From Streptomyces sp. GESEQ-4 (GTDB lineage: Bacteria; Actinomycetota; Actinomycetes; Streptomycetales; Streptomycetaceae): DNA of 64,000 bases. The stretch covers positions 62,001 to 126,000 of the forward strand of contig NZ_JAFFSU010000007.1 of the NCBI RefSeq assembly GCF_017948455.1. The letters are read 5' to 3'. Position numbers and translations under genes: made by a program. This document shows, in pieces, positions 1 through 64,000 of this stretch (within the stretch, counting starts at the first letter, position 1; the number at the start of each line of letters is the position of its first letter). Below the pieces are notes generated by a model. It had not been told where the DNA came from. It saw only the letters and a list, made by a program, of their open reading frames with translations, and did not search any database.

Positions 1-1071
1 TCCGAACTCCTTGATCAGCTCTATGGAGTTGACGTCCAGGCGATGGCGTATCGCGCCCTTGGTCAAGGCGTCGGCCAGTGGTCTTGCGTGGGTGACGACG
101 ATGATCTGGATGTCCTTCGTCGCGGTGAGGATCAGGTCGGCGAGTGGGGGGATCAGGTCGGGGTGGAGGCTGGTCTCGGGCTCGTTGAGGACCAGGAGGG
201 ACGGTGGCCGGGGGGTGAGCAGTGCGGCGGCCCAGAGGAGATAGCGCAGGGTGCCGTCGGACAGTTCGGCCGCGGTGAGCGGGCGCAGCAGTCCGTGTTG
301 GCGCAGGGCGAGTTCGAAGCGGCCGCCGTGGTTCATGACCTCGACGCGGCTGCCGGGGAAGGCCGCGTCGACCGCCTCGTCCAGCGCCTCGTGGTGACCG
401 ACCTCGCGGATCGTCTGGAGAGCCGCCGCCAGGTCGGAGCCGTCGCCGCTGAGCACCGGCGTGCGGGTGCCGATCACGGCGGCGCGGGCCGGGGCGTGGG
501 CGTCGGTGCGGACGTGGTCGTAGAACCGCCAGGATCTGATGAGTTCGCGTACCGCCAGTACGTCCGGCGCGTGCTGGGGGTCGGCCATTTCGCCGAGCAT
601 GCTGTCGTACGGCCGTAGCGTCCCGTGCACCCGGGACCAGCCGCCGCCCGCGCCGCGCACCTTGACGGCCGCCCCCGCGCGGTCCGAGAGGACGGCGGCG
701 GGGCGCAGCACCGGCCCGCTCCAGATGCACTCGCGCTTGATCTCCGGGTCGACGTCGAACATGGACGGCGGGCCTGCCGGGACCGGATACCCGAAGTCCA
801 TCGCATATCCGAACTCGTCTCCCGAGAAGCCCAGTTGCAGGCTGACCGGGCTGGTCTTCTCGGGTCCCGCCCACAGCACCGACGGCAGCCCGCCCTCGCG
901 CGCGAGAGCCGCGACCGCGCCGCCGCGCGCGGCCTCGGCCAGCAGCCGCAGGGCGCGGTACAGGCTGGACTTGCCCGTGCCGTTCGCTCCCGTGATCACG
1001 TTCAGTCTGTCCAGGGGCACGATCAGGCGACGCAGGGACCGGTAGTTCTCGACGGCGAGTGTGCGAAGCAT
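1..1071 (-). CDS. AAA/RecF-like ATPase, C-terminus cut by the window edge
   Basis: This gene begins at an ATG at 1071 and runs off the left edge still open (357 codons visible). Its N-terminus resembles RecF/SMC-type ATPases: residues near 30-37 read GANGTGKS, a Walker A motif. Further on there is LSDGTLRYL, which fits an ABC signature, and LLVLNEPE, which fits Walker B, followed by a segment like the switch His of this family (VVTHARPLADAL). Such free-standing ABC-type ATPases are usually cytosolic and are often annotated only as AAA family ATPase. Its role cannot be told from sequence. It ends before the next minus-strand gene and has no obvious operon partner in view. Confidence 0.85.
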   Translation of the reverse strand, partial: MLRTLAVENYRSLRRLIVPLDRLNVITGANGTGKSSLYRALRLLAEAARGGAVAALAREGGLPSVLWAGPEKTSPVSLQLGFSGDEFGYAMDFGYPVPAGPPSMFDVDPEIKRECIWSGPVLRPAAVLSDRAGAAVKVRGAGGGWSRVHGTLRPYDSMLGEMADPQHAPDVLAVRELIRSWRFYDHVRTDAHAPARAAVIGTRTPVLSGDGSDLAAALQTIREVGHHEALDEAVDAAFPGSRVEVMNHGGRFELALRQHGLLRPLTAAELSDGTLRYLLWAAALLTPRPPSLLVLNEPETSLHPDLIPPLADLILTATKDIQIIVVTHARPLADALTKGAIRHRLDVNSIELIKEFG

Positions 1072-1111
1072 GTGTCCAGGCTGGCAGACGGGACTGACAA
1101 TGGCTTCTGCG

Positions 1112-2125
1112 TCAGCCTGCCGCCCGCCTCCGGCGGAACGTCGCCGCGGCCATCGTGATCGCGATGCCGGCCGCCGCCCACGCCGACAGCACCAGCAGCG
1201 ATGCCGTCGTGTCGTTGCCCTTGAAGTAGGCGATGGAGCGCGCCGCCCACGTCCCCGCGCCCGGCGGCAGGGCAGGGCCGATCGCCTGCCAGAAGGGCGG
1301 CAGCATCGGCAGCGGGAAGGCGCCGCCCGCGCTCGGGTTGCCCGCGATCACCACGATGAGGATCGCGAGGCCGACGCCGACGATCCCGAAGACGCCCTGG
1401 AGCGCGAGCGTGGCGGCCCCCACGGCGAACGTGATCAGCGCGCCGAGCCCCCAGAGGGCGGCCACGCTCCCGGGCAGGGCGCCCAGGATCGGCCCGACGA
1501 CGACCGCTCCGCCGAGCCCTCCGACGATCGACACCAGCGCCATGACGACCAGCCGGATCGCCGCGCGGCGCGGGTTGGCGGGCCGGGCGCCGGAGCTGAT
1601 CGCCAGGATCGAGGCGCACAGATAGCCGCCGACGCACCAGCCGACGACGAGGTAGAAGGACGACAGCCCGTCGAAGTCCTGGGGCGAGGCGGGGGCCACG
1701 TCGACGACCCTGACCGTGCGCTGCTCGGCCTTCTCCAGGGTGGTGGTGATCGTCTCCAGGGCGGTGGCGAGGACAGTGCCGCCGCCGGTCGCGACCAGGA
1801 GCGTGTCCGTCGTCCCCGCCGGGTCGATGATCAGCGCCCCGTCGATGTCCCGGTTCAGGATCTGCTCGCGCGCCGTCGCCGCGTCGGCCACCGCGCGCGG
1901 GTCCAGGGGTGAGCCGGGCAGCCGCTCCAGCCGGGTCACCGCCTGCTCGGCCGCGACCTGGGGTGCGACCACCCCGAAGGGCACGTCCTTGGGCTTCGGG
2001 TCGTGCAGTGCGCCTACGTAGGAGGCGATGAACAGCAGTTGGAGGGCGATCACCCCGATGACCAGCAGGGTGGCTCTTGGGGTGACGGCGTCCTTCACCT
2101 CGGAGAGGAAGCTGTTCCGTGTCAT
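1112..2125 (-). CDS. Multi-pass membrane protein, YhgE/DUF3533-like (ABC-2 permease-like)
   Basis: A 337-residue protein. One N-terminal membrane helix (about residues 18-38) is followed by an extracytoplasmic domain of about 130 residues and then about five helices. That is the plan of the YhgE/Pip and DUF3533 group, related to ABC-2 permeases. No ATPase partner lies next to it. The start at 2125 is the natural one because the frame has no coding character upstream. The substrate is unknown. It is transcribed away from the tail-gene module and marks that module's left boundary. Confidence 0.75.
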   Translation of the reverse strand: MTRNSFLSEVKDAVTPRATLLVIGVIALQLLFIASYVGALHDPKPKDVPFGVVAPQVAAEQAVTRLERLPGSPLDPRAVADAATAREQILNRDIDGALIIDPAGTTDTLLVATGGGTVLATALETITTTLEKAEQRTVRVVDVAPASPQDFDGLSSFYLVVGWCVGGYLCASILAISSGARPANPRRAAIRLVVMALVSIVGGLGGAVVVGPILGALPGSVAALWGLGALITFAVGAATLALQGVFGIVGVGLAILIVVIAGNPSAGGAFPLPMLPPFWQAIGPALPPGAGTWAARSIAYFKGNDTTASLLVLSAWAAAGIAITMAAATFRRRRAAG

Positions 2126-2149
2126 GCCCCCACGGTCCGAGGGGGTGGG

Positions 2150-2196
2150 CGTTTCCGCAGGTGGGGTGCGGCCGAATGGGTGCCGTACACACGTTC
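2150..2196 (+). repeat. 47-bp element upstream of the tail module (copy 1)
   Basis: It starts with CGTTTCCGCAGGTG (2150-2163) and ends with GTTC (2193-2196) after a 29-base spacer. The same 14 bases, the same spacing and the same ending occur at 10758-10804 in front of dnaE2. By hand alignment about 34 of 47 positions agree. The last 12 bases, GTACACACGTTC, differ at one place from the LexA pattern GAAC-N4-GTTC. The following 90 bases are less GC-rich than the surroundings and could hold the promoter of the tail genes. TTGACC near 2287 is a possible -35, but no good -10 is visible. Confidence 0.55.
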
Positions 2197-2360
2197 TTCA
2201 TCATCGTTATCTGTTCGAGATCTTCTGTGGCTCACGCTGTGCTTGGGGTGCCCGTTACATTTGGGGCTCCGGGGGACCTCAACGTTGTTGACCACAGCGG
2301 AAGTTGATCCTCCGTCAGTTCCTTCACAGCCGTACAGCCGAACGCTCGGGGGAAAGCGCT

Positions 2361-2543
2361 GTGCAGAAAATCCAGCTGACCTACTGGTGGAACGGGCATG
2401 AGCCGGGGGATGTCGTCGAGGTCGACGACCCGACCGCGCGCGGAGTGCTCGGTGTGATCGCGCGGCCCGTGCCGGAGGCTGAGGCGGAAGCCGAGGCCGA
2501 GTTCGAGGCTGAGCGGGACGGCGAGCCGGAGCTCCGGGGATGA
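2361..2543 (+). CDS. Small acidic protein, first gene of the phage-tail module
   Basis: 60 residues from a GTG at 2361, preceded by GGGGGAAA at a usable distance. An ATG further upstream in frame is less likely because the bases between lack coding bias. The N-terminal half (QKIQLTYWWNGHEPGDVVEVDD) looks like a small folded domain. The C-terminal third is an EAEAEAE-type acidic tail. Similar short proteins with a Tyr-Trp-rich start sit at the front of tail gene sets in actinophages, but I do not recognise a named family. The stop overlaps the next start by four bases, so it is translationally coupled to the tail-completion gene. Confidence 0.7.
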   Translation: MQKIQLTYWWNGHEPGDVVEVDDPTARGVLGVIARPVPEAEAEAEAEFEAERDGEPELRG

Positions 2544-2947
2544 GCGAGCCGTACGTCACCTTTCCGGACGTGGAGCAGCTGGTCGTCGATCTCCTGAAGG
2601 ACCGTAGTGAGCTGGCCGGCGTCCTGGTGGACGTCCAGCCGCCCTCCGGGTTCGACGGCTCGCAGCGTGCCGTGCTGGTCTCCCGGGTCGGCGGGGCCTG
2701 GGCGGAGGATCCCCGGCTCGACAATCCACTGGTCGATCTCGAGGTGTACGGCCCTTCCAAGGCCGCGGCCCACACCGTCTCCCTCGTCGCCCGCGCTCTG
2801 ATGCTCCAGCTCAGGGGAGCGGTGCACGGTGCGGCGACCGTCGTGGACGTCGTCGAGGAGGACGGGCCGCGCTGGCTGCCCGACTATCGGCACGCCACCG
2901 CCAACCGCTATGTCTCGACCACCCGGCTGGTGGTCCGCCCGGCCTGA
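2540..2947 (+). CDS. Tail completion/terminator-like protein
   Basis: 135 residues, with the ATG at 2540 inside the stop of the previous gene. The protein opens with a segment resembling siphophage tail-terminator or neck proteins (PDVEQLVVDLLKD, then a beta-rich DVQPPSGFDGSQRAVLVSR) and ends with a YVSTTRLVVRP strand. Proteins of this size just before the tube gene normally cap the tail tube. Sequence similarity in this family is low, so the call rests on size, position and fold-like pattern. The membrane is not involved and no signal peptide is seen. Confidence 0.55.
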   Translation: MSEPYVTFPDVEQLVVDLLKDRSELAGVLVDVQPPSGFDGSQRAVLVSRVGGAWAEDPRLDNPLVDLEVYGPSKAAAHTVSLVARALMLQLRGAVHGAATVVDVVEEDGPRWLPDYRHATANRYVSTTRLVVRPA

Positions 2948-3043
2948 GCCGGTTCCCTCGTACGTCCCCTCAGCGCCTGGTGCGCGCCTGGTGCGCACCG
3001 CAGGCCGCAGCACGTCATGTCCAACTCCCACCAAGGAGCAGTG

Positions 3044-3619
3044 ATGGCCGGAACGAACGCCAAGGAGATCCGGGTCGCGGGCAGTGGCCGGGTCCTGATC
3101 GCCCCGCTCGCCACCGCACCGCCCGCCGACACCGGTGCGGCGTGGGGTGCCGGGTGGAAGGACCTCGGCTACACCACCACCGACGGGGTGAAGATCTCCA
3201 AGAAGGACAAGCTGGACCCCGTGGACACCTGGCAGAGCGTCAGCTCGGCGAGGTTCGTCTACTCCGACCGCGACCTCAGCTTCAAGTTCCAGCTGCTTCA
3301 GCTGAACGAGGACACCCTGCCCTTCTTCTTCGGCGGCGGGAAGGTGACGGAGACGGCGACCGGGTCCGGCCTCTACAAGTACGAGATGGCGGCCGAGCCG
3401 AAGTTCGACGAGCGGATGCTCGGGCTGGAGTTCACCGACGGGGACGAGGTGACGTATCGCATGATCGTCGCCCGTGGCCAGGTCACCGAGACGGAGGAGA
3501 TCGCCCTCGTCCGCACGGCCCCCGTGAAGCTGGGCGTCACCTTCACGGCGCTGGCGACGGTGGACGACGCGCCGCTGGCGACGTTCCTGATGAAGGACCC
3601 GAGCTTCAGCGCGGCCTGA
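3044..3619 (+). CDS. Phage major tail (tube) protein
   Basis: 191 residues from an ATG at 3044 with AAGGAG five bases upstream. A GTG three bases earlier is possible but has poorer spacing. The N-terminus (TNAKEIRVAGSGRVLIAPL) and the beta-strand-rich body with GYTTTDGVKI and VDTWQSVSSARFV are typical of major tail proteins of Gram-positive siphophages, whose subunits stack into the tail tube. It lies between the completion gene and the chaperone genes, the usual order. Part of the noncontractile tail module; no sheath gene follows it. Confidence 0.75.
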   Translation: MAGTNAKEIRVAGSGRVLIAPLATAPPADTGAAWGAGWKDLGYTTTDGVKISKKDKLDPVDTWQSVSSARFVYSDRDLSFKFQLLQLNEDTLPFFFGGGKVTETATGSGLYKYEMAAEPKFDERMLGLEFTDGDEVTYRMIVARGQVTETEEIALVRTAPVKLGVTFTALATVDDAPLATFLMKDPSFSAA

Positions 3620-3667
3620 CCGATTCCCCTTCCTTCCAGTTCTTTCCAGCTAGGAGCCCTACGCGCC

Positions 3668-3958
3668 ATGGCCCGTTTCAATGTCAACGCCGCCCGTGCC
3701 CAGCGTCTCGAAACCCTCGGGAAGGACTGGGAGTTCGAGGTGGACAGCGATGTGTTCCACCTGCCGACCGAGTTCCCGCGCAGCATCGCCAAGCAGATCG
3801 CGGCGCTGGACGACAACGACATCGACGGCCTGCTGGCGCTGCTGCTCGGGCCCGAGCAGTTCGAGCGGCTGGGCAAGTACGACATCAGCGTCCAGGACGT
3901 CTCCGCGATCCTGGAGGCGTACGGCAGCGAGACGGGCATGACGCTGGGGGAAGGCTGA
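3668..3958 (+). CDS. Tail assembly chaperone, short (G-like) form
   Basis: 96 residues, reading MARFNVNAARAQRLE and then FEVDSDVFHLPTEFPRSIAKQIAAL. It has the size and placement of lambda gpG-type chaperones that bind the tape measure protein during tail assembly. The ORF ends in TGA (3956-3958), four bases after a G-run. A second reading frame, one base back, stays open from there to 4371 and has no plausible start codon of its own at its beginning. This is the classic two-product arrangement: the short form from normal termination and a long form by frameshifting. Confidence 0.75.
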   Translation: MARFNVNAARAQRLETLGKDWEFEVDSDVFHLPTEFPRSIAKQIAALDDNDIDGLLALLLGPEQFERLGKYDISVQDVSAILEAYGSETGMTLGEG

Positions 3959-4371
3959 GCCTCGGCGCGCTGGTCGACGAGCACGCCGAGGCCCTGGAGG
4001 CGGACCTGCTCCGCCACTACGGTGTCGACCTCCTCGACTGGCACCGGGGCCGCCTCTCCTCCCGCCGCCTGCGCGTCCTGACGGAACACCTGCCCGCCGA
4101 CTCGTCCTTCGCCCGCGCGGTCCATGGCGAACAGGCGGACTGGTCGGTCACGGACCATCTGCTGGCGGCTGTCGTCGACCAGCTCGCGGTCGCCAACTGG
4201 ATGTTCGCGACAGCCAACCGGGACGAGGACACGGAGCCGGCGCCTTATCCGGAGCCGGTGCCGCGACCGGGGGACGGCAGTTCCGAGGACCCTGAGCAGG
4301 AACCTCGGCCGACTGCGGAGCAAGGGGCGTCGGCAGCGCAGATCGTGGCCTTCCTGAGTTCACCGAGTTGA
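3668..4371 (+). CDS. Tail assembly chaperone, -1 frameshift fusion (GT-like) product
   Basis: Slipping one base back at the GGGGG run joins about 94 residues of the short chaperone to about 140 residues encoded in the -1 frame, giving a product of about 234 residues. The extension begins RLSLGALVDEHAEALEADLL, continues with GVDLLDWHRGRLSSRRLRVLTEHLP and ends in a Pro/Glu-rich tail before FLSSPS. That resembles the T-domain extensions of siphophage chaperones, including actinophage ones. Conserved-looking coding bias continues across the join in the new frame. The extended form is expected to be the minor product. Confidence 0.7.
3946..3952 (+). promoter_or_regulatory. Candidate slippery site for programmed -1 frameshift
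   Basis: The sequence is G-GGG-GAA when split by the zero frame, just before the TGA at 3956. The P-site tRNA on GGG can re-pair perfectly with GGG one base back. The A-site pairing (GAA to GGA) is imperfect, so this is not a textbook heptamer. Its place at the end of the short chaperone, with a long open -1 frame starting here, makes it the best candidate. Confidence 0.6.
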
Positions 4372-4384
4372 GAGGAGCCAGTGC

Positions 4385-5248
4385 GTGGCTGAGGACATCA
4401 AGGTCCTGGTCGAGAGGCTGACCGCTCGGGTCTCGACCCTGGAGGGCACGGAGAATTTCGCCGCGCGCTTCAAGGCACAGTTCGCGGACGCCTCGCGTGT
4501 TCCGACGGAGTTCAAGGAGGCGGTTCAAGGCGAGATCGCCGCCTGGAAGGCGCAGCAGGACGCCGCGCAGAAACCCGTGGACGCCAAATGGGTCGCCGAC
4601 ACTGTGCCGGTCACGGGCGTGAAGCCGGAGCTCACCGGGCTGAACCTGGCAGGGAACCTCGTCAAGGTCGAAGGGAACTTCCTGGCCCTCCAGGCTGACG
4701 TGATCAAGGTCGACGCGATCTTGAAGGACTTTGCGCTCAACAGGATGGAGACCAAGCGCACGGTCGAGCAGTTGAAGGCGCTGAACCTGGCCGGCCAGAC
4801 GGACACCAAAAAGGCCGTCATGGACATGGTCGACCCGGTGAACATGCTCAAGCGGATCAGGGACCTCGAAGAGGCGACGAAGAAGAGCGTCGGCGCCATG
4901 CAGCAGCAGGTGGACGGCGCCCACGCCAAAGCGAACAAGATCCGTGAACTGCTCAACCAGGAACCGGGTCTGCCCCGGATGCGAAGAGACCTCGTCAAAC
5001 TTGAGAAGAGCGCGGCTTGGGCGAAGAACCGGATCGAGAAGCTGACAGGTTCGAAAGATGCGGCGACGGACCAGACCAAGAAGCGGCAGGGCGGTAAGGA
5101 CATACCGAACGTCCAACAGTTGGAGCGCCAGGAGAAGCAACTCAGGGCGACCATCGTGAGGTTCGTCCGCCTGGTGGAGTTGGCCGCCCCCGAGATGAAG
5201 TCGTTTTCCAGTCAGATAAGCGGGATCGAGCGGGAGTTGCAGAGATGA
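4385..5248 (+). CDS. Coiled-coil protein of the tail module
   Basis: 287 residues, mostly heptad-like helix (VLVERLTARVSTLEGTENF, then long Lys/Glu/Ala/Leu stretches, then KLEKSAAWAKNRIEKLTG). It has no signal peptide or membrane segment. It sits between the chaperones and the tape measure gene and its stop overlaps the tape measure start (ATGA at 5245-5248), so the two are coupled. It could be part of a split tape measure or an internal tail component. I recognise no named family. The codon use has more A-ended codons than the surrounding genes, which may reflect a phage origin. Confidence 0.65.
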   Translation: MAEDIKVLVERLTARVSTLEGTENFAARFKAQFADASRVPTEFKEAVQGEIAAWKAQQDAAQKPVDAKWVADTVPVTGVKPELTGLNLAGNLVKVEGNFLALQADVIKVDAILKDFALNRMETKRTVEQLKALNLAGQTDTKKAVMDMVDPVNMLKRIRDLEEATKKSVGAMQQQVDGAHAKANKIRELLNQEPGLPRMRRDLVKLEKSAAWAKNRIEKLTGSKDAATDQTKKRQGGKDIPNVQQLERQEKQLRATIVRFVRLVELAAPEMKSFSSQISGIERELQR

Positions 5249-6444
5249 GAACCGCACTGGTCCAGGCCACCGGCGCGCTCACTCGCTTCCGGACCGCCCT
5301 GACCCAGACGAGTACGGCCGGAAACCGGCTGCGGACCGCAGCGACCGGCACCACCGGTTCGGTGAACCGGCTCAGGAGTGCCGCGACACAAGCGAGTACC
5401 GCCACCGGCCGGCTGCGGACCGCTGCCACCCAGGCGAGCGGTGGCCTCAACCAGGTACGGACCGCCGCCACCCGGGCCTCCGCCGATGTCCAGCGGGCGG
5501 GGCGGAGTGCGGCGTCGGGGGGTGGGTTGTTCTCGCGGTTCAGTCAGGGGCTGCGAACCGCCACCACCGCCCAGCGCGGGCTCAACACCGCCATGAAAGC
5601 CAACATCCTCGGGGCGATTCTCGCTCTCGTCCTGCCGCTCATCACCAAGCTCGTCGAGATGGCGATGCAGTCGAAGACCGTGCAGGCCGTCGTTCAGGCG
5701 GCGTTCAAGATTATCGGGCAGGTGGTGGGGACGGTCATGAAAGGGGCGTCGGTCGCCATCAATTGGCTGATCGATGCCGGGAAGAGCGTGGTCAATTGGC
5801 TGAAGGCCAACTGGCCGTTGCTCGTGGCGATTCTCACCGGGCCGGTGGGGATCGCCGTGCTGGCGATCGTGAAGCACTGGGACCGGATCAAAGAGGCGGT
5901 CGGGTCGGTGCGGGACTGGATCGTCGACAAGTGGAACGCCGTAGTTGATTTTCTGCGGGGGGTACCCGGGAAGATCTGGGGCTTCTTCGCCGAACTGCCC
6001 GACCGGCTGATGGGTTTGGGCGGCGACCTCGTCATGGGGCTGATCAACGGCATCAAGAACTCGGCCTCGGCCCTTCTCAACACCGTGAAGAACTTCATCA
6101 TCAACACCATTCCCGGGCCCATCCGCAGCATCCTCGGCATCTCGTCGCCGTCCAAGGTGATGATGGGCTTCGGCGGTGACGTCGGCGAAGGTCTCGCGCT
6201 GGGCATGGAAGGCGCCGGGAACCGAGTGGCGGGGGCCGCCGGGCGGCTCGCCACCGCCACCGCGCGCAGTGTCATCGGCCCCGGCTACGGTCTCACCGGC
6301 ACTGCCGCCCGCTCGGGGTCCGGTGTCGGGGGCGCCTCCGCGGCCTCCGCGGTCACCGTCAACGTCCACCCCCGTCCCGGACAGTCCGAGTACGAGATCG
6401 GCCGTATCACCGCCCGTGAACTCGCCTGGGCGGCCAAGCGATGA
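5245..6444 (+). CDS. Short tail tape measure protein
   Basis: 399 residues. Residues about 11-83 are five 14-residue tandem repeats (RLRTAATQASTATG type), the helical repeat style of tape measure proteins. Next come hydrophobic segments (ANILGAILALVLPLITKLV and WPLLVAILTGPVGIAVLAIV) as in many tape measures, then KHWDRIKEAVGSVRDWIVDKW and the widespread motif GFFAELPDRLMGLGGDLVMG leading to ISSPSKVMMGFG. Length sets tail length in siphophages, so 399 residues, or 686 with the coupled upstream protein, implies a short tube. The C-terminus ends in a VTVNVHPRPGQSEYEIG segment. The next gene overlaps by four bases. Confidence 0.8.
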   Translation: MRTALVQATGALTRFRTALTQTSTAGNRLRTAATGTTGSVNRLRSAATQASTATGRLRTAATQASGGLNQVRTAATRASADVQRAGRSAASGGGLFSRFSQGLRTATTAQRGLNTAMKANILGAILALVLPLITKLVEMAMQSKTVQAVVQAAFKIIGQVVGTVMKGASVAINWLIDAGKSVVNWLKANWPLLVAILTGPVGIAVLAIVKHWDRIKEAVGSVRDWIVDKWNAVVDFLRGVPGKIWGFFAELPDRLMGLGGDLVMGLINGIKNSASALLNTVKNFIINTIPGPIRSILGISSPSKVMMGFGGDVGEGLALGMEGAGNRVAGAAGRLATATARSVIGPGYGLTGTAARSGSGVGGASAASAVTVNVHPRPGQSEYEIGRITARELAWAAKR

Positions 6445-7298
6445 GCGGGCGGCAGCTCCAGCAGCCGGTGTTCGAGGTGGACGGCTGGGCGGGGAACACC
6501 GTCGACGACTCCGGCGTCGAATGGTGGGTCACCAGCGAGCAGGGCTGGGCCGGCACCCCGCCCGTCCGGCTCACCCTGACCGACCGGCCCGAGCGGCACG
6601 GGGCGTTCGACGCCCCCTCCTACCGCGGACCCCGCGTGATCACCCTGGAGGGCACCGCCGTGGTCCCCGACCGGGCGGCCCGCGAAGCGGCCAAGGACCG
6701 GCTGGCGGCCGTACTCGCCGACGGCGGTACGCTCACGCCGCTCGTCGTCACCGAACCGCACCGCACCCGGCGGGCGTTGGTCAGGCTCACCGCCGAGACG
6801 AAGATCGTCGACCGCAAGTCCGGCTTCGAGTTCTCCCTGACCATGACCGCGCCGGATCCGCTGCGGTACTCGTACGGGCTCAACACCAGTACCTGCCCGC
6901 TGCCCTCCTCCAGCGGTGGCGTCGCCTTTCCGCTCACCTTCCCCCTGGACTTCGGATCGGGCTCCTCCGGCGGCCGGCTGCTGCTGGAGAACCAGGGCAC
7001 CGTCCCCACCTCGCCCGTGTGGCGGATCGGCGGGCCCTGCGTCCAGCCGGTGATCACCAACACCTCGACCGGCGAGGAACTCGCCTTCGAACTCACCCTC
7101 CAGGAAGGCGAGTTCCTGGTCATCGACACCGACGCGCGCTCGGTCCTCCTCCAGGGCACCGCCTCCCGCCGCTCCGCGCTGCGGCCCGGCTCGGACTGGT
7201 TCCCGCTCCGGCCGGGCTCGACGCCCGTGCTCTTCCGCGCCCGCGACTACGCCCCGGCCGCCCGGCTGACCGCCGAATGGCGCGACGCCTGGCTCTGA
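6441..7298 (+). CDS. Distal tail (Dit)-like protein
   Basis: 285 residues. The gene directly follows the tape measure, as Dit genes do. The N-terminal half has a beta-rich Dit-like core (PPVRLTLTDRPERHGAFDAPSYRGPRVITLEG). The middle contains KIVDRKSGFEFSLTMTAPDPLRYS, the usual ending of the ring domain. The C-terminal part (residues about 160-285) is a galectin-like beta sandwich (LLLENQGTVPTSPVWRIGGP, then LVIDTDARSVLLQG). Dit forms the hub joining the tube to the tip. The call rests on these patterns and on gene order. Confidence 0.7.
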   Translation: MSGRQLQQPVFEVDGWAGNTVDDSGVEWWVTSEQGWAGTPPVRLTLTDRPERHGAFDAPSYRGPRVITLEGTAVVPDRAAREAAKDRLAAVLADGGTLTPLVVTEPHRTRRALVRLTAETKIVDRKSGFEFSLTMTAPDPLRYSYGLNTSTCPLPSSSGGVAFPLTFPLDFGSGSSGGRLLLENQGTVPTSPVWRIGGPCVQPVITNTSTGEELAFELTLQEGEFLVIDTDARSVLLQGTASRRSALRPGSDWFPLRPGSTPVLFRARDYAPAARLTAEWRDAWL

Positions 7299-7337
7299 CC
7301 CCGCCCACCAGAAGAGCTACAGAAGGAACGCACCCGC

Positions 7338-8426
7338 ATGGCTGAAGACGAATTCGAACGTCACTCCGGATGGCTCTCGGGCAGTGTCGTCGACGCCGAG
7401 GACGCCCGGCTCGCCACCGGTGTGCTCGCCGCCGCGTCCGCCGACCCCGGCAACCCGATCGCCGCCCGTACGGGAATCAAGCCGGGCCCCGGCAGCCCGG
7501 GCGCCGTCGAGGCGACCGCCACGCCGTCCCGCGAAGTGACCGTGCGCCCGTTCCAAGGCGTCGTGCAGGGCACCCGGAGCACCGCGGCGGGCGCGTATCT
7601 GATCACGCTCGCCAAGCAGAAGCACCTCGACGTGCTGACCGCGGCCCCGGCCCACTCGTCAAACCCCCGCATCGCCCTCGTCGTGGCCCAGCAGACCGAC
7701 CGGCAGTACGGCGACGCGAGCGACGGCATGCTCGTCCATGTGGTGGCCGGGGCCCCCGCGGTGACGCCGGTCGCGCCCACGGTGCGCGACGACTGCATCC
7801 CGCTCGCCGCGATCACCGTCCGGGCGAACGCGGGGTCGATCGCCCGAGGTGACATCAAGGACCTGCGTGTGTTCACCGTCGCCGCCGGCGGAGTGCTGCC
7901 CCTCCAGGCCCACGAGTCGCTCCCGGCCGACGGCTACCCCGGGCAGCGGCTGCACGACCTGGAGACCAGGCTCGACCTCGTACGGACCGGCACCGAGTGG
8001 CGGCCCGCGGTCACCGGCGCGGTCCAGTTCTTCGGCCCGGCCGACAACGGCTGGCCGCTGACCAGCGGTTCGGCGGGGGCCACCGGCTACACCTTCAACC
8101 AGGTGACCGTGCCGGCCGCGCCCTATCCCCGACTGCTCCTGATCACGGGGCAGTTGACCGCGTCGACCTCGGGCGCCGACGAGCGATGGGACCACGTGGT
8201 GCGCGGGCAGGACGGGACGCCCTACTCCCTCGCCTGCTTCCACGGCGGCGCCACGCGGATCAGCACCAGCGTCGCGAGCGGCCACCGACTGCTGCCCGCG
8301 AACACGCCGCTGGTGCTGACGCAGTTCGTCGCCCGGGGCGGCGGCGTCACGACCGGCACCGCGTCCGTGTTCTCGCCCGACGCGCACTACACCGGTCTGC
8401 GCGTGATGGCGTTCCCCGTCCCCTGA
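7338..8426 (+). CDS. Tail fibre/receptor-binding-like protein 1
   Basis: 362 residues with its ATG after a GAAGGA-like ribosome site. Residues about 10-185 (SGSVVDAEDARLATGVLAA to FTVAAGGVL) form a module shared with the next gene, containing the motif PFQGVVQGTRSTAAGAYLITL and the pair QYGDAS. This module is seen at the front of actinophage and Streptomyces tail proteins that attach fibres to the baseplate. The C-terminal 170 residues differ fully from the neighbour and end in a beta-rich domain. The unlike C-termini probably carry target specificity. Confidence 0.65.
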   Translation: MAEDEFERHSGWLSGSVVDAEDARLATGVLAAASADPGNPIAARTGIKPGPGSPGAVEATATPSREVTVRPFQGVVQGTRSTAAGAYLITLAKQKHLDVLTAAPAHSSNPRIALVVAQQTDRQYGDASDGMLVHVVAGAPAVTPVAPTVRDDCIPLAAITVRANAGSIARGDIKDLRVFTVAAGGVLPLQAHESLPADGYPGQRLHDLETRLDLVRTGTEWRPAVTGAVQFFGPADNGWPLTSGSAGATGYTFNQVTVPAAPYPRLLLITGQLTASTSGADERWDHVVRGQDGTPYSLACFHGGATRISTSVASGHRLLPANTPLVLTQFVARGGGVTTGTASVFSPDAHYTGLRVMAFPVP

Positions 8427-8451
8427 CTCCGCGAGCAGAAGAGGCACCCGC

Positions 8452-9456
8452 ATGAGTACGCCCACTCCAGAACGCGACTCCGCCTGGGTAGCCGGCGGTG
8501 TCATCGACGCCGAGGACGCCCGGCTCGCGACCGGCGTGCTCGCCGCACCCGGGGCCGGACCGGTCCAGGCCCGCAGCGGCATCCGCGCGGCCACCGGCGA
8601 CCCCGGCCGGGTCCAGGCCACCACCACGGTGTCCGGCAAGGTCACCGTGGCGCCCTTCCAGGGCGTGATCCAGGGGACGCGGGCCACCGCGGCCGGCGCC
8701 TACCTCGTCACGCTCGACCAGGAGAAGACCCTCGACGTGCTCGGCACGCACCCCGCCGACTCGGCCAACCCGCGCAACGACCTGGTCATCGCCCGGCAGC
8801 GGGACGAACAGTACGGCGACGCCACCACCGCCATGACCGTCGAACTCGTCAAAGGAACGGCCGCCGCCACCCCCACCGACCCCGCGGTGACCGGCGACCA
8901 CATCCCGCTCGCCCGGATCAGGATCCCGAGGAACGCCACGTCCGTCGCCAACGCCAGCATCGAGGACCTGCGCCCCTGGACCACGGCCGCCGGCGGCATC
9001 CTGCGGGTCTGGGGCGCGGCCAACCGGCCCACATACCCCTACACCGGCATGTACATCCACCGCTGGGACACCAACCATCTGGAGTGGTACGACAGTTCGG
9101 CGGGCTGGCAGGCGGTCAACGACGACACCGGCTGGGTCACCCTCCCCCTGCTTCCCAACTGGAACGTGTACAACAACGAGACACCGGCCGTACGCCGGAT
9201 CGGCGCCACCGTCCACATGCGCGGCGCCCTGCAGACCGCCGTCGCCCTCTCGACCAACGCCATCTCCATGACCGCCGTCCCGGCCGGTTTCCGCCCGGCG
9301 ATGGGGCACCACTGGTACACCGCGCTGGGCGGTGTGACACGAGGGCTCGAACTCATGCTCCGCACCGACGGCACCGTGGTGCTGTTCGCTCAGGGCGTCC
9401 AGTTGCCGGCCACCCAGTTGATCTACCTCAACACCACCTGGCTGGTGGACCAGTGA
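8452..9456 (+). CDS. Tail fibre/receptor-binding-like protein 2 (paralogue)
   Basis: 334 residues. The first 180 (AGGVIDAEDARLATGVLAAP to WTTAAGGIL) clearly match the previous gene, including PFQGVIQGTRATAAGAYLVTL and QYGDAT. The C-terminal part is different. It contains a collar-like segment (RWDTNHLEWYDSSAGWQAVNDDTGW) and a beta domain (VHMRGALQTAVALSTNAISMTAVPAGFRPA) of the type found at the tips of tail fibres. The stop overlaps the GTG of the next gene. Duplication followed by replacement of the tip domain is the simplest explanation. Confidence 0.65.
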   Translation: MSTPTPERDSAWVAGGVIDAEDARLATGVLAAPGAGPVQARSGIRAATGDPGRVQATTTVSGKVTVAPFQGVIQGTRATAAGAYLVTLDQEKTLDVLGTHPADSANPRNDLVIARQRDEQYGDATTAMTVELVKGTAAATPTDPAVTGDHIPLARIRIPRNATSVANASIEDLRPWTTAAGGILRVWGAANRPTYPYTGMYIHRWDTNHLEWYDSSAGWQAVNDDTGWVTLPLLPNWNVYNNETPAVRRIGATVHMRGALQTAVALSTNAISMTAVPAGFRPAMGHHWYTALGGVTRGLELMLRTDGTVVLFAQGVQLPATQLIYLNTTWLVDQ

Positions 9457-10592
9457 CCCGCACCCCGACCCGCTACACCTACTACACCGCCGACCTCACC
9501 ACCGGCGCCGTCACCGACGAACTCCCGCTGTACGACGTCACGTTCAGCAGCGAACTCAACGAGGCGGGCGAGTTCCGCGCCCGGTTGCCCCTGGGCGACC
9601 CGCGCGTCACCGTGCACCGCCCCCGGGAACTCACCGAGCCCGGACGCACCGCCCTCTACGTCGAGCGGGACGGAGTGCTCGTATGGGGCGGGATGATCTG
9701 GACCGTCAAGTACACCTCCGCCGACCAGCACCTGGAGATCGGGGCGGCCGGTTTCCTCTCCTACTTCGACCACCGCCGGGTCCTGCCCGCCGACTTCGAC
9801 CCGGACGCCACCGACCTGTCCGCGGCCGACGTACCCTTCATCGACCGCGACCAGTCCGACATCGCCCGCGCCCTCGTCGCCACCGCCCAGGCGCACCCCG
9901 GCGGCGACATCCGGGTGCGCCCCGAGTCCACGGCCGGCTCCGGCATCATCCGCACGCTCGTCTACCGCGGCAGCGACCTCAAGAGCACCGGCGAGGCCCT
10001 GCGCGAGCTGGCGAGCCTGGAGGACGGCCCCGACTTCGTCTTCGACATGGCGTACGGCACCGACGGCCGCCCCGTCCACCGGCTGCGCGTCGGCACCCCG
10101 CACCTCGGCCAGCAGGGCACCCCGCACGTGTGGGAGTACGGGGCCAACCTGACCGGCTACACCTGGCCGGTCGACGGCGCCTCCACCGCGAGCCGGGTCT
10201 TCGCCCTCGGCGAGCAGGGCGAGGGGGAGAACAGCCAGCTCGTCGCGGTCGCCGAGGACCGCGCCACCGGACGCCCGCTCACCGAGACCGAGGTCTCCTA
10301 CGTCCATCTCACCGACCCGGCCCTCCTGGCCTCCCAGGCCCGCTCGGCCCTCGCCGCCGTCTCGGCCCCCGTGGTCCTGCCCGAGCTGACCGTGCGGGCC
10401 GACCTGGACCCGGTGCTCGGCTCCTACCAGGTGGGCGACGACGCCACCGTCGTCATCAAGGACGTCTTCTTCCCCGAGGGCACCCAGTTCGACGTACGGA
10501 TCACCGGGATCGAGGTCACCCCGGGCAACGACGCGGGCGAGGAACAGGTCCAGCTGACCGTGACACCCACCACGAACAGGAGCATCCCGTGA
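9453..10592 (+). CDS. Minor tail protein, ReqiPepy6 gp37-like
   Basis: 379 residues from a GTG at 9453 that overlaps the preceding stop. The open frame extends upstream, but only the part after 9453 has tail-protein features. YDVTFSSELNEAGEFRARLPL, then LYVERDGVLVWGGMIWTVKYT and AAGFLSYFDHRRVL are typical of the Siphovirus ReqiPepy6 Gp37-like minor tail family, which forms the tail tip in actinophages. The C-terminal third has the usual PELTVRADLDPVLGSYQVGDDATV pattern. It takes the place of a Tal protein, but no lysin or peptidase domain is attached. Confidence 0.7.
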   Translation: MTRTPTRYTYYTADLTTGAVTDELPLYDVTFSSELNEAGEFRARLPLGDPRVTVHRPRELTEPGRTALYVERDGVLVWGGMIWTVKYTSADQHLEIGAAGFLSYFDHRRVLPADFDPDATDLSAADVPFIDRDQSDIARALVATAQAHPGGDIRVRPESTAGSGIIRTLVYRGSDLKSTGEALRELASLEDGPDFVFDMAYGTDGRPVHRLRVGTPHLGQQGTPHVWEYGANLTGYTWPVDGASTASRVFALGEQGEGENSQLVAVAEDRATGRPLTETEVSYVHLTDPALLASQARSALAAVSAPVVLPELTVRADLDPVLGSYQVGDDATVVIKDVFFPEGTQFDVRITGIEVTPGNDAGEEQVQLTVTPTTNRSIP

Positions 10593-10756
10593 CCAGGATC
10601 AACCGCCCCGACACCCTCCTGACCGAGCTCCGCGACATCAAGCGCCGGCTGCACGCCCTGGAGACCGCGCAGCGCACGACGCCCGGCCCCACCGCCCAGG
10701 CGACCGCCGGGGACGCCGGGGAACCCGCCGAGACGGACGCTTCCGAGTCCGAGTAG
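10589..10756 (+). CDS. Small protein ending the tail module
   Basis: 55 residues from a GTG overlapping the previous stop. The N-terminal half (INRPDTLLTELRDIKRRLHALET) is a predicted coiled coil. The rest is an Ala/Thr/Glu-rich unstructured tail. Small coiled-coil proteins of this kind close many actinophage tail gene sets. Function unknown. No terminator hairpin is evident between its stop and the dnaE2 promoter. Confidence 0.65.
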   Translation: MTRINRPDTLLTELRDIKRRLHALETAQRTTPGPTAQATAGDAGEPAETDASESE

Positions 10757-10757
10757 C

Positions 10758-10804
10758 CGTTTCCGCAGGTGAGGGACGCTCCAAGGGTAATCGCACAGAC
10801 GTTC
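10758..10804 (+). repeat. 47-bp element upstream of dnaE2 (copy 2)
   Basis: CGTTTCCGCAGGTG at 10758-10771 is identical to 2150-2163. The spacing to the final GTTC (10801-10804) is also identical. The final 12 bases, GCACAGACGTTC, again differ at one base from GAAC-N4-GTTC. It lies directly after the last tail gene and before the LexA box of dnaE2. It may be a shared regulatory element or the scar of a duplication at insertion of the tail genes. Confidence 0.55.
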
Positions 10805-10838
10805 GGGTTTTGGTCTATGGTGGGGGTGAGGCAGTCGG

Positions 10839-10850
10839 GAACTGATGTTC
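10839..10850 (+). promoter_or_regulatory. LexA (SOS) box of dnaE2
   Basis: GAAC-TGAT-GTTC matches the actinobacterial LexA consensus GAAC-N4-GTTC exactly and is followed by GA. It lies 18-29 bases before the dnaE2 start codon, in the right place to block transcription. DnaE2 genes are LexA-controlled in other actinobacteria, which fits. Confidence 0.8.
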
Positions 10851-10867
10851 GATAGCGGGAGGTGCGG

Positions 10868-13800
10868 ATGCCTGGCTTCACCCATCTGCACACCGTCTCC
10901 GGGTTCTCCCTGCGCTACGGCGCTTCCCATCCGGAGCGGCTGGCCGAGCGCGCCTCCGAACGGCACATGGACGCCCTCGCCCTCACCGACCGCGACACCC
11001 TCGGCGGCACGGTCCGCTTCGCCAAGGCCTGCGCCAAGGCGGGCGTCCGTCCGCTGTTCGGCGTGAACCTGGCGGTGGAGGAGCAGGAGTCCGTACGTCG
11101 ACAAAAGCGCCGCACCCCGGTCCGCGGCGGTGCCTTCATCGACGAGTCGACACCGCGGGTGACCTTCCTCGCCCGGGACGGCGCCCGCGGCTGGGCCGGC
11201 CTGTGCCGTCTCGTCACCGCCGCCCACACCGCCGAGGACGCCCCCCTGCTGTCCTGGGCCGCCGTCCCCGCCGAGGGCCTGACCGTCCTGCTCGGCCCCG
11301 ACTCCGACGTCGGCCGCGCGCTCGCCGCGGGACGCCCCGACCGGGCGGCGAGGCTCCTCACCCCCTGGCGGGAGGCCTACGGCGACGCCCTGCGCCTCGA
11401 AGCCGTCTGGCACGACCGCACGGGCACCGGCCCCGGCTCCCTGCGGCTGGCCGCCCGCACCATCGGCTTCGCCGCCGAGCAGCGAATCCGGCCCGTGCTC
11501 AGCAATGCCGTCCGCTATGCCGACCCCGGCCTCGGTCCGGTCGCCGACGTCCTGGACGCCGCCCGCCGTCTCGTCCCCGTCGACCCCGCCAAGGGGCTGG
11601 ACTCGGGGGAGGCCTGGCTCAAGGACGCGGGTGTCATGCGCGAGGCGGCCGAGCGGATCGTCGAGGCCGCGGGCTTCCGGCGCGACACCGCGCTCCGCCT
11701 GCTGGAGCAGACGCAGGCCACCGCCGCCGAATGCCTGGTCGACCCCGAGGACGACCTCGGCATCGGCACCGTCCACTTCCCCGAACCGCACCTCGTCGGC
11801 GCCGGCCGCCGCACCGCACAGCGCGCGCTGGCCTCCCGGGCAGCGGCGGGCATGGTGCTGCACGGCTACGACCAACGGCGTGCCTACTGGGAGCGGATGC
11901 ACGAGGAACTGGACATCATCGCCCACCACGGCTTCGCCTCCTACTTCCTGACGGTGGCTCAAGTCGTGGACGACGTGAAGAAGATGGGCATCCGGGTCGC
12001 CGCGCGCGGCTCCGGCGCCGGCTCCCTCGTCAACCACCTCCTCGGCATCGCCCACGCCGACCCCGTCGAGCACGGGCTGCTGATGGAGCGCTTCCTGTCC
12101 AAACGCCGGCTGGTACTGCCCGACATCGACATCGACGTGGAGTCCGCGCGCCGGCTGGAGGTCTACCGCGAGATCATCGGCCGGTTCGGCACCGAACGGG
12201 TCGCGACCGTCTCCATGCCGGAGACCTACCGCGTCCGGCACGCGATCCGGGACGTCGGCGCCGCCCTCTCCATGGACCCGGCCGACATCGACCGCATCGC
12301 CAAGTCCTTCCCGCACATCCGCGCCCGGGACGCCCGCGCGGCCCTGGAGGAGTTGCCGGAACTGCGCCAACTCGCGGGCGAGAAGGAGAAGTACGGCAGG
12401 CTCTGGGAGCTGACCGAGGCCCTCGACGCCCTCCCGCGCGGGATCGCCATGCACCCCTGCGGAGTGCTCCTGTCCGACGCGTCCCTGCTCAGCCGTACGC
12501 CGGTCATGCCCACCAGCGGCGAGGGCTTCCCCATGTCGCAGTTCGACAAGGAGGACGTCGAGGACCTCGGGCTGCTCAAGCTCGATGTGCTCGGGGTGCG
12601 GATGCAGTCGGCGATGGCGCACGCGGTCGCGGAGGTGGAGCGGACGACGGGGGAGCGGGTCGACCTGGACGCGCTCGACTTCGAACGGGGGGACGGCGAC
12701 CCGGCGACGTATCAACTCATCCGCTCCACCGAGACGTTGGGCTGCTTCCAGATCGAGTCGCCGGGGCAGCGGGACCTGGTGGGGCGGCTTCAGCCGGCCA
12801 CCTTCCACGATCTCGTGGTCGACATCTCCCTCTTCCGGCCGGGGCCGGTGGCCGCCGACATGGTCCGGCCGTTCATCGAGGCGCGGCACGGGCGGGCGCC
12901 GATCCGCTATCCGCACCGGGATCTGGAAGGGCCGCTGCGGGAGACGTACGGAGTGGTCGTCTTCCATGAGCAGATCATCCACATCGTCGACATCATGACC
13001 GGCTGCGGACGGGCCGAGGCGGACCGGGTGCGGCGCGGGCTGTCCGACCCGGAGTCGCAGGGGCGGATCAAGGTGTGGTTCGCCCAGGGCGCGGCGGCGA
13101 AGGGCTATGACGCGGAAACGATTCAGCGGACCTGGGAGATCGTCGAGGCCTTCGGCTCGTACGGCTTCTGCAAGGCGCACGCCGTCGCCTTCGCCGTACC
13201 GACCTACCAGTCGGCGTGGCTGAAGGCGCACCACCCGGCCGCTTTCTATGCCGGGCTGCTCACGCACGACCCCGGGATGTATCCGAAGCGGCTGCTGCTG
13301 GCGGACGCGCGGCGGCGTGGGGTGCCGATCCTGCCGTTGGACGTGAATGTGTCGGGGGTCGCACACCGTATCGAACTGGTGTCTGAATCCGGGGTGTGGG
13401 GGCTGCGGTTGGCCCTCTCCGACGTGCACGGCATCAGCGAGGCCGAGGCGGCGCGGATCGCGGACGGGCAGCCGTACGCCTCGCTGCTGGACTTCTGGGA
13501 GCGGGCGCGGCCCAGCCGTCCGCTCGCCCAAAGGCTGGCCCAAGTCGGCGCGTTGGACTCCTTCGGGGCCAACCGCCGTGATCTGCAACTGCACTTGACC
13601 GAGCTGCACCGAGGCGCCCGCGGTGCGGGCGGCGGCCAGCTCCCGCTGTCCGGCGGGCGGAAGACCGTGCCGGCCGGACTGCCCGACCTCTCCTCGGCGG
13701 AGCGGCTCAGCGCCGAACTGGGAGTGCTGTCCATGGACACCTCACGCCATCTGATGGATGACCACCGCGCGTTCCTCGACGAACTGGGGGTGGTGTCCGC

Positions 13801-14290
13801 GCGGCGGCTGCGGGATGCCAGGCACGGGGAGACGGTGCTGGTCGCGGGCGCCAAGGCGGCGACCCAGACCCCGCCGATCCGGTCCGGCAAGCGGGTCATC
13901 TTCTCCACCCTGGACGACGGCACCGGCCTGGTCGACCTCGCCTTCTTCGACGACTCCCACGACGCCTGCGCCCACACCGTCTTCCACTCCTGGCTGCTGC
14001 TGGTGCGCGGAGTGGTGCAGCGGCGCGGCCCGCGCAGCCTCAGCGTGGTGGGCGCCGCCGCCTGGAACCTCGCCGAACTGGTCGAACTGCGCGCCGAGGG
14101 CGGCCTCGACGTGGTGGCGGCCCGGCTCGCGGAGCCGATGCCGGAAGGAAGCGGGGATTCGACGGGCGGACGGCGAATCCAGATGCCCACCGGATACGAA
14201 ATGCACCCGTGGGCCGATCTGCGTCCGGCGGGTCAAGAGCCTTCACAAGTACGGAAGTTGTGGCACCAGAGTCCGGGGAGTGCGGGATGA
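10868..14290 (+). CDS. dnaE2: Error-prone DNA polymerase DnaE2
   Basis: 1140 residues from an ATG at 10868, with GGGAGG five bases upstream. A GTG at 10862 overlaps that ribosome site and is unlikely. The N-terminus is a PHP domain (PGFTHLHTVSGFSLRYGA). The polymerase core has LPDIDIDVESARR near residue 419 and LKLDVLGVRM near 569, which carry the three catalytic Asp residues of C-family polymerases. A thumb/finger region with GSYGFCKAHAVAFAVPTYQSAWLKAHHP follows. An OB-fold region near the end reads VLVAGAKAATQTPPIRSGKRVIF. DnaE2 replaces the replicative polymerase at lesions and makes mutations. It is coupled to the next gene by an ATGA overlap and preceded by a LexA box. Confidence 0.95.
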   Translation: MPGFTHLHTVSGFSLRYGASHPERLAERASERHMDALALTDRDTLGGTVRFAKACAKAGVRPLFGVNLAVEEQESVRRQKRRTPVRGGAFIDESTPRVTFLARDGARGWAGLCRLVTAAHTAEDAPLLSWAAVPAEGLTVLLGPDSDVGRALAAGRPDRAARLLTPWREAYGDALRLEAVWHDRTGTGPGSLRLAARTIGFAAEQRIRPVLSNAVRYADPGLGPVADVLDAARRLVPVDPAKGLDSGEAWLKDAGVMREAAERIVEAAGFRRDTALRLLEQTQATAAECLVDPEDDLGIGTVHFPEPHLVGAGRRTAQRALASRAAAGMVLHGYDQRRAYWERMHEELDIIAHHGFASYFLTVAQVVDDVKKMGIRVAARGSGAGSLVNHLLGIAHADPVEHGLLMERFLSKRRLVLPDIDIDVESARRLEVYREIIGRFGTERVATVSMPETYRVRHAIRDVGAALSMDPADIDRIAKSFPHIRARDARAALEELPELRQLAGEKEKYGRLWELTEALDALPRGIAMHPCGVLLSDASLLSRTPVMPTSGEGFPMSQFDKEDVEDLGLLKLDVLGVRMQSAMAHAVAEVERTTGERVDLDALDFERGDGDPATYQLIRSTETLGCFQIESPGQRDLVGRLQPATFHDLVVDISLFRPGPVAADMVRPFIEARHGRAPIRYPHRDLEGPLRETYGVVVFHEQIIHIVDIMTGCGRAEADRVRRGLSDPESQGRIKVWFAQGAAAKGYDAETIQRTWEIVEAFGSYGFCKAHAVAFAVPTYQSAWLKAHHPAAFYAGLLTHDPGMYPKRLLLADARRRGVPILPLDVNVSGVAHRIELVSESGVWGLRLALSDVHGISEAEAARIADGQPYASLLDFWERARPSRPLAQRLAQVGALDSFGANRRDLQLHLTELHRGARGAGGGQLPLSGGRKTVPAGLPDLSSAERLSAELGVLSMDTSRHLMDDHRAFLDELGVVSARRLRDARHGETVLVAGAKAATQTPPIRSGKRVIFSTLDDGTGLVDLAFFDDSHDACAHTVFHSWLLLVRGVVQRRGPRSLSVVGAAAWNLAELVELRAEGGLDVVAARLAEPMPEGSGDSTGGRRIQMPTGYEMHPWADLRPAGQEPSQVRKLWHQSPGSAG

Positions 14291-15249
14291 CCATCCTCTG
14301 CGTACGTTTCCAGCTGCCGCCGGCGCGCGAGGCGGCCCTGCCGGAGCTGATCGGGTTGCTCGAGGAGTTCACGCCGGTCGTCGAGGCGCTGCCGCCCGAC
14401 GGGGCGCTGGCCGATCTGCGGGGCGCCGAGCGGTACTTCGGGCGCAGCGCCGTCGAACTGGCGGCGGTGATCCGCGTCCGTTCCCTGGCCCTGCACGGGG
14501 TCGACTGTGCGATCGGCGCCGGGCCCGGCCCGATGCTGGCCCGTATGGCGCTGCACGACGCCCGGCCCGGGGTGACCCATGAGCTGCCCGAAGGGCCGGA
14601 CGGCATCGCCGAGCTGCCCGTCACCGCGCTCCCCGGCGTCGGCACCGCGACCGCCCGCACCCTGTGCGAGTACGGGCTCGACACCCTCGGCCTGGTCGCC
14701 GCCGCCCCCCTGTCCACGCTCCAGCGCCTGGTCGGCGCGAAGACCGGCCGCGAGCTGCGCGAGAAGGCGAACGGCTTCGACCGGGGCCGGGTCGTACCGA
14801 ACGCCGTCTCCCGCTCCCTGGCCGCCGAACGCCCCTTCCGTCGCGATGAGTTGGACCCCGACCGGCACCGTCGCGCCCTGCTCTCGGCCGCCGAGGAACT
14901 GGGCGCCCGGCTGCGCGCCCTGGAGAAGGTCTGCGGCACCCTGACCCTCACCGTGCGCTACGCCGACCGCACCGCGACCACCCGCACCCGCACCCTCAAG
15001 GAACCCACCGCCCACTCGGCCGCCCTCACCCGGACCGCGTACGACATGTACGAGGCCCTCGGCCTCCAGCGCGCCCGGGTACGGTCGGTCACCCTGCGCG
15101 CCGAGGCCCTCGGCCCCGCCGAACAGGCCTCCTACCAGCTCACCTTCGACCCGGTGGACGAGAAGGCCCGCCGCATCGAGGAGGTGGCGGACCGCGCGCG
15201 AGCGAAATTCGGCCCGCACGCGGTGATGCCGGGGACGCTGGCGGCGTAA
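14287..15249 (+). CDS. ImuB-like, probably inactive Y-family polymerase
   Basis: 320 residues starting at the ATG that overlaps the dnaE2 stop. It has the Y-family framework: an HhH region ALPGVGTATARTLCEYGLDTLGLVA and a little-finger domain. The N-terminal VDMDAFFA block that carries metal-binding Asp residues in DinB is VRFQLPPA here, and the SIDE block is PPDG. Two of the usual metal ligands are therefore missing, as in ImuB, the bridge between DnaE2 and the beta clamp. It is shorter than mycobacterial ImuB and no imuA-type gene is next to it. It likely works with DnaE2 in damage tolerance. Annotation as an active polymerase IV would be misleading. Confidence 0.8.
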   Translation: MTILCVRFQLPPAREAALPELIGLLEEFTPVVEALPPDGALADLRGAERYFGRSAVELAAVIRVRSLALHGVDCAIGAGPGPMLARMALHDARPGVTHELPEGPDGIAELPVTALPGVGTATARTLCEYGLDTLGLVAAAPLSTLQRLVGAKTGRELREKANGFDRGRVVPNAVSRSLAAERPFRRDELDPDRHRRALLSAAEELGARLRALEKVCGTLTLTVRYADRTATTRTRTLKEPTAHSAALTRTAYDMYEALGLQRARVRSVTLRAEALGPAEQASYQLTFDPVDEKARRIEEVADRARAKFGPHAVMPGTLAA

Positions 15250-15266
15250 CTCTCTTCAGACAGGGA

Positions 15267-15641
15267 TCAGTTGGCCCACGGCGGCACGATGCGTGTGCCG
15301 TCGGCCAGCTCCGCCTCCAGGCCGATGGAGGTGGTGACCCAGGTGAGCGCGGTCCGGTCGGTCGGGTTCTCGACGGCGAGGGTCGCGCCGGGGTTGATGA
15401 TCAGGGTGTCGCCGGCCGTGATGCGGTCGGTACGGCCGTCGAGCGTGACCAGCAGCTCGCCGTCGAGCAGGTGCAGGATCTCCTCCCGGTTGACGGTGTG
15501 TGCGGGCGCCTTGGTGCCGGGCGGGATCTCACCGCGCCAGGCGCACAGTTCCTTGCTGCCGGTGCGGGGGGTGGCGTACGAGACGAAGCGGGCGCCGTGG
15601 ATCTCGTGGGTGACGGCGTCGGACTGGCGGATGACGGGCAT
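15267..15641 (-). CDS. Small cupin-domain protein
   Basis: 124 residues from the ATG at 15641, with GGGAGG upstream on the minus strand. A single cupin barrel: KAPAHTVNREEILHLLDGELLVTLDG holds motif 1 and DTLIINPGATLAVENP motif 2. The second histidine of the usual metal site is not obvious. It is divergent from a MarR regulator, with two palindromes between them, so it is very likely the regulated target. Substrate unknown. Confidence 0.85.
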   Translation of the reverse strand: MPVIRQSDAVTHEIHGARFVSYATPRTGSKELCAWRGEIPPGTKAPAHTVNREEILHLLDGELLVTLDGRTDRITAGDTLIINPGATLAVENPTDRTALTWVTTSIGLEAELADGTRIVPPWAN

Positions 15642-15663
15642 GGGTGGACCTCCCGGGCAGATG

Positions 15664-15712
15664 GTCAAGCTGCTTGACTATTGACTACAGGAACATGGTC
15701 AAGCAGCTTGAC
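15664..15712. promoter_or_regulatory. Two palindromic operators between cupin and MarR genes
   Basis: GTCAAGCTGCTTGAC (15664-15678) and GTCAAGCAGCTTGAC (15698-15712) are 15-bp perfect palindromes with a single central base, 34 bases centre to centre. A further half-site GTCAAG follows near 15719. They cover the promoter region of both divergent genes, as MarR dimers usually do. Confidence 0.8.
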
Positions 15713-15741
15713 CAATTCGTCAAGAGTGTTTCAATGCCTCC

Positions 15742-16185
15742 GTGCAGAACTCCGAAGCCCTCGCCCTGACTGCCGCCCTGCTCTCCGCCGCGGCCGACCT
15801 GACGCGGCGCATCAACGACCGTGTCGTGGCGCGCGGGTTCGAGGTGCGGCCCGCGCACGGCTTCGCGTTCACGCGGCTCGCCCCCGACGGGGCGACGGTC
15901 ACCGACCTTGCGGTCCATCTCGGGGTCACCAAGCAGGCGGCGAGTCAGCTCGTCGAGGAGCTGGTGCGCAAGGGGTATGTCGAGCGTCGGCCGCATCCCG
16001 ATGATGCGCGTGCCCGGCTGGTCGTGCTGACCGAGCGGGGGTGGGCCTGCACGCGGGCCGCGGAGGAGGCGGCCGCTGAAGTGGTGCGGGAGTGGGTCGA
16101 GGTGCTCGGCGAGAGTGAAGTGCGGGTGCTGACCGACCGATTGGGGTGCATCGCACCCTATGGCCCTCTCAGGCCCATCTGGTGA
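15742..16185 (+). CDS. MarR-family transcriptional regulator
   Basis: 147 residues from a GTG at 15742. The winged helix-turn-helix is clear: VTDLAVHLGVTKQAASQLVEELVRKGYVERRPHPDDARARLVVLTERG, with the wing DDARAR. It probably represses itself and the divergent cupin gene through the two palindromes just upstream. The C-terminal dimerisation helix is a little short and ends CIAPYGPLRPIW. The ligand is unknown. Confidence 0.9.
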   Translation: MQNSEALALTAALLSAAADLTRRINDRVVARGFEVRPAHGFAFTRLAPDGATVTDLAVHLGVTKQAASQLVEELVRKGYVERRPHPDDARARLVVLTERGWACTRAAEEAAAEVVREWVEVLGESEVRVLTDRLGCIAPYGPLRPIW

Positions 16186-16253
16186 TGGTTCGTCAGTAGC
16201 ACTACCACGGCACTGTCACCGCCACTGGCTAGCGCTGGAAGTTTTTACTGGCA

Positions 16254-16299
16254 CGTAACTTCACAAGTGAACTACTCACTCGTAACTTGACAAGTGAAC
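16254..16299. promoter_or_regulatory. Pair of 19-bp direct repeats upstream of the lipase gene
   Basis: CGTAACTTCACAAGTGAAC (16254-16272) and CGTAACTTGACAAGTGAAC (16281-16299) differ at one base and lie 27 bases apart. Each contains an ACTT-N-ACAAGT near-palindrome. They are 72-117 bases before the lipase start and probably bind an activator or repressor. Confidence 0.65.
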
Positions 16300-16370
16300 A
16301 GCATCCTCGTGATCCGGATCACAGGGCGTAGAGCCGCCTCAACTCCCTTGAGCCGCAAGGAGATCACCCG

Positions 16371-17231
16371 ATGCTGCCCTGGAAACGAGTGCTCAGACCC
16401 CTGACCGCGCTGCTGCTGACCGCCACGGTCGCCCTGGTCCCCGCCGCCGCGGTTCAGGCCGCCGAGTCCCCCGACAGCGGTTGGAACAACTACTCCTGCA
16501 AGCCGTCCACCGCCCACCCCCGCCCCGTCGTCCTGGTGCACGGCACCCTCGGGAACTCCGTAGACAACTGGCTGGGCCTCGCGCCGTATCTGAAGAACCG
16601 CGGATACTGCGTCTTCTCCCTCGACTACGGCCAACTCCCAGGCGTCCCCTTCTTCCACGGCCTCGGACCTGTCGACAAGTCGGCCGAGCAGCTGAAGACC
16701 TTCGTCGACAAGGTGCTCACCGAGACCGGCGCCACCGAGACCGACCTCGTCGGCCACTCGCAGGGCGGCATGATGCCCCGCTACTACGTCAAGTTCCTCG
16801 GCGGCGCCGCCAAGGTGAAGGCCCTCGTCGGCATCGCCCCCAGCAACCACGGCACCGACCTGGGCGGCCTGACCCACCTGCTGCCGTACTTCCCGGGCGC
16901 CGGGGACCTGCTCACCACCGCCACCCCGGCGCTCGCCGACCAGATCGCCGGCTCCGCCTTCCTCGCCAAACTCAACGCGGGCGGCGACACCGTCCCCGGC
17001 GTCAGCTACACCGTCCTCGCCACCAAGTACGACGAGGTCGTCACGCCGTACCGGAGCCAGTTCCTGAGCGGATCCGGTGTGCGCAACGTCCTGCTCCAGG
17101 ACCTGTGCCCGCTCGACCTCTCCGAGCACGTGTCCATCGGGCTGTTCAGCCGGATCGCCTTCCACGAGGTGGCGAACGCCCTCGACCCGGCCCGCGCCAC
17201 CCCGACCACCTGCGCGTCGGCGGTCAGCTGA
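16371..17231 (+). CDS. Secreted triacylglycerol lipase (alpha/beta hydrolase)
   Basis: 286 residues. A Sec signal peptide covers about residues 1-30 (two Arg/Lys, then LTALLLTATVALVPAAAVQA). PVVLVHGTLGNSVDNW is the oxyanion-hole region of bacterial lipases. GHSQGG places the catalytic Ser at 130. Later Asp and His (VVTPYRSQF region and LSEHVSIG) complete a triad. Two or three Cys pairs suggest disulphides, as in Streptomyces extracellular lipases. AAGGAGA lies seven bases before the ATG. It is convergent with the monooxygenase gene, with a strong hairpin between them. Secreted fat hydrolysis is the likely role. Confidence 0.9.
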   Translation: MLPWKRVLRPLTALLLTATVALVPAAAVQAAESPDSGWNNYSCKPSTAHPRPVVLVHGTLGNSVDNWLGLAPYLKNRGYCVFSLDYGQLPGVPFFHGLGPVDKSAEQLKTFVDKVLTETGATETDLVGHSQGGMMPRYYVKFLGGAAKVKALVGIAPSNHGTDLGGLTHLLPYFPGAGDLLTTATPALADQIAGSAFLAKLNAGGDTVPGVSYTVLATKYDEVVTPYRSQFLSGSGVRNVLLQDLCPLDLSEHVSIGLFSRIAFHEVANALDPARATPTTCASAVS

Positions 17232-17237
17232 ACGGCG

Positions 17238-17276
17238 CCGGGGCCTGACCGGCCTGAGCCGCCGGTCAGGCCCCGG
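17238..17276. terminator. Bidirectional hairpin between lipase and monooxygenase
   Basis: Two perfect 16-base arms (17238-17253 and 17261-17276) with a 7-base loop, seven bases after the lipase stop and 14 bases before the stop of the convergent gene. No U-run, as is usual in Streptomyces. Confidence 0.8.
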
Positions 17277-17289
17277 AGTCCCAGGGATG

Positions 17290-18300
17290 TCAGCGGCCGT
17301 GCCGGCCACCGCTCACCGCGCGCCGGCGCACCGACGCGAACAGGGCCGCGGCGCCCAGCGCGAGGGCCGCCGCGCCGCCCACCGCGATGTAGGCAGTGCT
17401 GCTGTCGCCGCCCGTCTCGGCCAGGTTCTCCGAAGCGCCGGCCGCCTTCGGCTCGTTGGCGGCGGCAGAATCGGCGACCGGTTCAGCGACCGGCTCGGTG
17501 GCCGCCTCGGTGGCCGGCTCCGCCGACGTACTCGCGTCGTCGTCGCCGTGACCGTGGTGCTCGACGGTCGACTTGTCGGCACCGTCCTCGATCTGCTCCT
17601 CGGACGGGGCGGACGCGGACGGGGCAGGGGCCGCGGAGGAGTCGGCGGCGGCCGGGGCGTCGCCGCCGCCGAAGGTGACGTCCGAGCAGGAGTAGAACGC
17701 CTCCGGGCTGTCCGAACGCTGCCAGACCGCGTACAGCAGCTGCTTGCCGGAGCGCTCGGGCAGGCTGCCGGAGAACGTGTAGTAACCGCCTGCGGCGGCC
17801 GGGTCGGTGGCCGTCGTCACCGGGTTGTCCAGGTCCAGGTCGTCCCAGGCCAGCGGCTGCGCCGGATCGTAGCCGGGCCTGGTGATGTACACCTTGAAGG
17901 TGCCCTTGTGCGGGGCCGTCACACGGTACTTGAAGGTGTACGACCCACTGCTCACGCTGGTCGCGGGCCAGTCGGCGCGGGCCAGGTCGAGCCCCTTGAA
18001 CGCCTCGTTGTTCGCGCTGCACAGCTTGCCGTCCGGGATCAGCGCCTGGTGCCGCCCGTTCGCGTCGCCGATGCGTATGCCGTTCCAGTCGTACAGCGCC
18101 TGCGTGCCGCCGGCCGCGACCGCCGCCTTGCACGCCTCGGACTTCGGGCTCTCGGGCCCCTCCGCGTAACACTGCGAGACCCGGCTGACCGGGTCGCCCA
18201 TCGAGCCGTGCGCGGACGCGGGCGCGGCGGCCAGCGCGGTCAGGGCGAGCGGGGCGATGCCGACGGCTGCGACGGTGGCGACCTTGCGGCGTGCGGGCAT
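17290..18300 (-). CDS. AA10 lytic polysaccharide monooxygenase with LAXTG sortase signal
   Basis: 336 residues from the ATG at 18300 after GAGGAG. The signal peptide ends APASA, leaving His31 as the first mature residue (HGSMGDPVSR), the copper-binding histidine brace of AA10 enzymes. The domain runs to about residue 210 (AFYSCSDVTFGG) and includes LYDWNGIRIGDANG and KYRVTAPHKGTFKVYIT. A Ser/Ala/Pro/Glu-rich linker with the His cluster VEHHGHGDDD follows. At 293-297 LAETG precedes a hydrophobic helix and RRR, the layout of class E sortase substrates. The enzyme should therefore be bound to the cell wall and act on cellulose or chitin at the surface. The substrate is not decidable from sequence. 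Confidence 0.85.
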   Translation of the reverse strand: MPARRKVATVAAVGIAPLALTALAAAPASAHGSMGDPVSRVSQCYAEGPESPKSEACKAAVAAGGTQALYDWNGIRIGDANGRHQALIPDGKLCSANNEAFKGLDLARADWPATSVSSGSYTFKYRVTAPHKGTFKVYITRPGYDPAQPLAWDDLDLDNPVTTATDPAAAGGYYTFSGSLPERSGKQLLYAVWQRSDSPEAFYSCSDVTFGGGDAPAAADSSAAPAPSASAPSEEQIEDGADKSTVEHHGHGDDDASTSAEPATEAATEPVAEPVADSAAANEPKAAGASENLAETGGDSSTAYIAVGGAAALALGAAALFASVRRRAVSGGRHGR

Positions 18301-18472
18301 GACGGAACTCCTCGGAACGGTCACTGGATCGATGGGCCGGAACCCGTGGGGGGCGATCAGCAAGCTAGCCCCGGATGACCGTGAAATCGCCTGCTGGAGG
18401 CGGGGGAGGGAGATCCTTATGGTCGCTTTAAGGGAGTGTTCGGACTGGGATCAGGTAGCTACGGTTCGAGAC

Positions 18473-18920
18473 ATGACAGACGACGAGATCCGGCCTGCCG
18501 TGGCCGCCGACGTACCGGCCGTGAAGAGCGTCACGGACGCCGCGTTCCGTCCCTATATCGAGCGCATCGGGGTGGTGCCGGTGCCCATGGAGGCGGACCA
18601 CACGGCGAACGTGGCCGCGGGGAAGGTGTTCGTCACGGGCGATCCGGTGATCGGCCTGGTCGTGATCGAGACGCACGAGGACCATCTGCTCCTCGACAGC
18701 ATCGCCGTCCACCCCGACGCCCATGGCCAGGGTGTGGGGCGACGGCTGCTGGAGTTCGTGGACGCGCGCGCGTGCGCTCGGCCTGCCCGAGGTCAGGCTC
18801 TACACGAACGTGATGATGTGGGAGAACCAGAAGATCTATCCGAAGTACGGCTACGAGGTCATCGAGCAGCACGCGGACGGGCCGTACGACCGCATCCATT
18901 ACCGCAAGCGGCTCAGCTGA
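18473..18920 (+). pseudogene. GNAT acetyltransferase broken by a frameshift
   Basis: Translation from the ATG at 18473 gives a GNAT domain as far as LDSIAVHPDAHGQGVGRRLLEFVDA, including the acetyl-CoA motif. The frame is then lost in a GCGCGCGCG run near 18761-18772. The rest of the domain (ALGLPEVRLYTNVMMWENQKIYPKYGYEV) continues in another frame to 18920. Adding two bases to the CG run would restore a normal protein of about 150 residues. Either the gene is inactive, it varies by slippage, or there is a sequencing error. Confidence 0.8.
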
Positions 18921-18946
18921 CGCGTCTCATGACCTCGCCCGCCCGG

Positions 18947-19081
18947 TCAGCCGTCCGGCCACCAGGTGCGCGCGATGTCCTTTCGGACCTCTGAACGCTC
19001 GGCGGGGCGCTCGTCGGCCCGCTCACGGAGCCGGCGGACGTCCGTCTTCTTCAGGGGCTTCTGCACGGTGACTCGGCGCAT
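18947..19081 (-). CDS. Small basic protein of 44 residues
   Basis: It starts at an ATG at 19081 preceded by AAGGAGG with five-base spacing, an excellent ribosome site. It ends ARTWWPDG before TGA. The composition is Arg/Lys/Glu rich (RRVTVQKPLKKTDVRRLRER, then ERPAERSEVRKDI), a probable short charged helix. The strong ribosome site and clean reading frame argue that it is real. Short proteins with this ending occur in Streptomyces as I recall, but no function is known to me. Confidence 0.7.
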   Translation of the reverse strand: MRRVTVQKPLKKTDVRRLRERADERPAERSEVRKDIARTWWPDG

Positions 19082-19163
19082 GGCTGCCTCCTTCAGGGCT
19101 ACCGGGTTCCGCGTTGTCACGGAGGTAGACCCTTTCGGCGAGGGTTCCTCATCGGCGCCCCGC

Positions 19164-19246
19164 TGTCAGTGGCGGTCATCACGATTTCGACCTTCATTCG
19201 ACCGGGCCTCGACCAGGGCTCGAGTGTCAGTGGTGGCTGTCACGCT
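19164..19246 (+). promoter_or_regulatory. Two PafBC-type DNA-damage promoter motifs
   Basis: TGTCAGTG, eight bases, CACGAT (19164-19185) and TGTCAGTG, eight bases, CACGCT (19225-19246). The mycobacterial RecA-independent damage promoter (PafBC) is TTGTCRGTG-N8-TAnnnT, so each copy matches except for C in place of T in the -10. The second -10 lies seven bases before the ATG at 19253, so the transcript would be leaderless. Confidence 0.5.
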
Positions 19247-19252
19247 GTGAGC

Positions 19253-19879
19253 ATGAGTGATGACGAGAACACGCACGCCGGAGAGGTCATGAGAGCGGTC
19301 GCGGACTGGGACGCGGCGGCCCCCACCTTCGACGACGAGCCCGACCACGGCCTGCGCGACCCCGACATACGCCTGGCCTGGGCCGACCGGCTGCGCGCCT
19401 GGCTGCCCCCGCGGCCGTGCGACGTCCTCGACCTCGGCTGCGGCACCGGCAGCCTGTCGCTCCTCGCGGCCGAGCAGGGGCACCGCGTCACCGGCGTCGA
19501 TCTGTCCCCGGCCATGGTCGCGCTGGCGAGAGCGAAGCTCGCTGGACGTGACGCCGTGTTCCTCGTCGGTGACGCGGCGGCGCCACCGGTGGGCGAGGAC
19601 CGGTTCGACACCGTGCTCGTACGCCATGTCCTGTGGGCCCTGCCCGACCCCGGCCGCGCCCTGCGGCACTGGCGGGAGCTGCTGCGCCCCGGCGGCCGGC
19701 TCGTGCTGGTCGAGGGGGTGTGGGGCACGGTCAGCCCGGTCGGCATACCCGCCGACCGGCTCACCGCACTGCTCGCGCCGCTCGCCGGACAGGCGCGCGT
19801 GGAACGGCTGTCGGACGAGCCCCGGCTGTGGGGGAGGGCGGTGGAGGACGACCGGTATGCGGTGGTGGTCCAGCTGTGA
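19253..19879 (+). CDS. Class I SAM-dependent methyltransferase
   Basis: 208 residues from the ATG at 19253. VLDLGCGTGSLSLLAAEQGHRVTGVDLSPAMVALARAKL contains the SAM-binding motif I and the acidic end of strand 2. VLVRHVLWALPDPGRALRHWRELLRPGGRLVLVEG gives the later motifs of the Methyltransf_11 group. The substrate is not known. No ribosome site is seen, which fits a leaderless message from the promoter motif just upstream. Tail to tail with the DUF402 gene, four bases apart. Confidence 0.85.
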   Translation: MSDDENTHAGEVMRAVADWDAAAPTFDDEPDHGLRDPDIRLAWADRLRAWLPPRPCDVLDLGCGTGSLSLLAAEQGHRVTGVDLSPAMVALARAKLAGRDAVFLVGDAAAPPVGEDRFDTVLVRHVLWALPDPGRALRHWRELLRPGGRLVLVEGVWGTVSPVGIPADRLTALLAPLAGQARVERLSDEPRLWGRAVEDDRYAVVVQL

Positions 19880-19882
19880 TCC

Positions 19883-20383
19883 TCAGGCCAGCAGCGCTTC
19901 GAAGTCGCCCTTGAGCGCCAGGGCCTCCAGCTCGTCCAGGGCGGCCATCGCCGAGGCCGCGGCCTCGGGGTCCCGTCGCGCAAGCCCGCTCTCGGCGAAC
20001 TCGTCCTCGTCCAGACGTCGTACGTCCGTCCCGTCGGCGGAGCGCCAGAGGTCGAGGTCCAGATCCTCCACGACCAGCTCGGCGCCGGAGAGCGCGGCCG
20101 GGCGCGTGATGTCGCAGTACCAGCCCTTCAACGCGCCTCGGGCGTCGCGGACCTCCTTCACCGAGTACCAGCGGTCGCGCCAGTAGTACTCGGTGAAGAC
20201 GTCACCGGACTCGAAGCGTACGAAGCCGAAGTCGCGGGTGGTGTCGCCCGCCCAGGGTGCGCGCACCGCGATCCTGGTGCCGTCGTCGCCGAGCAGCCGC
20301 GCCGGGTAACGGATCTTCGTGCGGCCCGCCTTGACCAGGACGACATCTACAGGGGTCTTCGAGTCAGCCGAGTTCGCGGACAT
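19883..20383 (-). CDS. DUF402 (FomD-like) protein
   Basis: 166 residues. The segment GDTTRDFGFVRFESGDVFTEYYWRDRWYSVKEVRDARGALKGWYCDITRPAAL followed by VEDLDLDLWR is the DUF402 core, whose members include FomD, a metal-dependent nucleotide hydrolase, and RNA-related enzymes. The C-terminus ends in an acidic Ala-rich helix pair. Its start lies inside the end of the upstream acetyltransferase gene (20-base overlap), so the two are co-translated. Which reaction it performs is unknown. Confidence 0.85.
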   Translation of the reverse strand: MSANSADSKTPVDVVLVKAGRTKIRYPARLLGDDGTRIAVRAPWAGDTTRDFGFVRFESGDVFTEYYWRDRWYSVKEVRDARGALKGWYCDITRPAALSGAELVVEDLDLDLWRSADGTDVRRLDEDEFAESGLARRDPEAAASAMAALDELEALALKGDFEALLA

Positions 20384-21293
20384 AGCGCACCTCCGTCGCG
20401 CAGATCTCGTATCCGAACCACTTGTTGATCGCGAGCATCGGGTCGTTCCCGGTGTCGTTGCCCGTGAACGCCTCCGTCAATCCGGCGGCGCGGGCGCGGT
20501 GCAGGGAGTCGTTCTTGGCGAGCTTGGCGAGGCCCCGGCCGCGGAAGTCGCGGGCCGTGCCGGTCATCACGGTGGCGTAGCGGGTGCCGCCGTCCGTGCG
20601 GGCCGCGCTGAAGGCGGCGGGGCGGCCGTCGACGAGTGCCACGGAGGTCAGTTCGGGACTGAACAGGGGGTGCCGCCAGGTGCTCTCCAGCCAGGCCTCG
20701 TAATCCGTGAACTCATAGTCGACGTCGCTCGGTTCGTCCGACGTCGTCTCCGCGTCCAGCGTGAACAGCGGGCGTGGGTCGTCCGCGAAGTCGGCGGCCG
20801 ACCGCAGTTCGACGCCCGGCGCGGCGTCCTGGAGCGGGGGCAGGGAGCCGTTCACCAGGTCCAGGCGGAGGAAGTGGGCGGAACGGCTCGACCGATAGCC
20901 GTGCCGCTCGGCGAAGACGCGGTTGCCGGGCTCGTCGAGGACCCACGCGAAGAGGGCTGTGGCGCCCTGCGCGGCCAGGTGTTCCTCGGCGGCACGGACC
21001 AGCAGGGCACCGGCGCCGCGACGGGTCCGGTCCGGGCGCACGTACACATTCACGTAACCCTGGCCGGGGTCCGGGCTGTCGTGGACCATGCCGACCTGCG
21101 CCGTGCCGATGACCTCGTCGTCCTCCACCGCGACCAGCGGGCTGTAGTGCGCGTCGGGGTGGGCGTGAGTGACGTCGTAGGTGATGGAGTCCGGGGTGAC
21201 GAGATAAAAGGGGAGTGCCAGGTGGCGGACGTGGGCGAAGCCCTCGACGTCGGCCCGGACTTCGGGGCGCAGCTCGCGCACGATGATGGTCAT
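20364..21293 (-). CDS. Two-domain GNAT acetyltransferase
   Basis: 309 residues with two GNAT halves. The first (residues 1-150) contains PLVAVEDDEVIGTAQVGMV and RPDRTRRGAGALLVRAAEEHL, the acetyl-CoA loop. The second (about 165-309) has TSVALVDGRPAAFSAARTDGG and the loop RDFRGRGLAKLAKNDSLHRARAAGL, ending NKWFGYEICATEVRYVRELG. Tandem GNAT proteins of this length are common in Streptomyces and some acetylate antibiotics or small amines, but the substrate cannot be told here. It overlaps the DUF402 gene downstream. Confidence 0.85.
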   Translation of the reverse strand: MTIIVRELRPEVRADVEGFAHVRHLALPFYLVTPDSITYDVTHAHPDAHYSPLVAVEDDEVIGTAQVGMVHDSPDPGQGYVNVYVRPDRTRRGAGALLVRAAEEHLAAQGATALFAWVLDEPGNRVFAERHGYRSSRSAHFLRLDLVNGSLPPLQDAAPGVELRSAADFADDPRPLFTLDAETTSDEPSDVDYEFTDYEAWLESTWRHPLFSPELTSVALVDGRPAAFSAARTDGGTRYATVMTGTARDFRGRGLAKLAKNDSLHRARAAGLTEAFTGNDTGNDPMLAINKWFGYEICATEVRYVRELG

Positions 21294-21363
21294 GTGGCCG
21301 CACGCTACGTGGACCGTGAGCCGGGATGCCTCTCATTTTCCTGCGGTGCGGGACAATCGGCCC

Positions 21364-21735
21364 GTGACCTTGAAGATCCACATCGATGACAGTGCCCCGC
21401 CGTACGAGCAGGTGCGTGCGCAGATCTCCGAGCAGGCGCGGGCGGGGGTGCTGCCCGTGGGGTACCGGCTGCCGACGGTGCGCGGGCTCGCCGAGTCGCT
21501 CGGGCTGGCCGCGAACACGGTCGCCAAGGCGTATCGGACCCTGGAGGCGGACGGGGTGATCGAGACGCGGGGGCGGAACGGGACGTTCGTGGCGGCGGCG
21601 GGCTCGGCCGCCGAACGGGAGGCCGCGGCGGCCGCTCAGGCGTATGTGGAGCGTGTGCGGCGGCTGGGGCTCGGCGAAGAGGAAGCACTTGCCGCCGTAC
21701 GGGACGCCGTGCGGGCGGCATACAGCAAGGGCTGA
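21364..21735 (+). CDS. Short GntR-family (YtrA-like) regulator
   Basis: 123 residues from a GTG at 21364. LKIHIDDSAPPYEQVRAQISEQARAGVLPVGYRLPTVRGLAESLGLAANTVAKAYRTLEADGVIETRGRNGTFVA is a complete GntR winged helix domain. A short C-terminal helical part follows, as in the YtrA subfamily, which lacks a large ligand domain. No ABC transporter genes, the usual YtrA target, are adjacent. It is divergent from the acetyltransferase gene, 70 bases away. Confidence 0.9.
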   Translation: MTLKIHIDDSAPPYEQVRAQISEQARAGVLPVGYRLPTVRGLAESLGLAANTVAKAYRTLEADGVIETRGRNGTFVAAAGSAAEREAAAAAQAYVERVRRLGLGEEEALAAVRDAVRAAYSKG

Positions 21736-21746
21736 GGGACCGAGGG

Positions 21747-22517
21747 TCACGTCGTAGGCACACGCTCCGGCACCCGCGTCACCCGCAGCCCGGCCTTCCT
21801 CGCCACTCCCGCGAACAGCACCGCGTCCTCCACCGCCGCGCCGCCCGGGTCGTTGTTGAAGTAGGCGTGGACGTCGTGGTCGTCGGTCCAGGTGTCCGTG
21901 ATGCGGTGGACCCAGGTGGTCAGGGACTGGCGGCCGTAGCGGGGCCAGGGCTGGGCCCGGCCTTCGTGGAAGCGGACGTAGCCCCAGTCGGTGGTGCGCC
22001 ACAGGGGGGTCATCGGGCGGGCCTGGATGTCGGCCCAGCACAGGGCCGCGCCTCGGGCTTCGAGCACCTGGCGGATCGACTCGGTCCACCAGGAGTCGTG
22101 GCGGGGTTCGACGGCGACGCGGCTGCCGCGCGGGAAGCAGGCGAGGCAGGCGTCCAGGAGACCGGGGTCGGCGCGGAGGGTGGGCGGCAGCTGGAGGAGG
22201 ACGGGGCCCAGGCGGTCGCCGAGGCCGGCGGCGTGGGTCATCAGGCGGTGCACCGGTTCCTCGGGCTCCCGCAGCCGCTTGATGTGGGTGAGGAAGCGGC
22301 TCGCCTTGACCCCGACCACGAAGTCCGGCGGGACGCGCTCCCGCCAGGCCTCGAAGGTCTCCCGCGTCGGCAGCCGGTAGAAGGCGTTGTTGATCTCGAC
22401 CGTCGCGAACCGCCTCGCGTACTCCTCCAGCCAGAGCCGCGTGGGGCACTCCGCCGGGTAGAGAACGCCCCGCCAGTCCTTGTACTGCCACCCCGACGTG
22501 CCGACGAACAGGGTCAT
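21747..22517 (-). CDS. DUF72 (YecE-like) protein
   Basis: 256 residues. It opens LFVGTSGWQYKDWRGVLYP, the hallmark of DUF72, followed by NNAFYRLPTRETFEAW and FVVGVKASRFLTHIKRL. PVLLQLPPTLRAD and VEPRHDSWW are conserved blocks of this TIM-barrel family, and YVRFHEGRAQPWPRYGRQSL and HAYFNNDPGGAAVEDA come near the end. Full family length. Biochemical function unknown in all organisms I know. The 3' end faces the GntR gene. Confidence 0.92.
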   Translation of the reverse strand: MTLFVGTSGWQYKDWRGVLYPAECPTRLWLEEYARRFATVEINNAFYRLPTRETFEAWRERVPPDFVVGVKASRFLTHIKRLREPEEPVHRLMTHAAGLGDRLGPVLLQLPPTLRADPGLLDACLACFPRGSRVAVEPRHDSWWTESIRQVLEARGAALCWADIQARPMTPLWRTTDWGYVRFHEGRAQPWPRYGRQSLTTWVHRITDTWTDDHDVHAYFNNDPGGAAVEDAVLFAGVARKAGLRVTRVPERVPTT

Positions 22518-22550
22518 ACGTCCATCAAAGCACCGCCCCGGCAGCGCGAC

Positions 22551-23645
<1,095 letters not shown>

Positions 23646-23744
23646 GGGCCCATGATCCGGCACGCGGGCGCCGAGTGCACCCGGTTTCCGCAGTGGGTCC
23701 GGAGTGTCGGGTGTGTTCCGCTCGTGACGCTCTTTGCGCAAGTG

Positions 23745-23775
23745 TTCCCCGGAGGCGCCGGACGCCTCCGGGGAA
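23745..23775. terminator. Hairpin terminator after the subtilisin gene
   Basis: Perfect 13-base arms at 23745-23757 and 23763-23775 with a 5-base loop, 28 bases after the stop of the minus-strand protease gene. It may also insulate the upstream region of the ATPase gene. Confidence 0.8.
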
Positions 23776-23802
23776 CTGCCTGTCAGTTCAGGCCGGTTGC
23801 CG

Positions 23803-25011
23803 TCACGGAACGATCTTCAGCAGCCGGTTCGGGGAGCCGCTGCCCGGGCTGGTGACCACACCGGTGGTCGCGCCGCCGGTCAGCGCCGAGGCGACCTGCG
23901 CCGGGGTGGACGAGGTGTGGTTCGCCAGATAGACCGCGGCCGCGCCCGCGACGTGCGGCGTCGCCATCGACGTACCGGAGATGGTGTTGGTCGCGGTGTC
24001 GCTGGTGTACCAGCCCGCCGTGATCGAGGAGCCCGGCGCGAAGATGTCCAGAATCGAGCCGAAGTTGGAGTAGCTCGCCTTCGCGTCCGTGTTGGTGGTG
24101 GCGCCCACCGTGATCGCCGAGGCGACGCGGGCCGGGGAGTACGAGGAGGCGTTGGCGCTGCTGTTGCCGGCCGCGACCGCGTAGGTCACACCGCTGGCGA
24201 TGGAGTTCGCGACCGCGGTGTCCAGCGCGGTGGAGGCGCCGCCGCCGAGCGACATGTTGGCGACCGAGGGACCGGAGTGGTTGGCCGTCACCCAGTCGAT
24301 GCCCGCGACCACGCCGGCCGTGGTGCCGGAGCCCGCGTTGTTGAGCACCCGCACGCCCACGATGTTCGCCTTCTTGGCGATGCCGTAGGTGGATCCCGCG
24401 ATCGTGGTGGCCACATGGGTGCCGTGGCCGTTGCCGTCGGAGGCGGTGGTGTCGCCGTCGACCGCGTCATAGCCGTAGGTGGCACGGCCACTGATCTGCG
24501 AGTGGGTGATCCGGACGCCGGTGTCGATGACGTATACGGTCACGCCGCTGCCCGCGCTGTCCGGGTATGTGTAGGTGCCGGACAGCGGGAGCGAGTTCTG
24601 GTCCGAGCGGTCCAGGCCCCAGGGAGCGTTGGTCTGCGTGGTGTCGGTCAGGTGCACGCGCTGGTTCTGCTCGACGGAGGCCACCGCCGGGTCGGCGGCG
24701 AGTTGCTTGGCCTCGGTCGCGGAGAGGGTGGCCGTGTAGCCGTTCAGCACCGTGCCGAACGTCTTCTTCACCGTGCCGCCGTACTCCTTGACCAGGCTCT
24801 TGCCCGCGCTCGACGCGGCCTTGAGGCCGGCGCTCTTCTTGAGCGTGACGATGTAGCTGTCCTTGATGGCGGTGGGGGAGTCGGCCGCGAGCACCTTCCC
24901 CTCGGCCGGTGCGGCCTCGGCGGGAAGTGCGGTGAGCCCGCCCACGAGGGCGGCGGTCGCCAGGCTGGTTATCGCGGCGAACCGGAATCTCTTGCTACGC
25001 AGCTGTGCCAT
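23803..25011 (-). CDS. Secreted subtilisin-like serine protease (S8)
   Basis: 402 residues. The signal peptide is about residues 1-33 (KRFRFAAITSLATAALVGGLTALPAEA). An inhibitor I9 propeptide spans about 50-120 (DSYIVTLKKSAGLKAASSAGK to PAVASVEQNQRVHL). The mature protease begins near NAPWGLDRSDQNSLPLSG. The catalytic residues are visible: Asp163 in VIDTG, His196 in NGHGTHV and Ser348 in GTSMATPH. It is of the proteinase K/aqualysin type and should be active outside the cell after cleavage of the propeptide. A hairpin terminator follows and a 9-base inverted repeat lies in its leader. Confidence 0.93.
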   Translation of the reverse strand: MAQLRSKRFRFAAITSLATAALVGGLTALPAEAAPAEGKVLAADSPTAIKDSYIVTLKKSAGLKAASSAGKSLVKEYGGTVKKTFGTVLNGYTATLSATEAKQLAADPAVASVEQNQRVHLTDTTQTNAPWGLDRSDQNSLPLSGTYTYPDSAGSGVTVYVIDTGVRITHSQISGRATYGYDAVDGDTTASDGNGHGTHVATTIAGSTYGIAKKANIVGVRVLNNAGSGTTAGVVAGIDWVTANHSGPSVANMSLGGGASTALDTAVANSIASGVTYAVAAGNSSANASSYSPARVASAITVGATTNTDAKASYSNFGSILDIFAPGSSITAGWYTSDTATNTISGTSMATPHVAGAAAVYLANHTSSTPAQVASALTGGATTGVVTSPGSGSPNRLLKIVP

Positions 25012-25325
25012 ACGAGGGAGTCCTCCTCTTGGCGGCGCGCGCCTGGGTGGGGCGCGCGTCTGTGGGGGGTGTGCGCGTCATCGCGCACACGACCCGGAGC
25101 GTCGCGTTCCGTCCCGGGCTGAAGTAAAGGATCAGCCGTTTACGGGCCTGGCGAAAGGGAGTTGAGCGTCTGTCAACAAATCTGTCATGAGCACGAAACG
25201 AGCGACCGGGTGAACCTCCGGCGCAGATCCCGCAAAGCACCGGAAAGTCTTGGCATGGACACTTCCGTTCAACACGCGTAGTTGCTACGACGGTTGTGGC
25301 AGAGATCCTGCTATAGGGAGGTTCC
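25012..25325. other. Intergenic region between two divergent secreted-enzyme genes
   Basis: Holds the promoters of the protease (left) and the SGNH lipase (right). One perfect inverted repeat, GTGTGCGCG and CGCGCACAC (25069-25077 and 25082-25090, four-base loop), lies 58-79 bases ahead of the protease start and may be an operator or leader hairpin. CTATAGGGAGG just before 25326 gives the lipase its ribosome site. No further gene is seen. Confidence 0.6.
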
Positions 25326-26132
25326 ATGAGACGTTCCCGAATTGCCGTATACGTCAGTTCACTCCTCCTGGCCGTCGGTGTCACCCTCACCGGATCGCCC
25401 GCCGCGCAGGCCGCCCAACCCGCCGCAGAAGGCGGCTATGTGGCCCTCGGCGACTCCTATTCCTCCGGACTCGGCGCGGGGAGCTACCTGGCCCCCAGCG
25501 GCGAGTGCAAGCGCAGCACGAGGTCGTACGCCTACCTCTGGGCCGCCGCCAACTCACCCTCGACGTTCGACTTCACCGCCTGCGCGGGCGCCCGAACGGA
25601 TGATGTTCTGGCGAGTCAGCTCGGCCCGCTCAGCGCCGCCACGTCCCTCGTCTCCATCACCATCGGCGGCAACGACGCCGGCTTCATGAACGTGATGGTC
25701 ACCTGCGTACTGCAGTCCGACAGCGCCTGTGTCTCCCGCGTCAACACCGCCAGGGCGTACGTCGACTCGACGCTGCCCGGCAAGCTCGACAACGTCTACT
25801 CGGCGATCCGCGCCAAGGCCCCGTCCGCCCGCGTCGTCGTGCTCGGCTACCCCCGCCTTTACCGGCTCGGCGCCCTCTGCCTCGGACTCTCCGAGACCAA
25901 GCGGAAGGCGATCAACGACGCCGCCGACCACCTCGACACCGCCACCGCCAAGCGCGCCGTCGACCACGGCTTCGCCTTCGGCGACGTCCGCCCCACCTTC
26001 ACCGGCCATGAGATCTGCTCCGGCAGCCCCTGGCTGCACAGCGTGAACCTGGCCAACATCAGCGAGTCGTACCACCCGAACGCGGGCGGTCAGTCCGGTG
26101 GGTACCTGCCGGTGCTGAACGCGAACGACTGA
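25326..26132 (+). CDS. Secreted SGNH-family lipase/esterase
   Basis: 268 residues. The signal peptide is about residues 1-30 (RRSRIAVYVSSLLLAVGVT to AAQAA). GDSYSSG puts the nucleophile at Ser44. SITIGGNDAGF (Asn116 in GGND) is block III. SESYHPNAGGQSGGY near the C-terminus contains the catalytic His with the Asp/Trp-rich block ahead of it. Six Cys residues fit three disulphides as in Streptomyces SGNH lipases, and the whole resembles the S. coelicolor SCO1725-type enzyme from memory. It is expected to hydrolyse esters and lipids outside the cell. AGGGAGG lies six bases before the ATG. Confidence 0.92.
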   Translation: MRRSRIAVYVSSLLLAVGVTLTGSPAAQAAQPAAEGGYVALGDSYSSGLGAGSYLAPSGECKRSTRSYAYLWAAANSPSTFDFTACAGARTDDVLASQLGPLSAATSLVSITIGGNDAGFMNVMVTCVLQSDSACVSRVNTARAYVDSTLPGKLDNVYSAIRAKAPSARVVVLGYPRLYRLGALCLGLSETKRKAINDAADHLDTATAKRAVDHGFAFGDVRPTFTGHEICSGSPWLHSVNLANISESYHPNAGGQSGGYLPVLNAND

Positions 26133-26148
26133 TGGTCGACGCGAACGA

Positions 26149-27756
26149 CTAGGAAGCAGTAGGTGAAGGGGAGACCCCGCCCGTCGGGGTCTCCGACTCG
26201 CACGTCACCGAGAACGGGACCGAGTTGGACTTGGTCTCCACCGGGTCGCGCACCTCGACACTGATCTCGTTCTCGAAGGTCCCGCTGTCGTCGTACGTCG
26301 TCACGAACGCCCGGTCCTGCTTGGTCCGCGAGCCGCCCTCGGGGAACGACAGCGTCTTCCAGCCCTGGTCCATCACCTTGCCGTCCTGGGACACCCAGCG
26401 GTAACTCACCTCGGCCGGAAGCTGCCCGACCGAGAACGTAGCCGTGAACGCGGGCGCCTCGCCGTCCGGCGGCGGACACGCCCCGGAGTACTCCGTGTTC
26501 GCGCCCGCCAACGAGACCTGCACGGACTGCTCCGGCGGGGCCGAGGTCGTCTCCTCCTCGCTCTGACTCTCGGTGGCCCCGGTCGCCACACCGGCCCCCT
26601 CGTCGTCCTCGGACGGCGAACTGCCCTCGCTCGTCTGGCTGGTGGTGGTGCCGCCCCCTTGGTTGTCGCCGTTGTCCTCCCTGTTCAGCAGGGCGTACGT
26701 CAGCCCGGCCAGGGCCAGTGCGAGGGCGGCGAGGCCCGCGACGATGGCGACGGCGGCACGGCGGTTGCGGTCGGGTTCCCGGGTCGTGGTGGTCGTCCCC
26801 GGCGTGGGGACGGGCTGGGTGGAGGGGAACGGCGGGGTGGGCGCCTGCTGCGGCTGGGCCGCGAGCGTCGGTGTGTAGGGGACCGTGGGGGGCGTGTCCG
26901 CGCGCGGGGTGCCTCCCGCCGCGATCAGCCGCAGATCCTGCTCCGCCCGGTCCGCCGACAGCCGCTCGGCCGGGTCCTTGCGCAGCAGCCCCTCGATGAC
27001 CCCGGCGAGCGGACCGGCCCGGTGCGGCGGCGGCAGCTCCTCGTCGACGATCGCGCGCAGGGTGCTGAGCGGGGTGTTCTGGCGGAAGGGGGAGCTGCCC
27101 TCCACCGCCGCGTACAGCAGCACGCCCAGCGACCACAGGTCCGACTCCGGACCCGGCGTGCGGCCCAGCGCCCGCTCCGGCGCCAGGAACTCGGGCGAGC
27201 CGATGACCTCCCCGGTCATGGTCAGCGCCGAGCTGCCCTCGACCATCGCGATACCGAAGTCGGTCAGCACGACCCGGCCGTCGTTCGACATCAGCACGTT
27301 GCCCGGCTTCACGTCCCGGTGCAGCACCCCGGCGGAGTGCGCGGCCCGCAGCGCCGCCAGCACCTCCGCGCCGATGTGCGCGGCACGCTGCGGCGACAAC
27401 GTGCCCTCGGCCTCCAGCTGGTCGGCCAGCGACACCCCGCGGACCAGCTCCATCACGATCCACGGCCGGCCGCCCTCCGAGGCCACGTCGTACACCGTCA
27501 CCACGTTGCGGTTCGCGACCCGCGCCGCCGCCCACGCCTCGCGCTCCAGCCGCGCGTACATCCGCTCGACCTCGGACGCCGGCAGCCCCGCGGGCGCGCG
27601 CACCTCCTTGACGGCGACCTCGCGGTGCAGCAGCTCGTCGCGGGCCCGCCACACCGTCCCCATGCCGCCCTCGCCGAGCGGGGACAGCAGACGGTAGCGG
27701 TCCGCGATCACACGCTCACTGCCCGGTTCTTCGGACACGGGCTCCCCCATTCGCAT
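26149..27756 (-). CDS. Membrane Ser/Thr protein kinase (PknB-like) with extracellular domain
   Basis: 535 residues. The kinase domain occupies about residues 20-285: GEGGMG glycine loop, Lys50 in VAVKEV, HRD at 146-148 in HRDVKPGN, DFG at 166-168, and the SPEFLAPE substrate loop. A Pro/Thr-rich juxtamembrane part leads to one membrane helix (about 334-357). The outer part has a Ser/Glu-rich linker and an immunoglobulin-like domain with two Cys (SGACPPPDGEAPAF to PFSVTCESE). No PASTA repeats. The first ATG is chosen because GAGGAG is 11 bases ahead of it. Signal unknown. The 3' end converges on the SGNH lipase. Confidence 0.92.
   Translation of the reverse strand: MRMGEPVSEEPGSERVIADRYRLLSPLGEGGMGTVWRARDELLHREVAVKEVRAPAGLPASEVERMYARLEREAWAAARVANRNVVTVYDVASEGGRPWIVMELVRGVSLADQLEAEGTLSPQRAAHIGAEVLAALRAAHSAGVLHRDVKPGNVLMSNDGRVVLTDFGIAMVEGSSALTMTGEVIGSPEFLAPERALGRTPGPESDLWSLGVLLYAAVEGSSPFRQNTPLSTLRAIVDEELPPPHRAGPLAGVIEGLLRKDPAERLSADRAEQDLRLIAAGGTPRADTPPTVPYTPTLAAQPQQAPTPPFPSTQPVPTPGTTTTTREPDRNRRAAVAIVAGLAALALALAGLTYALLNREDNGDNQGGGTTTSQTSEGSSPSEDDEGAGVATGATESQSEEETTSAPPEQSVQVSLAGANTEYSGACPPPDGEAPAFTATFSVGQLPAEVSYRWVSQDGKVMDQGWKTLSFPEGGSRTKQDRAFVTTYDDSGTFENEISVEVRDPVETKSNSVPFSVTCESETPTGGVSPSPTAS
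26170..26194. terminator. Hairpin inside the kinase 3' end, likely terminator of the SGNH lipase gene
   Basis: Ten-base perfect arms (26170-26179 and 26185-26194) with a five-base loop, 38 bases after the lipase stop. It lies within the last codons of the convergent kinase gene. Confidence 0.6.
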
Positions 27757-27792
27757 CCGGGCCGATTCTCCTCAATCCTTCCCGAACGTAAC

Positions 27793-29421
27793 TCAGCCAA
27801 GTGCGGATGCGGCCCCCTTGAGGAGCAATCCGATGCCGAGCGCGACGACGACGAACGCGGATATCAGCGGTGCGGTCCTGCGCAGCAGGGTCACCGTCGG
27901 GCTCGCGGTCCAGCGGGGGCGCCTGTCCAGCATCCGGGTCATTCCGCCGCCCAGCCTGACGACCGCGAACCCGGCCGCGGTGAGGGTCAGCGCGAGCCCC
28001 GCGCCGTACGCGACGACGAGCAGCAGCCCGAACCAGGCTTTGCCGAGAGCGGCGGCACCGACGAGCACGACGACGGCCGACGGGCTGGGCACGAGTCCAC
28101 CGGCGAAGCCGAGGAGGATCGTGCCGCGGAGGGTGGGGGCGGTGGAGTGGGTGTGGGTGAAGCCGCCGTGTGAGTGCTCGACGGTGTGGGAGTGGCTGTG
28201 GGGGTGGTCGTGGTCGTGCTCGTCGTGATGGTGGTCGTGGGGGTGAGCGTGAGCGTTCGCTGAGGGGGATGCGGATGTGGCTGCGGATGCCGCGCCGACC
28301 AGGGCGAGTTGGCGGGCGGGGGGCTTGTCGGGCTCGTGATCGTGGTCGTGGGTGTGCCCGTGCGTGTGCCCGGGTCCGTGCGTGTGGCGCCGGTTGCGCC
28401 AGGCCCGTCGTACGAGATTCGCGCCCGCCGCGATCACCAGGGCGCCGCTCGCGATGCCCAGCCAGGCGATCACCGAGGGCGTCGCCGCCGAGCCGGCCGT
28501 CACCAGGAGGCCGAGGGCGACAACGCCGAGGGTGTGGGTGACCGTGACGGAGGCGGCGAGGGGGAGGACGTTCCTGAGGCGGGCCCGGCCGCCGTGGGCC
28601 GCCGCGGTCGCGGCCATGAGGGTCTTGCCGTGGCCCGGGGCGAGGGCGTGCATCGCGCCGAGGCCGACCGCGATGACCAGGGCCAGCGCGGCGAAGCCGA
28701 GGGTGAGGTCGTGGCGGGCGACGAGGGAGTCCAGGGCCCGGGTCCAGCGGTCGGCGCCGCGCGGCAGCACGGAGGCGGCCGGGGCGTCCTGCTGGTCGTC
28801 GGCGAGGGCGGGGCCGCCGGAGCGTATGCCCAGGGACGCGGTCGCGGTGTCGGCGGGGGAGGAGAGCAACTCCTCCGGGTACTCGGCCAGTTCACGGGAG
28901 ATCGACTTCTCTGGGACGTCCGACGCGGAGAGCGTCATACGGTCGCCGCGTGCGGTGATCTCACGCCAGCCGGGGCCGGACTCGGCGCCCGCGCCGCGGA
29001 AGTCGAGGGCCAGGGACTCCTGGTCGGGGAGCGGCGCGGTCAGCCGGCACTCCACCCGGAGCGTGTCGAGCCCCGCCTGTCCGGGCCGCACGCGCGCGCG
29101 GCTCTCGGCGACCGTGAGGCCGACATCGCGCCCCTCGACGGTGACCTTGCTGTCCCGCGCGGCCGAGGCGCACCTCTGCCGGGCCCAGTCGGCCATGCCC
29201 GCCTTCTCGATGTCGGGCTTGGCCTGGGTCGCCGGGATCTCCGCCAGGTCCTCGACGTGCCGGACCCGGAGTTCGCCGGGGGCGGCGACGAGGCCGTCGT
29301 AGCGGTTGACGGTGAAATTGCCGAGGGGATGCGCGCTCGCGTTCGCGGCAGGGACGAGCACGAGCCCGCAGACGGCCGTCAGGACGGCCGCGCCGGAGGC
29401 GAACAGACGACGGGGGCTCAT
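27793..29421 (-). CDS. NicO/RcnA-type nickel-cobalt exporter with His-rich loop
   Basis: 542 residues from the ATG at 29421, overlapping the stop of the upstream TPR gene. A GTG at 29424 is an alternative. A signal peptide and an extracellular domain of about 220 residues come first. The membrane part then starts with a NicO motif near LGAMHALAPGHGKTLMAATAAAHGG, in which the H-x-x-x-x-G-H core binds metal. A cytoplasmic loop near 345-425 is packed with His (HTHGPGHTHGHTHDHDHE, then more such runs). The second half has GFAGGLVPSPSAVVVLVGAA. It belongs to the nickel/cobalt efflux branch. It is likely co-transcribed with the TPR gene. Confidence 0.85.
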   Translation of the reverse strand: MSPRRLFASGAAVLTAVCGLVLVPAANASAHPLGNFTVNRYDGLVAAPGELRVRHVEDLAEIPATQAKPDIEKAGMADWARQRCASAARDSKVTVEGRDVGLTVAESRARVRPGQAGLDTLRVECRLTAPLPDQESLALDFRGAGAESGPGWREITARGDRMTLSASDVPEKSISRELAEYPEELLSSPADTATASLGIRSGGPALADDQQDAPAASVLPRGADRWTRALDSLVARHDLTLGFAALALVIAVGLGAMHALAPGHGKTLMAATAAAHGGRARLRNVLPLAASVTVTHTLGVVALGLLVTAGSAATPSVIAWLGIASGALVIAAGANLVRRAWRNRRHTHGPGHTHGHTHDHDHEPDKPPARQLALVGAASAATSASPSANAHAHPHDHHHDEHDHDHPHSHSHTVEHSHGGFTHTHSTAPTLRGTILLGFAGGLVPSPSAVVVLVGAAALGKAWFGLLLVVAYGAGLALTLTAAGFAVVRLGGGMTRMLDRRPRWTASPTVTLLRRTAPLISAFVVVALGIGLLLKGAASALG

Positions 29422-30806
29422 CACCGGGCCGCCTCCAGGTCCTTGAGCGTCGTACGGGCCTCCCGCGCGCCCAGCGGCGAGAAGCCGGGGTTCAGCTTCA
29501 GTGCCGACGTGAGCGAGGCGCGGGCCTCCTCGGCGTTGCCGGTGGCCTGCTCGATCATGCCGCGGTGGTAGAGGAACGCGGCGTTGCGGTAGCCGGTCGC
29601 GGTGGCGCGGCGCGCGTACGGGAGGGCTTCCTCGTCACGGCCGTTCTTGTGCAGCGCCCAGGCGACGGCGTCCGCGGTGTGCACGGTGTGCCGGCGGTCC
29701 CACTCGGCACGGGCCGCCCGCAGCGCCGACTTTGCGTCGCCGTGGTCGGCGGCGGCGAGCGCGGTGTCGAGGTCGGCGTTGACGCCGTTGGCTCGGGCGA
29801 GCGCGGTCCAGGCGTCGACGAGGGCGTACTGGTCGTTCGCCTTCGCCCGGTCCCCGTCGGCGCCCCGGGCCTCGTACAGCTCACCCAGGACGACGAGCGG
29901 TCCCGGCAGCGGATACCGCGCCACGACCTGCTCCATCCCCTTGATCGCGCCGGCCCTGTCACCGCTCGCGGCCTGCGCACGGGCGCGGCCCTCCAGCGCG
30001 GGGAGGTGGTTCTCGTCGACGGCGAGCGCGCGGGCGAAGTGCTCCAGCGCCGTCTCGTAGTCGCCCTGGTTCCAGGCGAGTTGACCGAGCTGCGTCGCCA
30101 CGTACGCCACGTCTCCGGGCGCCGTGGCGGACGTGAGGGCCTGCTCCAGCACCCGCTGCGCCGTCCGCACGTCGCCGCGCAACTCGCGCACATACGCGTA
30201 CCGGCTGAAGACGGGGACCCCCGGACGCCGGGAGTCGGCGGCGTCGGCGGCCTTCGACGCGTCGGCGTACCGGCCGAGTTCGACGAGGGCGTCGATACGG
30301 GAGGACAGCGCGCGTTCGTTGTAGGGGTTCTGCTTCAGCGCCTGGTCGGCGAACTTCAGCGCGTCCTCGAAGTCATGCCGGGCGGCGGCGAGCGCGGCAC
30401 GCCCCGCCAGGGCCTGGTCGTTGTCGGCATCCAGCTCCAGGGACCGCTTCAACGCCCGCTCGGCCTGCGGATAGCGCGAGGGGTCACCCTTGGTCCGCGC
30501 CTGCTCCACATAGGCGAGCCCGAGGGTGGCCCAGCCGCCGAAGTCCTTCGGCTGGGCGCGGAGATGGGCCTGCAGCGAGGAGATGCTCGCGTCGAGATCG
30601 CCGCCGGTCAGCAGCGCCGGTGACATGGCGGCGGGCGCCGAGGCGACGGCCTGGCCCCCCTCGTCCCGCATGGCCCCGAACGCGATGGCCCCGGCGGTCA
30701 TGGCGACCGCCAACATGGCCGCACACCCGGCGAGTTGCACCACCCGCCAACGCCGCCCGGCCTCCGGCCGCTCAGCGGCCTCGCTGTTTTCCGTACCCGG
30801 GGACAT
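29421..30806 (-). CDS. Membrane-anchored TPR protein
   Basis: 461 residues from an ATG at 30806 with GGAGAGG upstream. An N-terminal membrane helix (about residues 24-44, VQLAGCAAMLAVAMTAGAIAF) anchors a chain of about nine tetratricopeptide repeats (examples GWATLGLAYVEQARTKGDPS, LAWNQGDYETALEHFARALA, FLYHRGMIEQATGNAEEARA). It probably serves as a docking protein on the outer face. Its stop overlaps the exporter start. Together with DUF4331 and the sigma pair it forms one conserved-looking cluster. No enzymatic motif. Confidence 0.85.
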   Translation of the reverse strand: MSPGTENSEAAERPEAGRRWRVVQLAGCAAMLAVAMTAGAIAFGAMRDEGGQAVASAPAAMSPALLTGGDLDASISSLQAHLRAQPKDFGGWATLGLAYVEQARTKGDPSRYPQAERALKRSLELDADNDQALAGRAALAAARHDFEDALKFADQALKQNPYNERALSSRIDALVELGRYADASKAADAADSRRPGVPVFSRYAYVRELRGDVRTAQRVLEQALTSATAPGDVAYVATQLGQLAWNQGDYETALEHFARALAVDENHLPALEGRARAQAASGDRAGAIKGMEQVVARYPLPGPLVVLGELYEARGADGDRAKANDQYALVDAWTALARANGVNADLDTALAAADHGDAKSALRAARAEWDRRHTVHTADAVAWALHKNGRDEEALPYARRATATGYRNAAFLYHRGMIEQATGNAEEARASLTSALKLNPGFSPLGAREARTTLKDLEAAR

Positions 30807-30917
30807 GCCCTCTCCTCGGTCGCCTGAAGGAAGTGATGAGATCGAGCGACGCGGCCCGCGCCGTGGGGGATGGATACGAGCGGGCCGCGCCAGTTTTGGG
30901 GACATGGGGCGAGAACA

Positions 30918-30970
30918 GCGCCCCGTAAGGGGCGCGGGGAACTGCGCGACCAGCCACAACGGACCCGCAG
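30918..30970. repeat. Intergenic palindromic repeat, copy 1
   Basis: The hairpin GCGCCCC-GTAA-GGGGCGC (30918-30935) is followed by GGGGAACTGCGCGACCAGCC and an ACAA...CCCGCA tail. The same family occurs at 38285, 39545, 56756 and 57602. It sits between the DUF4331 gene and the TPR gene. Confidence 0.85.
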
Positions 30971-30991
30971 TGTCCCCACGCCCCGACGGAG

Positions 30992-32524
30992 TCAGTACGC
31001 ACGCCCCCGCATACGCCGCCACCACATGAGCCCCCCACCGATCAGCAGGATGCCCACCGCACCGGCACCGGCCGAGGCCGCGATCAGCGTGGTGTCTTCC
31101 GTACCGCCGGAGCCGGCCGGCTGAAGCGCGTCGCCCAGCTGGTTCCGCACGTCGTTGTCCCCGGTCGTGCCCTTGGCGAGCGGACCGCGCGACCCCTCGG
31201 TCGGCAGAGCGACGTACGGGAACGCCTTCTCGAAGTCCTTGTCGTTCTTGTCGACCGCGTCGCCCAAGTCGTTCTTGGCACCGACCAGTTCACCCTCGAC
31301 GACCTGCAACGAGGCGTCGAGCACGTCGTCGCTCAGCCGACGCCCGTTCGGGAAGCCCGCGTTGTCACCGTCGAGGACGCCGAGCCGCTTCGGTTCGGCG
31401 GCCGGCTTGATCGACGTGTTGAGCCGCAGCTGCTCCGACGCGCGTACGTGCGGCGGCTGGTTGAGGCCTTCGACGCCCTTGAGGAAGACGTCCACGAGAT
31501 CGTTGCGCGGCTCGTCCGGGGCGTCGATCTTGTAGATCGCCTCGATGAGCTTCGGCAGCTCGGGGTTGGTCACGTTCTTCAGGAACTGCGCGTCGTCCCA
31601 CGGCGCGGACGCGTTGAACGTGTCCTTGTCCTTGAGCGGGTTGACGACCTCGTTCACCAGCGGCATGCCGAGCCGCGAGACCTGGGCGAAGTGCCCCTGC
31701 GCGTTCTTGCGCTGGGTCGTCGACCAGATACCGACGATCGGCTGCTCCGCCGACTCGGTGATCATGTCCGTCGGGACCTGCAGGGCGATGGAGTTGACGT
31801 TGTAGCCCTTGAGCGTGTCGTTGCCGACCTCGGAGAGGTTCCCGCCGTACAGCAGGTCGAAGACGCGCAGGTCCAGGAAGAACGGGTCGTCCGCCTGACC
31901 GGCGAACGTCGTGGCGCCGCTGGTCAGTTCGTGCACGGCCTGGGAGCGCAGCTTGGCGTAGTCCGGCATCGAGGCCTTGCCGACGTTGGACGGGGCCACC
32001 GGGACGTCGTCCGCGACCTTCGTCTTCGACACCAGCTTCTGGTTCTTCAGCCGCAGCAGATCGATGTCGTACGTCTGCGTGATGTTCAGGTCGGGGTCGT
32101 CCAGGCTCTCCACCGGACCGGTGTTGTACAGGAACGTCTTGTCGTTCTTGGTGTGCGTCTTGAAGGTGTAGCGGAACAGGAGTTCGCCCTGGGCGTCGCC
32201 GTTGTTGTCGATGTGGACGTCGTACTGGGCGTCCTCGGCGAACGTGAAGAAGTTCGGTCCGCCGGCCGGCTCCTCGAAGGGGATCCAGTTCGCGACGATC
32301 GTCGTCGTGTCCGGCTTGTCCGGGCTGACGAACGCGTACACGTCCGTGTTGTCGTACTGCGGGGTCCCCGAGATCAGCGGGGCCTCCCGGTGGCTGGAGG
32401 CGGAGGCCGCCCCCGGTTCCAGCGTGGCCACGCCGGCGGCTGCGAGCGCCCCGGCGGCCAGCGCACCACATACGAGGGTTGCGACGCTCCGCGCGCCCAC
32501 GCCGCTCCTGGAGATAGGTGTCAT
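30992..32524 (-). CDS. DUF4331 secreted, membrane-anchored protein
   Basis: 510 residues from the ATG at 32524. The open frame continues upstream without coding character. A signal peptide covers about residues 1-42, followed by ASSHREAPLISGTPQYDNTDVYAFVSPD, the start of DUF4331. The large domain includes TYDIDLLRLKNQKLVSKTKVADDVP and GMPLVNEVVNPLKDKDTFNASAPWDD. Near the C-terminus LIAASAGAGAVGILLIGGGLMWW is a membrane helix followed by Arg-rich residues. There is no LAXTG motif, so it is held by the membrane. DUF4331 function is unknown. It is divergent from the sigma-factor gene and preceded by a matching ECF promoter. Confidence 0.88.
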   Translation of the reverse strand: MTPISRSGVGARSVATLVCGALAAGALAAAGVATLEPGAASASSHREAPLISGTPQYDNTDVYAFVSPDKPDTTTIVANWIPFEEPAGGPNFFTFAEDAQYDVHIDNNGDAQGELLFRYTFKTHTKNDKTFLYNTGPVESLDDPDLNITQTYDIDLLRLKNQKLVSKTKVADDVPVAPSNVGKASMPDYAKLRSQAVHELTSGATTFAGQADDPFFLDLRVFDLLYGGNLSEVGNDTLKGYNVNSIALQVPTDMITESAEQPIVGIWSTTQRKNAQGHFAQVSRLGMPLVNEVVNPLKDKDTFNASAPWDDAQFLKNVTNPELPKLIEAIYKIDAPDEPRNDLVDVFLKGVEGLNQPPHVRASEQLRLNTSIKPAAEPKRLGVLDGDNAGFPNGRRLSDDVLDASLQVVEGELVGAKNDLGDAVDKNDKDFEKAFPYVALPTEGSRGPLAKGTTGDNDVRNQLGDALQPAGSGGTEDTTLIAASAGAGAVGILLIGGGLMWWRRMRGRAY

Positions 32525-32562
32525 GCCGTCCGTCCTCAGTCCAACTTGCCTGACGCACCAGG

Positions 32563-32589
32563 ATTCGGCGCCGGTGGCGGGGCGGATTG
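32563..32589 (-). promoter_or_regulatory. SigK-like promoter of the DUF4331 gene
   Basis: On the minus strand CAATCC (32584-32589) is followed after 15 bases by CCGAAT (32563-32568), 39 bases before the start codon. Mycobacterial SigK promoters read CCATCC-N16/17-CCGAAT. The spacer here is one or two bases shorter, but it equals that of the promoter on the other strand. Confidence 0.6.
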
Positions 32590-32653
32590 GTCGAACTTCA
32601 AAACAAAATTTCCCGTTGCCGGACTGGCGTTTCGGGCACGCTGATCCGTAACC

Positions 32654-32680
32654 CCATCCGGAGGTGGGTTCGTTGCGAAT
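32654..32680 (+). promoter_or_regulatory. SigK-like promoter of the sigma/anti-sigma operon
   Basis: CCATCC (32654-32659), 15 bases, GCGAAT (32675-32680). Transcription would begin near 32687, which favours the GTG at 32730 as the start of the sigma gene and implies self-activation. Confidence 0.6.
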
Positions 32681-32729
32681 GCCTCGTGGGACGGGATCGG
32701 CCCCGTGCGGCCGAAGAGAGGGGGACCGG

Positions 32730-33272
32730 GTGGAGGCGGACGAGCTTCTGGTGCTGGTGGCGGGGGGCGACCAGCACGCCTTCGAGAAGCTGTACGGACT
32801 GGTGTCCGGGCCGGTGTACGGACTCGTCAAACGAGTCGTGCGCGACCCGGCGCAGTCGGAGGAGGTGTCACAGGAGGTGCTGCTCGAACTCTGGCGGTCC
32901 GCCGCGCGGTTCGACCCCGGCCGGGGCAGCGCCCTGTCCTGGATCCTCACCCTCGCCCACCGCCGCGCCGTGGACCGGGTGCGCAGCGCCCGCGCGGCCG
33001 GCGAACGCGAGCAGCGCGAGGCACGCCGCTCCCACAGCCCCGCCTTCGACCAGGTCTCCGAGGAGGTCGAGGCCGGACTGGAACGCGAGTGGGTGCGCCG
33101 CTGCCTGGACAGCCTCACCGTGCTCCAACGGCAGTCCGTCACCCTCGCCTACTACGACGGGCTTACGTACCGTGAAGTGGCCGAGCAGCTCTCGCTGCCG
33201 CTCGGTACGGTCAAGACCCGGATGCGCGACGGACTGACCCGGCTGCGCGAATGCCTGGGAGGTGTCGCATGA
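32730..33272 (+). CDS. ECF sigma factor, SigK-like
   Basis: 180 residues from a GTG at 32730 with GAGAGGGGG five bases upstream. Earlier in-frame starts lie inside the predicted promoter and in bases without coding bias. Region 2 is FEKLYGLVSGPVYGLVKRVVRDPAQSEEVSQEVLLELWRSAARFDPGRGSALSWILTLAHRRAVDRVR. Region 4 is TVLQRQSVTLAYYDGLTYREVAEQLSLPLGTVKTRMRDGLTRLREC. The SALSWI and TLAHRRAVDRVRS stretches are those of mycobacterial SigK. It should direct transcription of its own operon and of the DUF4331 gene. Its stop overlaps the anti-sigma start. Confidence 0.9.
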   Translation: MEADELLVLVAGGDQHAFEKLYGLVSGPVYGLVKRVVRDPAQSEEVSQEVLLELWRSAARFDPGRGSALSWILTLAHRRAVDRVRSARAAGEREQREARRSHSPAFDQVSEEVEAGLEREWVRRCLDSLTVLQRQSVTLAYYDGLTYREVAEQLSLPLGTVKTRMRDGLTRLRECLGGVA

Positions 33273-34090
33273 GCTTCCTCGACCGACTGCGCCGCGAGGA
33301 CCTGCACTCCCTGGCCGCCCCCTATGCCCTTGATGCCCTGGAACCGGCGGAACGCGTGCGCTTCGAGAAACACCTCGACGACTGCCCCCTGTGTGCCGCC
33401 GAGGTACGCGCCCTCACCGAGGACGCCGTCCGCCTCGCCTGGTCCACGGCCGCGCCCGCGCCGGCCGCGATGCGGGACCGGGTCCTGGCCGCCGTACGCG
33501 CCACTCCCCAGGAGCCCGCCGCACGGCCCGAACCGGCACGCGCGCGTACGCCGCAGCTGCCGCCGCACGTCTGGGGCACCGAGCCGCTGCCGGCGCGTGC
33601 CCGTCCACGCAGGGGGCGCCCCCTCTTCGTCCCGTTCGCCACCGCGACGGCCGCGGCGGCCCTGGTCGTCGCCTCGCTCTTCGCCGTGCAGGCCAACCAG
33701 ACACAGGACCAGCTGGACGCCCAGCGGGCGCAGGCACGTGAGATCGCCCACGTTCTCGCGGCACCGGACGCGCGCTCGAGCACCGGAAAGGACGCGCGGG
33801 GCCGGAGTATCGGAGTCGTCGCCTCGGCATCCGAGGGGAGCGCGGTGGTCACCCTGAGCGGATACGGCGATCTGCCGAGCGGCAGTGTGAACCAGCTCTG
33901 GGTCATGCGCCCCGACGAGCAACCGCGCTCCCTCGGGCTCTTCGAGGGCGACACGCCCTTGGTCGCGGCCGGACTGGAGAAGTCGGCGACATCACTGGCT
34001 GTGACGGTGGAGCCCGACGGCGGGTCGGAGCAGCCCACCACCCAGCCGGTTGTCCAACTCGCCCTGAAATCGGTTGGATTCGGAGAGTAA
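33269..34090 (+). CDS. Anti-sigma factor, RskA-like
   Basis: 273 residues from an ATG that overlaps the sigma stop, with GGGAGG ahead. The N-terminal domain has the zinc anti-sigma motif His35-x3-Cys39-x2-Cys42. One membrane helix (about residues 117-139, FATATAAAALVVASLFAVQ) separates it from an outer RskA C-terminal domain (AVVTLSGYGDLPSGSVNQLWVMRPDEQPRSLGLFEGD to LAVTVEPDGGSEQPT). By analogy with mycobacterial RskA it should hold the sigma factor at the membrane until intramembrane cleavage releases it. Confidence 0.9.
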   Translation: MSFLDRLRREDLHSLAAPYALDALEPAERVRFEKHLDDCPLCAAEVRALTEDAVRLAWSTAAPAPAAMRDRVLAAVRATPQEPAARPEPARARTPQLPPHVWGTEPLPARARPRRGRPLFVPFATATAAAALVVASLFAVQANQTQDQLDAQRAQAREIAHVLAAPDARSSTGKDARGRSIGVVASASEGSAVVTLSGYGDLPSGSVNQLWVMRPDEQPRSLGLFEGDTPLVAAGLEKSATSLAVTVEPDGGSEQPTTQPVVQLALKSVGFGE

Positions 34091-34216
34091 CTGGAGAAGA
34101 GTCGTCAACCCCCTTACGGGGAAGGTGAATCCTGTGACCGCGATACACGAGTGCCCCATGAGGGCGATAGGGTTACCCTGCCCGGGCCGGGTGGACTCGT
34201 ACGGGTGGGGAGTGAC

Positions 34217-34486
34217 ATGGAACAGATAACAGTGCGCAGCAGGGCGAGGGTCCCTGCGATCACCTGCGGGAGCAGCGCGACCAGTTCGCGCCTCGACCGC
34301 CATCTCTCGGTACTGGCAGGTCCTGCCGTGCCGCACACGGAGGCAGCCGAGGCGACCTCGCTGATGCGCGAGATCACCGCACGTGACACCCCGCGCCAGC
34401 GCAGCGACAGGGGCAAGAAGGTGGGCCGGCTCTCGCTCTTCGCGCCACTGCGGCGGCTGCGCCGTTCGCTGTTCGGCGACCGCTGA
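34217..34486 (+). CDS. Hypothetical small basic protein
   Basis: 89 residues from an ATG at 34217 with GGTGGGGAG seven bases ahead. An upstream ATG in the same frame at 34151 is less likely. Ser/Arg/Thr rich. The end KKVGRLSLFAPLRRLRRSLFGDR is a positively charged amphipathic helix, which could bind membrane or nucleic acid. I do not recognise the family. It follows the anti-sigma gene with 126 bases between, so a separate promoter is likely. It runs towards the CoA transferase gene. Confidence 0.6.
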   Translation: MEQITVRSRARVPAITCGSSATSSRLDRHLSVLAGPAVPHTEAAEATSLMREITARDTPRQRSDRGKKVGRLSLFAPLRRLRRSLFGDR

Positions 34487-34527
34487 GCACCACCGCGCTT
34501 CTCGAGACCGTTCCTCGAGTCCCGCGC

Positions 34528-35736
34528 TCAGGCCGCCACACCGTCCCGGCGCAACGCTGCGATCTCCTGGTCCGTCATCCCCACGGCACGCAGCAACGAT
34601 TCGGTGTGCTCCCCGAGCGCGGGCACGGCCCCCATCCGTGCCTCGTCCCCGCCCGGCATGGTGATGGGCGGCAGCAGTGCCCGTAGCGGCCCCACCGGCG
34701 ACTCCACCTCCCGCCACCGCCCCCTGGCCGCCAGCTGCGGATGCTCCGCGACCTCCCGTACGTCCCTGAGCCTGGCGCAGGCGATGCCCGCGGCCTCCAG
34801 GCGCGCCACCGCCATATCAGGATCCAGCGCGGCCAGCGCCTTCGCGACGGCCGCGTCCGTACGTTCCCGGTTCGCCACCCGCGCCGCGTTCGTCGCGTAC
34901 GCCGGATCGCTCCCCAACTCCGGCCGCCCCAGCACCTGTTCGGCCAGCCGCCGCCACTCCCGGTCGTTCTGCACCGACAGCAGCACCCCGCCGCCGCCCG
35001 CCGTCGGATAGGCGTCGTACGGCGCGATGACGGCGTGCGCGAGCCCGGTGCGCGCCGGGGGTGTGCCGTCGTGCATCACATGGTGCAGCGGATGCCCCAT
35101 CCACTCCGCGAGCGCCTCCAGCATCGACACCTCGACCGGCCCGCCACGGCCCGTCGTCCCCCGCCGCACGAGCGCCGCGAGGACGCCTGAGAAGGCGTAC
35201 ATGGCCGCCGCGATGTCGGCCGCCGGAATCCCCGCCTTCACCGGCTGCTCCGGCGTCCCGGTCACCGACACCAGCCCCGCCTCGCACTGCACGAGCATGT
35301 CGTACGCCCGCTTGTCCGCGTACGGCCCCGACGCCCCGTATCCGGAGATGTCCACGGCGACCAGCCGCGGGTGCGCCGCGCAGAGCGTGGCCGCGTCGAG
35401 CCCGAGCCGGGCGGCGGCCCCCTGGGCGAGGTTCTGCACGAACACATCCGCGTCCGCCACCAGCCGCCGTACGACATCGAGTCCGCGCGGGTCCTTCAGA
35501 TCGAGGGCGATCGACTCCTTGCCCCGGTTGCACCACACGAAGTGCGAGGCGAGGCCGCGCGCGGCGGTGTCGTAGCCGCGGGCGAAGTCGCCGCCGTCGA
35601 TCCGCTCGACCTTGATGACACGGGCGCCCAGGTCGGCGAGCTGACGAGTGGCGAAGGGGGCGGCGACGGCCTGTTCGACGGAGACGACGGTGATGCCTTC
35701 GAGGGGCAGGGGAAGCGGATCCATGCCGTGGATCAT
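34528..35736 (-). CDS. Family III CoA transferase (CaiB/BaiF)
   Basis: 402 residues. PLEGITVVSVEQAVAAPFATRQLADLGARVIKVERIDGGDFARGYD opens the family, with the catalytic Asp in VSVTG...GIPAADIAAAMYAFSGVLAALVRRG. WCNRGKESIALDLKDPRGLDVVRRLVADADVFVQN is a strongly conserved block. Members move CoA between organic acids without a covalent thioester on Glu. The substrate cannot be told. No acyl-CoA genes lie next to it. MDPLPLPLEG at 35724 is an alternative start. Confidence 0.88.
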   Translation of the reverse strand: MIHGMDPLPLPLEGITVVSVEQAVAAPFATRQLADLGARVIKVERIDGGDFARGYDTAARGLASHFVWCNRGKESIALDLKDPRGLDVVRRLVADADVFVQNLAQGAAARLGLDAATLCAAHPRLVAVDISGYGASGPYADKRAYDMLVQCEAGLVSVTGTPEQPVKAGIPAADIAAAMYAFSGVLAALVRRGTTGRGGPVEVSMLEALAEWMGHPLHHVMHDGTPPARTGLAHAVIAPYDAYPTAGGGGVLLSVQNDREWRRLAEQVLGRPELGSDPAYATNAARVANRERTDAAVAKALAALDPDMAVARLEAAGIACARLRDVREVAEHPQLAARGRWREVESPVGPLRALLPPITMPGGDEARMGAVPALGEHTESLLRAVGMTDQEIAALRRDGVAA

Positions 35737-35773
35737 GACCCACGAGTGGCGCTCCGCGGAAGGAGGGCCCGCC

Positions 35774-36556
35774 TCACCGCTCGCCGCGTGCGTACCGTCG
35801 TACGGCGAGCGGCCCGAAGACGGCGATCAGCACCGCGCACCAGGCCAGCGACCCGGCCACGGGATGCGCCACCGGCCAGGCGGAGCCCTCCGGCACCGGA
35901 GCGTTGCCGAACAGGTCCCGCAGGGCCGTGGTCACCGCGCTGATCGGGTTCCACTCGGCGATCGTGCGCAGCCAGCCCGGCAGATTGTCCGTGGGGATGT
36001 AGGCGTTGGACAGCAGCGGCAGCATGAACGTCGCGCTGCCGAGCTGACCGGCGGCCTCCTCGCTCCGGGACAGCAGCCCGAGGAAGATCCCGACCCAGGT
36101 GCAGGCGAACCGGAACAGCAGCAACAGCCCGACGGCACCGGCCGCTTCCAGCGCGGACCCCTCGATGCGCCAGCCCACCGCGAGCCCGACCAGCAGATAC
36201 GGCACGGTCCCGACCGCCGTGACGACGACATCGGCGACCGCCTGACCGAGGGGGACGGCCCCTCGGCTCATCGGCAGCGTGCGGAGCCGGTCCGTCACCC
36301 CTCGGTGTGAGTCCTGGGCCGCCTGGAACATCCCCGTCATGATCCCGTTGGCGGCGGTCGCCACCAGCAGCCCCGGCACGAGGAAGGACCGGTACTCCGC
36401 GCCCGGCATCGCGAGGGCGCTGCCGAAGACATAGCCGAAGAACAGCAGCATCGTGATCGGCATGGTCTGGGTGAGGATCACCAGCGCCGGGTTGTTCCGC
36501 GTCCGCCGCAGTTGCCGGCCGAGCATGGCGGTGCCGTCGAATGCCAAGGTGCTCAT
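35774..36556 (-). CDS. ABC-2 permease of a DrrB-type exporter
   Basis: 260 residues with six predicted helices. It begins LAFDGTAMLGRQLRRTRNNP, and PMSRGAVPLGQAVADVVVTAVGTVPYLLVGLAVGWRIEG is the conserved loop seen in DrrB/daunorubicin-type permeases, followed by FMLPLLSNAYIPTDNLPGWLRTIAEWNPISAVTTALRDLFGN. It pairs with the ATPase gene, overlapping by four bases, to make one efflux pump. Under TetR control by position. Confidence 0.9.
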   Translation of the reverse strand: MSTLAFDGTAMLGRQLRRTRNNPALVILTQTMPITMLLFFGYVFGSALAMPGAEYRSFLVPGLLVATAANGIMTGMFQAAQDSHRGVTDRLRTLPMSRGAVPLGQAVADVVVTAVGTVPYLLVGLAVGWRIEGSALEAAGAVGLLLLFRFACTWVGIFLGLLSRSEEAAGQLGSATFMLPLLSNAYIPTDNLPGWLRTIAEWNPISAVTTALRDLFGNAPVPEGSAWPVAHPVAGSLAWCAVLIAVFGPLAVRRYARGER

Positions 36557-37497
36557 GCCACCAGTTCCTTTCCTGCGGTCAGTCGGAGGAAGACGTCGTC
36601 GAGGCTGGGCGGACGCAGGCTCGCGTCGAGCAACGGCACGCCCGCCGCGTCGAGTTCACGCACGAGACGGGGGACGGTGAGGGTCTGGTCGGCGGTGACC
36701 GCGCCGACCGCGTTGCGTGCGCGGTCGAACGAGGGCTCGCTGCCGGTGAGTCGGTCCAGGACGGCGGCGGCCTCGGTCAGGGCGTCGGCGTGGGCGACAA
36801 CGACTTCGGCGTACGACCCGATGAGTGCCTTGAGTTGAGCGGGGGAGCCGGTGTGGGCGACCCGTCCGCGGTCCACCAGGGCGATGTCGTCGGCGAGTTG
36901 ATCGGCCTCGGCCAGATACTGCGTGGTGAGCAGTACGGTCGTGCCGTCCGCCTTGAGGTCGCGGACCGCGTCCCAGATCTGATTGCGGGTGGCCGGGTCG
37001 AGGCCGGTGGTGGGCTCGTCGAGGAAGAGCACGTCGGGGCGGCGGATCAGGCTCGCCGCCAGGTCCAGACGCCGCCGCATCCCGCCCGAGTAGGTGGACG
37101 CCGGGCGGTCGGCGGCCTCGGTCAGCCCGAAGCGGTCCAGCAGCTCGCCCGCCCGCTCCGCCGGCCCCCGTACCCGGTGCAGCCGCGCGAACAGCCGCAG
37201 GTTCTGCCGCCCGGTGAGGTCCCCGTCGACCGACGCGTACTGCCCGGTGACGCCTATCCGGCGGCGTACGGCCGCCGCCTCCCGTACCAGGTCGTGCCCG
37301 GCGACCCGGGCCGACCCCGCGTCGGGCCGCAGCAGCGTGGTGAGCAGTCGGACGGCGGTGGTCTTGCCCGCGCCGTTGGGCCCGAGGACCCCGCAGACCG
37401 AGCCCTGCGCGACGGCCAGGTCCAGTCCGCGCAGGGCGTGTACCGCCCCGAACCGCTTCTCCAGGCCCTCACTAAGTACAGCGTACGTAGAAGTCAT
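36553..37497 (-). CDS. DrrA-type ABC exporter ATPase
   Basis: 314 residues from the ATG at 37497. GVLGPNGAGKTTAVRLLTTLLRPDAGSARVAGHDL is Walker A, YSGGMRRRLDLAASLIRRPDVLFLDEPTTGLDPATRNQIWDAV holds the signature, Walker B and D-loop, and LLTTQYLAEADQLADDIALVDRGRVAHTGSPAQLKALIG is the usual DrrA continuation. The C-terminal 80 residues match the DrrA regulatory tail (ending LDDVFLRLTAGKE). It powers the neighbouring permease, exporting a hydrophobic drug or lipid. A palindrome-like operator overlaps codons 3-7. Confidence 0.93.
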   Translation of the reverse strand: MTSTYAVLSEGLEKRFGAVHALRGLDLAVAQGSVCGVLGPNGAGKTTAVRLLTTLLRPDAGSARVAGHDLVREAAAVRRRIGVTGQYASVDGDLTGRQNLRLFARLHRVRGPAERAGELLDRFGLTEAADRPASTYSGGMRRRLDLAASLIRRPDVLFLDEPTTGLDPATRNQIWDAVRDLKADGTTVLLTTQYLAEADQLADDIALVDRGRVAHTGSPAQLKALIGSYAEVVVAHADALTEAAAVLDRLTGSEPSFDRARNAVGAVTADQTLTVPRLVRELDAAGVPLLDASLRPPSLDDVFLRLTAGKELVA

Positions 37498-37528
37498 GGG
37501 TCGACCATAGCGCACTACGTACGCTGTA
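37477..37528. promoter_or_regulatory. Operator pair between exporter and TetR genes
   Basis: TACAGCGTACGTAG (37477-37490) and CTACGTACGCTGTA (37515-37528) are inverted copies, centre to centre 38 bases. The first lies inside the first codons of the ATPase gene and the second between the two genes. Both contain GTACGT cores and should bind the divergent TetR protein. Confidence 0.75.
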
Positions 37529-37560
37529 CGTAACTAGGATGGAGGCCGAGGTGATGATCG

Positions 37561-38271
37561 ATGGCGGGCCGAGCGGCCGAACCCGAAGTGATCTGGGCAC
37601 GTCCCGAGCGGACGGGCCGGGGGCCGAAACCCGCGTACACCCGCGCCGACATCGCGGCGGCGGCCGTGCGGGTCGCCGACGCGGAGGGGCTGGACGCGCT
37701 CTCGATGCGGCGGGTGGCCGGTGAGCTGGGCTGCGGCACGATGTCGCTCTACAACTACGTCCCCCGCAAGGAGGACCTGCACGAGCTGATGATCGATGCG
37801 ATCGGTGCCGAGCACGACATCCGGGAACCCTCGGGCGACTGGCGCGCGGACATGCTCCGCAACGCCCGGGAGACGCGCGCCATCATGCACCGCCACACCT
37901 GGGTGCCGCGGCTGATGTCGGGCGTGTACGGCGTCAGCCCCAACTCCCTGCGCTATCTGGATCACTGCCTGGACTGCCTCGAACCGCTCGACCTCCCGTA
38001 CGGCCCCAAGATGGAGCTGGTCGCGCTGCTCAACGCCGTGGTGACGACGTACGTCGCGAACGAGATCGCCACCGCCGAGCGAACCCGGTCCGTGCCCTGG
38101 TCCGCGGAGGAGGAGAACGCGGTCCGTATCGCCTACCTCGGCAGCCAGGTGGCCACCGGTGCGTATCCGCGACTGGCTGCGGCGTTCATGGAGCAGAGCG
38201 GGCCGGTTGATATGGAGGGGGTGTTTGAGCGGGCGCTGGGGCGGGTGCTGGATGCTTTTGACCCGGACTAG
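37561..38271 (+). CDS. TetR-family regulator of the DrrAB-type exporter
   Basis: 236 residues, divergent from the exporter, with GAGG nine bases before the ATG. The helix-turn-helix is RADIAAAAVRVADAEGLDALSMRRVAGELGCGTMSLYNYVPRKEDLHELM. The C-terminal domain looks like the TetR_C group (MDIHRHTWVPRLMSG-type segment, then YGPKMELVALLNAVVTTYVANEI). It likely represses the pump and itself and is released by the pump's substrate. Confidence 0.9.
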   Translation: MAGRAAEPEVIWARPERTGRGPKPAYTRADIAAAAVRVADAEGLDALSMRRVAGELGCGTMSLYNYVPRKEDLHELMIDAIGAEHDIREPSGDWRADMLRNARETRAIMHRHTWVPRLMSGVYGVSPNSLRYLDHCLDCLEPLDLPYGPKMELVALLNAVVTTYVANEIATAERTRSVPWSAEEENAVRIAYLGSQVATGAYPRLAAAFMEQSGPVDMEGVFERALGRVLDAFDPD

Positions 38272-38284
38272 TGCTGGTAGTTCG

Positions 38285-38366
38285 TCGGGTGCGGGTGCGT
38301 TGGGGCTGGTCGCGCCCACGCGGCGGAGCCGCAAATCGATACAGCCCCGCGCCCCTGAAGGGGCGC
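38285..38366. repeat. Intergenic palindromic repeat, long form, copy 2
   Basis: It ends in GCGCCCCT-GA-AGGGGCGC (38349-38366), which overlaps the stop codon region of the type ISP gene. The 46-base core at 38311-38356 is the exact reverse complement of 39554-39599. In this long form an extra stretch with CGGCGGAGCCGCAAATCGAT is present between hairpin and tail. Confidence 0.85.
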
Positions 38367-39523
38367 TACAGCAGCGTTAGTTGGCCCTCCGGGCCCTCCT
38401 CGTGTGTGTCCAGTACCGATGCCGGGCGGCGGGACCGGGGCGGCGGTGGGAGTACGGCCGCCTTGTGCAGGTCGGTTGCTGTGATGGGGGACGTCAACTG
38501 GGACGGGAGGGGTGGGACTTCGGAGAGCAGGGCCAGTGCGGTGATCAGCTCCAGCAGCTCCGACGTCCAGGTCTGGGGCCAGGTGGCCGGGCGGATCGAT
38601 TCGAGGGTGCCCGGTGGTTCGGTGGGTGCTGTCCGTGCCGTGAACCATGCCTCCAGCACCCGGACCCCGCTCACCTCGAAGTCCCAGGCCTCGGGCGGTA
38701 CCGGGGAGATACGGCCCTCGTCGATCTGCAGGGCCTCCTCCTCGCGGTCGTAGAGGAGGGTGTGCGGCCGGGCCGGAAGCGGGGCGCGGACGTAGGGCCG
38801 GCGACCGCCGGGGAGCTTCGGGCGCTCGCCGTCGCGGCACATCAGCCGGAGCACCCGACGGCCCGACTCCACGCCCAGCGCCCAGAGTTCGGGGTCCCCG
38901 GTGAGGGGCACGGCGAGGTCGACACGGACCGCCGCCATGATCCAGGCCAGCACGTCCACCGGCTCCGGCACCTCGCCCAGACGCTCACCCAGGTACTCCA
39001 ACAGGCCCGGCGCCAGGTTCGGGTCCACCCCGCCCGGACGGCGATACAGCGGCCGGACACGGCCCGGCCGCAGCAGCGGCAGCAGTGAAGTCGCCAGGAG
39101 AACCGGCCCGGCCCCACCGCCCGCCGTCTCTGCCACGAACACCTGCCGCTCGTCCGCCACCCGCCACAACTCCGGCCGCGCCACGTCGATCAGCCGGTGA
39201 TCGGGGATCAGCCACTGCTCATCGAAGGGCGCGTGCAGCACGCGCACGGGTTCCGGGCACGGCCCGGCGGCCCGGGCCAGCTTCTCCGTGCCGCTGCTCT
39301 GCCCCGGCAACTGCCCGACCGCCGAGTGCAGCGTCCGCGACCGCGTCGGCTCGAACAACGCCTCCCGATCCGGCCCCTCGGCCTTCACCAACGCATCCCA
39401 CCGAGCTTTCAGGGACGCCGCATCGGGCCCCGTCGGCCACCCCCGCCCGATCCGCGGCGATGCGACGGACCACGGCATGAGATCCGTCAGCAGCGGAGCG
39501 TCGTCGTGCGTCACGCAGAGCAT
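38366..39523 (-). CDS. Type ISP restriction/modification-like protein (C-terminal specificity domain only)
   Basis: 385 residues from the ATG at 39523. A GTG at 39514 (VTHDDAPLLTDLMPWSVASPR) may be the true start. LMPWSVASPRIGRGWPTGPDAASLKARWDALVKAEGPDREALFEPTRSR and VRVLHAPFDEQWLIPDHRLIDVARPELW match the C-terminal specificity domain of type ISP enzymes such as LlaBIII. The helicase, nuclease and methyltransferase parts of those enzymes are absent here. Full-length standalone copies of this kind occur in Streptomyces. Function unknown; methylation by itself is not expected. The gene lies between two inverted repeats. Confidence 0.75.
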   Translation of the reverse strand: MLCVTHDDAPLLTDLMPWSVASPRIGRGWPTGPDAASLKARWDALVKAEGPDREALFEPTRSRTLHSAVGQLPGQSSGTEKLARAAGPCPEPVRVLHAPFDEQWLIPDHRLIDVARPELWRVADERQVFVAETAGGGAGPVLLATSLLPLLRPGRVRPLYRRPGGVDPNLAPGLLEYLGERLGEVPEPVDVLAWIMAAVRVDLAVPLTGDPELWALGVESGRRVLRLMCRDGERPKLPGGRRPYVRAPLPARPHTLLYDREEEALQIDEGRISPVPPEAWDFEVSGVRVLEAWFTARTAPTEPPGTLESIRPATWPQTWTSELLELITALALLSEVPPLPSQLTSPITATDLHKAAVLPPPPRSRRPASVLDTHEEGPEGQLTLL

Positions 39524-39544
39524 CGTAGAACCTGGGTAAGACAA

Positions 39545-39622
39545 GCGCCCCAAAGGGGCGCGGGGCTGTATCGATTTGCGGCTCCGCCGCGTGGGCGCGA
39601 CAAGCCCCCACAAACCCGCAGA
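39545..39622. repeat. Intergenic palindromic repeat, long form, copy 3 (inverted to copy 2)
   Basis: Hairpin GCGCCCC-AAA-GGGGCGC (39545-39561), the 46-base shared core (39554-39599), then an ACAAACCCGCA tail. It sits just upstream of the type ISP gene start and of the 3' end of the GntR gene. Confidence 0.85.
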
Positions 39623-39629
39623 CAAAGAA

Positions 39630-40376
39630 CTACGCGTCCAGGCTCACTGTGAAGGAAAAACGATCGCCCCGATAGTGGATCACCGCCGCGTCCAGAACCC
39701 GCCCATCCCCGTCGTACGTCACCCCCGTGTAGTGCAGAATCGGGCTCAGCAACGGCACTTGGAGCAGCCGTGCCGTCTCCGGATCGGCGAGCCTCGCCTC
39801 CACCGTGTCCGTGATCCTGCTGATGTCCGCCCCGACGACATCCCGCAGCACCTTGGTCATCGGCCAGCGCAGCAGATCGGCGGGATCGATGCGCGTGGCC
39901 ATTTCGGGACGCACGTAGTTGCGGGCATGGTTCGTCGGCTCGCCCGTCTTCTCATCCCCACGCAGCCGGTGATACGTCGCCACCTCGTCGAGATCCGGGA
40001 AGTACTCGGCGAGTTCGCCCGGCACCGGCGCCTTGCCGTGGTCGAGGAGCTCGGTCGTCATGCCGGACTGCTGGGCCACGATCGCGTCCACGGAGCCGAG
40101 CAGCCGCACCGGGGCGCCTCTGATGGCATCCGGTTCGATGAACGTGCCGCGCCGGCGATGGCGGGTGATCAGCCCCTCGTCCTCCAGCTCCTTCAGCGCC
40201 TGCCGCATGGTCAGCACGCTCACGCCGTAGTGCCCCGCCAGCTGTTCCTCGGTCGGCAGCCGCAGCGGGTCCTGGGGCGAGCGGCCGAGGATCGAGGCGC
40301 GCAGCGACTGCGACACCTGATACCAGAGCGGCAGCTTGCGGTTCAGGACGATCGAGTCCGGGGCGAAGGAGGTCAT
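39630..40376 (-). CDS. GntR-family regulator (HutC/UTRA type)
   Basis: 248 residues. The winged helix part is LPLWYQVSQSLRASILGRSPQDPLRLPTEEQLAGHYGVSVLTMRQALKELEDEGLITRHRRRGTFIEP. The UTRA ligand domain follows (TGEPTNHARNYVRPEMATRIDPADLLRWPMTKVLRDVVG to LLSPILHYTGVTYDGDGRVLDAAVIHYRGDRFSF). It lies 27 bases downstream of hmgA, in the same direction, so it is probably co-transcribed and may respond to a tyrosine-catabolism intermediate. That link is inferred from position only. Confidence 0.92.
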   Translation of the reverse strand: MTSFAPDSIVLNRKLPLWYQVSQSLRASILGRSPQDPLRLPTEEQLAGHYGVSVLTMRQALKELEDEGLITRHRRRGTFIEPDAIRGAPVRLLGSVDAIVAQQSGMTTELLDHGKAPVPGELAEYFPDLDEVATYHRLRGDEKTGEPTNHARNYVRPEMATRIDPADLLRWPMTKVLRDVVGADISRITDTVEARLADPETARLLQVPLLSPILHYTGVTYDGDGRVLDAAVIHYRGDRFSFTVSLDA

Positions 40377-40403
40377 TGGGCCATCCGTACCGGCAGGCGA
40401 TCC

Positions 40404-41756
40404 TCAGTGCAAGGGGCGGAAGTGGCGTTCGAGGCCCTGCCACACGTCGTCGTACCGGCGCTGCAGATGCTCCGCCCCGGCCGCCTGCGCGGTCAGCGTC
40501 ACCGGCCAGCGGGTCTCGAACATGAACGCCAGCCCGTCGTCGACCTTGTGCGGCCGCAGCTCGGCGGTGCTCGCGCGGTCGAAGGTCTCCCGGTCCGGGC
40601 CGTGCGCCGACATCATGTTGTGGAGCGACCCGCCGCCCGGCACGAAGCCCTCCGCCTTCGCGTCGTACGCGCCCTCGATGAGCCCCATGTACTCGCTCAT
40701 CACGTTCCGGTGGAAGTACGGCGGCCGGAACGTGTCCTCGCCCACCAGCCAGCGCGGCGCGAACACGACGAAGTCCACGCCCGCGAGCCCCGGGGTGTCG
40801 CTCGGCGACGTCAGCACCGTGAAGATGGACGGATCCGGGTGGTCGTAGCTGATGGTGCCGAGCACATTGAAGCGGCGCAGGTCATAGGCGTACGGCACAT
40901 GGTTGCCGTGCCAGGCGACCACGTCGAGCGGGGAGTGGTCATAGGTGGCCGTCCACAGGTTCCCGCAGAACTTGTTGACCACCTCGACCGGACCCTCGAC
41001 CTCCTCGTACGCCGCCACGGGCGCCCGGAAATCCCGGGCGTTGGCAAGTCCGTTGGCACCGATCGGGCCGAGGTCGGGCAGTTGGAACGGCGCCCCATAG
41101 TTCTCGCACACATAACCCCGGGCGGAAGCATCCAGCAGCTCCACACGGAAGCGCACCCCACGAGGAACCAGCGCCACATGTCCCGGCTCCACATGCAGCA
41201 GCCCGAACTCCGTGCGCAGCAGCAGCCCGCCGTGCTCCGGCACGATCAGCAGCTCTCCGTCGGCGTCGCTGAAGACACGCTCCATGGAGGAGTTGGCGTG
41301 ATAGAGGTGCACGGCGATACCGGTGCGCTGGGTCGCGTCGCCGTTGCCGCCCAGGGTCCACAGGCCCCGCAGGAAGTCCGTGCCGGCCGGCGGCTCGGGC
41401 AGGGGGTTCCAGCGCAGCCGGTTCGGGTCGGGCACCGACTCCGTGAAGGGCGCCGTACGGATCGAGCCGTTCTCCGTGCGCGTGAACGCCGGGTGCGCGG
41501 CCGAGGGGCGGATCCGGTACAGCCAGGAGCGGCGGTTGTGGGCGCGGGGCTCGGTGAACGCCGTACCGCTGAGCTGCTCCGCGTACAGCCCGAGCGGGGC
41601 GCGCTGGGGCGAGTTGCGGCCCTCGGGCAGGGCGCCCGGGACGGCCTCGGAGCTGTGCTCATTGCCGAAACCGGAGAGGTAGGCCAGCCCCTCGGCGGTC
41701 TTTCGTGCTCCCCCACGCTCGAATGCGCTCACGTGGGAGGTACCCCCATCGCTCAT
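40404..41756 (-). CDS. hmgA: Homogentisate 1,2-dioxygenase
   Basis: 450 residues, family length about 430. [44 protein letters not shown] is the classic start. [26 protein letters not shown] and [42 protein letters not shown] are conserved. The iron ligands should include His in [23 protein letters not shown] with the nearby Glu, and the His in [15 protein letters not shown]. It opens the ring of homogentisate in tyrosine and phenylalanine breakdown, giving maleylacetoacetate. Residues about 7-17 are encoded by a hairpin repeat, so the true start may lie slightly downstream. Confidence 0.95.
41708..41740. repeat. Hairpin repeat inside the hmgA 5' end
   Basis: CTCCCCCACG (41708-41717) and CGTGGGAGG (41732-41740) form a stem, with a further inverted CTCGAATGCG/CGC stretch inside. 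It encodes [10 protein letters not shown]-type residues of the predicted HmgA N-terminus. Hairpins of this kind occur between genes in Streptomyces. Here it lies in frame at the start of a gene. Confidence 0.6.
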
Positions 41757-41911
41757 GATCAGTGCTCCCTCGCGATCTGATTCCTATGCTCCACCGTAGG
41801 ATTGCGGTTTCGTGGGCGCAAGAGGGTCCCCATGACCTCCCCAGGTTGTACGCCGAGAACCCGACTCCAGGGGGATTCGAGGTGTCGGACCCTTGTTCTA
41901 CGCTCACCGCC

Positions 41912-42457
41912 ATGTCGTGGACACGTGTACTGCTCGCGGCGCTCGCGGTCTGTGTCCTGCTCCTCGCCGGAGCGGCGGGCTGCGGCGCCGGTGACGCGGG
42001 CGAGGGCGGGAGCCGGAAGAACGGGGAGTCGATGTCACCGGTCGGCGAGCTCCTCGATGCCACCGACGACGAGGGGCGGCGCTACCGCGAGGTGGACGAC
42101 GAGGACGCACCCGAGGTCGGCATCGAGGTGCAGCCGGACGCCGACGAGGGGTGGGACGTACGCCTGACGGTCCACAACTTCCGCTTCTCGCCGCCCGGCA
42201 CCGAGGCCGAGGCCGTGCCCGGCCGGGGTCTCGCCCACCTCTTCGTCGACGGCCGCCGCATCGCCCGGCTACGTGCCCCCGAGTACCGCCTTTCGGCCGA
42301 CCTCGTCCAGCGCGGCACCCACCACGTCACCGTCCGGCTCTACGCCGACGACGGCACCGTGTGGGCCGTGGACGGCGAGCCCGTCGAGAGCACGGCCGAC
42401 ATCACGGCGTCGCAGCCGGGGCCGACGGCGCGCACGAGCGCGCCCGCGGGGCGGTGA
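41912..42457 (+). CDS. Probable secreted lipoprotein, function unknown
   Basis: 181 residues from an ATG at 41912. The first 24 residues (WTRVLLAALAVCVLLLAGAAGC) are a lipoprotein signal, although the residue at -3 is Ala instead of Leu. A Gly/Glu-rich linker follows, then a domain with VGIEVQPDADEGWDVRLTVHNFRFSPPGTEAE and GRGLAHLFVDGRRIARLRAPEYRLSADLVQRGTHHVTVRLYADDGTVWAVDGEPV, a beta-rich fold recalling plastocyanin-like or YtkA-type outer proteins. No metal ligands are obvious. It is divergent from hmgA and close to the next TetR gene. Confidence 0.75.
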   Translation: MSWTRVLLAALAVCVLLLAGAAGCGAGDAGEGGSRKNGESMSPVGELLDATDDEGRRYREVDDEDAPEVGIEVQPDADEGWDVRLTVHNFRFSPPGTEAEAVPGRGLAHLFVDGRRIARLRAPEYRLSADLVQRGTHHVTVRLYADDGTVWAVDGEPVESTADITASQPGPTARTSAPAGR

Positions 42458-42509
42458 ATGTGGCCGACAACAGGGGGCGAGCTTCACCGGGCCCGGGCGG
42501 AGGGGCATC

Positions 42510-43133
42510 ATGAAACCCGTGCCCCATGCGACATCGCTCCGTCGTGCGCCCATCCAGCGGCGCAGCGCCGAACGGCTGACCAGGATCCTCGACGCCTGCG
42601 CCGACCTCCTCGACGAGGTCGGCTACGACGACCTGAGCACCCGTGCCGTCGCCCAGCGCGCGGGCGTCCCCATCGGCTCGGTCTACCGCTTCTTCGGCAA
42701 CAAACGGCAGATGGCCGACGCGCTGGCCCAGCGCAACCTCGAGCGCTACACCGAGCGCGTCACCGCCCGCCTCGAGGAGGCCGGCGACGGCGACGGAGGC
42801 TGGCGGGTCGCGATGGACGCCGTCCTCGACGAGTACCTCGCCATGAAGCGCACGGCGCCCGGCTTCTCCCTCGTCGACTTCGGCAACCAGATCCCGGTCG
42901 GCACCCGGCACTCCGAGCCCAACCACCGCGTCGCCGACCGTCTCACCGACCTGCTCTCCGGCTATCTCGAACGCAGCCCCGACGACGATCTGCGGCGCAC
43001 CTTCCTCATCGCCGTGGAAACCGCCGACACCCTCGTCCACCTGGCCTTCCGGGTGGCCCCCGAGGGCGACGAGAAGATCATCGAGGAGGCGCGGGAGCTG
43101 CTGCGGGCGTACCTGGCGCGCGTCCTGGACTGA
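42510..43133 (+). CDS. TetR-family regulator
   Basis: 207 residues. IQRRSAERLTRILDACADLLDEVGYDDLSTRAVAQRAGVPIGSVYRFFGNKRQMADALAQRN is the DNA-binding domain. The C-terminal domain has VALMKRTAP-type helices (YLAMKRTAPGFSLVDFGNQIPVGTRHSEPNHRVADRLTDLLSGYL), the TetR_C_17-like group common in Streptomyces. It lies 85 bases upstream of the molybdopterin oxidoreductase, with a palindrome between, so that gene is its probable target. Confidence 0.9.
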   Translation: MKPVPHATSLRRAPIQRRSAERLTRILDACADLLDEVGYDDLSTRAVAQRAGVPIGSVYRFFGNKRQMADALAQRNLERYTERVTARLEEAGDGDGGWRVAMDAVLDEYLAMKRTAPGFSLVDFGNQIPVGTRHSEPNHRVADRLTDLLSGYLERSPDDDLRRTFLIAVETADTLVHLAFRVAPEGDEKIIEEARELLRAYLARVLD

Positions 43134-43152
43134 CCCGGACCCTCGCCCTCGT

Positions 43153-43170
43153 GCATACCGGTCGGTATGC
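43153..43170. promoter_or_regulatory. Palindromic operator before the oxidoreductase gene
   Basis: GCATACCG-GT-CGGTATGC has perfect 8-base arms around two bases. It lies 49-66 bases before the GTG at 43219 and resembles TetR sites of the ATACCGGTCGGTAT type. Confidence 0.7.
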
Positions 43171-43218
43171 TCGACGGCAGTTCGTGCGTCACCGTCGCCG
43201 CCGCCCCCGGGAGGACCC

Positions 43219-45507
43219 GTGTCCCGCACCGCCCTGCGAATCTGCCCCCTGTGTGAGGCCACCTGCGGGCTGACCCTCACCATCGAGGGCACCCGTGTCA
43301 CCGGTGCCCGCGGTGATCGCGACGATGTGTTCAGCGAGGGGTTCATCTGCCCGAAGGGCGCCTCCTTCGGCGCCGTCGACGGCGACCCCGACCGGCTGCG
43401 CACACCCCTCGTCCGCAAGGACGGCGAGCTGCGCGAGGCCACCTGGCAGGAGGCCTTCGACGCGGTCGCCGCCGGTATCCGCCCGGCCGTCGAGCGCTAC
43501 GGCGCCAACTCGGTCGGCGTCGTCCTGGGCAACCCGAACGTCCACACCATGGCCGGCGCCCTCTACCCGCCCGTCCTGCTGGCCGGCCTCGGCACCCGCA
43601 GTCTGTTCACCGCCTCCACGGTCGACCAGATGCCCAAGCACGTCTCCAGCGGGCTCCTCTACGGCGACGCCCTCGCGATCCCCGTGCCCGACCTGGACCA
43701 CACCGACCACCTGCTCCTCATCGGCGCCAACCCCCTGGAATCCAACGGGAGTCTGTGCACCGCCCCCGACTTCCCCGGCAAGCTCAAGGCCCTCAAGGCC
43801 CGCGGCGGCACCCTCACCGTCATCGACCCGCGCCGCACCCGCACCGCCAAACTCGCCGACCGCCACCTCGCCATCCGCCCCGGCACGGACGCCCTGCTGC
43901 TCGCGGCGATGACGTACGTCCTCTTCGAGGAGGAACTCGTCGACCTCGGCGGCCTGACGCCCCATGTGCAGGGGGTCGAAGAACTCCGGGACGCCGTACG
44001 GCACTTCACCCCCGAAGCCGTCACCGCCGCCTGCGACATCGACGCCGACGTCATCCGCGCCCTCGCCCGCGAACTCGCCGCCGCCCCCACCGCCGCCGTC
44101 TACGCCCGCATCGGCAGCTGCACCGTCTCGCACGGCACCCTGGCCAGCTGGCTCGTCGACGTCCTCAACATCCTCACCGGCAACCTCGACCGCCCCGGCG
44201 GCGCGCTCTTCCCGCAGTCGGCCACCGACAAGACGCCCCGGCCCGCCGGACCCGGTCGCGGCTTCCAGCTCGCCCGCTGGCACTCCCGCGTCAGCGAACA
44301 CCCCGAGGCCAAAGGCGAGTTGCCGCTGTCCGCGCTCGCCGAGGAGATCGACACCGCCACACCCGAGGGCGAGCCGATCCGCGCCCTCATCGCCATCGCC
44401 GCCAACCCGGTGCTGTCCGCCCCCGACGGCGACCGGCTCGACAAGGCCCTCGACTCGCTCGACTTCATGGTCAGCGTCGACCCCTACCTCAACGAGACCT
44501 CCCGCCACGCCCACGTCGTCCTGCCGCCGCCCCCGCCCTCCCAGAGCGCCCACTACGACTTCGCCTTCAACACCTTCGCCGTACGCAATCAGGTCCGCTA
44601 CACCCGCGCCGCCGTCCCGCTCGAACCCGGCCGCATGTCCGAGAGCGAGATCCTCGCCCGGCTGACCCTCGCGGCGACCGGCATGCACGGCGCCGACCCC
44701 GCGGCCGTGGACGCGCTGGTCGTACAGCAGACCCTGGGCAAGGCCGTCAAGGAGCCGCACTCTCCCGTGCACGGCAGGGACCCTGAGGAACTGGCGGAGC
44801 AGCTCACCGGCGAGAACGGCCCCGAGCGGCGGCTCGACATGATGCTGCGCCTCGGCCCCTACGGCGACGGGTTCGGCGTACGACCGGACGGCCTGACCCT
44901 GGAGAAGGTCCTCGCGCATCCACACGGCATCGACCTCGGACCGCTGCGCCCGCGGCTGCCGCAGCCGCTGAAGACCCCGTCCGGCAAGATCGAGCTGCTG
45001 CCGCAGCCGATCGCCGACGACCTGCCCCGGCTGACGCGCGCCCTCGACGAGCGGCCCGACGGACTCGTCCTGATCGGCCGCCGCCATCTGCGCTCCAACA
45101 ACAGCTGGATGCACAACGTCCCCGCCCTGACCGGCGGCACCAACCGCTGCACCCTGCACATCCACCCCGCCGACGCCGAACGCCTCGGCGTGCGCGACGG
45201 GGCGCCGGTGCGGCTGAAGGGCGCCGGGGGAGAGGTGACGGCCCCGGCCGAGGTCACCGACGGCGTCCGGCAGGGCGTGGTCAGCCTGCCGCACGGATGG
45301 GGCCACAACCGTCCCGGCACCCGGCTCGGCCACGCCTCCACCGACCCCGGCGTCAACGTCAACCAGCTCCTCGACGGCAGCCTGCTCGACCCGCTGTCGG
45401 GCAACGCGGTCCTCAACGGAGTGCCTGTGGAAATCTCCCCTGTGACCGAAGCCGTGACCGAAGCCGTGAGCGAAGCCGTGACCGAAAAGCTCACCCCGCT
45501 GACCTGA
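43219..45507 (+). CDS. Molybdopterin-dependent oxidoreductase with [4Fe-4S] site
   Basis: 762 residues from a GTG at 43219 with GGGAGGA ahead. Cys residues at 9, 12, 16 and about 44 (CPLCEATC, then FICPKG) hold a [4Fe-4S] cluster. Molybdopterin-binding parts follow (LLLIGANPLESNGSLCTAPDFPGKLKALKARGGTLTVIDPRRTRTAKLADRHLAIRPGTDALLLAAM), and the C-terminal domain has RRHLRSNNSWMHN and HIHPADAERLGVRDGAPVRLKG. It belongs to the formate dehydrogenase/assimilatory nitrate reductase group, but no partner subunit is nearby. The last 20 residues are short Thr-Glu-Ala-Val repeats, encoded by a 12-base direct repeat. Substrate not known. Confidence 0.88.
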   Translation: MSRTALRICPLCEATCGLTLTIEGTRVTGARGDRDDVFSEGFICPKGASFGAVDGDPDRLRTPLVRKDGELREATWQEAFDAVAAGIRPAVERYGANSVGVVLGNPNVHTMAGALYPPVLLAGLGTRSLFTASTVDQMPKHVSSGLLYGDALAIPVPDLDHTDHLLLIGANPLESNGSLCTAPDFPGKLKALKARGGTLTVIDPRRTRTAKLADRHLAIRPGTDALLLAAMTYVLFEEELVDLGGLTPHVQGVEELRDAVRHFTPEAVTAACDIDADVIRALARELAAAPTAAVYARIGSCTVSHGTLASWLVDVLNILTGNLDRPGGALFPQSATDKTPRPAGPGRGFQLARWHSRVSEHPEAKGELPLSALAEEIDTATPEGEPIRALIAIAANPVLSAPDGDRLDKALDSLDFMVSVDPYLNETSRHAHVVLPPPPPSQSAHYDFAFNTFAVRNQVRYTRAAVPLEPGRMSESEILARLTLAATGMHGADPAAVDALVVQQTLGKAVKEPHSPVHGRDPEELAEQLTGENGPERRLDMMLRLGPYGDGFGVRPDGLTLEKVLAHPHGIDLGPLRPRLPQPLKTPSGKIELLPQPIADDLPRLTRALDERPDGLVLIGRRHLRSNNSWMHNVPALTGGTNRCTLHIHPADAERLGVRDGAPVRLKGAGGEVTAPAEVTDGVRQGVVSLPHGWGHNRPGTRLGHASTDPGVNVNQLLDGSLLDPLSGNAVLNGVPVEISPVTEAVTEAVSEAVTEKLTPLT

Positions 45508-45577
45508 GCAAAGCCGTGACCAGGAGTTTTGCGCTTATTGCTCGCATGTCAACGTCTTGTTAACGCCGTTCGACGGC

Positions 45578-45632
45578 ACCTAACGTCATCGCACTGCCGA
45601 CTCCGGTGGGAGTTCAAGGGCGAACGTTAGGT
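45578..45632. promoter_or_regulatory. 9-bp inverted repeat in the leader of the citrate transporter
   Basis: ACCTAACGT (45578-45586) and ACGTTAGGT (45624-45632) are exact inverted copies with 37 bases between. The second ends eight bases before the start codon, and no ribosome site is obvious there. Pairing would fold the leader, so the repeat may work as an operator pair or as an RNA hairpin. Confidence 0.5.
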
Positions 45633-45640
45633 ATCCACTC

Positions 45641-47044
45641 ATGCTGACCATCCTCGGCTTCGCCATGATCGCGACCTTCCTGGTCCTGATCATGATGAAG
45701 AAGATGTCGCCGATCGCGGCGCTCGTGCTGATCCCAGCGCTGTTCTGCGTGTTCGTCGGGAAGGGCGCCAAGCTCGGTGACTACGTCATCGACGGCGTGA
45801 CCAGCCTTGCCCCGACCGCGGCGATGCTCATGTTCGCGATCGTCTACTTCGGAGTGATGATCGACGTCGGGCTCTTCGACCCGATCGTCCGGGGGATCCT
45901 CAAGTTCTGCAAGGCCGACCCGATGCGCATCGTCGTCGGCACCGCCGTACTCGCCGCCATCGTCTCGCTCGACGGCGACGGCTCGACCACCTTCATGATC
46001 ACGGTCTCGGCGATGTACCCGCTGTACAAGCGCCTGAAGATGAGCCTGGTCGTCATGACCGGTGTCGCCGCGATGGCCAACGGCGTGATGAACACCCTGC
46101 CGTGGGGCGGCCCGACGGCCCGCGCCGCCACCGCCCTCAAGCTGGACGCCAGCGAGATCTTCATCCCGATGATCCCGGCCCTCGCCGTCGGCCTCCTCGG
46201 CGTCTTCGTGCTCTCGTACGTCCTCGGCATGCGCGAGCGCAAGCGGCTCGGCACGCTGACGCTGGACGAGGTGCTGGTGGACGAGAAGGAGACGGAGACC
46301 GTTCTCGTGGGTGCCGGAGGCTCCGGCAAGACCCCGGTGGCCACCGGCGGTTCGGGCGGCGGCACGGACGCCGACGCGCCCGACGACGAGGACGACAGCA
46401 TGCTCAAGGTCCTCGACCCGGCCCGGCCCACCCTGCGCCCCAAGCTGTACTGGTTCAACGCGCTGCTCACGGTGGTCCTGCTCACCGCCATGATCATGGA
46501 GTGGCTGCCGATCCCGGTGCTGTTCCTGCTCGGCGCGGCCCTGGCGCTGACCGTCAACTTCCCGCACATGCCCGACCAGAAGGCCGGCATCGGCGCCCAC
46601 GCCGAGAACGTCCTCAACGTTTCCGGCATGGTCTTCGCCGCCGCCGTCTTCACCGGCGTCCTCCAGGGCACCGGCATGGTCGACAGCATGGCCAAGTGGA
46701 TGGTGGACGTCATCCCCGAGGGCATGGGCCCGCACATGGCCCTGGTCACCGGTCTGCTGAGCCTCCCGCTCACCTACTTCATGTCGAACGACGGCTTCTA
46801 CTTCGGTGTCCTGCCCGTCCTCGCCGAGGCCGGTGCCGCGCACGGCGTCTCCCCGTTGGAGATGGCCCGCGCCTCCCTGGTCGGCCAGCCGCTGCACATG
46901 TCGAGCCCGCTCGTCCCGGCCGTGTACGTCCTGGTCGGCATGGCCAAGGTGGAGTTCGGCGACCACACGAGGTTCGTGGTGAAGTGGGCGGCGCTCACAT
47001 GTCTGATCATCCTCGGGTCGGGCATCCTCTTCGGAATCATCTGA
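45641..47044 (+). CDS. CitMHS-family metal-citrate transporter
   Basis: 467 residues with about 12 helices. It starts LTILGFAMIATFLVLIMMKKMSPIAALVLIPALFCVF. MLMFAIVYFGVMIDVGLFDPIVRGILKFCKADPMRIVVGTAVLAAIVSLDGDGSTTFMITVSAMYPLYKRL is the hallmark of CitMHS. A Gly/Asp-rich loop (about residues 224-248) separates the two halves. The second half ends with FMSNDGFYFGVLPVLAEAGAAHGVSPLEMARASLVGQPLHMSSPLVPAVYVLVG. The family takes up citrate bound to metal ions, Ca or Fe in actinomycetes. Probably coupled to the next MFS gene by position. Confidence 0.93.
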   Translation: MLTILGFAMIATFLVLIMMKKMSPIAALVLIPALFCVFVGKGAKLGDYVIDGVTSLAPTAAMLMFAIVYFGVMIDVGLFDPIVRGILKFCKADPMRIVVGTAVLAAIVSLDGDGSTTFMITVSAMYPLYKRLKMSLVVMTGVAAMANGVMNTLPWGGPTARAATALKLDASEIFIPMIPALAVGLLGVFVLSYVLGMRERKRLGTLTLDEVLVDEKETETVLVGAGGSGKTPVATGGSGGGTDADAPDDEDDSMLKVLDPARPTLRPKLYWFNALLTVVLLTAMIMEWLPIPVLFLLGAALALTVNFPHMPDQKAGIGAHAENVLNVSGMVFAAAVFTGVLQGTGMVDSMAKWMVDVIPEGMGPHMALVTGLLSLPLTYFMSNDGFYFGVLPVLAEAGAAHGVSPLEMARASLVGQPLHMSSPLVPAVYVLVGMAKVEFGDHTRFVVKWAALTCLIILGSGILFGII

Positions 47045-47067
47045 CGTACCGCACGGAGGACTCGATC

Positions 47068-48303
47068 ATGGCGCCCGGTGGGAACCGCGGCTGGCTGCTC
47101 CGCCTCGTCATCGCCTTCAGCTTCGCGCAGGGGGCGGTGTCGATGGCCCGGCCGGCCGTCTCCTACCGGGCGCTCGCGCTGGGTGCCGACGAGCGGGCGA
47201 TCGGCGTCATCGCGGGTGTGTACGCCCTGCTCCCGCTGTTCGCCGCCGTCCCGCTGGGCCGCCGTACCGACCACGGCCGCTGTGCGCCCCTGCTGCCCGT
47301 CGGTGTGGTCCTGATATCCGGCGGCTGCGCGCTCAGCGGCCTCGTCGACTCCCTCTGGGCGATGGCGGTCTGGAGCGGAGTGATGGGACTCGGACATCTG
47401 TCCTTCGTCATCGGCGCCCAGTCGCTCGTCGCCCGCCAGTCCGCCCCGCACGAACAGGACCGCAATTTCGGCCACTTCACCATCGGCGCCTCGCTCGGCC
47501 AACTGGTCGGCCCGATCGCGGCGGGCGTGCTGATCGGCGGCCGGGACATGGCCGGGACGAGCGCCCTCGCGTTGCTGGTCGCGGGTGCGGGGGCGGCGGT
47601 CGCCTTCACGTCGCTGTGGCGCATAGAGGACCGTACGACCGCCAAGTCCCGTACCGCGCAAGGTGACCGCGTCCCCGTCCAGCGCATCCTGCGCGCCCGG
47701 GGTGTCCCCGCGGGCATCCTCATCAGCCTCTCCGTGCTGTCCGCGACCGACATCCTCACCGCCTATCTGCCGGTGGTCGGCGAACACCGGGGCATCGCGC
47801 CGTCGGTCATCGGCGTGCTGCTCAGCCTGCGTGCGGCGGCCACGATCGCGTGCCGTCTGGTGCTGACCCCGCTGCTGAGGCTGCTGGGCCGGACGCTGCT
47901 GCTCACCGTGACCTGTTCGCTGGCGGCCCTGCTGTGCGCGGGCATCGCGCTGCCGGTGCCGGTGTGGGCGCTGGCCCTGATCCTCGTCGCCCTCGGCTTC
48001 TGTCTCGGCGTCGGCCAGCCGCTGTCCATGACGACGGTCGTCCAGGCGGCCCCCGACGGCGCCCGCTCCACGGCCCTCGCACTCCGGCTGACCGGCAACC
48101 GCCTCGGCCAGGTCGCCGCGCCGGCGACCGCGGGTCTGGTCGCGGGGGTCGCGGGTGTGGCGGCGCCGTTCGTGATGCTGGGGGGTCTGTTGCTGCTGTC
48201 GGCGGGGGGCGCGCTGCGGACGCCGAAGGGACCCGGGGGTCCTGGCCCCGCCTCGCCAGCGCGGCCGAGGCGCTCCAGATTCCGCCGCACGAGTGATATC
48301 TGA
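47068..48303 (+). CDS. MFS transporter
   Basis: 411 residues, start ATG at 47068 after GGAGGA. Twelve predicted helices with the loop motif VPLGRRTDHGRCAPLLPVG between helices 2 and 3, and PAIAAGVLIGGR-type helices. LSFVIGAQSLVARQSAPHEQDRNFGHFTIGASLGQLVGP and GFCLGVGQPLSMTTVVQAAPDGARSTALALRLTGNRLGQVAAPATAGL are conserved MFS features. The C-terminus is Pro/Arg-rich. It sits 23 bases after the citrate transporter stop. Substrate unknown. Confidence 0.88.
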   Translation: MAPGGNRGWLLRLVIAFSFAQGAVSMARPAVSYRALALGADERAIGVIAGVYALLPLFAAVPLGRRTDHGRCAPLLPVGVVLISGGCALSGLVDSLWAMAVWSGVMGLGHLSFVIGAQSLVARQSAPHEQDRNFGHFTIGASLGQLVGPIAAGVLIGGRDMAGTSALALLVAGAGAAVAFTSLWRIEDRTTAKSRTAQGDRVPVQRILRARGVPAGILISLSVLSATDILTAYLPVVGEHRGIAPSVIGVLLSLRAAATIACRLVLTPLLRLLGRTLLLTVTCSLAALLCAGIALPVPVWALALILVALGFCLGVGQPLSMTTVVQAAPDGARSTALALRLTGNRLGQVAAPATAGLVAGVAGVAAPFVMLGGLLLLSAGGALRTPKGPGGPGPASPARPRRSRFRRTSDI

Positions 48304-48332
48304 CGACGCGCCGGGGTCGGTACGGCGCGTCG
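48304..48332. terminator. Hairpin terminator after the MFS gene
   Basis: CGACGCGCC and GGCGCGTCG arms with an 11-base loop, directly after the stop codon. Confidence 0.7.
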
Positions 48333-48363
48333 CAGTGCGCGTAACGGAGAGTCAGGCGAAAGA

Positions 48364-48383
48364 ACGATTTGTATGAAAATCGT
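48364..48383. promoter_or_regulatory. Inverted repeat before the secreted-protein gene
   Basis: ACGATTT (48364-48370) and AAATCGT (48377-48383) with six bases between, just upstream of GGAGGAG (48391-48397) and the ATG at 48403. It is unusually AT-rich for this window and is a probable operator. Confidence 0.55.
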
Positions 48384-48402
48384 CTGAATCGGAGGAGCGC
48401 GC

Positions 48403-49029
48403 ATGCCCACCCAGACACCCACACGTACCTTCCGCCGCCGCGCGGGCGCCACTGTCGTCCTCACCGCCCTCACCGCGGCGGGCGCGTCATGGGTGGCGGC
48501 GCCGACGGCGTCGGCCCAAGGGGAGAACGGCGACATCAGGATCCACAGCGCGGGCGTGCCCTTCGGGGACTCGAGAGACGAGCCGGTGGTCTGCAGGTTC
48601 TATCTCGACGCCGTCAACTTCGACGTCCTCCCCGCCATCGCCTACACCATCACGCCGCAGCCTCCGCTGCCCTCCGCCGCCACCGTCGCCGGCACCATCC
48701 AGCTCGGCGGGGGCGCCGGTCACACCGACCAGCTGAGGCTCGCGGACGGACAGTACAAGATCACCTGGATCGTGCTGGGCGCCCCCAAGGAGAAGGTCTT
48801 CCGCGTCAACTGCCGCGACCGCAACCGCATCGAGGACAACCACCGCGCCGACGGGGCCTGGGGGCCGGGCGACCACCGCGGCCCCCGGGGCGGTGTGCAC
48901 GCGGGCGGCGGCGGTCTCGTCGACAGCGCCGCCGCGTTCGCGCCGGTGACCGGCGCGGCGGCCGTGGTCGCCCTCGGCGGCACCATGTACTTCCGGATGA
49001 ACCGCCGCCGGCCCCATGGTGCCGCGTAG
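48403..49029 (+). CDS. Secreted protein with C-terminal membrane helix, sortase partner
   Basis: 208 residues. The signal peptide is about residues 1-38 (RRRAGATVVLTALTAAGASWVAAPTASA). The mature part is beta-rich with Cys at PVVCRFYLDAVNFDVLPAIAYTI and FRVNCRDRNRIEDNHRADGAWGPG. A Gly/His-rich linker leads to a C-terminal helix (AAAFAPVTGAAAVVALGGTMYFRM) and NRRR. This is the layout of a surface-anchored protein, but no LPXTG or LAXTG motif is present; FAPVTG is the nearest. The sortase gene overlaps its 3' end by 14 bases. Confidence 0.75.
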   Translation: MPTQTPTRTFRRRAGATVVLTALTAAGASWVAAPTASAQGENGDIRIHSAGVPFGDSRDEPVVCRFYLDAVNFDVLPAIAYTITPQPPLPSAATVAGTIQLGGGAGHTDQLRLADGQYKITWIVLGAPKEKVFRVNCRDRNRIEDNHRADGAWGPGDHRGPRGGVHAGGGGLVDSAAAFAPVTGAAAVVALGGTMYFRMNRRRPHGAA

Positions 49030-49741
49030 GCGCAGACGCAGGCCCTGGCACCGGACGCGCGCCTACCGCCTGACCAGGACGGCCCTGCTCGCGGCCGTCC
49101 TGGTCACGGTGGGGGTGCGGTGCGAGAAGCCGGACATGCCGGTGGCGCCGGAAGGAGCCGACGGCCCGGCCCCCGTGGCGGCCCCCGCCCCGTCCCGCCC
49201 CACACCCTCCGCTCACCCCGTCCGCGCCGAACGCCGCCCCACACCCACACCCACACCCACACCCACGCCCCCGCTCCGCCCGCTGCCCCGGTCCCGGCCG
49301 ACAACCCTCCGCATCCCGTCCCTCGGCATCGACGCCCCGGTCATGGGCCTCGGGCTCGACCCGGACCGGGAACTGGAGACGCCCCCGATCGACAAGCCCA
49401 AGCTCGTCGGCTGGTACGAGGGCGGCCCCACGCCCGGCGAGCCCGGCACTGCCATCGCCGTCGGCCACCGCGACACCAGAACCGGCCGCGCCGTCTTCGC
49501 CGGGCTGGCCGAGGTGAAGCCCGGCAAGCCGATCGAGGCGCGGCGCGCGGACGGCCGTACTGCCGTCTACACCGTGGACCGGGTCAAGGTCTTCGACAAG
49601 GCGGACTTCCCCGACAAGGAGGTCTACGGCCCGGCCAAGCGCCCGGAACTCCGTGTGATCACCTGCGGTGGCCTCTTCAGCCGGCGCTCTGGCTACACCA
49701 GCAACGTGGTGGTCTTCGCCCACCTGACCGCCACAAAGTGA
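49016..49741 (+). CDS. Class F sortase-like transpeptidase
   Basis: 241 residues from an ATG inside the previous gene. An Arg-rich start is followed by a membrane helix (LTRTALLAAVLVTVGV) and a Pro/Thr linker encoded by a CACACC repeat. The sortase barrel starts near LRIPSLGIDAPVMGLGLDPDRELETPPIDKPKLVGWYEGGPTPGEPGTAIAVGHRDT, with the His in GHRD. RVITCGG puts the catalytic Cys at 217, and the Arg lies in SRRSGYTSN. Class F sortases are typical of actinobacteria and lack a well-known target motif. The upstream gene is the obvious substrate candidate. Confidence 0.85.
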   Translation: MVPRRRRRRPWHRTRAYRLTRTALLAAVLVTVGVRCEKPDMPVAPEGADGPAPVAAPAPSRPTPSAHPVRAERRPTPTPTPTPTPPLRPLPRSRPTTLRIPSLGIDAPVMGLGLDPDRELETPPIDKPKLVGWYEGGPTPGEPGTAIAVGHRDTRTGRAVFAGLAEVKPGKPIEARRADGRTAVYTVDRVKVFDKADFPDKEVYGPAKRPELRVITCGGLFSRRSGYTSNVVVFAHLTATK

Positions 49742-49862
49742 CCAACCTCTTCCCCGACCGCGCACATTCCGTTAACTTCCGTGACGCACAGCCCCGTCCG
49801 ACCCGGGCGGGGCATTTCGACCGCGGAACCAGCGCACGAGTGAGCCCTCGGGGGCACCTGTC

Positions 49863-51209
49863 ATGACACGCGCCATCTCTCTGCACGATGTGAGCAAGGT
49901 GTACGACCGTGGTGTCCGCGTGGTGGACCGGCTGTCGCTGGACATCGAGCCCGGTGAGTTCCTGGTGCTGCTCGGGCCGTCCGGGTGCGGGAAGTCCACC
50001 GTCCTCAGGATGATCGCGGGGCTGGAGGAGATCACCGAGGGCGAGCTGCTGCTCGACGGCGTGTACGCCAACGAGTTGGTGCCGTCCGAGCGGAACATTG
50101 CGATGGTCTTCCAGAACTTCGCGCTGTACCCGAGCATGACCAGCCGCGACAACATCGGCTTCCCGCTGCGCATCGAGGCGCCCGGCGCGGACCCCCGCCC
50201 GCGCGTGGACGCCACCGCCCGCATGCTGGGCATCGAGGACCTGCTCGACCGCTTCCCCGGCCAGCTCTCCGGCGGCGAACGCCAACGCGTCGCCATGGGC
50301 CGCGCCATCGCCCGGCACCCCTCCGCGTTCCTGATGGACGAACCGCTGTCCAACCTCGACGCCAAACTCCGCAACCACCTGCGGGCCGAAATATCCGCCC
50401 TCACCCGCGAGTTGGGCGTCACCACGGTGTACGTCACCCACGACCAGGCCGAGGCCATGTCGCTCGGCGACCGGGTCGCCGTCCTGCGCGGCGGCCGCCT
50501 CCAGCAGGTCGGCACCCCGCGCTCGGTGTACGCGCTGCCCCGCAACGTCTTCGTCGCCGCTTTCATCGGCATCCCGCGCATCAACCTGCTGCGCGGCCTG
50601 GTGCGCGCCCCGCTCGACGGCGCGATGACCATCAGCCTCGGCAAGCAGTATCTGCGGCTGCCCGAACCCCTGTCCCAGGACCACCAGTTGCTCCGTGTCC
50701 AGCAGGGCCGGGAGGTCATCGTCGGCCTGCGCTCGGAGGCGGTACGCATCGCCAAACCGGCGTCCGCCCGGCCCGGTGAGGCCGTGCTCACCGGTCTGGT
50801 CGAGCATGTCGAGTTCCAGGGCCACGAGGTCCTCGTCCACTTCAACACCGGCTCCCAGCCGGCCGTCGTACCCGATCTGGAGGCCCCGCGCCCGGCCCGC
50901 CCGGCCCGCCCGGTCCGGCGCCGGCGCCGCGAGGGCGGCACGGTCCTGGACCGCATCCGCGAGCGCGCGGGCGCGCGGCGCGCGGGACCGGTGGTGGTCC
51001 TGGACCACCCGGCGGACGCGGCCCCCGACCCGGCGCCGCCCGAGGGCCGGCTCCCCGGCGACCTCATCGTCCGCACCACTCCGGACATCGAACTCCGGCA
51101 CGGTATGCAGGTCCCCCTCCTCGTCGACATCGCCCACCTGTTCGTCTTCGATCAGCACGGCGAGCGGATCTGCCCGGCTCCGGCGCGTTTGCCGGACTTG
51201 GACGAGTGA
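49863..51209 (+). CDS. Orphan sugar-type ABC importer ATPase (MsiK/UgpC-like)
   Basis: 448 residues. LLGPSGCGKSTVLRMIAGLEEITEGELLLDGVYANELVPSERNIAMVFQNFALYPSMT covers Walker A and the Q-loop, and LSGGERQRVAMGRAIARHPSAFLMDEPLSNLDAKLRNHLRAEI covers signature, Walker B and D-loop. YVTHDQAEAMSLGDRVAVL holds the switch His. A TOBE-type C-terminal domain is interrupted by an extra Pro/Arg-rich stretch (residues about 338-380), making the protein longer than the about 370 usual in this family. No permease or binding protein lies next to it, so it may serve distant transporters, as MsiK does. Confidence 0.88.
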   Translation: MTRAISLHDVSKVYDRGVRVVDRLSLDIEPGEFLVLLGPSGCGKSTVLRMIAGLEEITEGELLLDGVYANELVPSERNIAMVFQNFALYPSMTSRDNIGFPLRIEAPGADPRPRVDATARMLGIEDLLDRFPGQLSGGERQRVAMGRAIARHPSAFLMDEPLSNLDAKLRNHLRAEISALTRELGVTTVYVTHDQAEAMSLGDRVAVLRGGRLQQVGTPRSVYALPRNVFVAAFIGIPRINLLRGLVRAPLDGAMTISLGKQYLRLPEPLSQDHQLLRVQQGREVIVGLRSEAVRIAKPASARPGEAVLTGLVEHVEFQGHEVLVHFNTGSQPAVVPDLEAPRPARPARPVRRRRREGGTVLDRIRERAGARRAGPVVVLDHPADAAPDPAPPEGRLPGDLIVRTTPDIELRHGMQVPLLVDIAHLFVFDQHGERICPAPARLPDLDE

Positions 51210-51228
51210 GGCCCGCGACGATGGGTGC

Positions 51229-51681
51229 ATGAATCTCCAACTCACCCGCACCCAGGCCGCGTTCGCCGTGGCCGGGCTGCTGCTCGCCGTCGGCGCTCCG
51301 ACCGCCTACGCCACCTTCGACGAGGGGACCTCCGCCGTGCCGCCGCGCGGAGAGCCGTACATCGAGACCCAGCTCTTCTTCGGCACCGCGCGCCCGGACG
51401 GCGGTCCGGCCGTCACCGACAGGCAGTTCATGGCCTTCATCGACAAGGAGGTCACGCCCGGCTTCCCGAACGGGCTGACCGTGCAGAGCGGGCGCGGGCA
51501 GTGGAAGGACATGAGCGGCACGATCGAGAAGGAGCGGTCGTACGAGCTGATCCTGCTGTATCCGGTGGCGGAGGCGGGCCCGAGCGACCGGAAGATCGAG
51601 GAGATCCGCCGGGACTACGAGAAGGCCTTCGGCCAGGAGTCGGTGGGCCGGGTCGACGACCGGGCCCGGGTCGACTTCTGA
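51229..51681 (+). CDS. DUF3574 secreted protein
   Basis: 150 residues from an ATG at 51229. The signal segment is about residues 1-29 (LTRTQAAFAVAGLLLAVGAPTAYA). The rest matches DUF3574: YIETQLFFGTARPDGGPAVTDRQFMAFIDKEVTPGFPNGLTVQSGRGQWKDMSGTIEKERSYELILLYP, then DRKIEEIRRDYEKAFGQESV. The function of this family is not known. It overlaps nothing and is followed by the aldehyde dehydrogenase promoter. Confidence 0.85.
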   Translation: MNLQLTRTQAAFAVAGLLLAVGAPTAYATFDEGTSAVPPRGEPYIETQLFFGTARPDGGPAVTDRQFMAFIDKEVTPGFPNGLTVQSGRGQWKDMSGTIEKERSYELILLYPVAEAGPSDRKIEEIRRDYEKAFGQESVGRVDDRARVDF

Positions 51682-51715
51682 CCGGTCCGTAAGCTCAGGC
51701 CCCCCTGGCGAGCAA

Positions 51716-51734
51716 AAACTAACATCGCTAGTTT
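51716..51734. promoter_or_regulatory. Operator of the aldehyde/alcohol dehydrogenase operon
   Basis: AAACTA-ACATCGC-TAGTTT, 6-base arms around 7 bases, 40 bases before the start codon. The same layout is found at 58330-58348 in front of a TetR/acyl-CoA dehydrogenase pair. Confidence 0.65.
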
Positions 51735-51773
51735 GGTGCTCGGAGCACATGGTCCCGCCCGGGAGGAAGCACG

Positions 51774-53162
51774 ATGAAGGCACACGACGGCATGTACATC
51801 GACGGCGGCTGGCGCCCCGCCGCCGGTCAGGACGCGATCGAGGTGGTGAACCCGGCCGACGAGCAGGTCATCGGCCGGGTCCCGGCCGGTATCGCCGAGG
51901 ACGTCGACACCGCCGTACGGGCCGCCCGCGCCGCCCTCCCGGGCTGGGCCGCGACCCCGCCCGCCGAACGGGCCGCGCGCCTGACCGCCCTCCGGGACGT
52001 CCTCGTGGCCCGCAAGGACGAGATCGCCGAGACGGTCACGGCCGAGCTCGGCTCGCCGCTGAAGTTCTCCGAGAACGTCCACGCGGCCGTCCCGATCGCG
52101 GTCGCGGGCTCGTACGCCGAGCTGGCGGCGACGTACGCCTTCGAGGAGAAGGTCGGCAACTCGACCGTCTTCCACGAGCCGATCGGCGTGGTCGGCGCGA
52201 TCACGCCCTGGAACTATCCGCTCCACCAGATCGTCGCCAAGGTCGCCCCGGCGCTGGCGGCGGGCTGCACGGTCGTGCTGAAGCCCGCCGAGGACACCCC
52301 GCTCGTCGCGCAGCTCTTCGCCGAGGCGGTCCACGAGGCAGGGGTTCCCGCCGGTGTCTTCAACCTCGTCACCGGCCTCGGCCCGGTCGCGGGCCAGGCG
52401 CTCGCCGAGCACCCCGGCGTCGACCTGGTCTCCTTCACCGGCTCCACGGCCGTCGGACGGCAGATCGGTGCGACGGCGGGCGCGGCCGTCAAGAAGGTCG
52501 CCCTGGAGCTGGGCGGCAAGTCCGCCAACGTCATCCTCCCGAGCGCCGACCTCGCCAAGGCCGTCAACGTCGGCGTCGCCAACGTCATGTCCAACTCCGG
52601 CCAGACATGCAGCGCGTGGACGCGGATGCTGGTCCACCGGGAGCAGTACGACGAGGCGGTGGAGCTGGCCGCCACCGCCGCCGCCAAGTACGGCGAGCGC
52701 ATCGGCCCCGTCGTGAGCGCCAAGCAGCAGGCGCGGGTGCGCGGTTATATCGAGAAGGGTGTCGCGGACGGCGCGCGGATCGTCGCGGGCGGCGCGGAAC
52801 CCCCGTACGAGCAGGGCTACTTCATCGCGCCCACGGTCTTCGCCGACGTCACCCCCGACATGACCATCGCCCAGGAGGAGATCTTCGGGCCGGTGCTGTC
52901 GATCATCCGGTACGAGGACGAGGACGACGCGCTGCGGATCGCCAACGGCACGGTCTACGGGCTCGCCGGCGCCGTGTGGGCGGGCGACGCGTCGGAGGCG
53001 GCGGCCTTCGCGCGCCGCATGGACACCGGGCAGGTCGACATCAACGGCGGACGTTTCAACCCCCGTGCCCCCTTCGGCGGTTACAAGCAGTCAGGTGTGG
53101 GCCGGGAACTCGGTGCGCACGGCCTGGCCGAGTACCTCCAGACCAAGTCCCTGCAGTTCTGA
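51774..53162 (+). CDS. Aldehyde dehydrogenase
   Basis: 462 residues with GGGAGGA ahead of the [48 protein letters not shown] is the NAD-binding region, [16 protein letters not shown] holds the GxxxxG motif, [14 protein letters not shown] holds the general-base Glu, and Cys279 in [12 protein letters not shown] is the nucleophile. Full family length. It oxidises an aldehyde to an acid using NAD(P)+. The alcohol dehydrogenase 11 bases downstream should supply its substrate, so the pair would turn an alcohol into an acid. Confidence 0.93.
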
Positions 53163-53173
53163 GGAGCCCGCAC

Positions 53174-54256
53174 ATGGTTCGCGCCGCCGTCCTTCCCGCC
53201 ATCGGCTCCCCGCTGGAGATCACCGACATCGACCTGCCAGACCCCGGCCCGGACCGCATCCGCGTCCGCCTCGCCGCCGCCGGCGTCTGCCACTCCGACC
53301 TGTCCCTGTCCAACGGCACCATGCGGGTACCGGTCCCCGCCGTCCTCGGCCACGAAGGCGCCGGGACGGTCGTCGCCGTGGGCGAGGGGGTCACCCACCT
53401 CGCACCCGGCGACCACGTCGTCCTCAACTGGGCCCCGTCCTGCGGCAGTTGCCACGCCTGCTCGCTCGGTGAGGTCTGGCTGTGCGCCAACGCGCTGAAC
53501 GGCGCCGCCGACGTCCACGCCCGGCGCACATCCGACGGCACCGACCTCCACCCCGGCCTGAACGTGGCCGCGTTCGCCGAGGAGACGGTCGTCTCCGCGT
53601 CCTGCGCCCTCCCGCTCCCCGAGGGCATCCCGCTCACCGACGCGGCCCTCCTCGGCTGCGCGGTCCTCACCGGCTACGGCGCCGTCCACCACTCGGCACG
53701 CGTCCAGCCGGGGGAGACGGTGGCGGTGTACGGCGTCGGGGGAGTGGGCCTCGCGGCACTCCAGGCGGCCCGTATCGCGGGCGCGTCGAAGATCGTGGCG
53801 GTCGATGTCTCCCTGGAGAAGGAGGAGTTGGCGCGGGCAGCGGGCGCCACCGACTACGTCGTCGCCTCCGACACCACGGCCCGCGAGATCCGCGCACTCA
53901 CCGGCAAGCAGGGCGTCGACGTCGCCGTCGAGTGCGTGGGCCGTGCGACGACCATCCGCACGGCCTGGGACTCCACCCGCCGCGGCGGACGCACCACGGT
54001 CGTGGGCATCGGCGGCAAGGACCAGCAGGTCACCTTCAACGCCTTGGAGATCTTCCACTGGGGCCGCACCCTCTCCGGCTGCGTCTACGGCAACTCGGAC
54101 CCCGCGAAGGACCTCCCGGTCCTCGCCGAGCACGTCCGCGCGGGCCGCCTGGACCTGGGAGCGCTGGTGACGGAGCGGATCGCGCTGGACGGGATTCCGG
54201 CGGCGTTCGAGAACATGCTGGCGGGGAAGGGCGGACGGGCGCTGGTGGTGTTCTGA
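53174..54256 (+). CDS. Zinc-dependent alcohol dehydrogenase
   Basis: 360 residues from the ATG at 53174 following GAGGAG. Catalytic zinc site: GVCHSD and GHEGAGTVVAVGEGV. Structural zinc site: CGSCHACSLGEVWLC, four Cys. The nucleotide-binding part is VAVYGVGGVGLAALQAARIAGASKIVAVD, with Asp at the end of strand 2 favouring NAD. It resembles the class III-type/mycothiol- or glutathione-like long-chain MDR group. Co-transcribed with the aldehyde dehydrogenase and followed by a hairpin. Confidence 0.93.
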   Translation: MVRAAVLPAIGSPLEITDIDLPDPGPDRIRVRLAAAGVCHSDLSLSNGTMRVPVPAVLGHEGAGTVVAVGEGVTHLAPGDHVVLNWAPSCGSCHACSLGEVWLCANALNGAADVHARRTSDGTDLHPGLNVAAFAEETVVSASCALPLPEGIPLTDAALLGCAVLTGYGAVHHSARVQPGETVAVYGVGGVGLAALQAARIAGASKIVAVDVSLEKEELARAAGATDYVVASDTTAREIRALTGKQGVDVAVECVGRATTIRTAWDSTRRGGRTTVVGIGGKDQQVTFNALEIFHWGRTLSGCVYGNSDPAKDLPVLAEHVRAGRLDLGALVTERIALDGIPAAFENMLAGKGGRALVVF

Positions 54257-54267
54257 GGCAGCGGTGA

Positions 54268-54294
54268 GCCCGGAGCCCCCTGGGTGCTCCGGGC
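54268..54294. terminator. Hairpin terminator after the alcohol dehydrogenase gene
   Basis: GCCCGGAGC and GCTCCGGGC arms with a 9-base loop, 12 bases after the stop. Confidence 0.75.
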
Positions 54295-54380
54295 AACCTT
54301 CGCGCACAACCGTTGACGGCATACCGTCCGGTCAGTACGTTCGCCGCCAACGTCCCCAGCACCCACCGGAGTGTGCACGC

Positions 54381-55709
54381 ATGGACATGGCCCCCTCCGC
54401 CCACCCGCTCCCCACGACCACCGTCCCCACGGTCAACCGCCGCCGCGTAGCCACGGCGGCAGCGCTCGCCTCGGCCGTCGAGTGGTACGACTACTTCGTC
54501 TTCGGCATCGCCGCCGCCCTCGTCCTCGGCGACCTGTACTTCCCCGCCGGCAACTCCACCGCCGGAGTACTCGCCTCCTTCGCCACCTTCGCGGTCGGCT
54601 TCCTCGCCCGCCCCCTCGGCGGCATCGTCGCGGGCCAGCTCGGCGACAAGCGCGGCCGCAAACCCATGCTGGTCCTCGCGCTCACCCTGATGGGCGTCGC
54701 CACCACCGGCATCGGCCTGCTCCCGACGTACGAGACGATCGGCGTCGCCGCCCCGATCCTCCTGGTCCTCCTCCGCGTCGCACAGGGCGTCGCCGTCGGC
54801 GCGCAGTGGGGCGGCGCGATGCTGCTGGCCACCGAGTACGCCCCCGAGGGCAAGCGCGGCGTCTACGGCAGCGTCGTCCAACTCGGCGTCCCCATCGGCG
54901 TGGTGACCGCCAACACCGTCTTCCTGCTGGCCGGCGCCTTCACCTCCGAGTCGGCGTTCGCCGCCTGGGGCTGGCGCATCCCGTTCCTGATCGGCCTGTT
55001 CGTGCTCGCGCTCGCCTGGTACATCCACACGCGCGTCGAGGAGACCCCCGAATTCCGGGCGGCCGAACGGGAGTTGAGCGAGCAGGAAAAGTCGGAGCAG
55101 AAGCAGAACTCCCCGCTGCGCACGATCCTCCGCAACCACCTCGGCACAGTCCTCCTCGCCGGCGGCTCCTTCGCAGTGAACACCGCGACCTTCTACATCC
55201 TCATCACCGGCGTCCTCGACTACACGACCCGCGAACTCGACATGAAACGCAGCGCGGTCCTCACGGTCTCCCTCTGCGTCAGCCTCACCCAGCTGATCCT
55301 CATCCCCGCGTCCGCCGCCCTGTCCGACCGCGTCGGCCGCATCCGGGTCTACGCGTTCGGCGCGGCCGGCATCGCGCTGTGGGCCGTACCGCTGTTCCTG
55401 CTGATCGACACGGGTTCGCTGCTGTGGCTGGCAGTCGGCACGTTCGTCGCCAGCTGCTTCCTCAGCATCATGTACGGCCCCCAGGCCGCCCTGTTCGCCG
55501 AGCTGTTCACGGCCGAGATGCGCTACACCGGCGCCTCCCTCGGCTACCAGATCGCGGCCGTGTGCGGCGGCGGACTCGCCCCCTTCGTGATGGTGCTGCT
55601 CCTGGAAGCCACCGGCACGTCGATGGCGGTGTCCGCCTACATCATCGGGCTCTCCGTCATCGCCCTGCTGTCCATCAAGGTCCTTGCGGACAGGGCGCGT
55701 TCACGTTGA
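54381..55709 (+). CDS. MHS-family MFS transporter (organic acid/shikimate/betaine type)
   Basis: 442 residues, start ATG at 54381. VATAAALASAVEWYDYFVFGIAAALVLGDLYFP is the hallmark of the metabolite:H+ symporter family. GGIVAGQLGDKRGRKPMLVLALTLMGVATTGIGLLPTYETIG follows, and later RVAQGVAVGAQWGGAMLLATEYAPEGKRGVYGSVVQLGVPIG. Twelve helices. Typical cargos are shikimate, alpha-ketoglutarate, proline or betaine. The frame is open upstream but lacks coding character. ACCG-TC-CGGT near 54323 may be part of a TetR site. Its end overlaps the convergent EamA gene by 9 bases. Confidence 0.9.
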   Translation: MDMAPSAHPLPTTTVPTVNRRRVATAAALASAVEWYDYFVFGIAAALVLGDLYFPAGNSTAGVLASFATFAVGFLARPLGGIVAGQLGDKRGRKPMLVLALTLMGVATTGIGLLPTYETIGVAAPILLVLLRVAQGVAVGAQWGGAMLLATEYAPEGKRGVYGSVVQLGVPIGVVTANTVFLLAGAFTSESAFAAWGWRIPFLIGLFVLALAWYIHTRVEETPEFRAAERELSEQEKSEQKQNSPLRTILRNHLGTVLLAGGSFAVNTATFYILITGVLDYTTRELDMKRSAVLTVSLCVSLTQLILIPASAALSDRVGRIRVYAFGAAGIALWAVPLFLLIDTGSLLWLAVGTFVASCFLSIMYGPQAALFAELFTAEMRYTGASLGYQIAAVCGGGLAPFVMVLLLEATGTSMAVSAYIIGLSVIALLSIKVLADRARSR

Positions 55710-56648
55710 TTCCGAGGCCCGCTCGGGCTGCGACGCCGGCGGCACCGCCTCCGGCGTCGCAGCCCGAGCGCGCGACCGCGACACCGCCACCCCGGCCAGG
55801 CACAGCGCCCCGCCCGCCAGCGTGAGCAGCTTCGGCACCTCGCCGAGCGCCAGCCACGACATCAGGACGACCAGTGCGGGGACGGCGTACGTAGTGGCGC
55901 CCATCTTGCTGGCCGTCGTACGGGACAGGGCGTAGGCCCACGTCGTGAAGGCCAGCGCGGTCGGGAACACGCCGAGATAGACCATGTTGAGCGTCGCCGA
56001 CAGCGGCGCGTCCGCCGCGTCCGACACCAGCTGCCCGGCGAACGGCAGACAGGCCACCGCCCCGACCAGACACCCGAACGTCGTCACCTGGAGCACACTG
56101 GCATGCCCGAGCGTCGGCTTCTGCGCCACGACCCCGCCCGCGTAACCGACAGCCGCCAGCAGACACAGCACCACGCCGAGCACCGACGATCCGCCCCCGC
56201 CCGACATCGACAGCCCCACGGCCACCGCACCCGCGAACGACACCGCCATGCCCGCCAGCAGCCGCGGCGGCATCGCGTCACCGAGCAGCCGCGCGGCAAG
56301 CAGCGCCACCAGGATCGGCCCGATGTTCACGACCAGGGCGGCCGTCCCCGCATCCACCTGCTGCTCGCCCCAGTTGAGGGCGACCATGTAAAACCCGAAC
56401 CACAACACCCCCGATATCGCGATCCCGGGCCACGCCGCCCGCGGCGGCCACCCCTCCCGCCGAACCAGACAGAAAATCCCCAACGTGAGGCCTCCCGCCA
56501 ACAGCCGCCCGAGCGCCAGCGCACCCGGCGAGTACGACTCCCCGGCGCTGCGGATGGACACGAAGGCGGAGGCCCAGAGAACGACGGTGACGGTGGCGGC
56601 TCCGGCGGCGAGGAGATCGGTACGGCGGGCGGGGGAGGGGTTCATCAT
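55701..56648 (-). CDS. EamA/DMT-family transporter (RhaT/YdcZ-like)
   Basis: 315 residues in ten predicted helices, two EamA halves: AAGAATVTVVLWASAFVSIRSAGESYSPGALALGRLLAGGL and SVLGVVLCLLAAVGYAGGVVAQKPTLGHASVLQVTTFGCLVGA. GEQQVDAGTAALVVNIGPILVALLAARLLGDAMPPRLLAGMAVSFAGAVAVG is the repeat signature. The start is the first of two ATG codons at 56648. Likely exports amino acids or other small metabolites. The last codons overlap the MFS gene and contain a long hairpin. Confidence 0.9.
   Translation of the reverse strand: MMNPSPARRTDLLAAGAATVTVVLWASAFVSIRSAGESYSPGALALGRLLAGGLTLGIFCLVRREGWPPRAAWPGIAISGVLWFGFYMVALNWGEQQVDAGTAALVVNIGPILVALLAARLLGDAMPPRLLAGMAVSFAGAVAVGLSMSGGGGSSVLGVVLCLLAAVGYAGGVVAQKPTLGHASVLQVTTFGCLVGAVACLPFAGQLVSDAADAPLSATLNMVYLGVFPTALAFTTWAYALSRTTASKMGATTYAVPALVVLMSWLALGEVPKLLTLAGGALCLAGVAVSRSRARAATPEAVPPASQPERASEST
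55721..55771. terminator. 20-bp-stem hairpin inside the 3' end of the EamA gene
   Basis: Perfect 20-base arms (55721-55740 and 55752-55771) with an 11-base loop. It starts 11 bases after the MFS stop and is encoded within the last residues of the EamA protein. Works in both directions. Confidence 0.75.
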
Positions 56649-56755
56649 GCTCCAGAGGCTAGGAGGGGAGGACGGGGGAGGCTCGCGAATTTCGGACGGT
56701 GAGATGGGGGTGTCAGGGGCGGCCTGGGGGGCCTTGGTTCACACGGGTCACTGCA

Positions 56756-56808
56756 GCGCCCCGTTAGGGGCGCGGGGAACTGCGCGACCAGCCCCCACAA
56801 ACCCGCAC
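56756..56808. repeat. Intergenic palindromic repeat, copy 4
   Basis: Hairpin GCGCCCC-GTTA-GGGGCGC (56756-56773), then GGGGAACTGCGCGACCAGCC and ACAAACCCGCA. It lies between the EamA and ArsR genes. Confidence 0.88.
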
Positions 56809-56830
56809 TCGCCAGACGACAGCAGCCACC

Positions 56831-57541
56831 TCACTGCAATGCCCCCGCCTCAATACCGAGCAATTCACCAAGCACCCGCTCCCCCGACGGAGTCACTTTC
56901 ACAGCCCGCTCGGACCCGATCCGCACACACCAGCCGGCGTCCAACGCATGACGGCACAACGCCGCCCCCGCCACGCCCGCAAGATGGGATCGGCGTTCCG
57001 TCCAGTCGAGGCACCCACGGGCCAGCGGACGCCGTCCCTTGCGGTCGAGTCCTATGCCGACCGACTCGAACCACCGCAGCCCCGCCTCCGTGACCGCGAA
57101 CCCGGTGTCCTGGCTGAGCAGTCCGCGCTCGAACAGCGCGTCGGTGAGCGTGATGCCGAGCCGCCCGGCGAAGTGGTCGTAGCAAGTGCGGCCGCGGGCC
57201 ATCGCGGACCCGGCGGTCGACTCCCGGAGGGTACGCGGGCGCGCTGCCGCATCCGGCGAGACCTGTGCGGCCAGCTCCTCCAGCAGCTCCGCGACCTGTG
57301 GATCGGCGAGACGGACGTACCGATGCCGCCCCTGCCGCTCCTCCGCGAGCAGTCCGCCCGCGACGAGCCTGCCCAGGTGCCCGCTCAGCGTCGACGCGGC
57401 GACACCCGCGTGCCGGGCCAGCTCACCCGCGGTCCACGCCCGCCCGTCGAGCAGCGCGAGCAGACACACGGCCCGCGTTTCGTCGGCGACGAGTCCGGCC
57501 AGCCGGGCCAGTTCGGGGGCGCGGGCGTCCTTGGTGGTCAT
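56831..57541 (-). CDS. ArsR-family regulator with extra C-terminal domain
   Basis: 236 residues from the ATG at 57541, much longer than the 110 of plain ArsR proteins. LARLAGLVADETRAVCLLALLDGRAWTAGELARHAGVAASTLSGHLGRLVAGGLLAEERQGRHRYVRLADPQVAELLEELAAQ is the winged helix. The C-terminal half (MARGRTCYDHFAGRLGITLTDALFERGLLSQDTGFAVTEAGLRWFESVGIGL, then CLDWTERRSHLAGVAGAALCRHALDAGWCVRI) is a domain often found in actinobacterial ArsR proteins next to EamA-type transporters, with Cys residues that could sense metal or redox. Probably controls the EamA gene downstream. Confidence 0.9.
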   Translation of the reverse strand: MTTKDARAPELARLAGLVADETRAVCLLALLDGRAWTAGELARHAGVAASTLSGHLGRLVAGGLLAEERQGRHRYVRLADPQVAELLEELAAQVSPDAAARPRTLRESTAGSAMARGRTCYDHFAGRLGITLTDALFERGLLSQDTGFAVTEAGLRWFESVGIGLDRKGRRPLARGCLDWTERRSHLAGVAGAALCRHALDAGWCVRIGSERAVKVTPSGERVLGELLGIEAGALQ

Positions 57542-57601
57542 GCGTTCCAGGATGGGCCACTGATACTTCGGCCTGGACCGAACTGTGGGGTCGGGTGTCG
57601 T

Positions 57602-57654
57602 CTGCGGGTTTGTTGTGGCTGGTCGCGCAGTTCCCCGCGCCCCTAACGGGGCGC
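57602..57654. repeat. Intergenic palindromic repeat, copy 5 (inverted to copy 4)
   Basis: Reverse-orientation copy: CTGCGGGTTTGT, GGCTGGTCGCGCAGTTCCCC, then hairpin GCGCCCC-TAAC-GGGGCGC (57637-57654). It lies between the ArsR start and the TetR stop. Confidence 0.88.
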
Positions 57655-57660
57655 TGATGC

Positions 57661-58302
57661 TCAGGTCGTTTGTTTGATCTGCTCGTACTGGTGCACCAGG
57701 CCGTCCAGCAGTGCCGTCAGTCCCGTCTCGAAGGCCCGTTCGTCGATCTTCTCCTGCTGTTCGGCGAGGAGGTGCGCCTGGCCCAGGTGGGGATAGTCCG
57801 CGGGGTCGTACGCGCTCGCGTCGTCCACGAAGCCTCCGGCGAACGAGCCGAGGGCGGAGCCCATGATGAAGTACCGCATCAGCGCGCCGATCGAGGTGGC
57901 CTGCGCGGGGGGCCAGCCGGCCTCGACCATCGCGCCGTAGACGGCGTCGGCGAGGCGCAGTCCGGCGGGGCGGCGGCCGGGGCCCTGGGCCAGGACCGGG
58001 ACGATGTTCGGGTGGTCGCGCAGGGCGGCCCGATAGGAGACGGCCCAGTCGTGCAGGGCGGTCCGCCAGTCCCGGACGTCCTCGAACATCGACAGATCGA
58101 CCTGGGCGCTCACCGAGTCGGCGACCGCCTCCAGGATCTCGTCCTTGGTCCGGAAGTGGTTGTAGAGCGAGGGCCCGCTCACGCCCAGCTCGGCGGCGAG
58201 CCGGCGCGTCGAGACCGCGGCAAGCCCCTCCGCGTCCACGAGCGCCCGTGCAGCGTCGACGATCCGGTCGGTGCTGAGGAGGGGCTTGCGCGGTCGGGCC
58301 AT
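57661..58302 (-). CDS. TetR-family regulator
   Basis: 213 residues from the ATG at 58302. PLLSTDRIVDAARALVDAEGLAAVSTRRLAAELGVSGPSLYNHFRTKDEILEAVAD is the DNA-binding domain. The C-terminal ligand domain has HDWAVSYRAALRDHPNIVPVLAQGPGRRPAGLRLADAVYGAMVEAGWPPAQATSIGALMRYFIMGSALGSFAGG, the TetR_C_1-like fold of tetracycline repressors. Divergent from the acyl-CoA dehydrogenase, with an operator between them. The same operator pattern precedes the aldehyde dehydrogenase gene. Confidence 0.9.
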   Translation of the reverse strand: MARPRKPLLSTDRIVDAARALVDAEGLAAVSTRRLAAELGVSGPSLYNHFRTKDEILEAVADSVSAQVDLSMFEDVRDWRTALHDWAVSYRAALRDHPNIVPVLAQGPGRRPAGLRLADAVYGAMVEAGWPPAQATSIGALMRYFIMGSALGSFAGGFVDDASAYDPADYPHLGQAHLLAEQQEKIDERAFETGLTALLDGLVHQYEQIKQTT

Positions 58303-58329
58303 GGCGCACATAGTAGGGCTGCGAGAGGG

Positions 58330-58348
58330 AAACTAGCAGTGCTAATTT
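58330..58348. promoter_or_regulatory. Operator between TetR and acyl-CoA dehydrogenase genes
   Basis: AAACTA-GCAGTGC-TAATTT. The inner TAGCA-G-TGCTA is itself a perfect palindrome. Same layout as at 51716-51734. Confidence 0.7.
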
Positions 58349-58393
58349 AAATGTACGTCCTTCAAGTAGGGCCGACTTAGGGGTGACTTCGGC

Positions 58394-59545
58394 ATGAACC
58401 TGGAGCTCAGCGAGGAGCAGACCGCTGTCCGGCAGCTCGCCCGGGACTTCGTGGACCGCGAGATCACCCCGAACGTCGTCGCCTGGGACCGCGCGGAGGA
58501 CGTCGACCGGGCCATCGTGAAGAAGCTCGCCGAGGTCGGCTTCCTGGGGCTGACGATCGACGAGGAGTACGGCGGCAGCGGCGGCGACCATCTCGCGTAC
58601 TGCCTGGTGACGGAGGAACTCGGCCGCGGCGACTCCTCCGTGCGCGGCATCGTGTCGGTCTCCCTCGGCCTGGTCGCCAAGACCATCGCCGCCTGGGGGA
58701 GCGAGGAGCAGAAGCGCCGCTGGCTGCCGGGGCTGACCTCCGGCGCGTACGTCGGCTGCTTCGGCCTCACCGAGCCGGGCACCGGCTCCGACGCCGGCAA
58801 CCTCGCCACACGCGCCGTCCGGGACGGCGACGACTACGTCATCAACGGCACCAAGATGTTCATCACGAACGGCACTTGGGCCGACGTCGTCCTGCTCTTC
58901 GCCCGCTCCACGGACGCACCCGGCCACAAGGGCGTCTCCGCGTTCCTCGTACCGACCGCCACGCCCGGCCTCTCCCGCCGCACCATCCACGGCAAGCTCG
59001 GCCTGCGCGGCCAGGCCACCGCCGAACTCGTCCTCGAGGACGTCCGCGTCCCCGCCTCCGCCATGCTCGCGCCCGAGGGCAAGGGCTTCTCGGTCGCCAT
59101 GTCGGCGCTGGCCAAAGGGCGGATGTCGGTGGCGGCGGGCTGCGTCGGCATCGCGCAGGCCGCGCTGGACGCGGCGGTGCGGTATGCGACCGAGCGGGAG
59201 CAGTTCGGCAGGACCATCGCGCACCATCAGCTCGTACAGGAACTGATCAGTGACATGGCGGTCGACGTCGACGCCGCCCGGCTGCTGACCTGGCGCGTCG
59301 CCGACCTCGTCGACCGCGGCCTGCCCTTCGCCACCGAGTCCTCCAAGGCCAAGCTGTTCGGCTCGGAGGCCGCCGTCCGCGCCGCCAACAACGCCGTCCA
59401 GGTCTTCGGCGGCTACGGCTACATCGACGAGTATCCGGTGGGCAAGCTGCTGCGCGACGCCCGCGTGATGACCCTCTACGAGGGCACCAGCCAGATCCAG
59501 AAGCTGGTGATCGGGCGGGCGTTGACGGGGGTTTCGGCCTTCTGA
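58394..59545 (+). CDS. Acyl-CoA dehydrogenase
   Basis: 383 residues. LELSEEQTAVRQLARDFVDREITPNV opens the family. YVGCFGLTEPGTGSDAGNLATRAVRDGDDYVINGTKMFITNG is FAD/substrate site 1. ERE-FGRTIAHHQLVQELISDMAVDVDAARLLTWRVADLVDRG follows, and VFGGYGYIDEYPVGKLLRDARVMTLYEGTSQIQKLVIGRALTG holds the catalytic Glu in YEGTSQIQ. It removes two hydrogens from an acyl-CoA using FAD. Probably controlled by the divergent TetR through the operator in between. Confidence 0.95.
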   Translation: MNLELSEEQTAVRQLARDFVDREITPNVVAWDRAEDVDRAIVKKLAEVGFLGLTIDEEYGGSGGDHLAYCLVTEELGRGDSSVRGIVSVSLGLVAKTIAAWGSEEQKRRWLPGLTSGAYVGCFGLTEPGTGSDAGNLATRAVRDGDDYVINGTKMFITNGTWADVVLLFARSTDAPGHKGVSAFLVPTATPGLSRRTIHGKLGLRGQATAELVLEDVRVPASAMLAPEGKGFSVAMSALAKGRMSVAAGCVGIAQAALDAAVRYATEREQFGRTIAHHQLVQELISDMAVDVDAARLLTWRVADLVDRGLPFATESSKAKLFGSEAAVRAANNAVQVFGGYGYIDEYPVGKLLRDARVMTLYEGTSQIQKLVIGRALTGVSAF

Positions 59546-59615
59546 GTACGTCTCCGTACGTCTCTGAGTACCTCGGCGGATGTGGTGCGCCGCACGTCAG
59601 CCGACCCTTGTCCCC

Positions 59616-59861
59616 ATGAGTGACACAGCGGGCAAGCAGCAGAACACGGCCGCCTTCTACGGGCAGGCGGTCGCCTCCTTCGTCGTCGCCATGGCCGCCA
59701 CGGCGATCGGCATCTTCAAGCTGGAGGCCGACGTCTGGGTGCGGGCGTTCCTGGCGATCGCCGTCCTGTACCTCGTCACCTCCGCCTTCACCCTCGCCAA
59801 GGTGATCAGGGACCGGCAGGAGGCGGAGAACCGTGCGTACCACCCGTTCGAAAAGCTCTGA
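59616..59861 (+). CDS. YiaA/YiaB two-helix membrane protein
   Basis: 81 residues. Two hydrophobic helices (YGQAVASFVVAMAATAIGIF and FLAIAVLYLVTSAFTLAKVI) joined by KLEADVWVRA, then RDRQEAENRAYHPFEKL. This matches the YiaA/YiaB domain, small inner-membrane proteins of unknown role. ATG at 59616. Confidence 0.9.
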   Translation: MSDTAGKQQNTAAFYGQAVASFVVAMAATAIGIFKLEADVWVRAFLAIAVLYLVTSAFTLAKVIRDRQEAENRAYHPFEKL

Positions 59862-59934
59862 GCGGGCACGCTAAGCGCTCGCTCACCTTGAGCGGTATGG
59901 TGGTGGCCTTGTCGGTGAGAGGGGCGAACGAGCG

Positions 59935-60558
59935 ATGAGTGCGGCGCAGGAGACGGTCGGCGGCGAACCGCAGGCGTGGGGCGAGGTCACGCCGGACGCG
60001 GCCCGGCGGCTGCTGATCGCCGCCGTGGAGGCCTTCGCCGAGCGCGGCTACCACGCCACCACGACCCGTGACATCGCGGGCCGCGCCGGTATGAGCCCGG
60101 CCGCGCTCTACATCCACTACAAGACCAAGGAAGAGCTGCTCCACCGCATCAGCCGGATCGGCCATGAGAAGGCGATCGACATCCTGCGTACGGCGGCGCA
60201 GCGCCAGGGCAGCCCGGCGGAGCGACTCGCCGATGCCGTGAGCTCCTTCGTGCGCTGGCACGCCGGGGGGCGCACCACCGCGCGGGTCGTGCAGTACGAA
60301 CTCGACTCGCTCGGCCCCGAGGCCCGCGCGGAGATCGTCGCGCTGCGCCGGCAGTGCGACGCCGAGGTGCGCGGGATCATCGAGGACGGCGTGGCCGCGG
60401 GCGACTTCGACGTCCTCGACGTGAAGGGCACCACGCTCGCGGTGCTCTCGCTCTGCATCGACGTCGCCCGTTGGTTCAGCATCGACGGTCCGTGGACCCC
60501 GGACGAGGTCGGCGCGCTCTATGCCGACCTCGTGCTGCGGATGGTGGGGGCGAAGTAG
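59935..60558 (+). CDS. TetR-family regulator (fatty acid/acyl-CoA type)
   Basis: 207 residues. ARRLLIAAVEAFAERGYHATTTRDIAGRAGMSPAALYIHYKTKEELLHRI is the DNA-binding domain, and SSFVRWHAGGRTTARVVQYELDSLGPEARAEIVALRRQCDAEVRGIIEDGVAAGDFDVLD the ligand domain of the kind that binds acyl-CoA. TAAGCG-CT-CGCTCA lies 50 bases upstream (59872-59885), probably its own operator. It faces the MaoC gene tail to tail. Confidence 0.9.
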   Translation: MSAAQETVGGEPQAWGEVTPDAARRLLIAAVEAFAERGYHATTTRDIAGRAGMSPAALYIHYKTKEELLHRISRIGHEKAIDILRTAAQRQGSPAERLADAVSSFVRWHAGGRTTARVVQYELDSLGPEARAEIVALRRQCDAEVRGIIEDGVAAGDFDVLDVKGTTLAVLSLCIDVARWFSIDGPWTPDEVGALYADLVLRMVGAK

Positions 60559-60571
60559 CTCCCTGTGCGCC

Positions 60572-61033
60572 TCAGAGGTAGTAGCGGGACACCGACTCGG
60601 CGACGCACACCGGCTTGTCCCCGCCCTCGCGCTCCACGGTGAAGGCGACGGTCACCTGCACGCCCCCGGTCACCTCGTCGACGCCGCTGATCGTGGCGGT
60701 GGCGCGCAGCCGTGATCCGACCGGCACCGGCGCGGGGAAACGAACCTTGTTCGTCCCGTAGTTGACGCCCATCTTCACGCCTTCGACCTTGATGAGCTGG
60801 GGCCCGAAGAGCGGAAGCAGCGACAGCGTGAGATACCCGTGGGCGATGGTGGTGCCGAAGGGCCCGGTCGCCGCCTTCTCCGGGTCGACGTGGATCCACT
60901 GGTGGTCGCCCGTGGCCTCGGCGAACAGGTCGATCCGCTTCTGGTCGACCTCCAGCCAGTCGGTGTATCCCAGCTGCTCGCCCACCGCCGCCTTCAGTTC
61001 GTCGGCGGACGTGAAGATCCTCGGCTCTGCCAT
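60572..61033 (-). CDS. MaoC-like dehydratase (R-specific enoyl-CoA hydratase type)
   Basis: 153 residues. FAEATGDHQWIHVDPEKAATGPFGTTIAHGYLTLSLLP is the hydratase motif with Asp and His. The family adds water to enoyl-CoA. GVNYGTNKVRFPAPVPVGSRLRATATISGVDE fits the hot-dog fold, and ESVSRYYL ends it. A palindrome CTAAGCA-AC-TGCTTAG sits before the start, and a related TAAGC site precedes the convergent TetR gene, so that TetR may control both. Confidence 0.93.
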   Translation of the reverse strand: MAEPRIFTSADELKAAVGEQLGYTDWLEVDQKRIDLFAEATGDHQWIHVDPEKAATGPFGTTIAHGYLTLSLLPLFGPQLIKVEGVKMGVNYGTNKVRFPAPVPVGSRLRATATISGVDEVTGGVQVTVAFTVEREGGDKPVCVAESVSRYYL

Positions 61034-61066
61034 GTCCCGGCCCTCTCGCGTCGCAATGTGACCTGC

Positions 61067-61082
61067 CTAAGCAACTGCTTAG
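61067..61082. promoter_or_regulatory. Palindromic operator upstream of the MaoC gene
   Basis: CTAAGCA-AC-TGCTTAG, 7-base arms. It lies 34-49 bases ahead of the minus-strand start at 61033. It shares the TAAGC half-site with 59872-59885. Confidence 0.7.
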
Positions 61083-61171
61083 CATGGTAGGTGACGGTTC
61101 CCCTGTCAACGCACAGGAGCTCTCCGGACGCCGGGCGCCGCGGCGGGTCTTCGATGGGTAATCTTCGAGGG

Positions 61172-61645
61172 GTGCCCCAGATTCACGAGAAGGTCCACGA
61201 GCTCACGGTCGGCCAACTCGCCGCCCGCAGCGGCGCCGCGGTGTCCGCCCTACACTTCTACGAGTCCAAGGGCCTGATCACCAGCCGCCGTACCTCCGGC
61301 AACCAACGCCGCTACACCCGCGACACCCTCCGCCGAGTCGCCTTCGTCCGCGCCGCCCAACGCGTCGGCATCCCCCTCGCCACCATCCGCGAGGCCCTGG
61401 CCGAACTCCCCGAGGAACGCACCCCTACCAAGGACGACTGGGCCCACCTTTCCGAGGCCTGGCGCTCCGAACTCGACGAACGCATCAAGCAACTCAACCG
61501 CCTCCGCGACCACTTGACCGACTGCATCGGCTGCGGCTGCCTCTCCCTCGACACCTGCGTCCTCTCCAACCCCGACGACATCTTCGGCGAACACCGCACG
61601 GGCTCCCGCCTACTGGTGGAACGACGCGGCAGGAACGAGGAGTAA
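61172..61645 (+). CDS. soxR: Redox-sensing regulator SoxR (MerR family)
   Basis: 157 residues from a GTG at 61172. The MerR helix-turn-helix reads [69 protein letters not shown]. Cys118, 121, 123 and 129 ([12 protein letters not shown]) hold the [2Fe-2S] cluster of SoxR. In Streptomyces SoxR is turned on by redox-active antibiotics and controls a few genes, not superoxide defence. Target genes are not obvious in the window. Confidence 0.93.
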
Positions 61646-61926
61646 CGGAGCAGGACAGCCAGCTGTGGGCAGGCTGGCGCGGGGCCGCAGCCTCGCCAAG
61701 CTGCGGCCCCCGTCCCGCCACCCAAGCTGCGGGCATGCGTGCCGCCTGGGGCGGCACGGGTGGGCGCAGGCGGCACCCCGTCAGCGCCGGGCTGCGCGTC
61801 CCACCTCACGGCGCCCAGCCCCGCGGCACCCCGTCAGCGCCGGGCCGCGCTACCCACCCCCGCCCAGCCCCCACCCCGGGTGCCACTAAGCCCACAATCA
61901 CCCGGCACCGCTAAAGACCGGCACCG
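61646..61926. repeat. Intergenic region with several short repeats
   Basis: 281 bases without a gene. CGGCACCCCGTCAGCGCCGG with its tail occurs at 61771-61797 and 61824-61850 (27 bases, one difference). CCGGCACCGCTAAAGAC occurs twice with a one-base overlap at 61902-61918 and 61918-61934, the latter running into the end of the next gene. The CAGCC/CCACC-rich stretch around 61700-61880 has low complexity. No promoter is evident. Confidence 0.6.
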
Positions 61927-62652
61927 CTAAAGACACGCCCCGTACTCCCGAACCCCCGCCACCACCAACTCCGCATTGGATCGCGCCCGCCCCCCGTCCG
62001 GCAGGACAACCGTGTCCTCCATCCCGATCCGCGTAGCCAGCCCCAACCGCCCCGCCAGCCGCAGCACAGGCCACGCACCCCCGTCCTCCCCATGGAGCAA
62101 CACCGGCCGGTCATGCGCAGAACCCAGGTCGGCCAACAGTGCCCGCGCGCTCTCCTCGGCCGTGTCCGGCGACGGATCCGTCACCTCCGCCAGCACTCGC
62201 AGGACCTGACCCCGGAGTGGCGAGCGCGCGAAGCGGCTCGCCGCGTCCGTCCCGGACCAGATCCCCGCCTCCACGCCGACCCCCCGCTCGATCAGCACGG
62301 CGGCGATCTCCTCGGCGCCCGGCTCATGCCAGTTGACCGAGGCGTGATCGGGCAGCACCGTCCACGCACGCACGCGCTCCAGCCGGGCCACCGGATCAGG
62401 CTCGGCCCACGCACCGGTGGTCACCCCGACCGGCACTGGCACCGGCACCCGCGCCCGTATCGCATCGAGCGTCGCCGCAACCACCCGCGGCGACAAGGAA
62501 TCCTGCCCGCAAGGTGTCTTGGGATGAACATGAACGTCCGTCGCGCCGGCCGCGACGGCGAGCGCGGCCGACTCGGCCATCGCCTCCGGTGACAGCGGCA
62601 CTCCGGCACCGTCGGCGGCCCCCCGGGGCCCGTTGAGACACACCTGCACCAT
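61927..62652 (-). CDS. BKACE-type enzyme (3-keto-5-aminohexanoate cleavage family)
   Basis: 241 residues from the ATG at 62652. VQVCLNGPRGAADGAGVPLSPEAMAESAALAVAAGATDVHVHPKTPCGQDSL holds the H-x-H zinc site of the BKACE family. ASVNWHEPGAEEIAAVLIERGVGVEAGIWSGTDAASRF and MEDTVVLPDGGRARSNAELV are conserved blocks (EPG, EAGIW, EDT). These enzymes cleave beta-keto acids with acetyl-CoA. Shorter than the family's usual 270-300. The substrate is unknown. GGCACCGC repeats lie on both sides of the gene. Confidence 0.8.
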   Translation of the reverse strand: MVQVCLNGPRGAADGAGVPLSPEAMAESAALAVAAGATDVHVHPKTPCGQDSLSPRVVAATLDAIRARVPVPVPVGVTTGAWAEPDPVARLERVRAWTVLPDHASVNWHEPGAEEIAAVLIERGVGVEAGIWSGTDAASRFARSPLRGQVLRVLAEVTDPSPDTAEESARALLADLGSAHDRPVLLHGEDGGAWPVLRLAGRLGLATRIGMEDTVVLPDGGRARSNAELVVAGVREYGACL

Positions 62653-62789
62653 GCCTAGATGGTGCCAGCCACCACTGACAACGCCCGTCGGCGCCGCAAC
62701 TTGGCACCGCAGCTCATCACCCCAGCCCGGCACCGCAGCTCACCGCGTTCAATCGGGGGTGCGGCATCCCCGGCGCACCCCCGCCGTAC

Positions 62790-63398
62790 CTATGCGGACG
62801 CGGACACCAGCAGCCGTCCGCGCCTGGCCGCGGCCAGCGCCTCCGGCGTCAGCACCGGACGCGGCACCACGATGCCGCAGTCCGTGCATACCGGGCCCGA
62901 CGAGGGTTCATGGGCCAGGTTGTACTTCCAGATCAGACGCGCTCCGCCGCACACCGGGCAGTCGGACCCCGGTTCGCGTTCCAGGGCGGAGATCAGTCGG
63001 CGCAGTACCTCGGCCAGGGGCTCTCGCGGGTGGACCCGCGGATCGTCGCACCAGGCGACTCCGAAACCGCCCCAGGTCAGCCGGTGCCAGTCATCAACGC
63101 TGCCCGGCCTGCGCAGTCCGTCGTGCTTTTCCTTCTTGCGCCGCTCGGCGAACCCGACCTCGTAGGCCAGCCACACCGAACGCGCCTCTTCCAGCTCGTC
63201 CAACGCGGCCACGAGCCGCGCTGGATCGGGCGAACGGTCCTCGGGACCGAACCCTGCCCGGGAGCACAAATGGTCCCAGGTCGCCCTGTGCCCGTACGGA
63301 GCGAACCGCTCAAGGCACTTGCGGAGCGAATAGCGCCGTAGCGCCAGATCGCACCGTGGATCTCGCACCTGTCTCGCCAGACTCCGGAAACCGGCCAT
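62790..63398 (-). CDS. Hypothetical protein with C-terminal zinc ribbon
   Basis: 202 residues. Helical N-terminal part (LARQVRDPRCDLALRRYSLRKCLERFAPYG), then YEVGFAERRKKEKHDGLRRPGSVDDWHRLTWGGFGVAWCDDP. Two Cys pairs, CPVCGG and CTDCG (about residues 148 and 172), form a zinc ribbon. It is not a family I recognise. No neighbours suggest a role; the 200 bases on its upstream side hold its promoter and that of the next gene. Confidence 0.65.
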   Translation of the reverse strand: MAGFRSLARQVRDPRCDLALRRYSLRKCLERFAPYGHRATWDHLCSRAGFGPEDRSPDPARLVAALDELEEARSVWLAYEVGFAERRKKEKHDGLRRPGSVDDWHRLTWGGFGVAWCDDPRVHPREPLAEVLRRLISALEREPGSDCPVCGGARLIWKYNLAHEPSSGPVCTDCGIVVPRPVLTPEALAAARRGRLLVSASA

Positions 63399-63598
63399 CG
63401 CCCTGCACCTCCGTCACACCTGCACCTGTACTTCGGTTACTTCGGCGTCGTCGTTCGGACGTTGTCGAATAGACGTATCGACACGCGATTCGGCTCCATC
63501 CTTTTTTCATGACCTCCAGAAGTTGACGCATGTTCACCTTCCATCGAGGGGATACCGGCGGTAACGTCCGGGCCCACCCCCGTCGGTAGGAGCTGCAC
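63399..63598. other. Intergenic region between two divergent genes
   Basis: Relatively AT-rich for this window. A tandem TACTTCGGTTACTTCGG lies near 63431 and an uninterrupted T run (63504-63509) follows. GTAGGAGC gives the ribosome site of the gene at 63599. No clear palindrome. Confidence 0.45.
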
Positions 63599-64000
63599 AT
63601 GGCACGGCGCACCCCACGCACCGCACTCGACACACTGAGAACTCCCCGTAGATTCCCCGGGTTCCTGAAGTCGGCTTCCGTATGCGTCCTGATTGCCGGT
63701 CTTTTGTCCCCGCTTTCCCAAGCGGCGGCGGCCGAGACCGCGGAGATCGACACGTCGGCGGCGGTCACCGACCATTGCGGCAGCCAGTGCTCCGAGATCC
63801 TCCCGGCCGGCCAGAACGGCAACGCCACCCTCGCCCAGATCATCCTGAACCAGGCCTTCGGCACCCAGCCCGCACACGCCGAGGACCAGCTCGGCCCGTA
63901 CGCCAAGCTGGCCACCGGCTACTCCGGCCTCACCAACTCCACGATCAACTCGTTCTTCAACGACGCGTCGTTCGGGGTCCCCGCCGATCAAGTCGCCTCC
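63599..64000 (+). CDS. Secreted protein, likely penicillin-acylase-type enzyme, C-terminus beyond window
   Basis: Only the first 134 codons are present, from an ATG at 63599 after TAGGAGC. A long Arg-rich signal peptide (RRTPRTALDTLRTPRR to LLSPLSQAAAAE) starts it. The mature start reads VTDHCGSQCSEILPAGQNGNATLAQIILNQAFGTQPAHAEDQLGPYAKLATGYSGLTN, then FFNDASFGVPADQVAS. This resembles my memory of secreted Streptomyces penicillin/acyl-homoserine-lactone acylase precursors, but the catalytic part is outside the window. Treat the function as tentative. Confidence 0.5.
   Translation, partial: MARRTPRTALDTLRTPRRFPGFLKSASVCVLIAGLLSPLSQAAAAETAEIDTSAAVTDHCGSQCSEILPAGQNGNATLAQIILNQAFGTQPAHAEDQLGPYAKLATGYSGLTNSTINSFFNDASFGVPADQVAS

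Follow-up and report, generated by a model that had tools for sequence, protein, structure and literature searches.

A CbpC/ScLPMO10D orthologue in Streptomyces sp. GESEQ-4, probably anchored to the cell wall, carries a conserved histidine motif in its tether

Polysaccharide monooxygenases (LPMOs) whose copper is reduced while they idle can harm both themselves and what surrounds them, and an LPMO fixed in the wall of its own cell would face that problem permanently. Such an arrangement is suggested by a gene in the window – by which we mean the whole 64,000-nucleotide stretch of the Streptomyces sp. GESEQ-4 genome that was analysed – where a complete open reading frame of 1011 bp encodes 336 amino acids and a stop, with an AA10 domain towards one end, a sorting signal towards the other and a histidine-rich patch between them. 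What is this enzyme, where does it act, and what is the patch for? We consider it very probable that the protein corresponds, in this species, to CbpC/ScLPMO10D: an AA10 LPMO that depends on copper, is anchored by a sortase and oxidises C1 of beta-1,4-GlcNAc chains near the cell. The type is already known – for the orthologue, published work covers the structure, the attachment to the wall and the oxidation of chitin at C1 – and the enzyme is in itself an ordinary find; the modest lead is the motif in its tether.

An AA10 domain with an N-terminal copper histidine, followed by a linker, a histidine-rich patch, LAETG and a membrane helix, had been proposed in a first-pass annotation, and every one of these elements is present in the translation, together with a triple-arginine tail (Table 1). 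The LPMO_10 profile (PF03067) covers residues 31-208 with 199 bits against a cutoff of 23 and begins at the mature N-terminus, His31, after a signal-peptide-like stretch. The signal peptide opens with MPARRK, and all 80 relatives examined for it have an arginine pair somewhere in the 45 residues that precede the mature N-terminus (a stretch that can include residues before the true start); export by the Tat route is possible. Between the AA10 domain and LAETG runs a low-complexity tether of about 80 residues, which contains the histidine-rich patch, HHGHGD, at residues 248-253; a Pfam scan of the protein found no CBM. The convergent lipase has a homologue at 77 of 80 relatives' loci.

Table 1. 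Features of the AA10 locus, with positions in the window.
Feature	Positions	Strand	Basis
Convergent neighbour, secreted class 2 lipase / alpha-beta hydrolase	16371..17231	+	PF01674, E 3.6e-16
AA10 LPMO gene, 336 aa, CbpC/SCO1734/ScLPMO10D orthologue (almost certainly)	17290..18300	-	Translation, Pfam, PDB match, tree
GAGGAG, ribosome-binding-like (Shine-Dalgarno-like) sequence, 7 bases 5' of ATG	18308..18313	-	Read from sequence
Signal peptide, residues 1-30	18211..18300	-	RR near start, APASA end before His31
AA10 catalytic domain, residues 31-211	17668..18210	-	PF03067, E 1.2e-58; 7zjb, E 8.4e-107
His31, N-terminal copper-brace residue of the mature protein	18208..18210	-	Aligned with ScLPMO10D His34; invariant in A1
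His131, second copper-brace residue	17908..17910	-	Aligned with ScLPMO10D His134; His in 121/121
Conserved tether segment, residues 231-262	17515..17610	-	Alignment column entropy
His core STVEHHGHGD, residues 244-253, putative metal site	17542..17571	-	Conservation
LAETG sorting motif, residues 293-297	17410..17424	-	NF041528, 39 bits, cutoff 30
Hydrophobic membrane helix, about residues 304-323	17332..17391	-	Read from translation
RRR tail, residues 325-327	17320..17328	-	Translation, alignment

Evidence that the gene belongs with CbpC came from structure matches and from a tree. The top PDB match, 7zjb, spans residues 31-211 with 360 bits, the next best reaching 225 bits; its title in the PDB is 'putative secreted cellulose-binding protein', and it is ScLPMO10D, formerly CbpC, the product of SCO1734 of Streptomyces coelicolor (PMC10067821). 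The same work defined the LAETG-bearing AA10s as subclade A2. A relative in our set, L227, has a catalytic domain 100% identical to 7zjb, and the window protein matches it at 153 of 181 domain positions (~85%). In a tree of 27 domains, from which five more A2 loci had been dropped by the extraction regex, the window protein is one of 11 A2 domains, all of which group together (support 0.91) and separate from the A3-like and A1-like domains; the A1 and A3 labels rest on resemblance – for A3, to the description in PMC10067821 – and on this same tree, with CBM2 tails recognised by eye. The window gene is almost certainly the orthologue of CbpC/ScLPMO10D.

Conservation was assessed in an alignment of 121 sequences, 120 of them distinct, comprising the window protein and 120 relatives (with one duplicate, L136 = L057). 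Eighty near relatives, 79 from Streptomyces and one labelled 'Actinobacteria bacterium', are the best 80 of 425 matches, and two of the search patterns behind them were drawn from the tether, one being the histidine patch itself; this set therefore favours the motif. The other 40, more diverged, were hand-picked from a search with the catalytic domain only across 197 genomes of the order, 186 of which gave a match; 38 lie at 62-80% identity, one at 85% and one at 90%. Both brace positions are histidine in all 121 sequences (for His31 the extraction regex required H), and Tyr70, Asn73, Thr128, Arg195, Glu200 and Phe202 are likewise invariant. The Asn/Thr pair and the Arg-Glu-Phe second sphere of subclade A2 are thus present (N73, T128, R195, E200, F202), and the window protein has equivalents of ScLPMO10D Tyr73, Asn76, Arg79, Thr131, Ala132, His134, Arg198, Glu203 and Phe205.

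A second issue is where the enzyme sits. Besides the strep_LAETG family (NF041528), TIGR01167 recognises the C-terminus (18.8 bits, cutoff 15.9), and against Pfam Gram_pos_anchor the protein scores below cutoff. The motif cannot be ascribed to chance, because LAETG is kept in 112 of the 120 relatives, a near variant standing in five and none in three: LAETG in 79 and LADTG in one of the near relatives; LAETG in 33, close variants in four and nothing comparable in three (L128, L131, L134) of the diverged ones. Homologues missing the segment might have told against anchoring; among these 120 they are too few to refute it. Two of them, L131 and L134, both diverged A2 proteins, keep the histidine core, hydrophobic stretch and basic tail without any LAxTG, and may be held in the membrane rather than linked to the wall. 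In L036 (positions 4001-4963; Streptomyces sp. P3) the frame runs past the sorting signal into a different C-terminus, giving a mature protein of 403 aa, apparently through a frameshift, or an error of assembly, within the membrane helix.

The window protein has the layout of a class E substrate – LAxTG, hydrophobic helix, basic tail – and the genome contains 11 sortase-domain matches, of which three were scanned; two are class E above the NF033747 cutoff, the first matching SrtE1 (5cuw, E 1.8e-116) and the second 5go5/5go6 (E 1.1e-101). A sortase encoded in the window itself (49016-49741, plus strand) was considered as the anchoring enzyme and rejected: it is class F (NF033748, 209 bits, cutoff 166), lies about 31 kb away, and class E sortases occur elsewhere in the genome. 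Just upstream of it, the product of an open reading frame at 48403-49029 has no Pfam match and has the look of a secreted protein, with a hydrophobic stretch and an RRR tail at its C-terminus. Ten LAETG-like anchors were found in the genome, eight above cutoff, the window gene among them; the genome has eight AA10 matches, and among the seven C-termini read (L016 left out) LAETG occurs only in the window gene. CbpC is bound to the wall, and removal of its sorting signal releases it to the supernatant (Walter and Schrempf 2008, cited in PMC10067821). The window enzyme is therefore probably fastened to its own cell wall by a class E sortase. The wall anchoring by class E sortase put forward in the first-pass annotation stands, given the wall-bound orthologue and the class E sortases of the genome, with the qualification that the type is not new, subclade A2 having been described.

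At the level of sequence, orthology, active-site residues, anchor and sortases are established here; activity and localisation in Streptomyces sp. GESEQ-4, the sortase step and the natural substrate we infer. After export, cleavage following Ala30 would expose His31, which with His131 would bind one copper. A class E sortase would cut LAETG between Thr and Gly, linking the protein to peptidoglycan, and the catalytic domain, on its flexible tether of some 80 residues, would then oxidise C1 of beta-1,4-GlcNAc chains close to the cell, the target being chitin or a glycan resembling it on the hyphal surface.

What, then, is the natural substrate? Oxidation of polymer next to the cell, as first suggested, agrees with an orthologue that is wall-bound and oxidises chitin, and chitin only, at C1 (PMC10067821); a qualification is that no activity of ScLPMO10D was detected on isolated Streptomyces peptidoglycan (PMC10067821). 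Chitin, too, may not be the natural substrate, because in addition to that inactivity the isolated ScLPMO10D domain, though able to oxidise chitin, is a weak binder of it (about 20%), and CbpC was first described as a carbohydrate-binding protein that bound Avicel strongly and chitin less, and that was induced by both, cellulose included (PMC10067821). Control of the gene by SoxR was rejected: SCO1734, a candidate from RNA-Seq, failed complementation and was dropped by the authors of that study (PMC4146615).

A serious possibility, though rated at somewhat less than even, is that the real job of the enzyme is remodelling of the bacterium's own envelope (peptidoglycan or tip glycan) in development, with chitin oxidation only a proxy. 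The orthologue is encoded in the core of the chromosome, and its transcript becomes more abundant at sporulation (PMC10067821); LpmP (SCO2833), another chitin-active AA10, binds peptidoglycan strongly, and development is blocked when lpmP and cslZ are both absent (PMC9040799). A second arginine beside the catalytic glutamate (Arg76 here, Arg79 in ScLPMO10D), tentatively related by the 2023 authors to charged peptidoglycan and present in 26% of A2 (PMC10067821), speaks on both sides: it is found here and in 86 of 120 relatives, a figure from a set that leans toward close relatives, but is replaced by Asn or Ser in the other 34. The inactivity on peptidoglycan counts against a role in the envelope, as does the conserved Asn/Thr pair, which was associated by the authors with chitin activity (PMC10067821).

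The histidine-rich patch noted in the first-pass annotation proves to be a real, conserved motif in an otherwise variable tether. A strict core, S[TS][VIM]x[HN]xGHG, is present in 115 of the 120 relatives (78 of 80 near, 37 of 40 diverged), and the stretch around it is the best-conserved part of the tether: mean column entropy over the 121 sequences is 1.18 bits at 234-262, compared with 1.76 at 212-233, 2.39 at 263-291 and 0.60 in the catalytic domain. Ser244 and Gly250 are each kept in 120 of 121 sequences and His251 in 119; at position 248, 103 sequences have His and 17 have Asn. Third bases differ among the codons for the conserved Gly residues (at Gly250, GGC 65, GGG 42, GGT 7, GGA 6), and the constraint is therefore on the protein. 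Outside the core, histidine accounts for 52 of 8944 residues across those 115 tethers; inside it the share is 27%, partly by construction, because the core regex demands His/Asn and His. At least two His or Met occur within 12 residues in all 120 tethers, including the five without the strict core (L024, L088, L100, L120, L128), examples being DHSGMDMGG (L100) and SSMDMSHHDH (L120). A change from His to Met, seen in these two sequences, would be expected of a copper site. The motif appears to be undescribed: literature searches did not turn it up, and HGHG is absent from the text of PMC10067821. The available text of PMC8615602 discusses disordered LPMO tails at the C-terminus and the possibility of attachment to the wall, and contains no His motif; that of PMC9820598 and PMC13325158 added nothing further on the motif.

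How far the motif extends was gauged with a 38-residue tether query. Among 296 genomes of the class, sampled from 114 genera, it matched 21, and these belong without exception to the window's own genus. Of its 23 matches, 19 lie directly beside AA10 matches listed, and the remaining four (G020, G026, G036 contig 15, G037) lie beyond the matches listed. Within the genus 21 of 28 genomes match and seven do not; two of these, G001 and G035, have AA10 matches with an A2-like score (E 5e-74 and 4e-77), and it is possible that their tethers are too diverged or are without the motif. In the genome itself, inspection found the core absent from the last 160 residues before the anchor in the other nine anchored proteins. 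At the DNA level the HxGHGD pattern gave 26 matches, against four for the reversed pattern, and is therefore commoner than this control; twenty of the 26, translated in their own frame, look by eye like chance frames, and the window gene is among the remaining six.

Paralogous AA10 groups provide a further comparison. Among 25 A3-like loci (L219 and L221 unparsed), none of the 23 readable tails has LAETG or a His patch, no stretch of 12 residues containing more than one His, and five A2 copies returned by the same search all have both core and LAETG. An A1-type query gave 30 loci, divided by eye into 20 with a CBM2-like module, three with almost no tail and seven with CBM2-less tails (L167-L173); each of the seven has two to three His within 12 residues, and the five CBM2-less, tail-bearing A1-type enzymes in the tree form one group. 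His-rich tails thus occur in two AA10 groups – A2 and the CBM2-less A1-type – and are missing from the third, the A3-like. The A1-type patches read, for example, HTGHGAH or HAEHAGH (L014/L167 at G000:C1:995968-996837, and L168-L173). A hydrophobic stretch with a basic tail closes five of the seven proteins L167-L173, the exceptions being L172 and L173.

Because the tether motif is conserved, and by analogy with copper-binding CBM2 modules, we propose, tentatively and as a possibility rather than a likelihood, that the core S-T-V-x-H-x-G-H-G binds copper, and that this site serves to load, buffer or cap the copper of the active site, so that without bound substrate the enzyme would not generate reactive oxygen beside the cell's own wall. 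A2 enzymes would thereby have, without a CBM, an equivalent of the copper-binding CBM2, and the CBM2-less A1-type clade with tails would have it in a different form. The precedent is the Met-Met-His motif through which CBM2 modules in many A1 enzymes bind copper; its histidine is predicted to touch the catalytic copper, and as long as no substrate is present the motif protects the enzyme (PMC12703677). An AlphaFold2 model built from 45 similar rows has a mean pLDDT of 52.8 and a tether at about 30, at which docking of the tether is unreliable.

Possibly, though we would not call it probable, the motif has nothing to do with metal and is a site at which a protein partner docks or a protease acts. 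Conservation extends to a part unrelated to metal, P-S-x-x-x-I-x-x-G and the nearly invariant Ser244, as a binding motif would lead one to expect; AlphaFold2 places a short low-confidence helix at mature residues 204-212; and the asparagines at position 248 fit such a site. The near-invariance of His251 and the prevalence of histidine at 248 argue against it, however, and four of the five tethers lacking the strict core have more His or Met (L088, L100, L120, L128), L024 being the exception. Unlikely, finally, is a role chiefly as an adhesin, in which the protein, displayed on the wall, would bind polysaccharide and so hold hyphae to chitin or cellulose, its oxidative activity being secondary: the strong Avicel binding of CbpC and its induction by both polymers would suit such a role, but none of the 121 sequences departs from the brace or from the Arg/Glu/Phe second sphere, and the isolated orthologue domain oxidises the chitin that it binds weakly (PMC10067821).

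If the tether does hold copper, the motif bears on the copper supply and the true substrate of anchored LPMOs. In the anchored clade it offers a short, mutable target for asking how a surface-bound copper oxidase stays safe and metal-loaded.

Four known systems place the protein. ScLPMO10D (CbpC, SCO1734) shares its architecture, active site and LAETG; the catalytic domains are ~85% identical (measured against L227), whereas the tether has diverged, L227 – whose domain is that of 7zjb – having the core STIEHHGHGD and a tether shorter than that described for SCO1734. LpmP (SCO2833) is likewise a chitin-active Streptomyces AA10, tied to wall remodelling (PMC9040799), but belongs to subclade C according to PMC10067821, and the available text of PMC9040799 makes no mention of sortase. 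The A3-like membrane-tethered AA10s, represented in the same genome by L011/L197, have in common with the window protein the AA10 domain, long tail, membrane helix and basic end, and differ in the absence of LAETG and His patch noted above. The AA10s with copper-binding CBM2 (ScLPMO10C and other A1 enzymes) resemble it in bearing His/Met in the appended part; yet where those enzymes use the Met-Met-His of a CBM2, the window protein, which has no CBM, carries its histidines, and with them a putative copper site, in a low-complexity tether to the wall.
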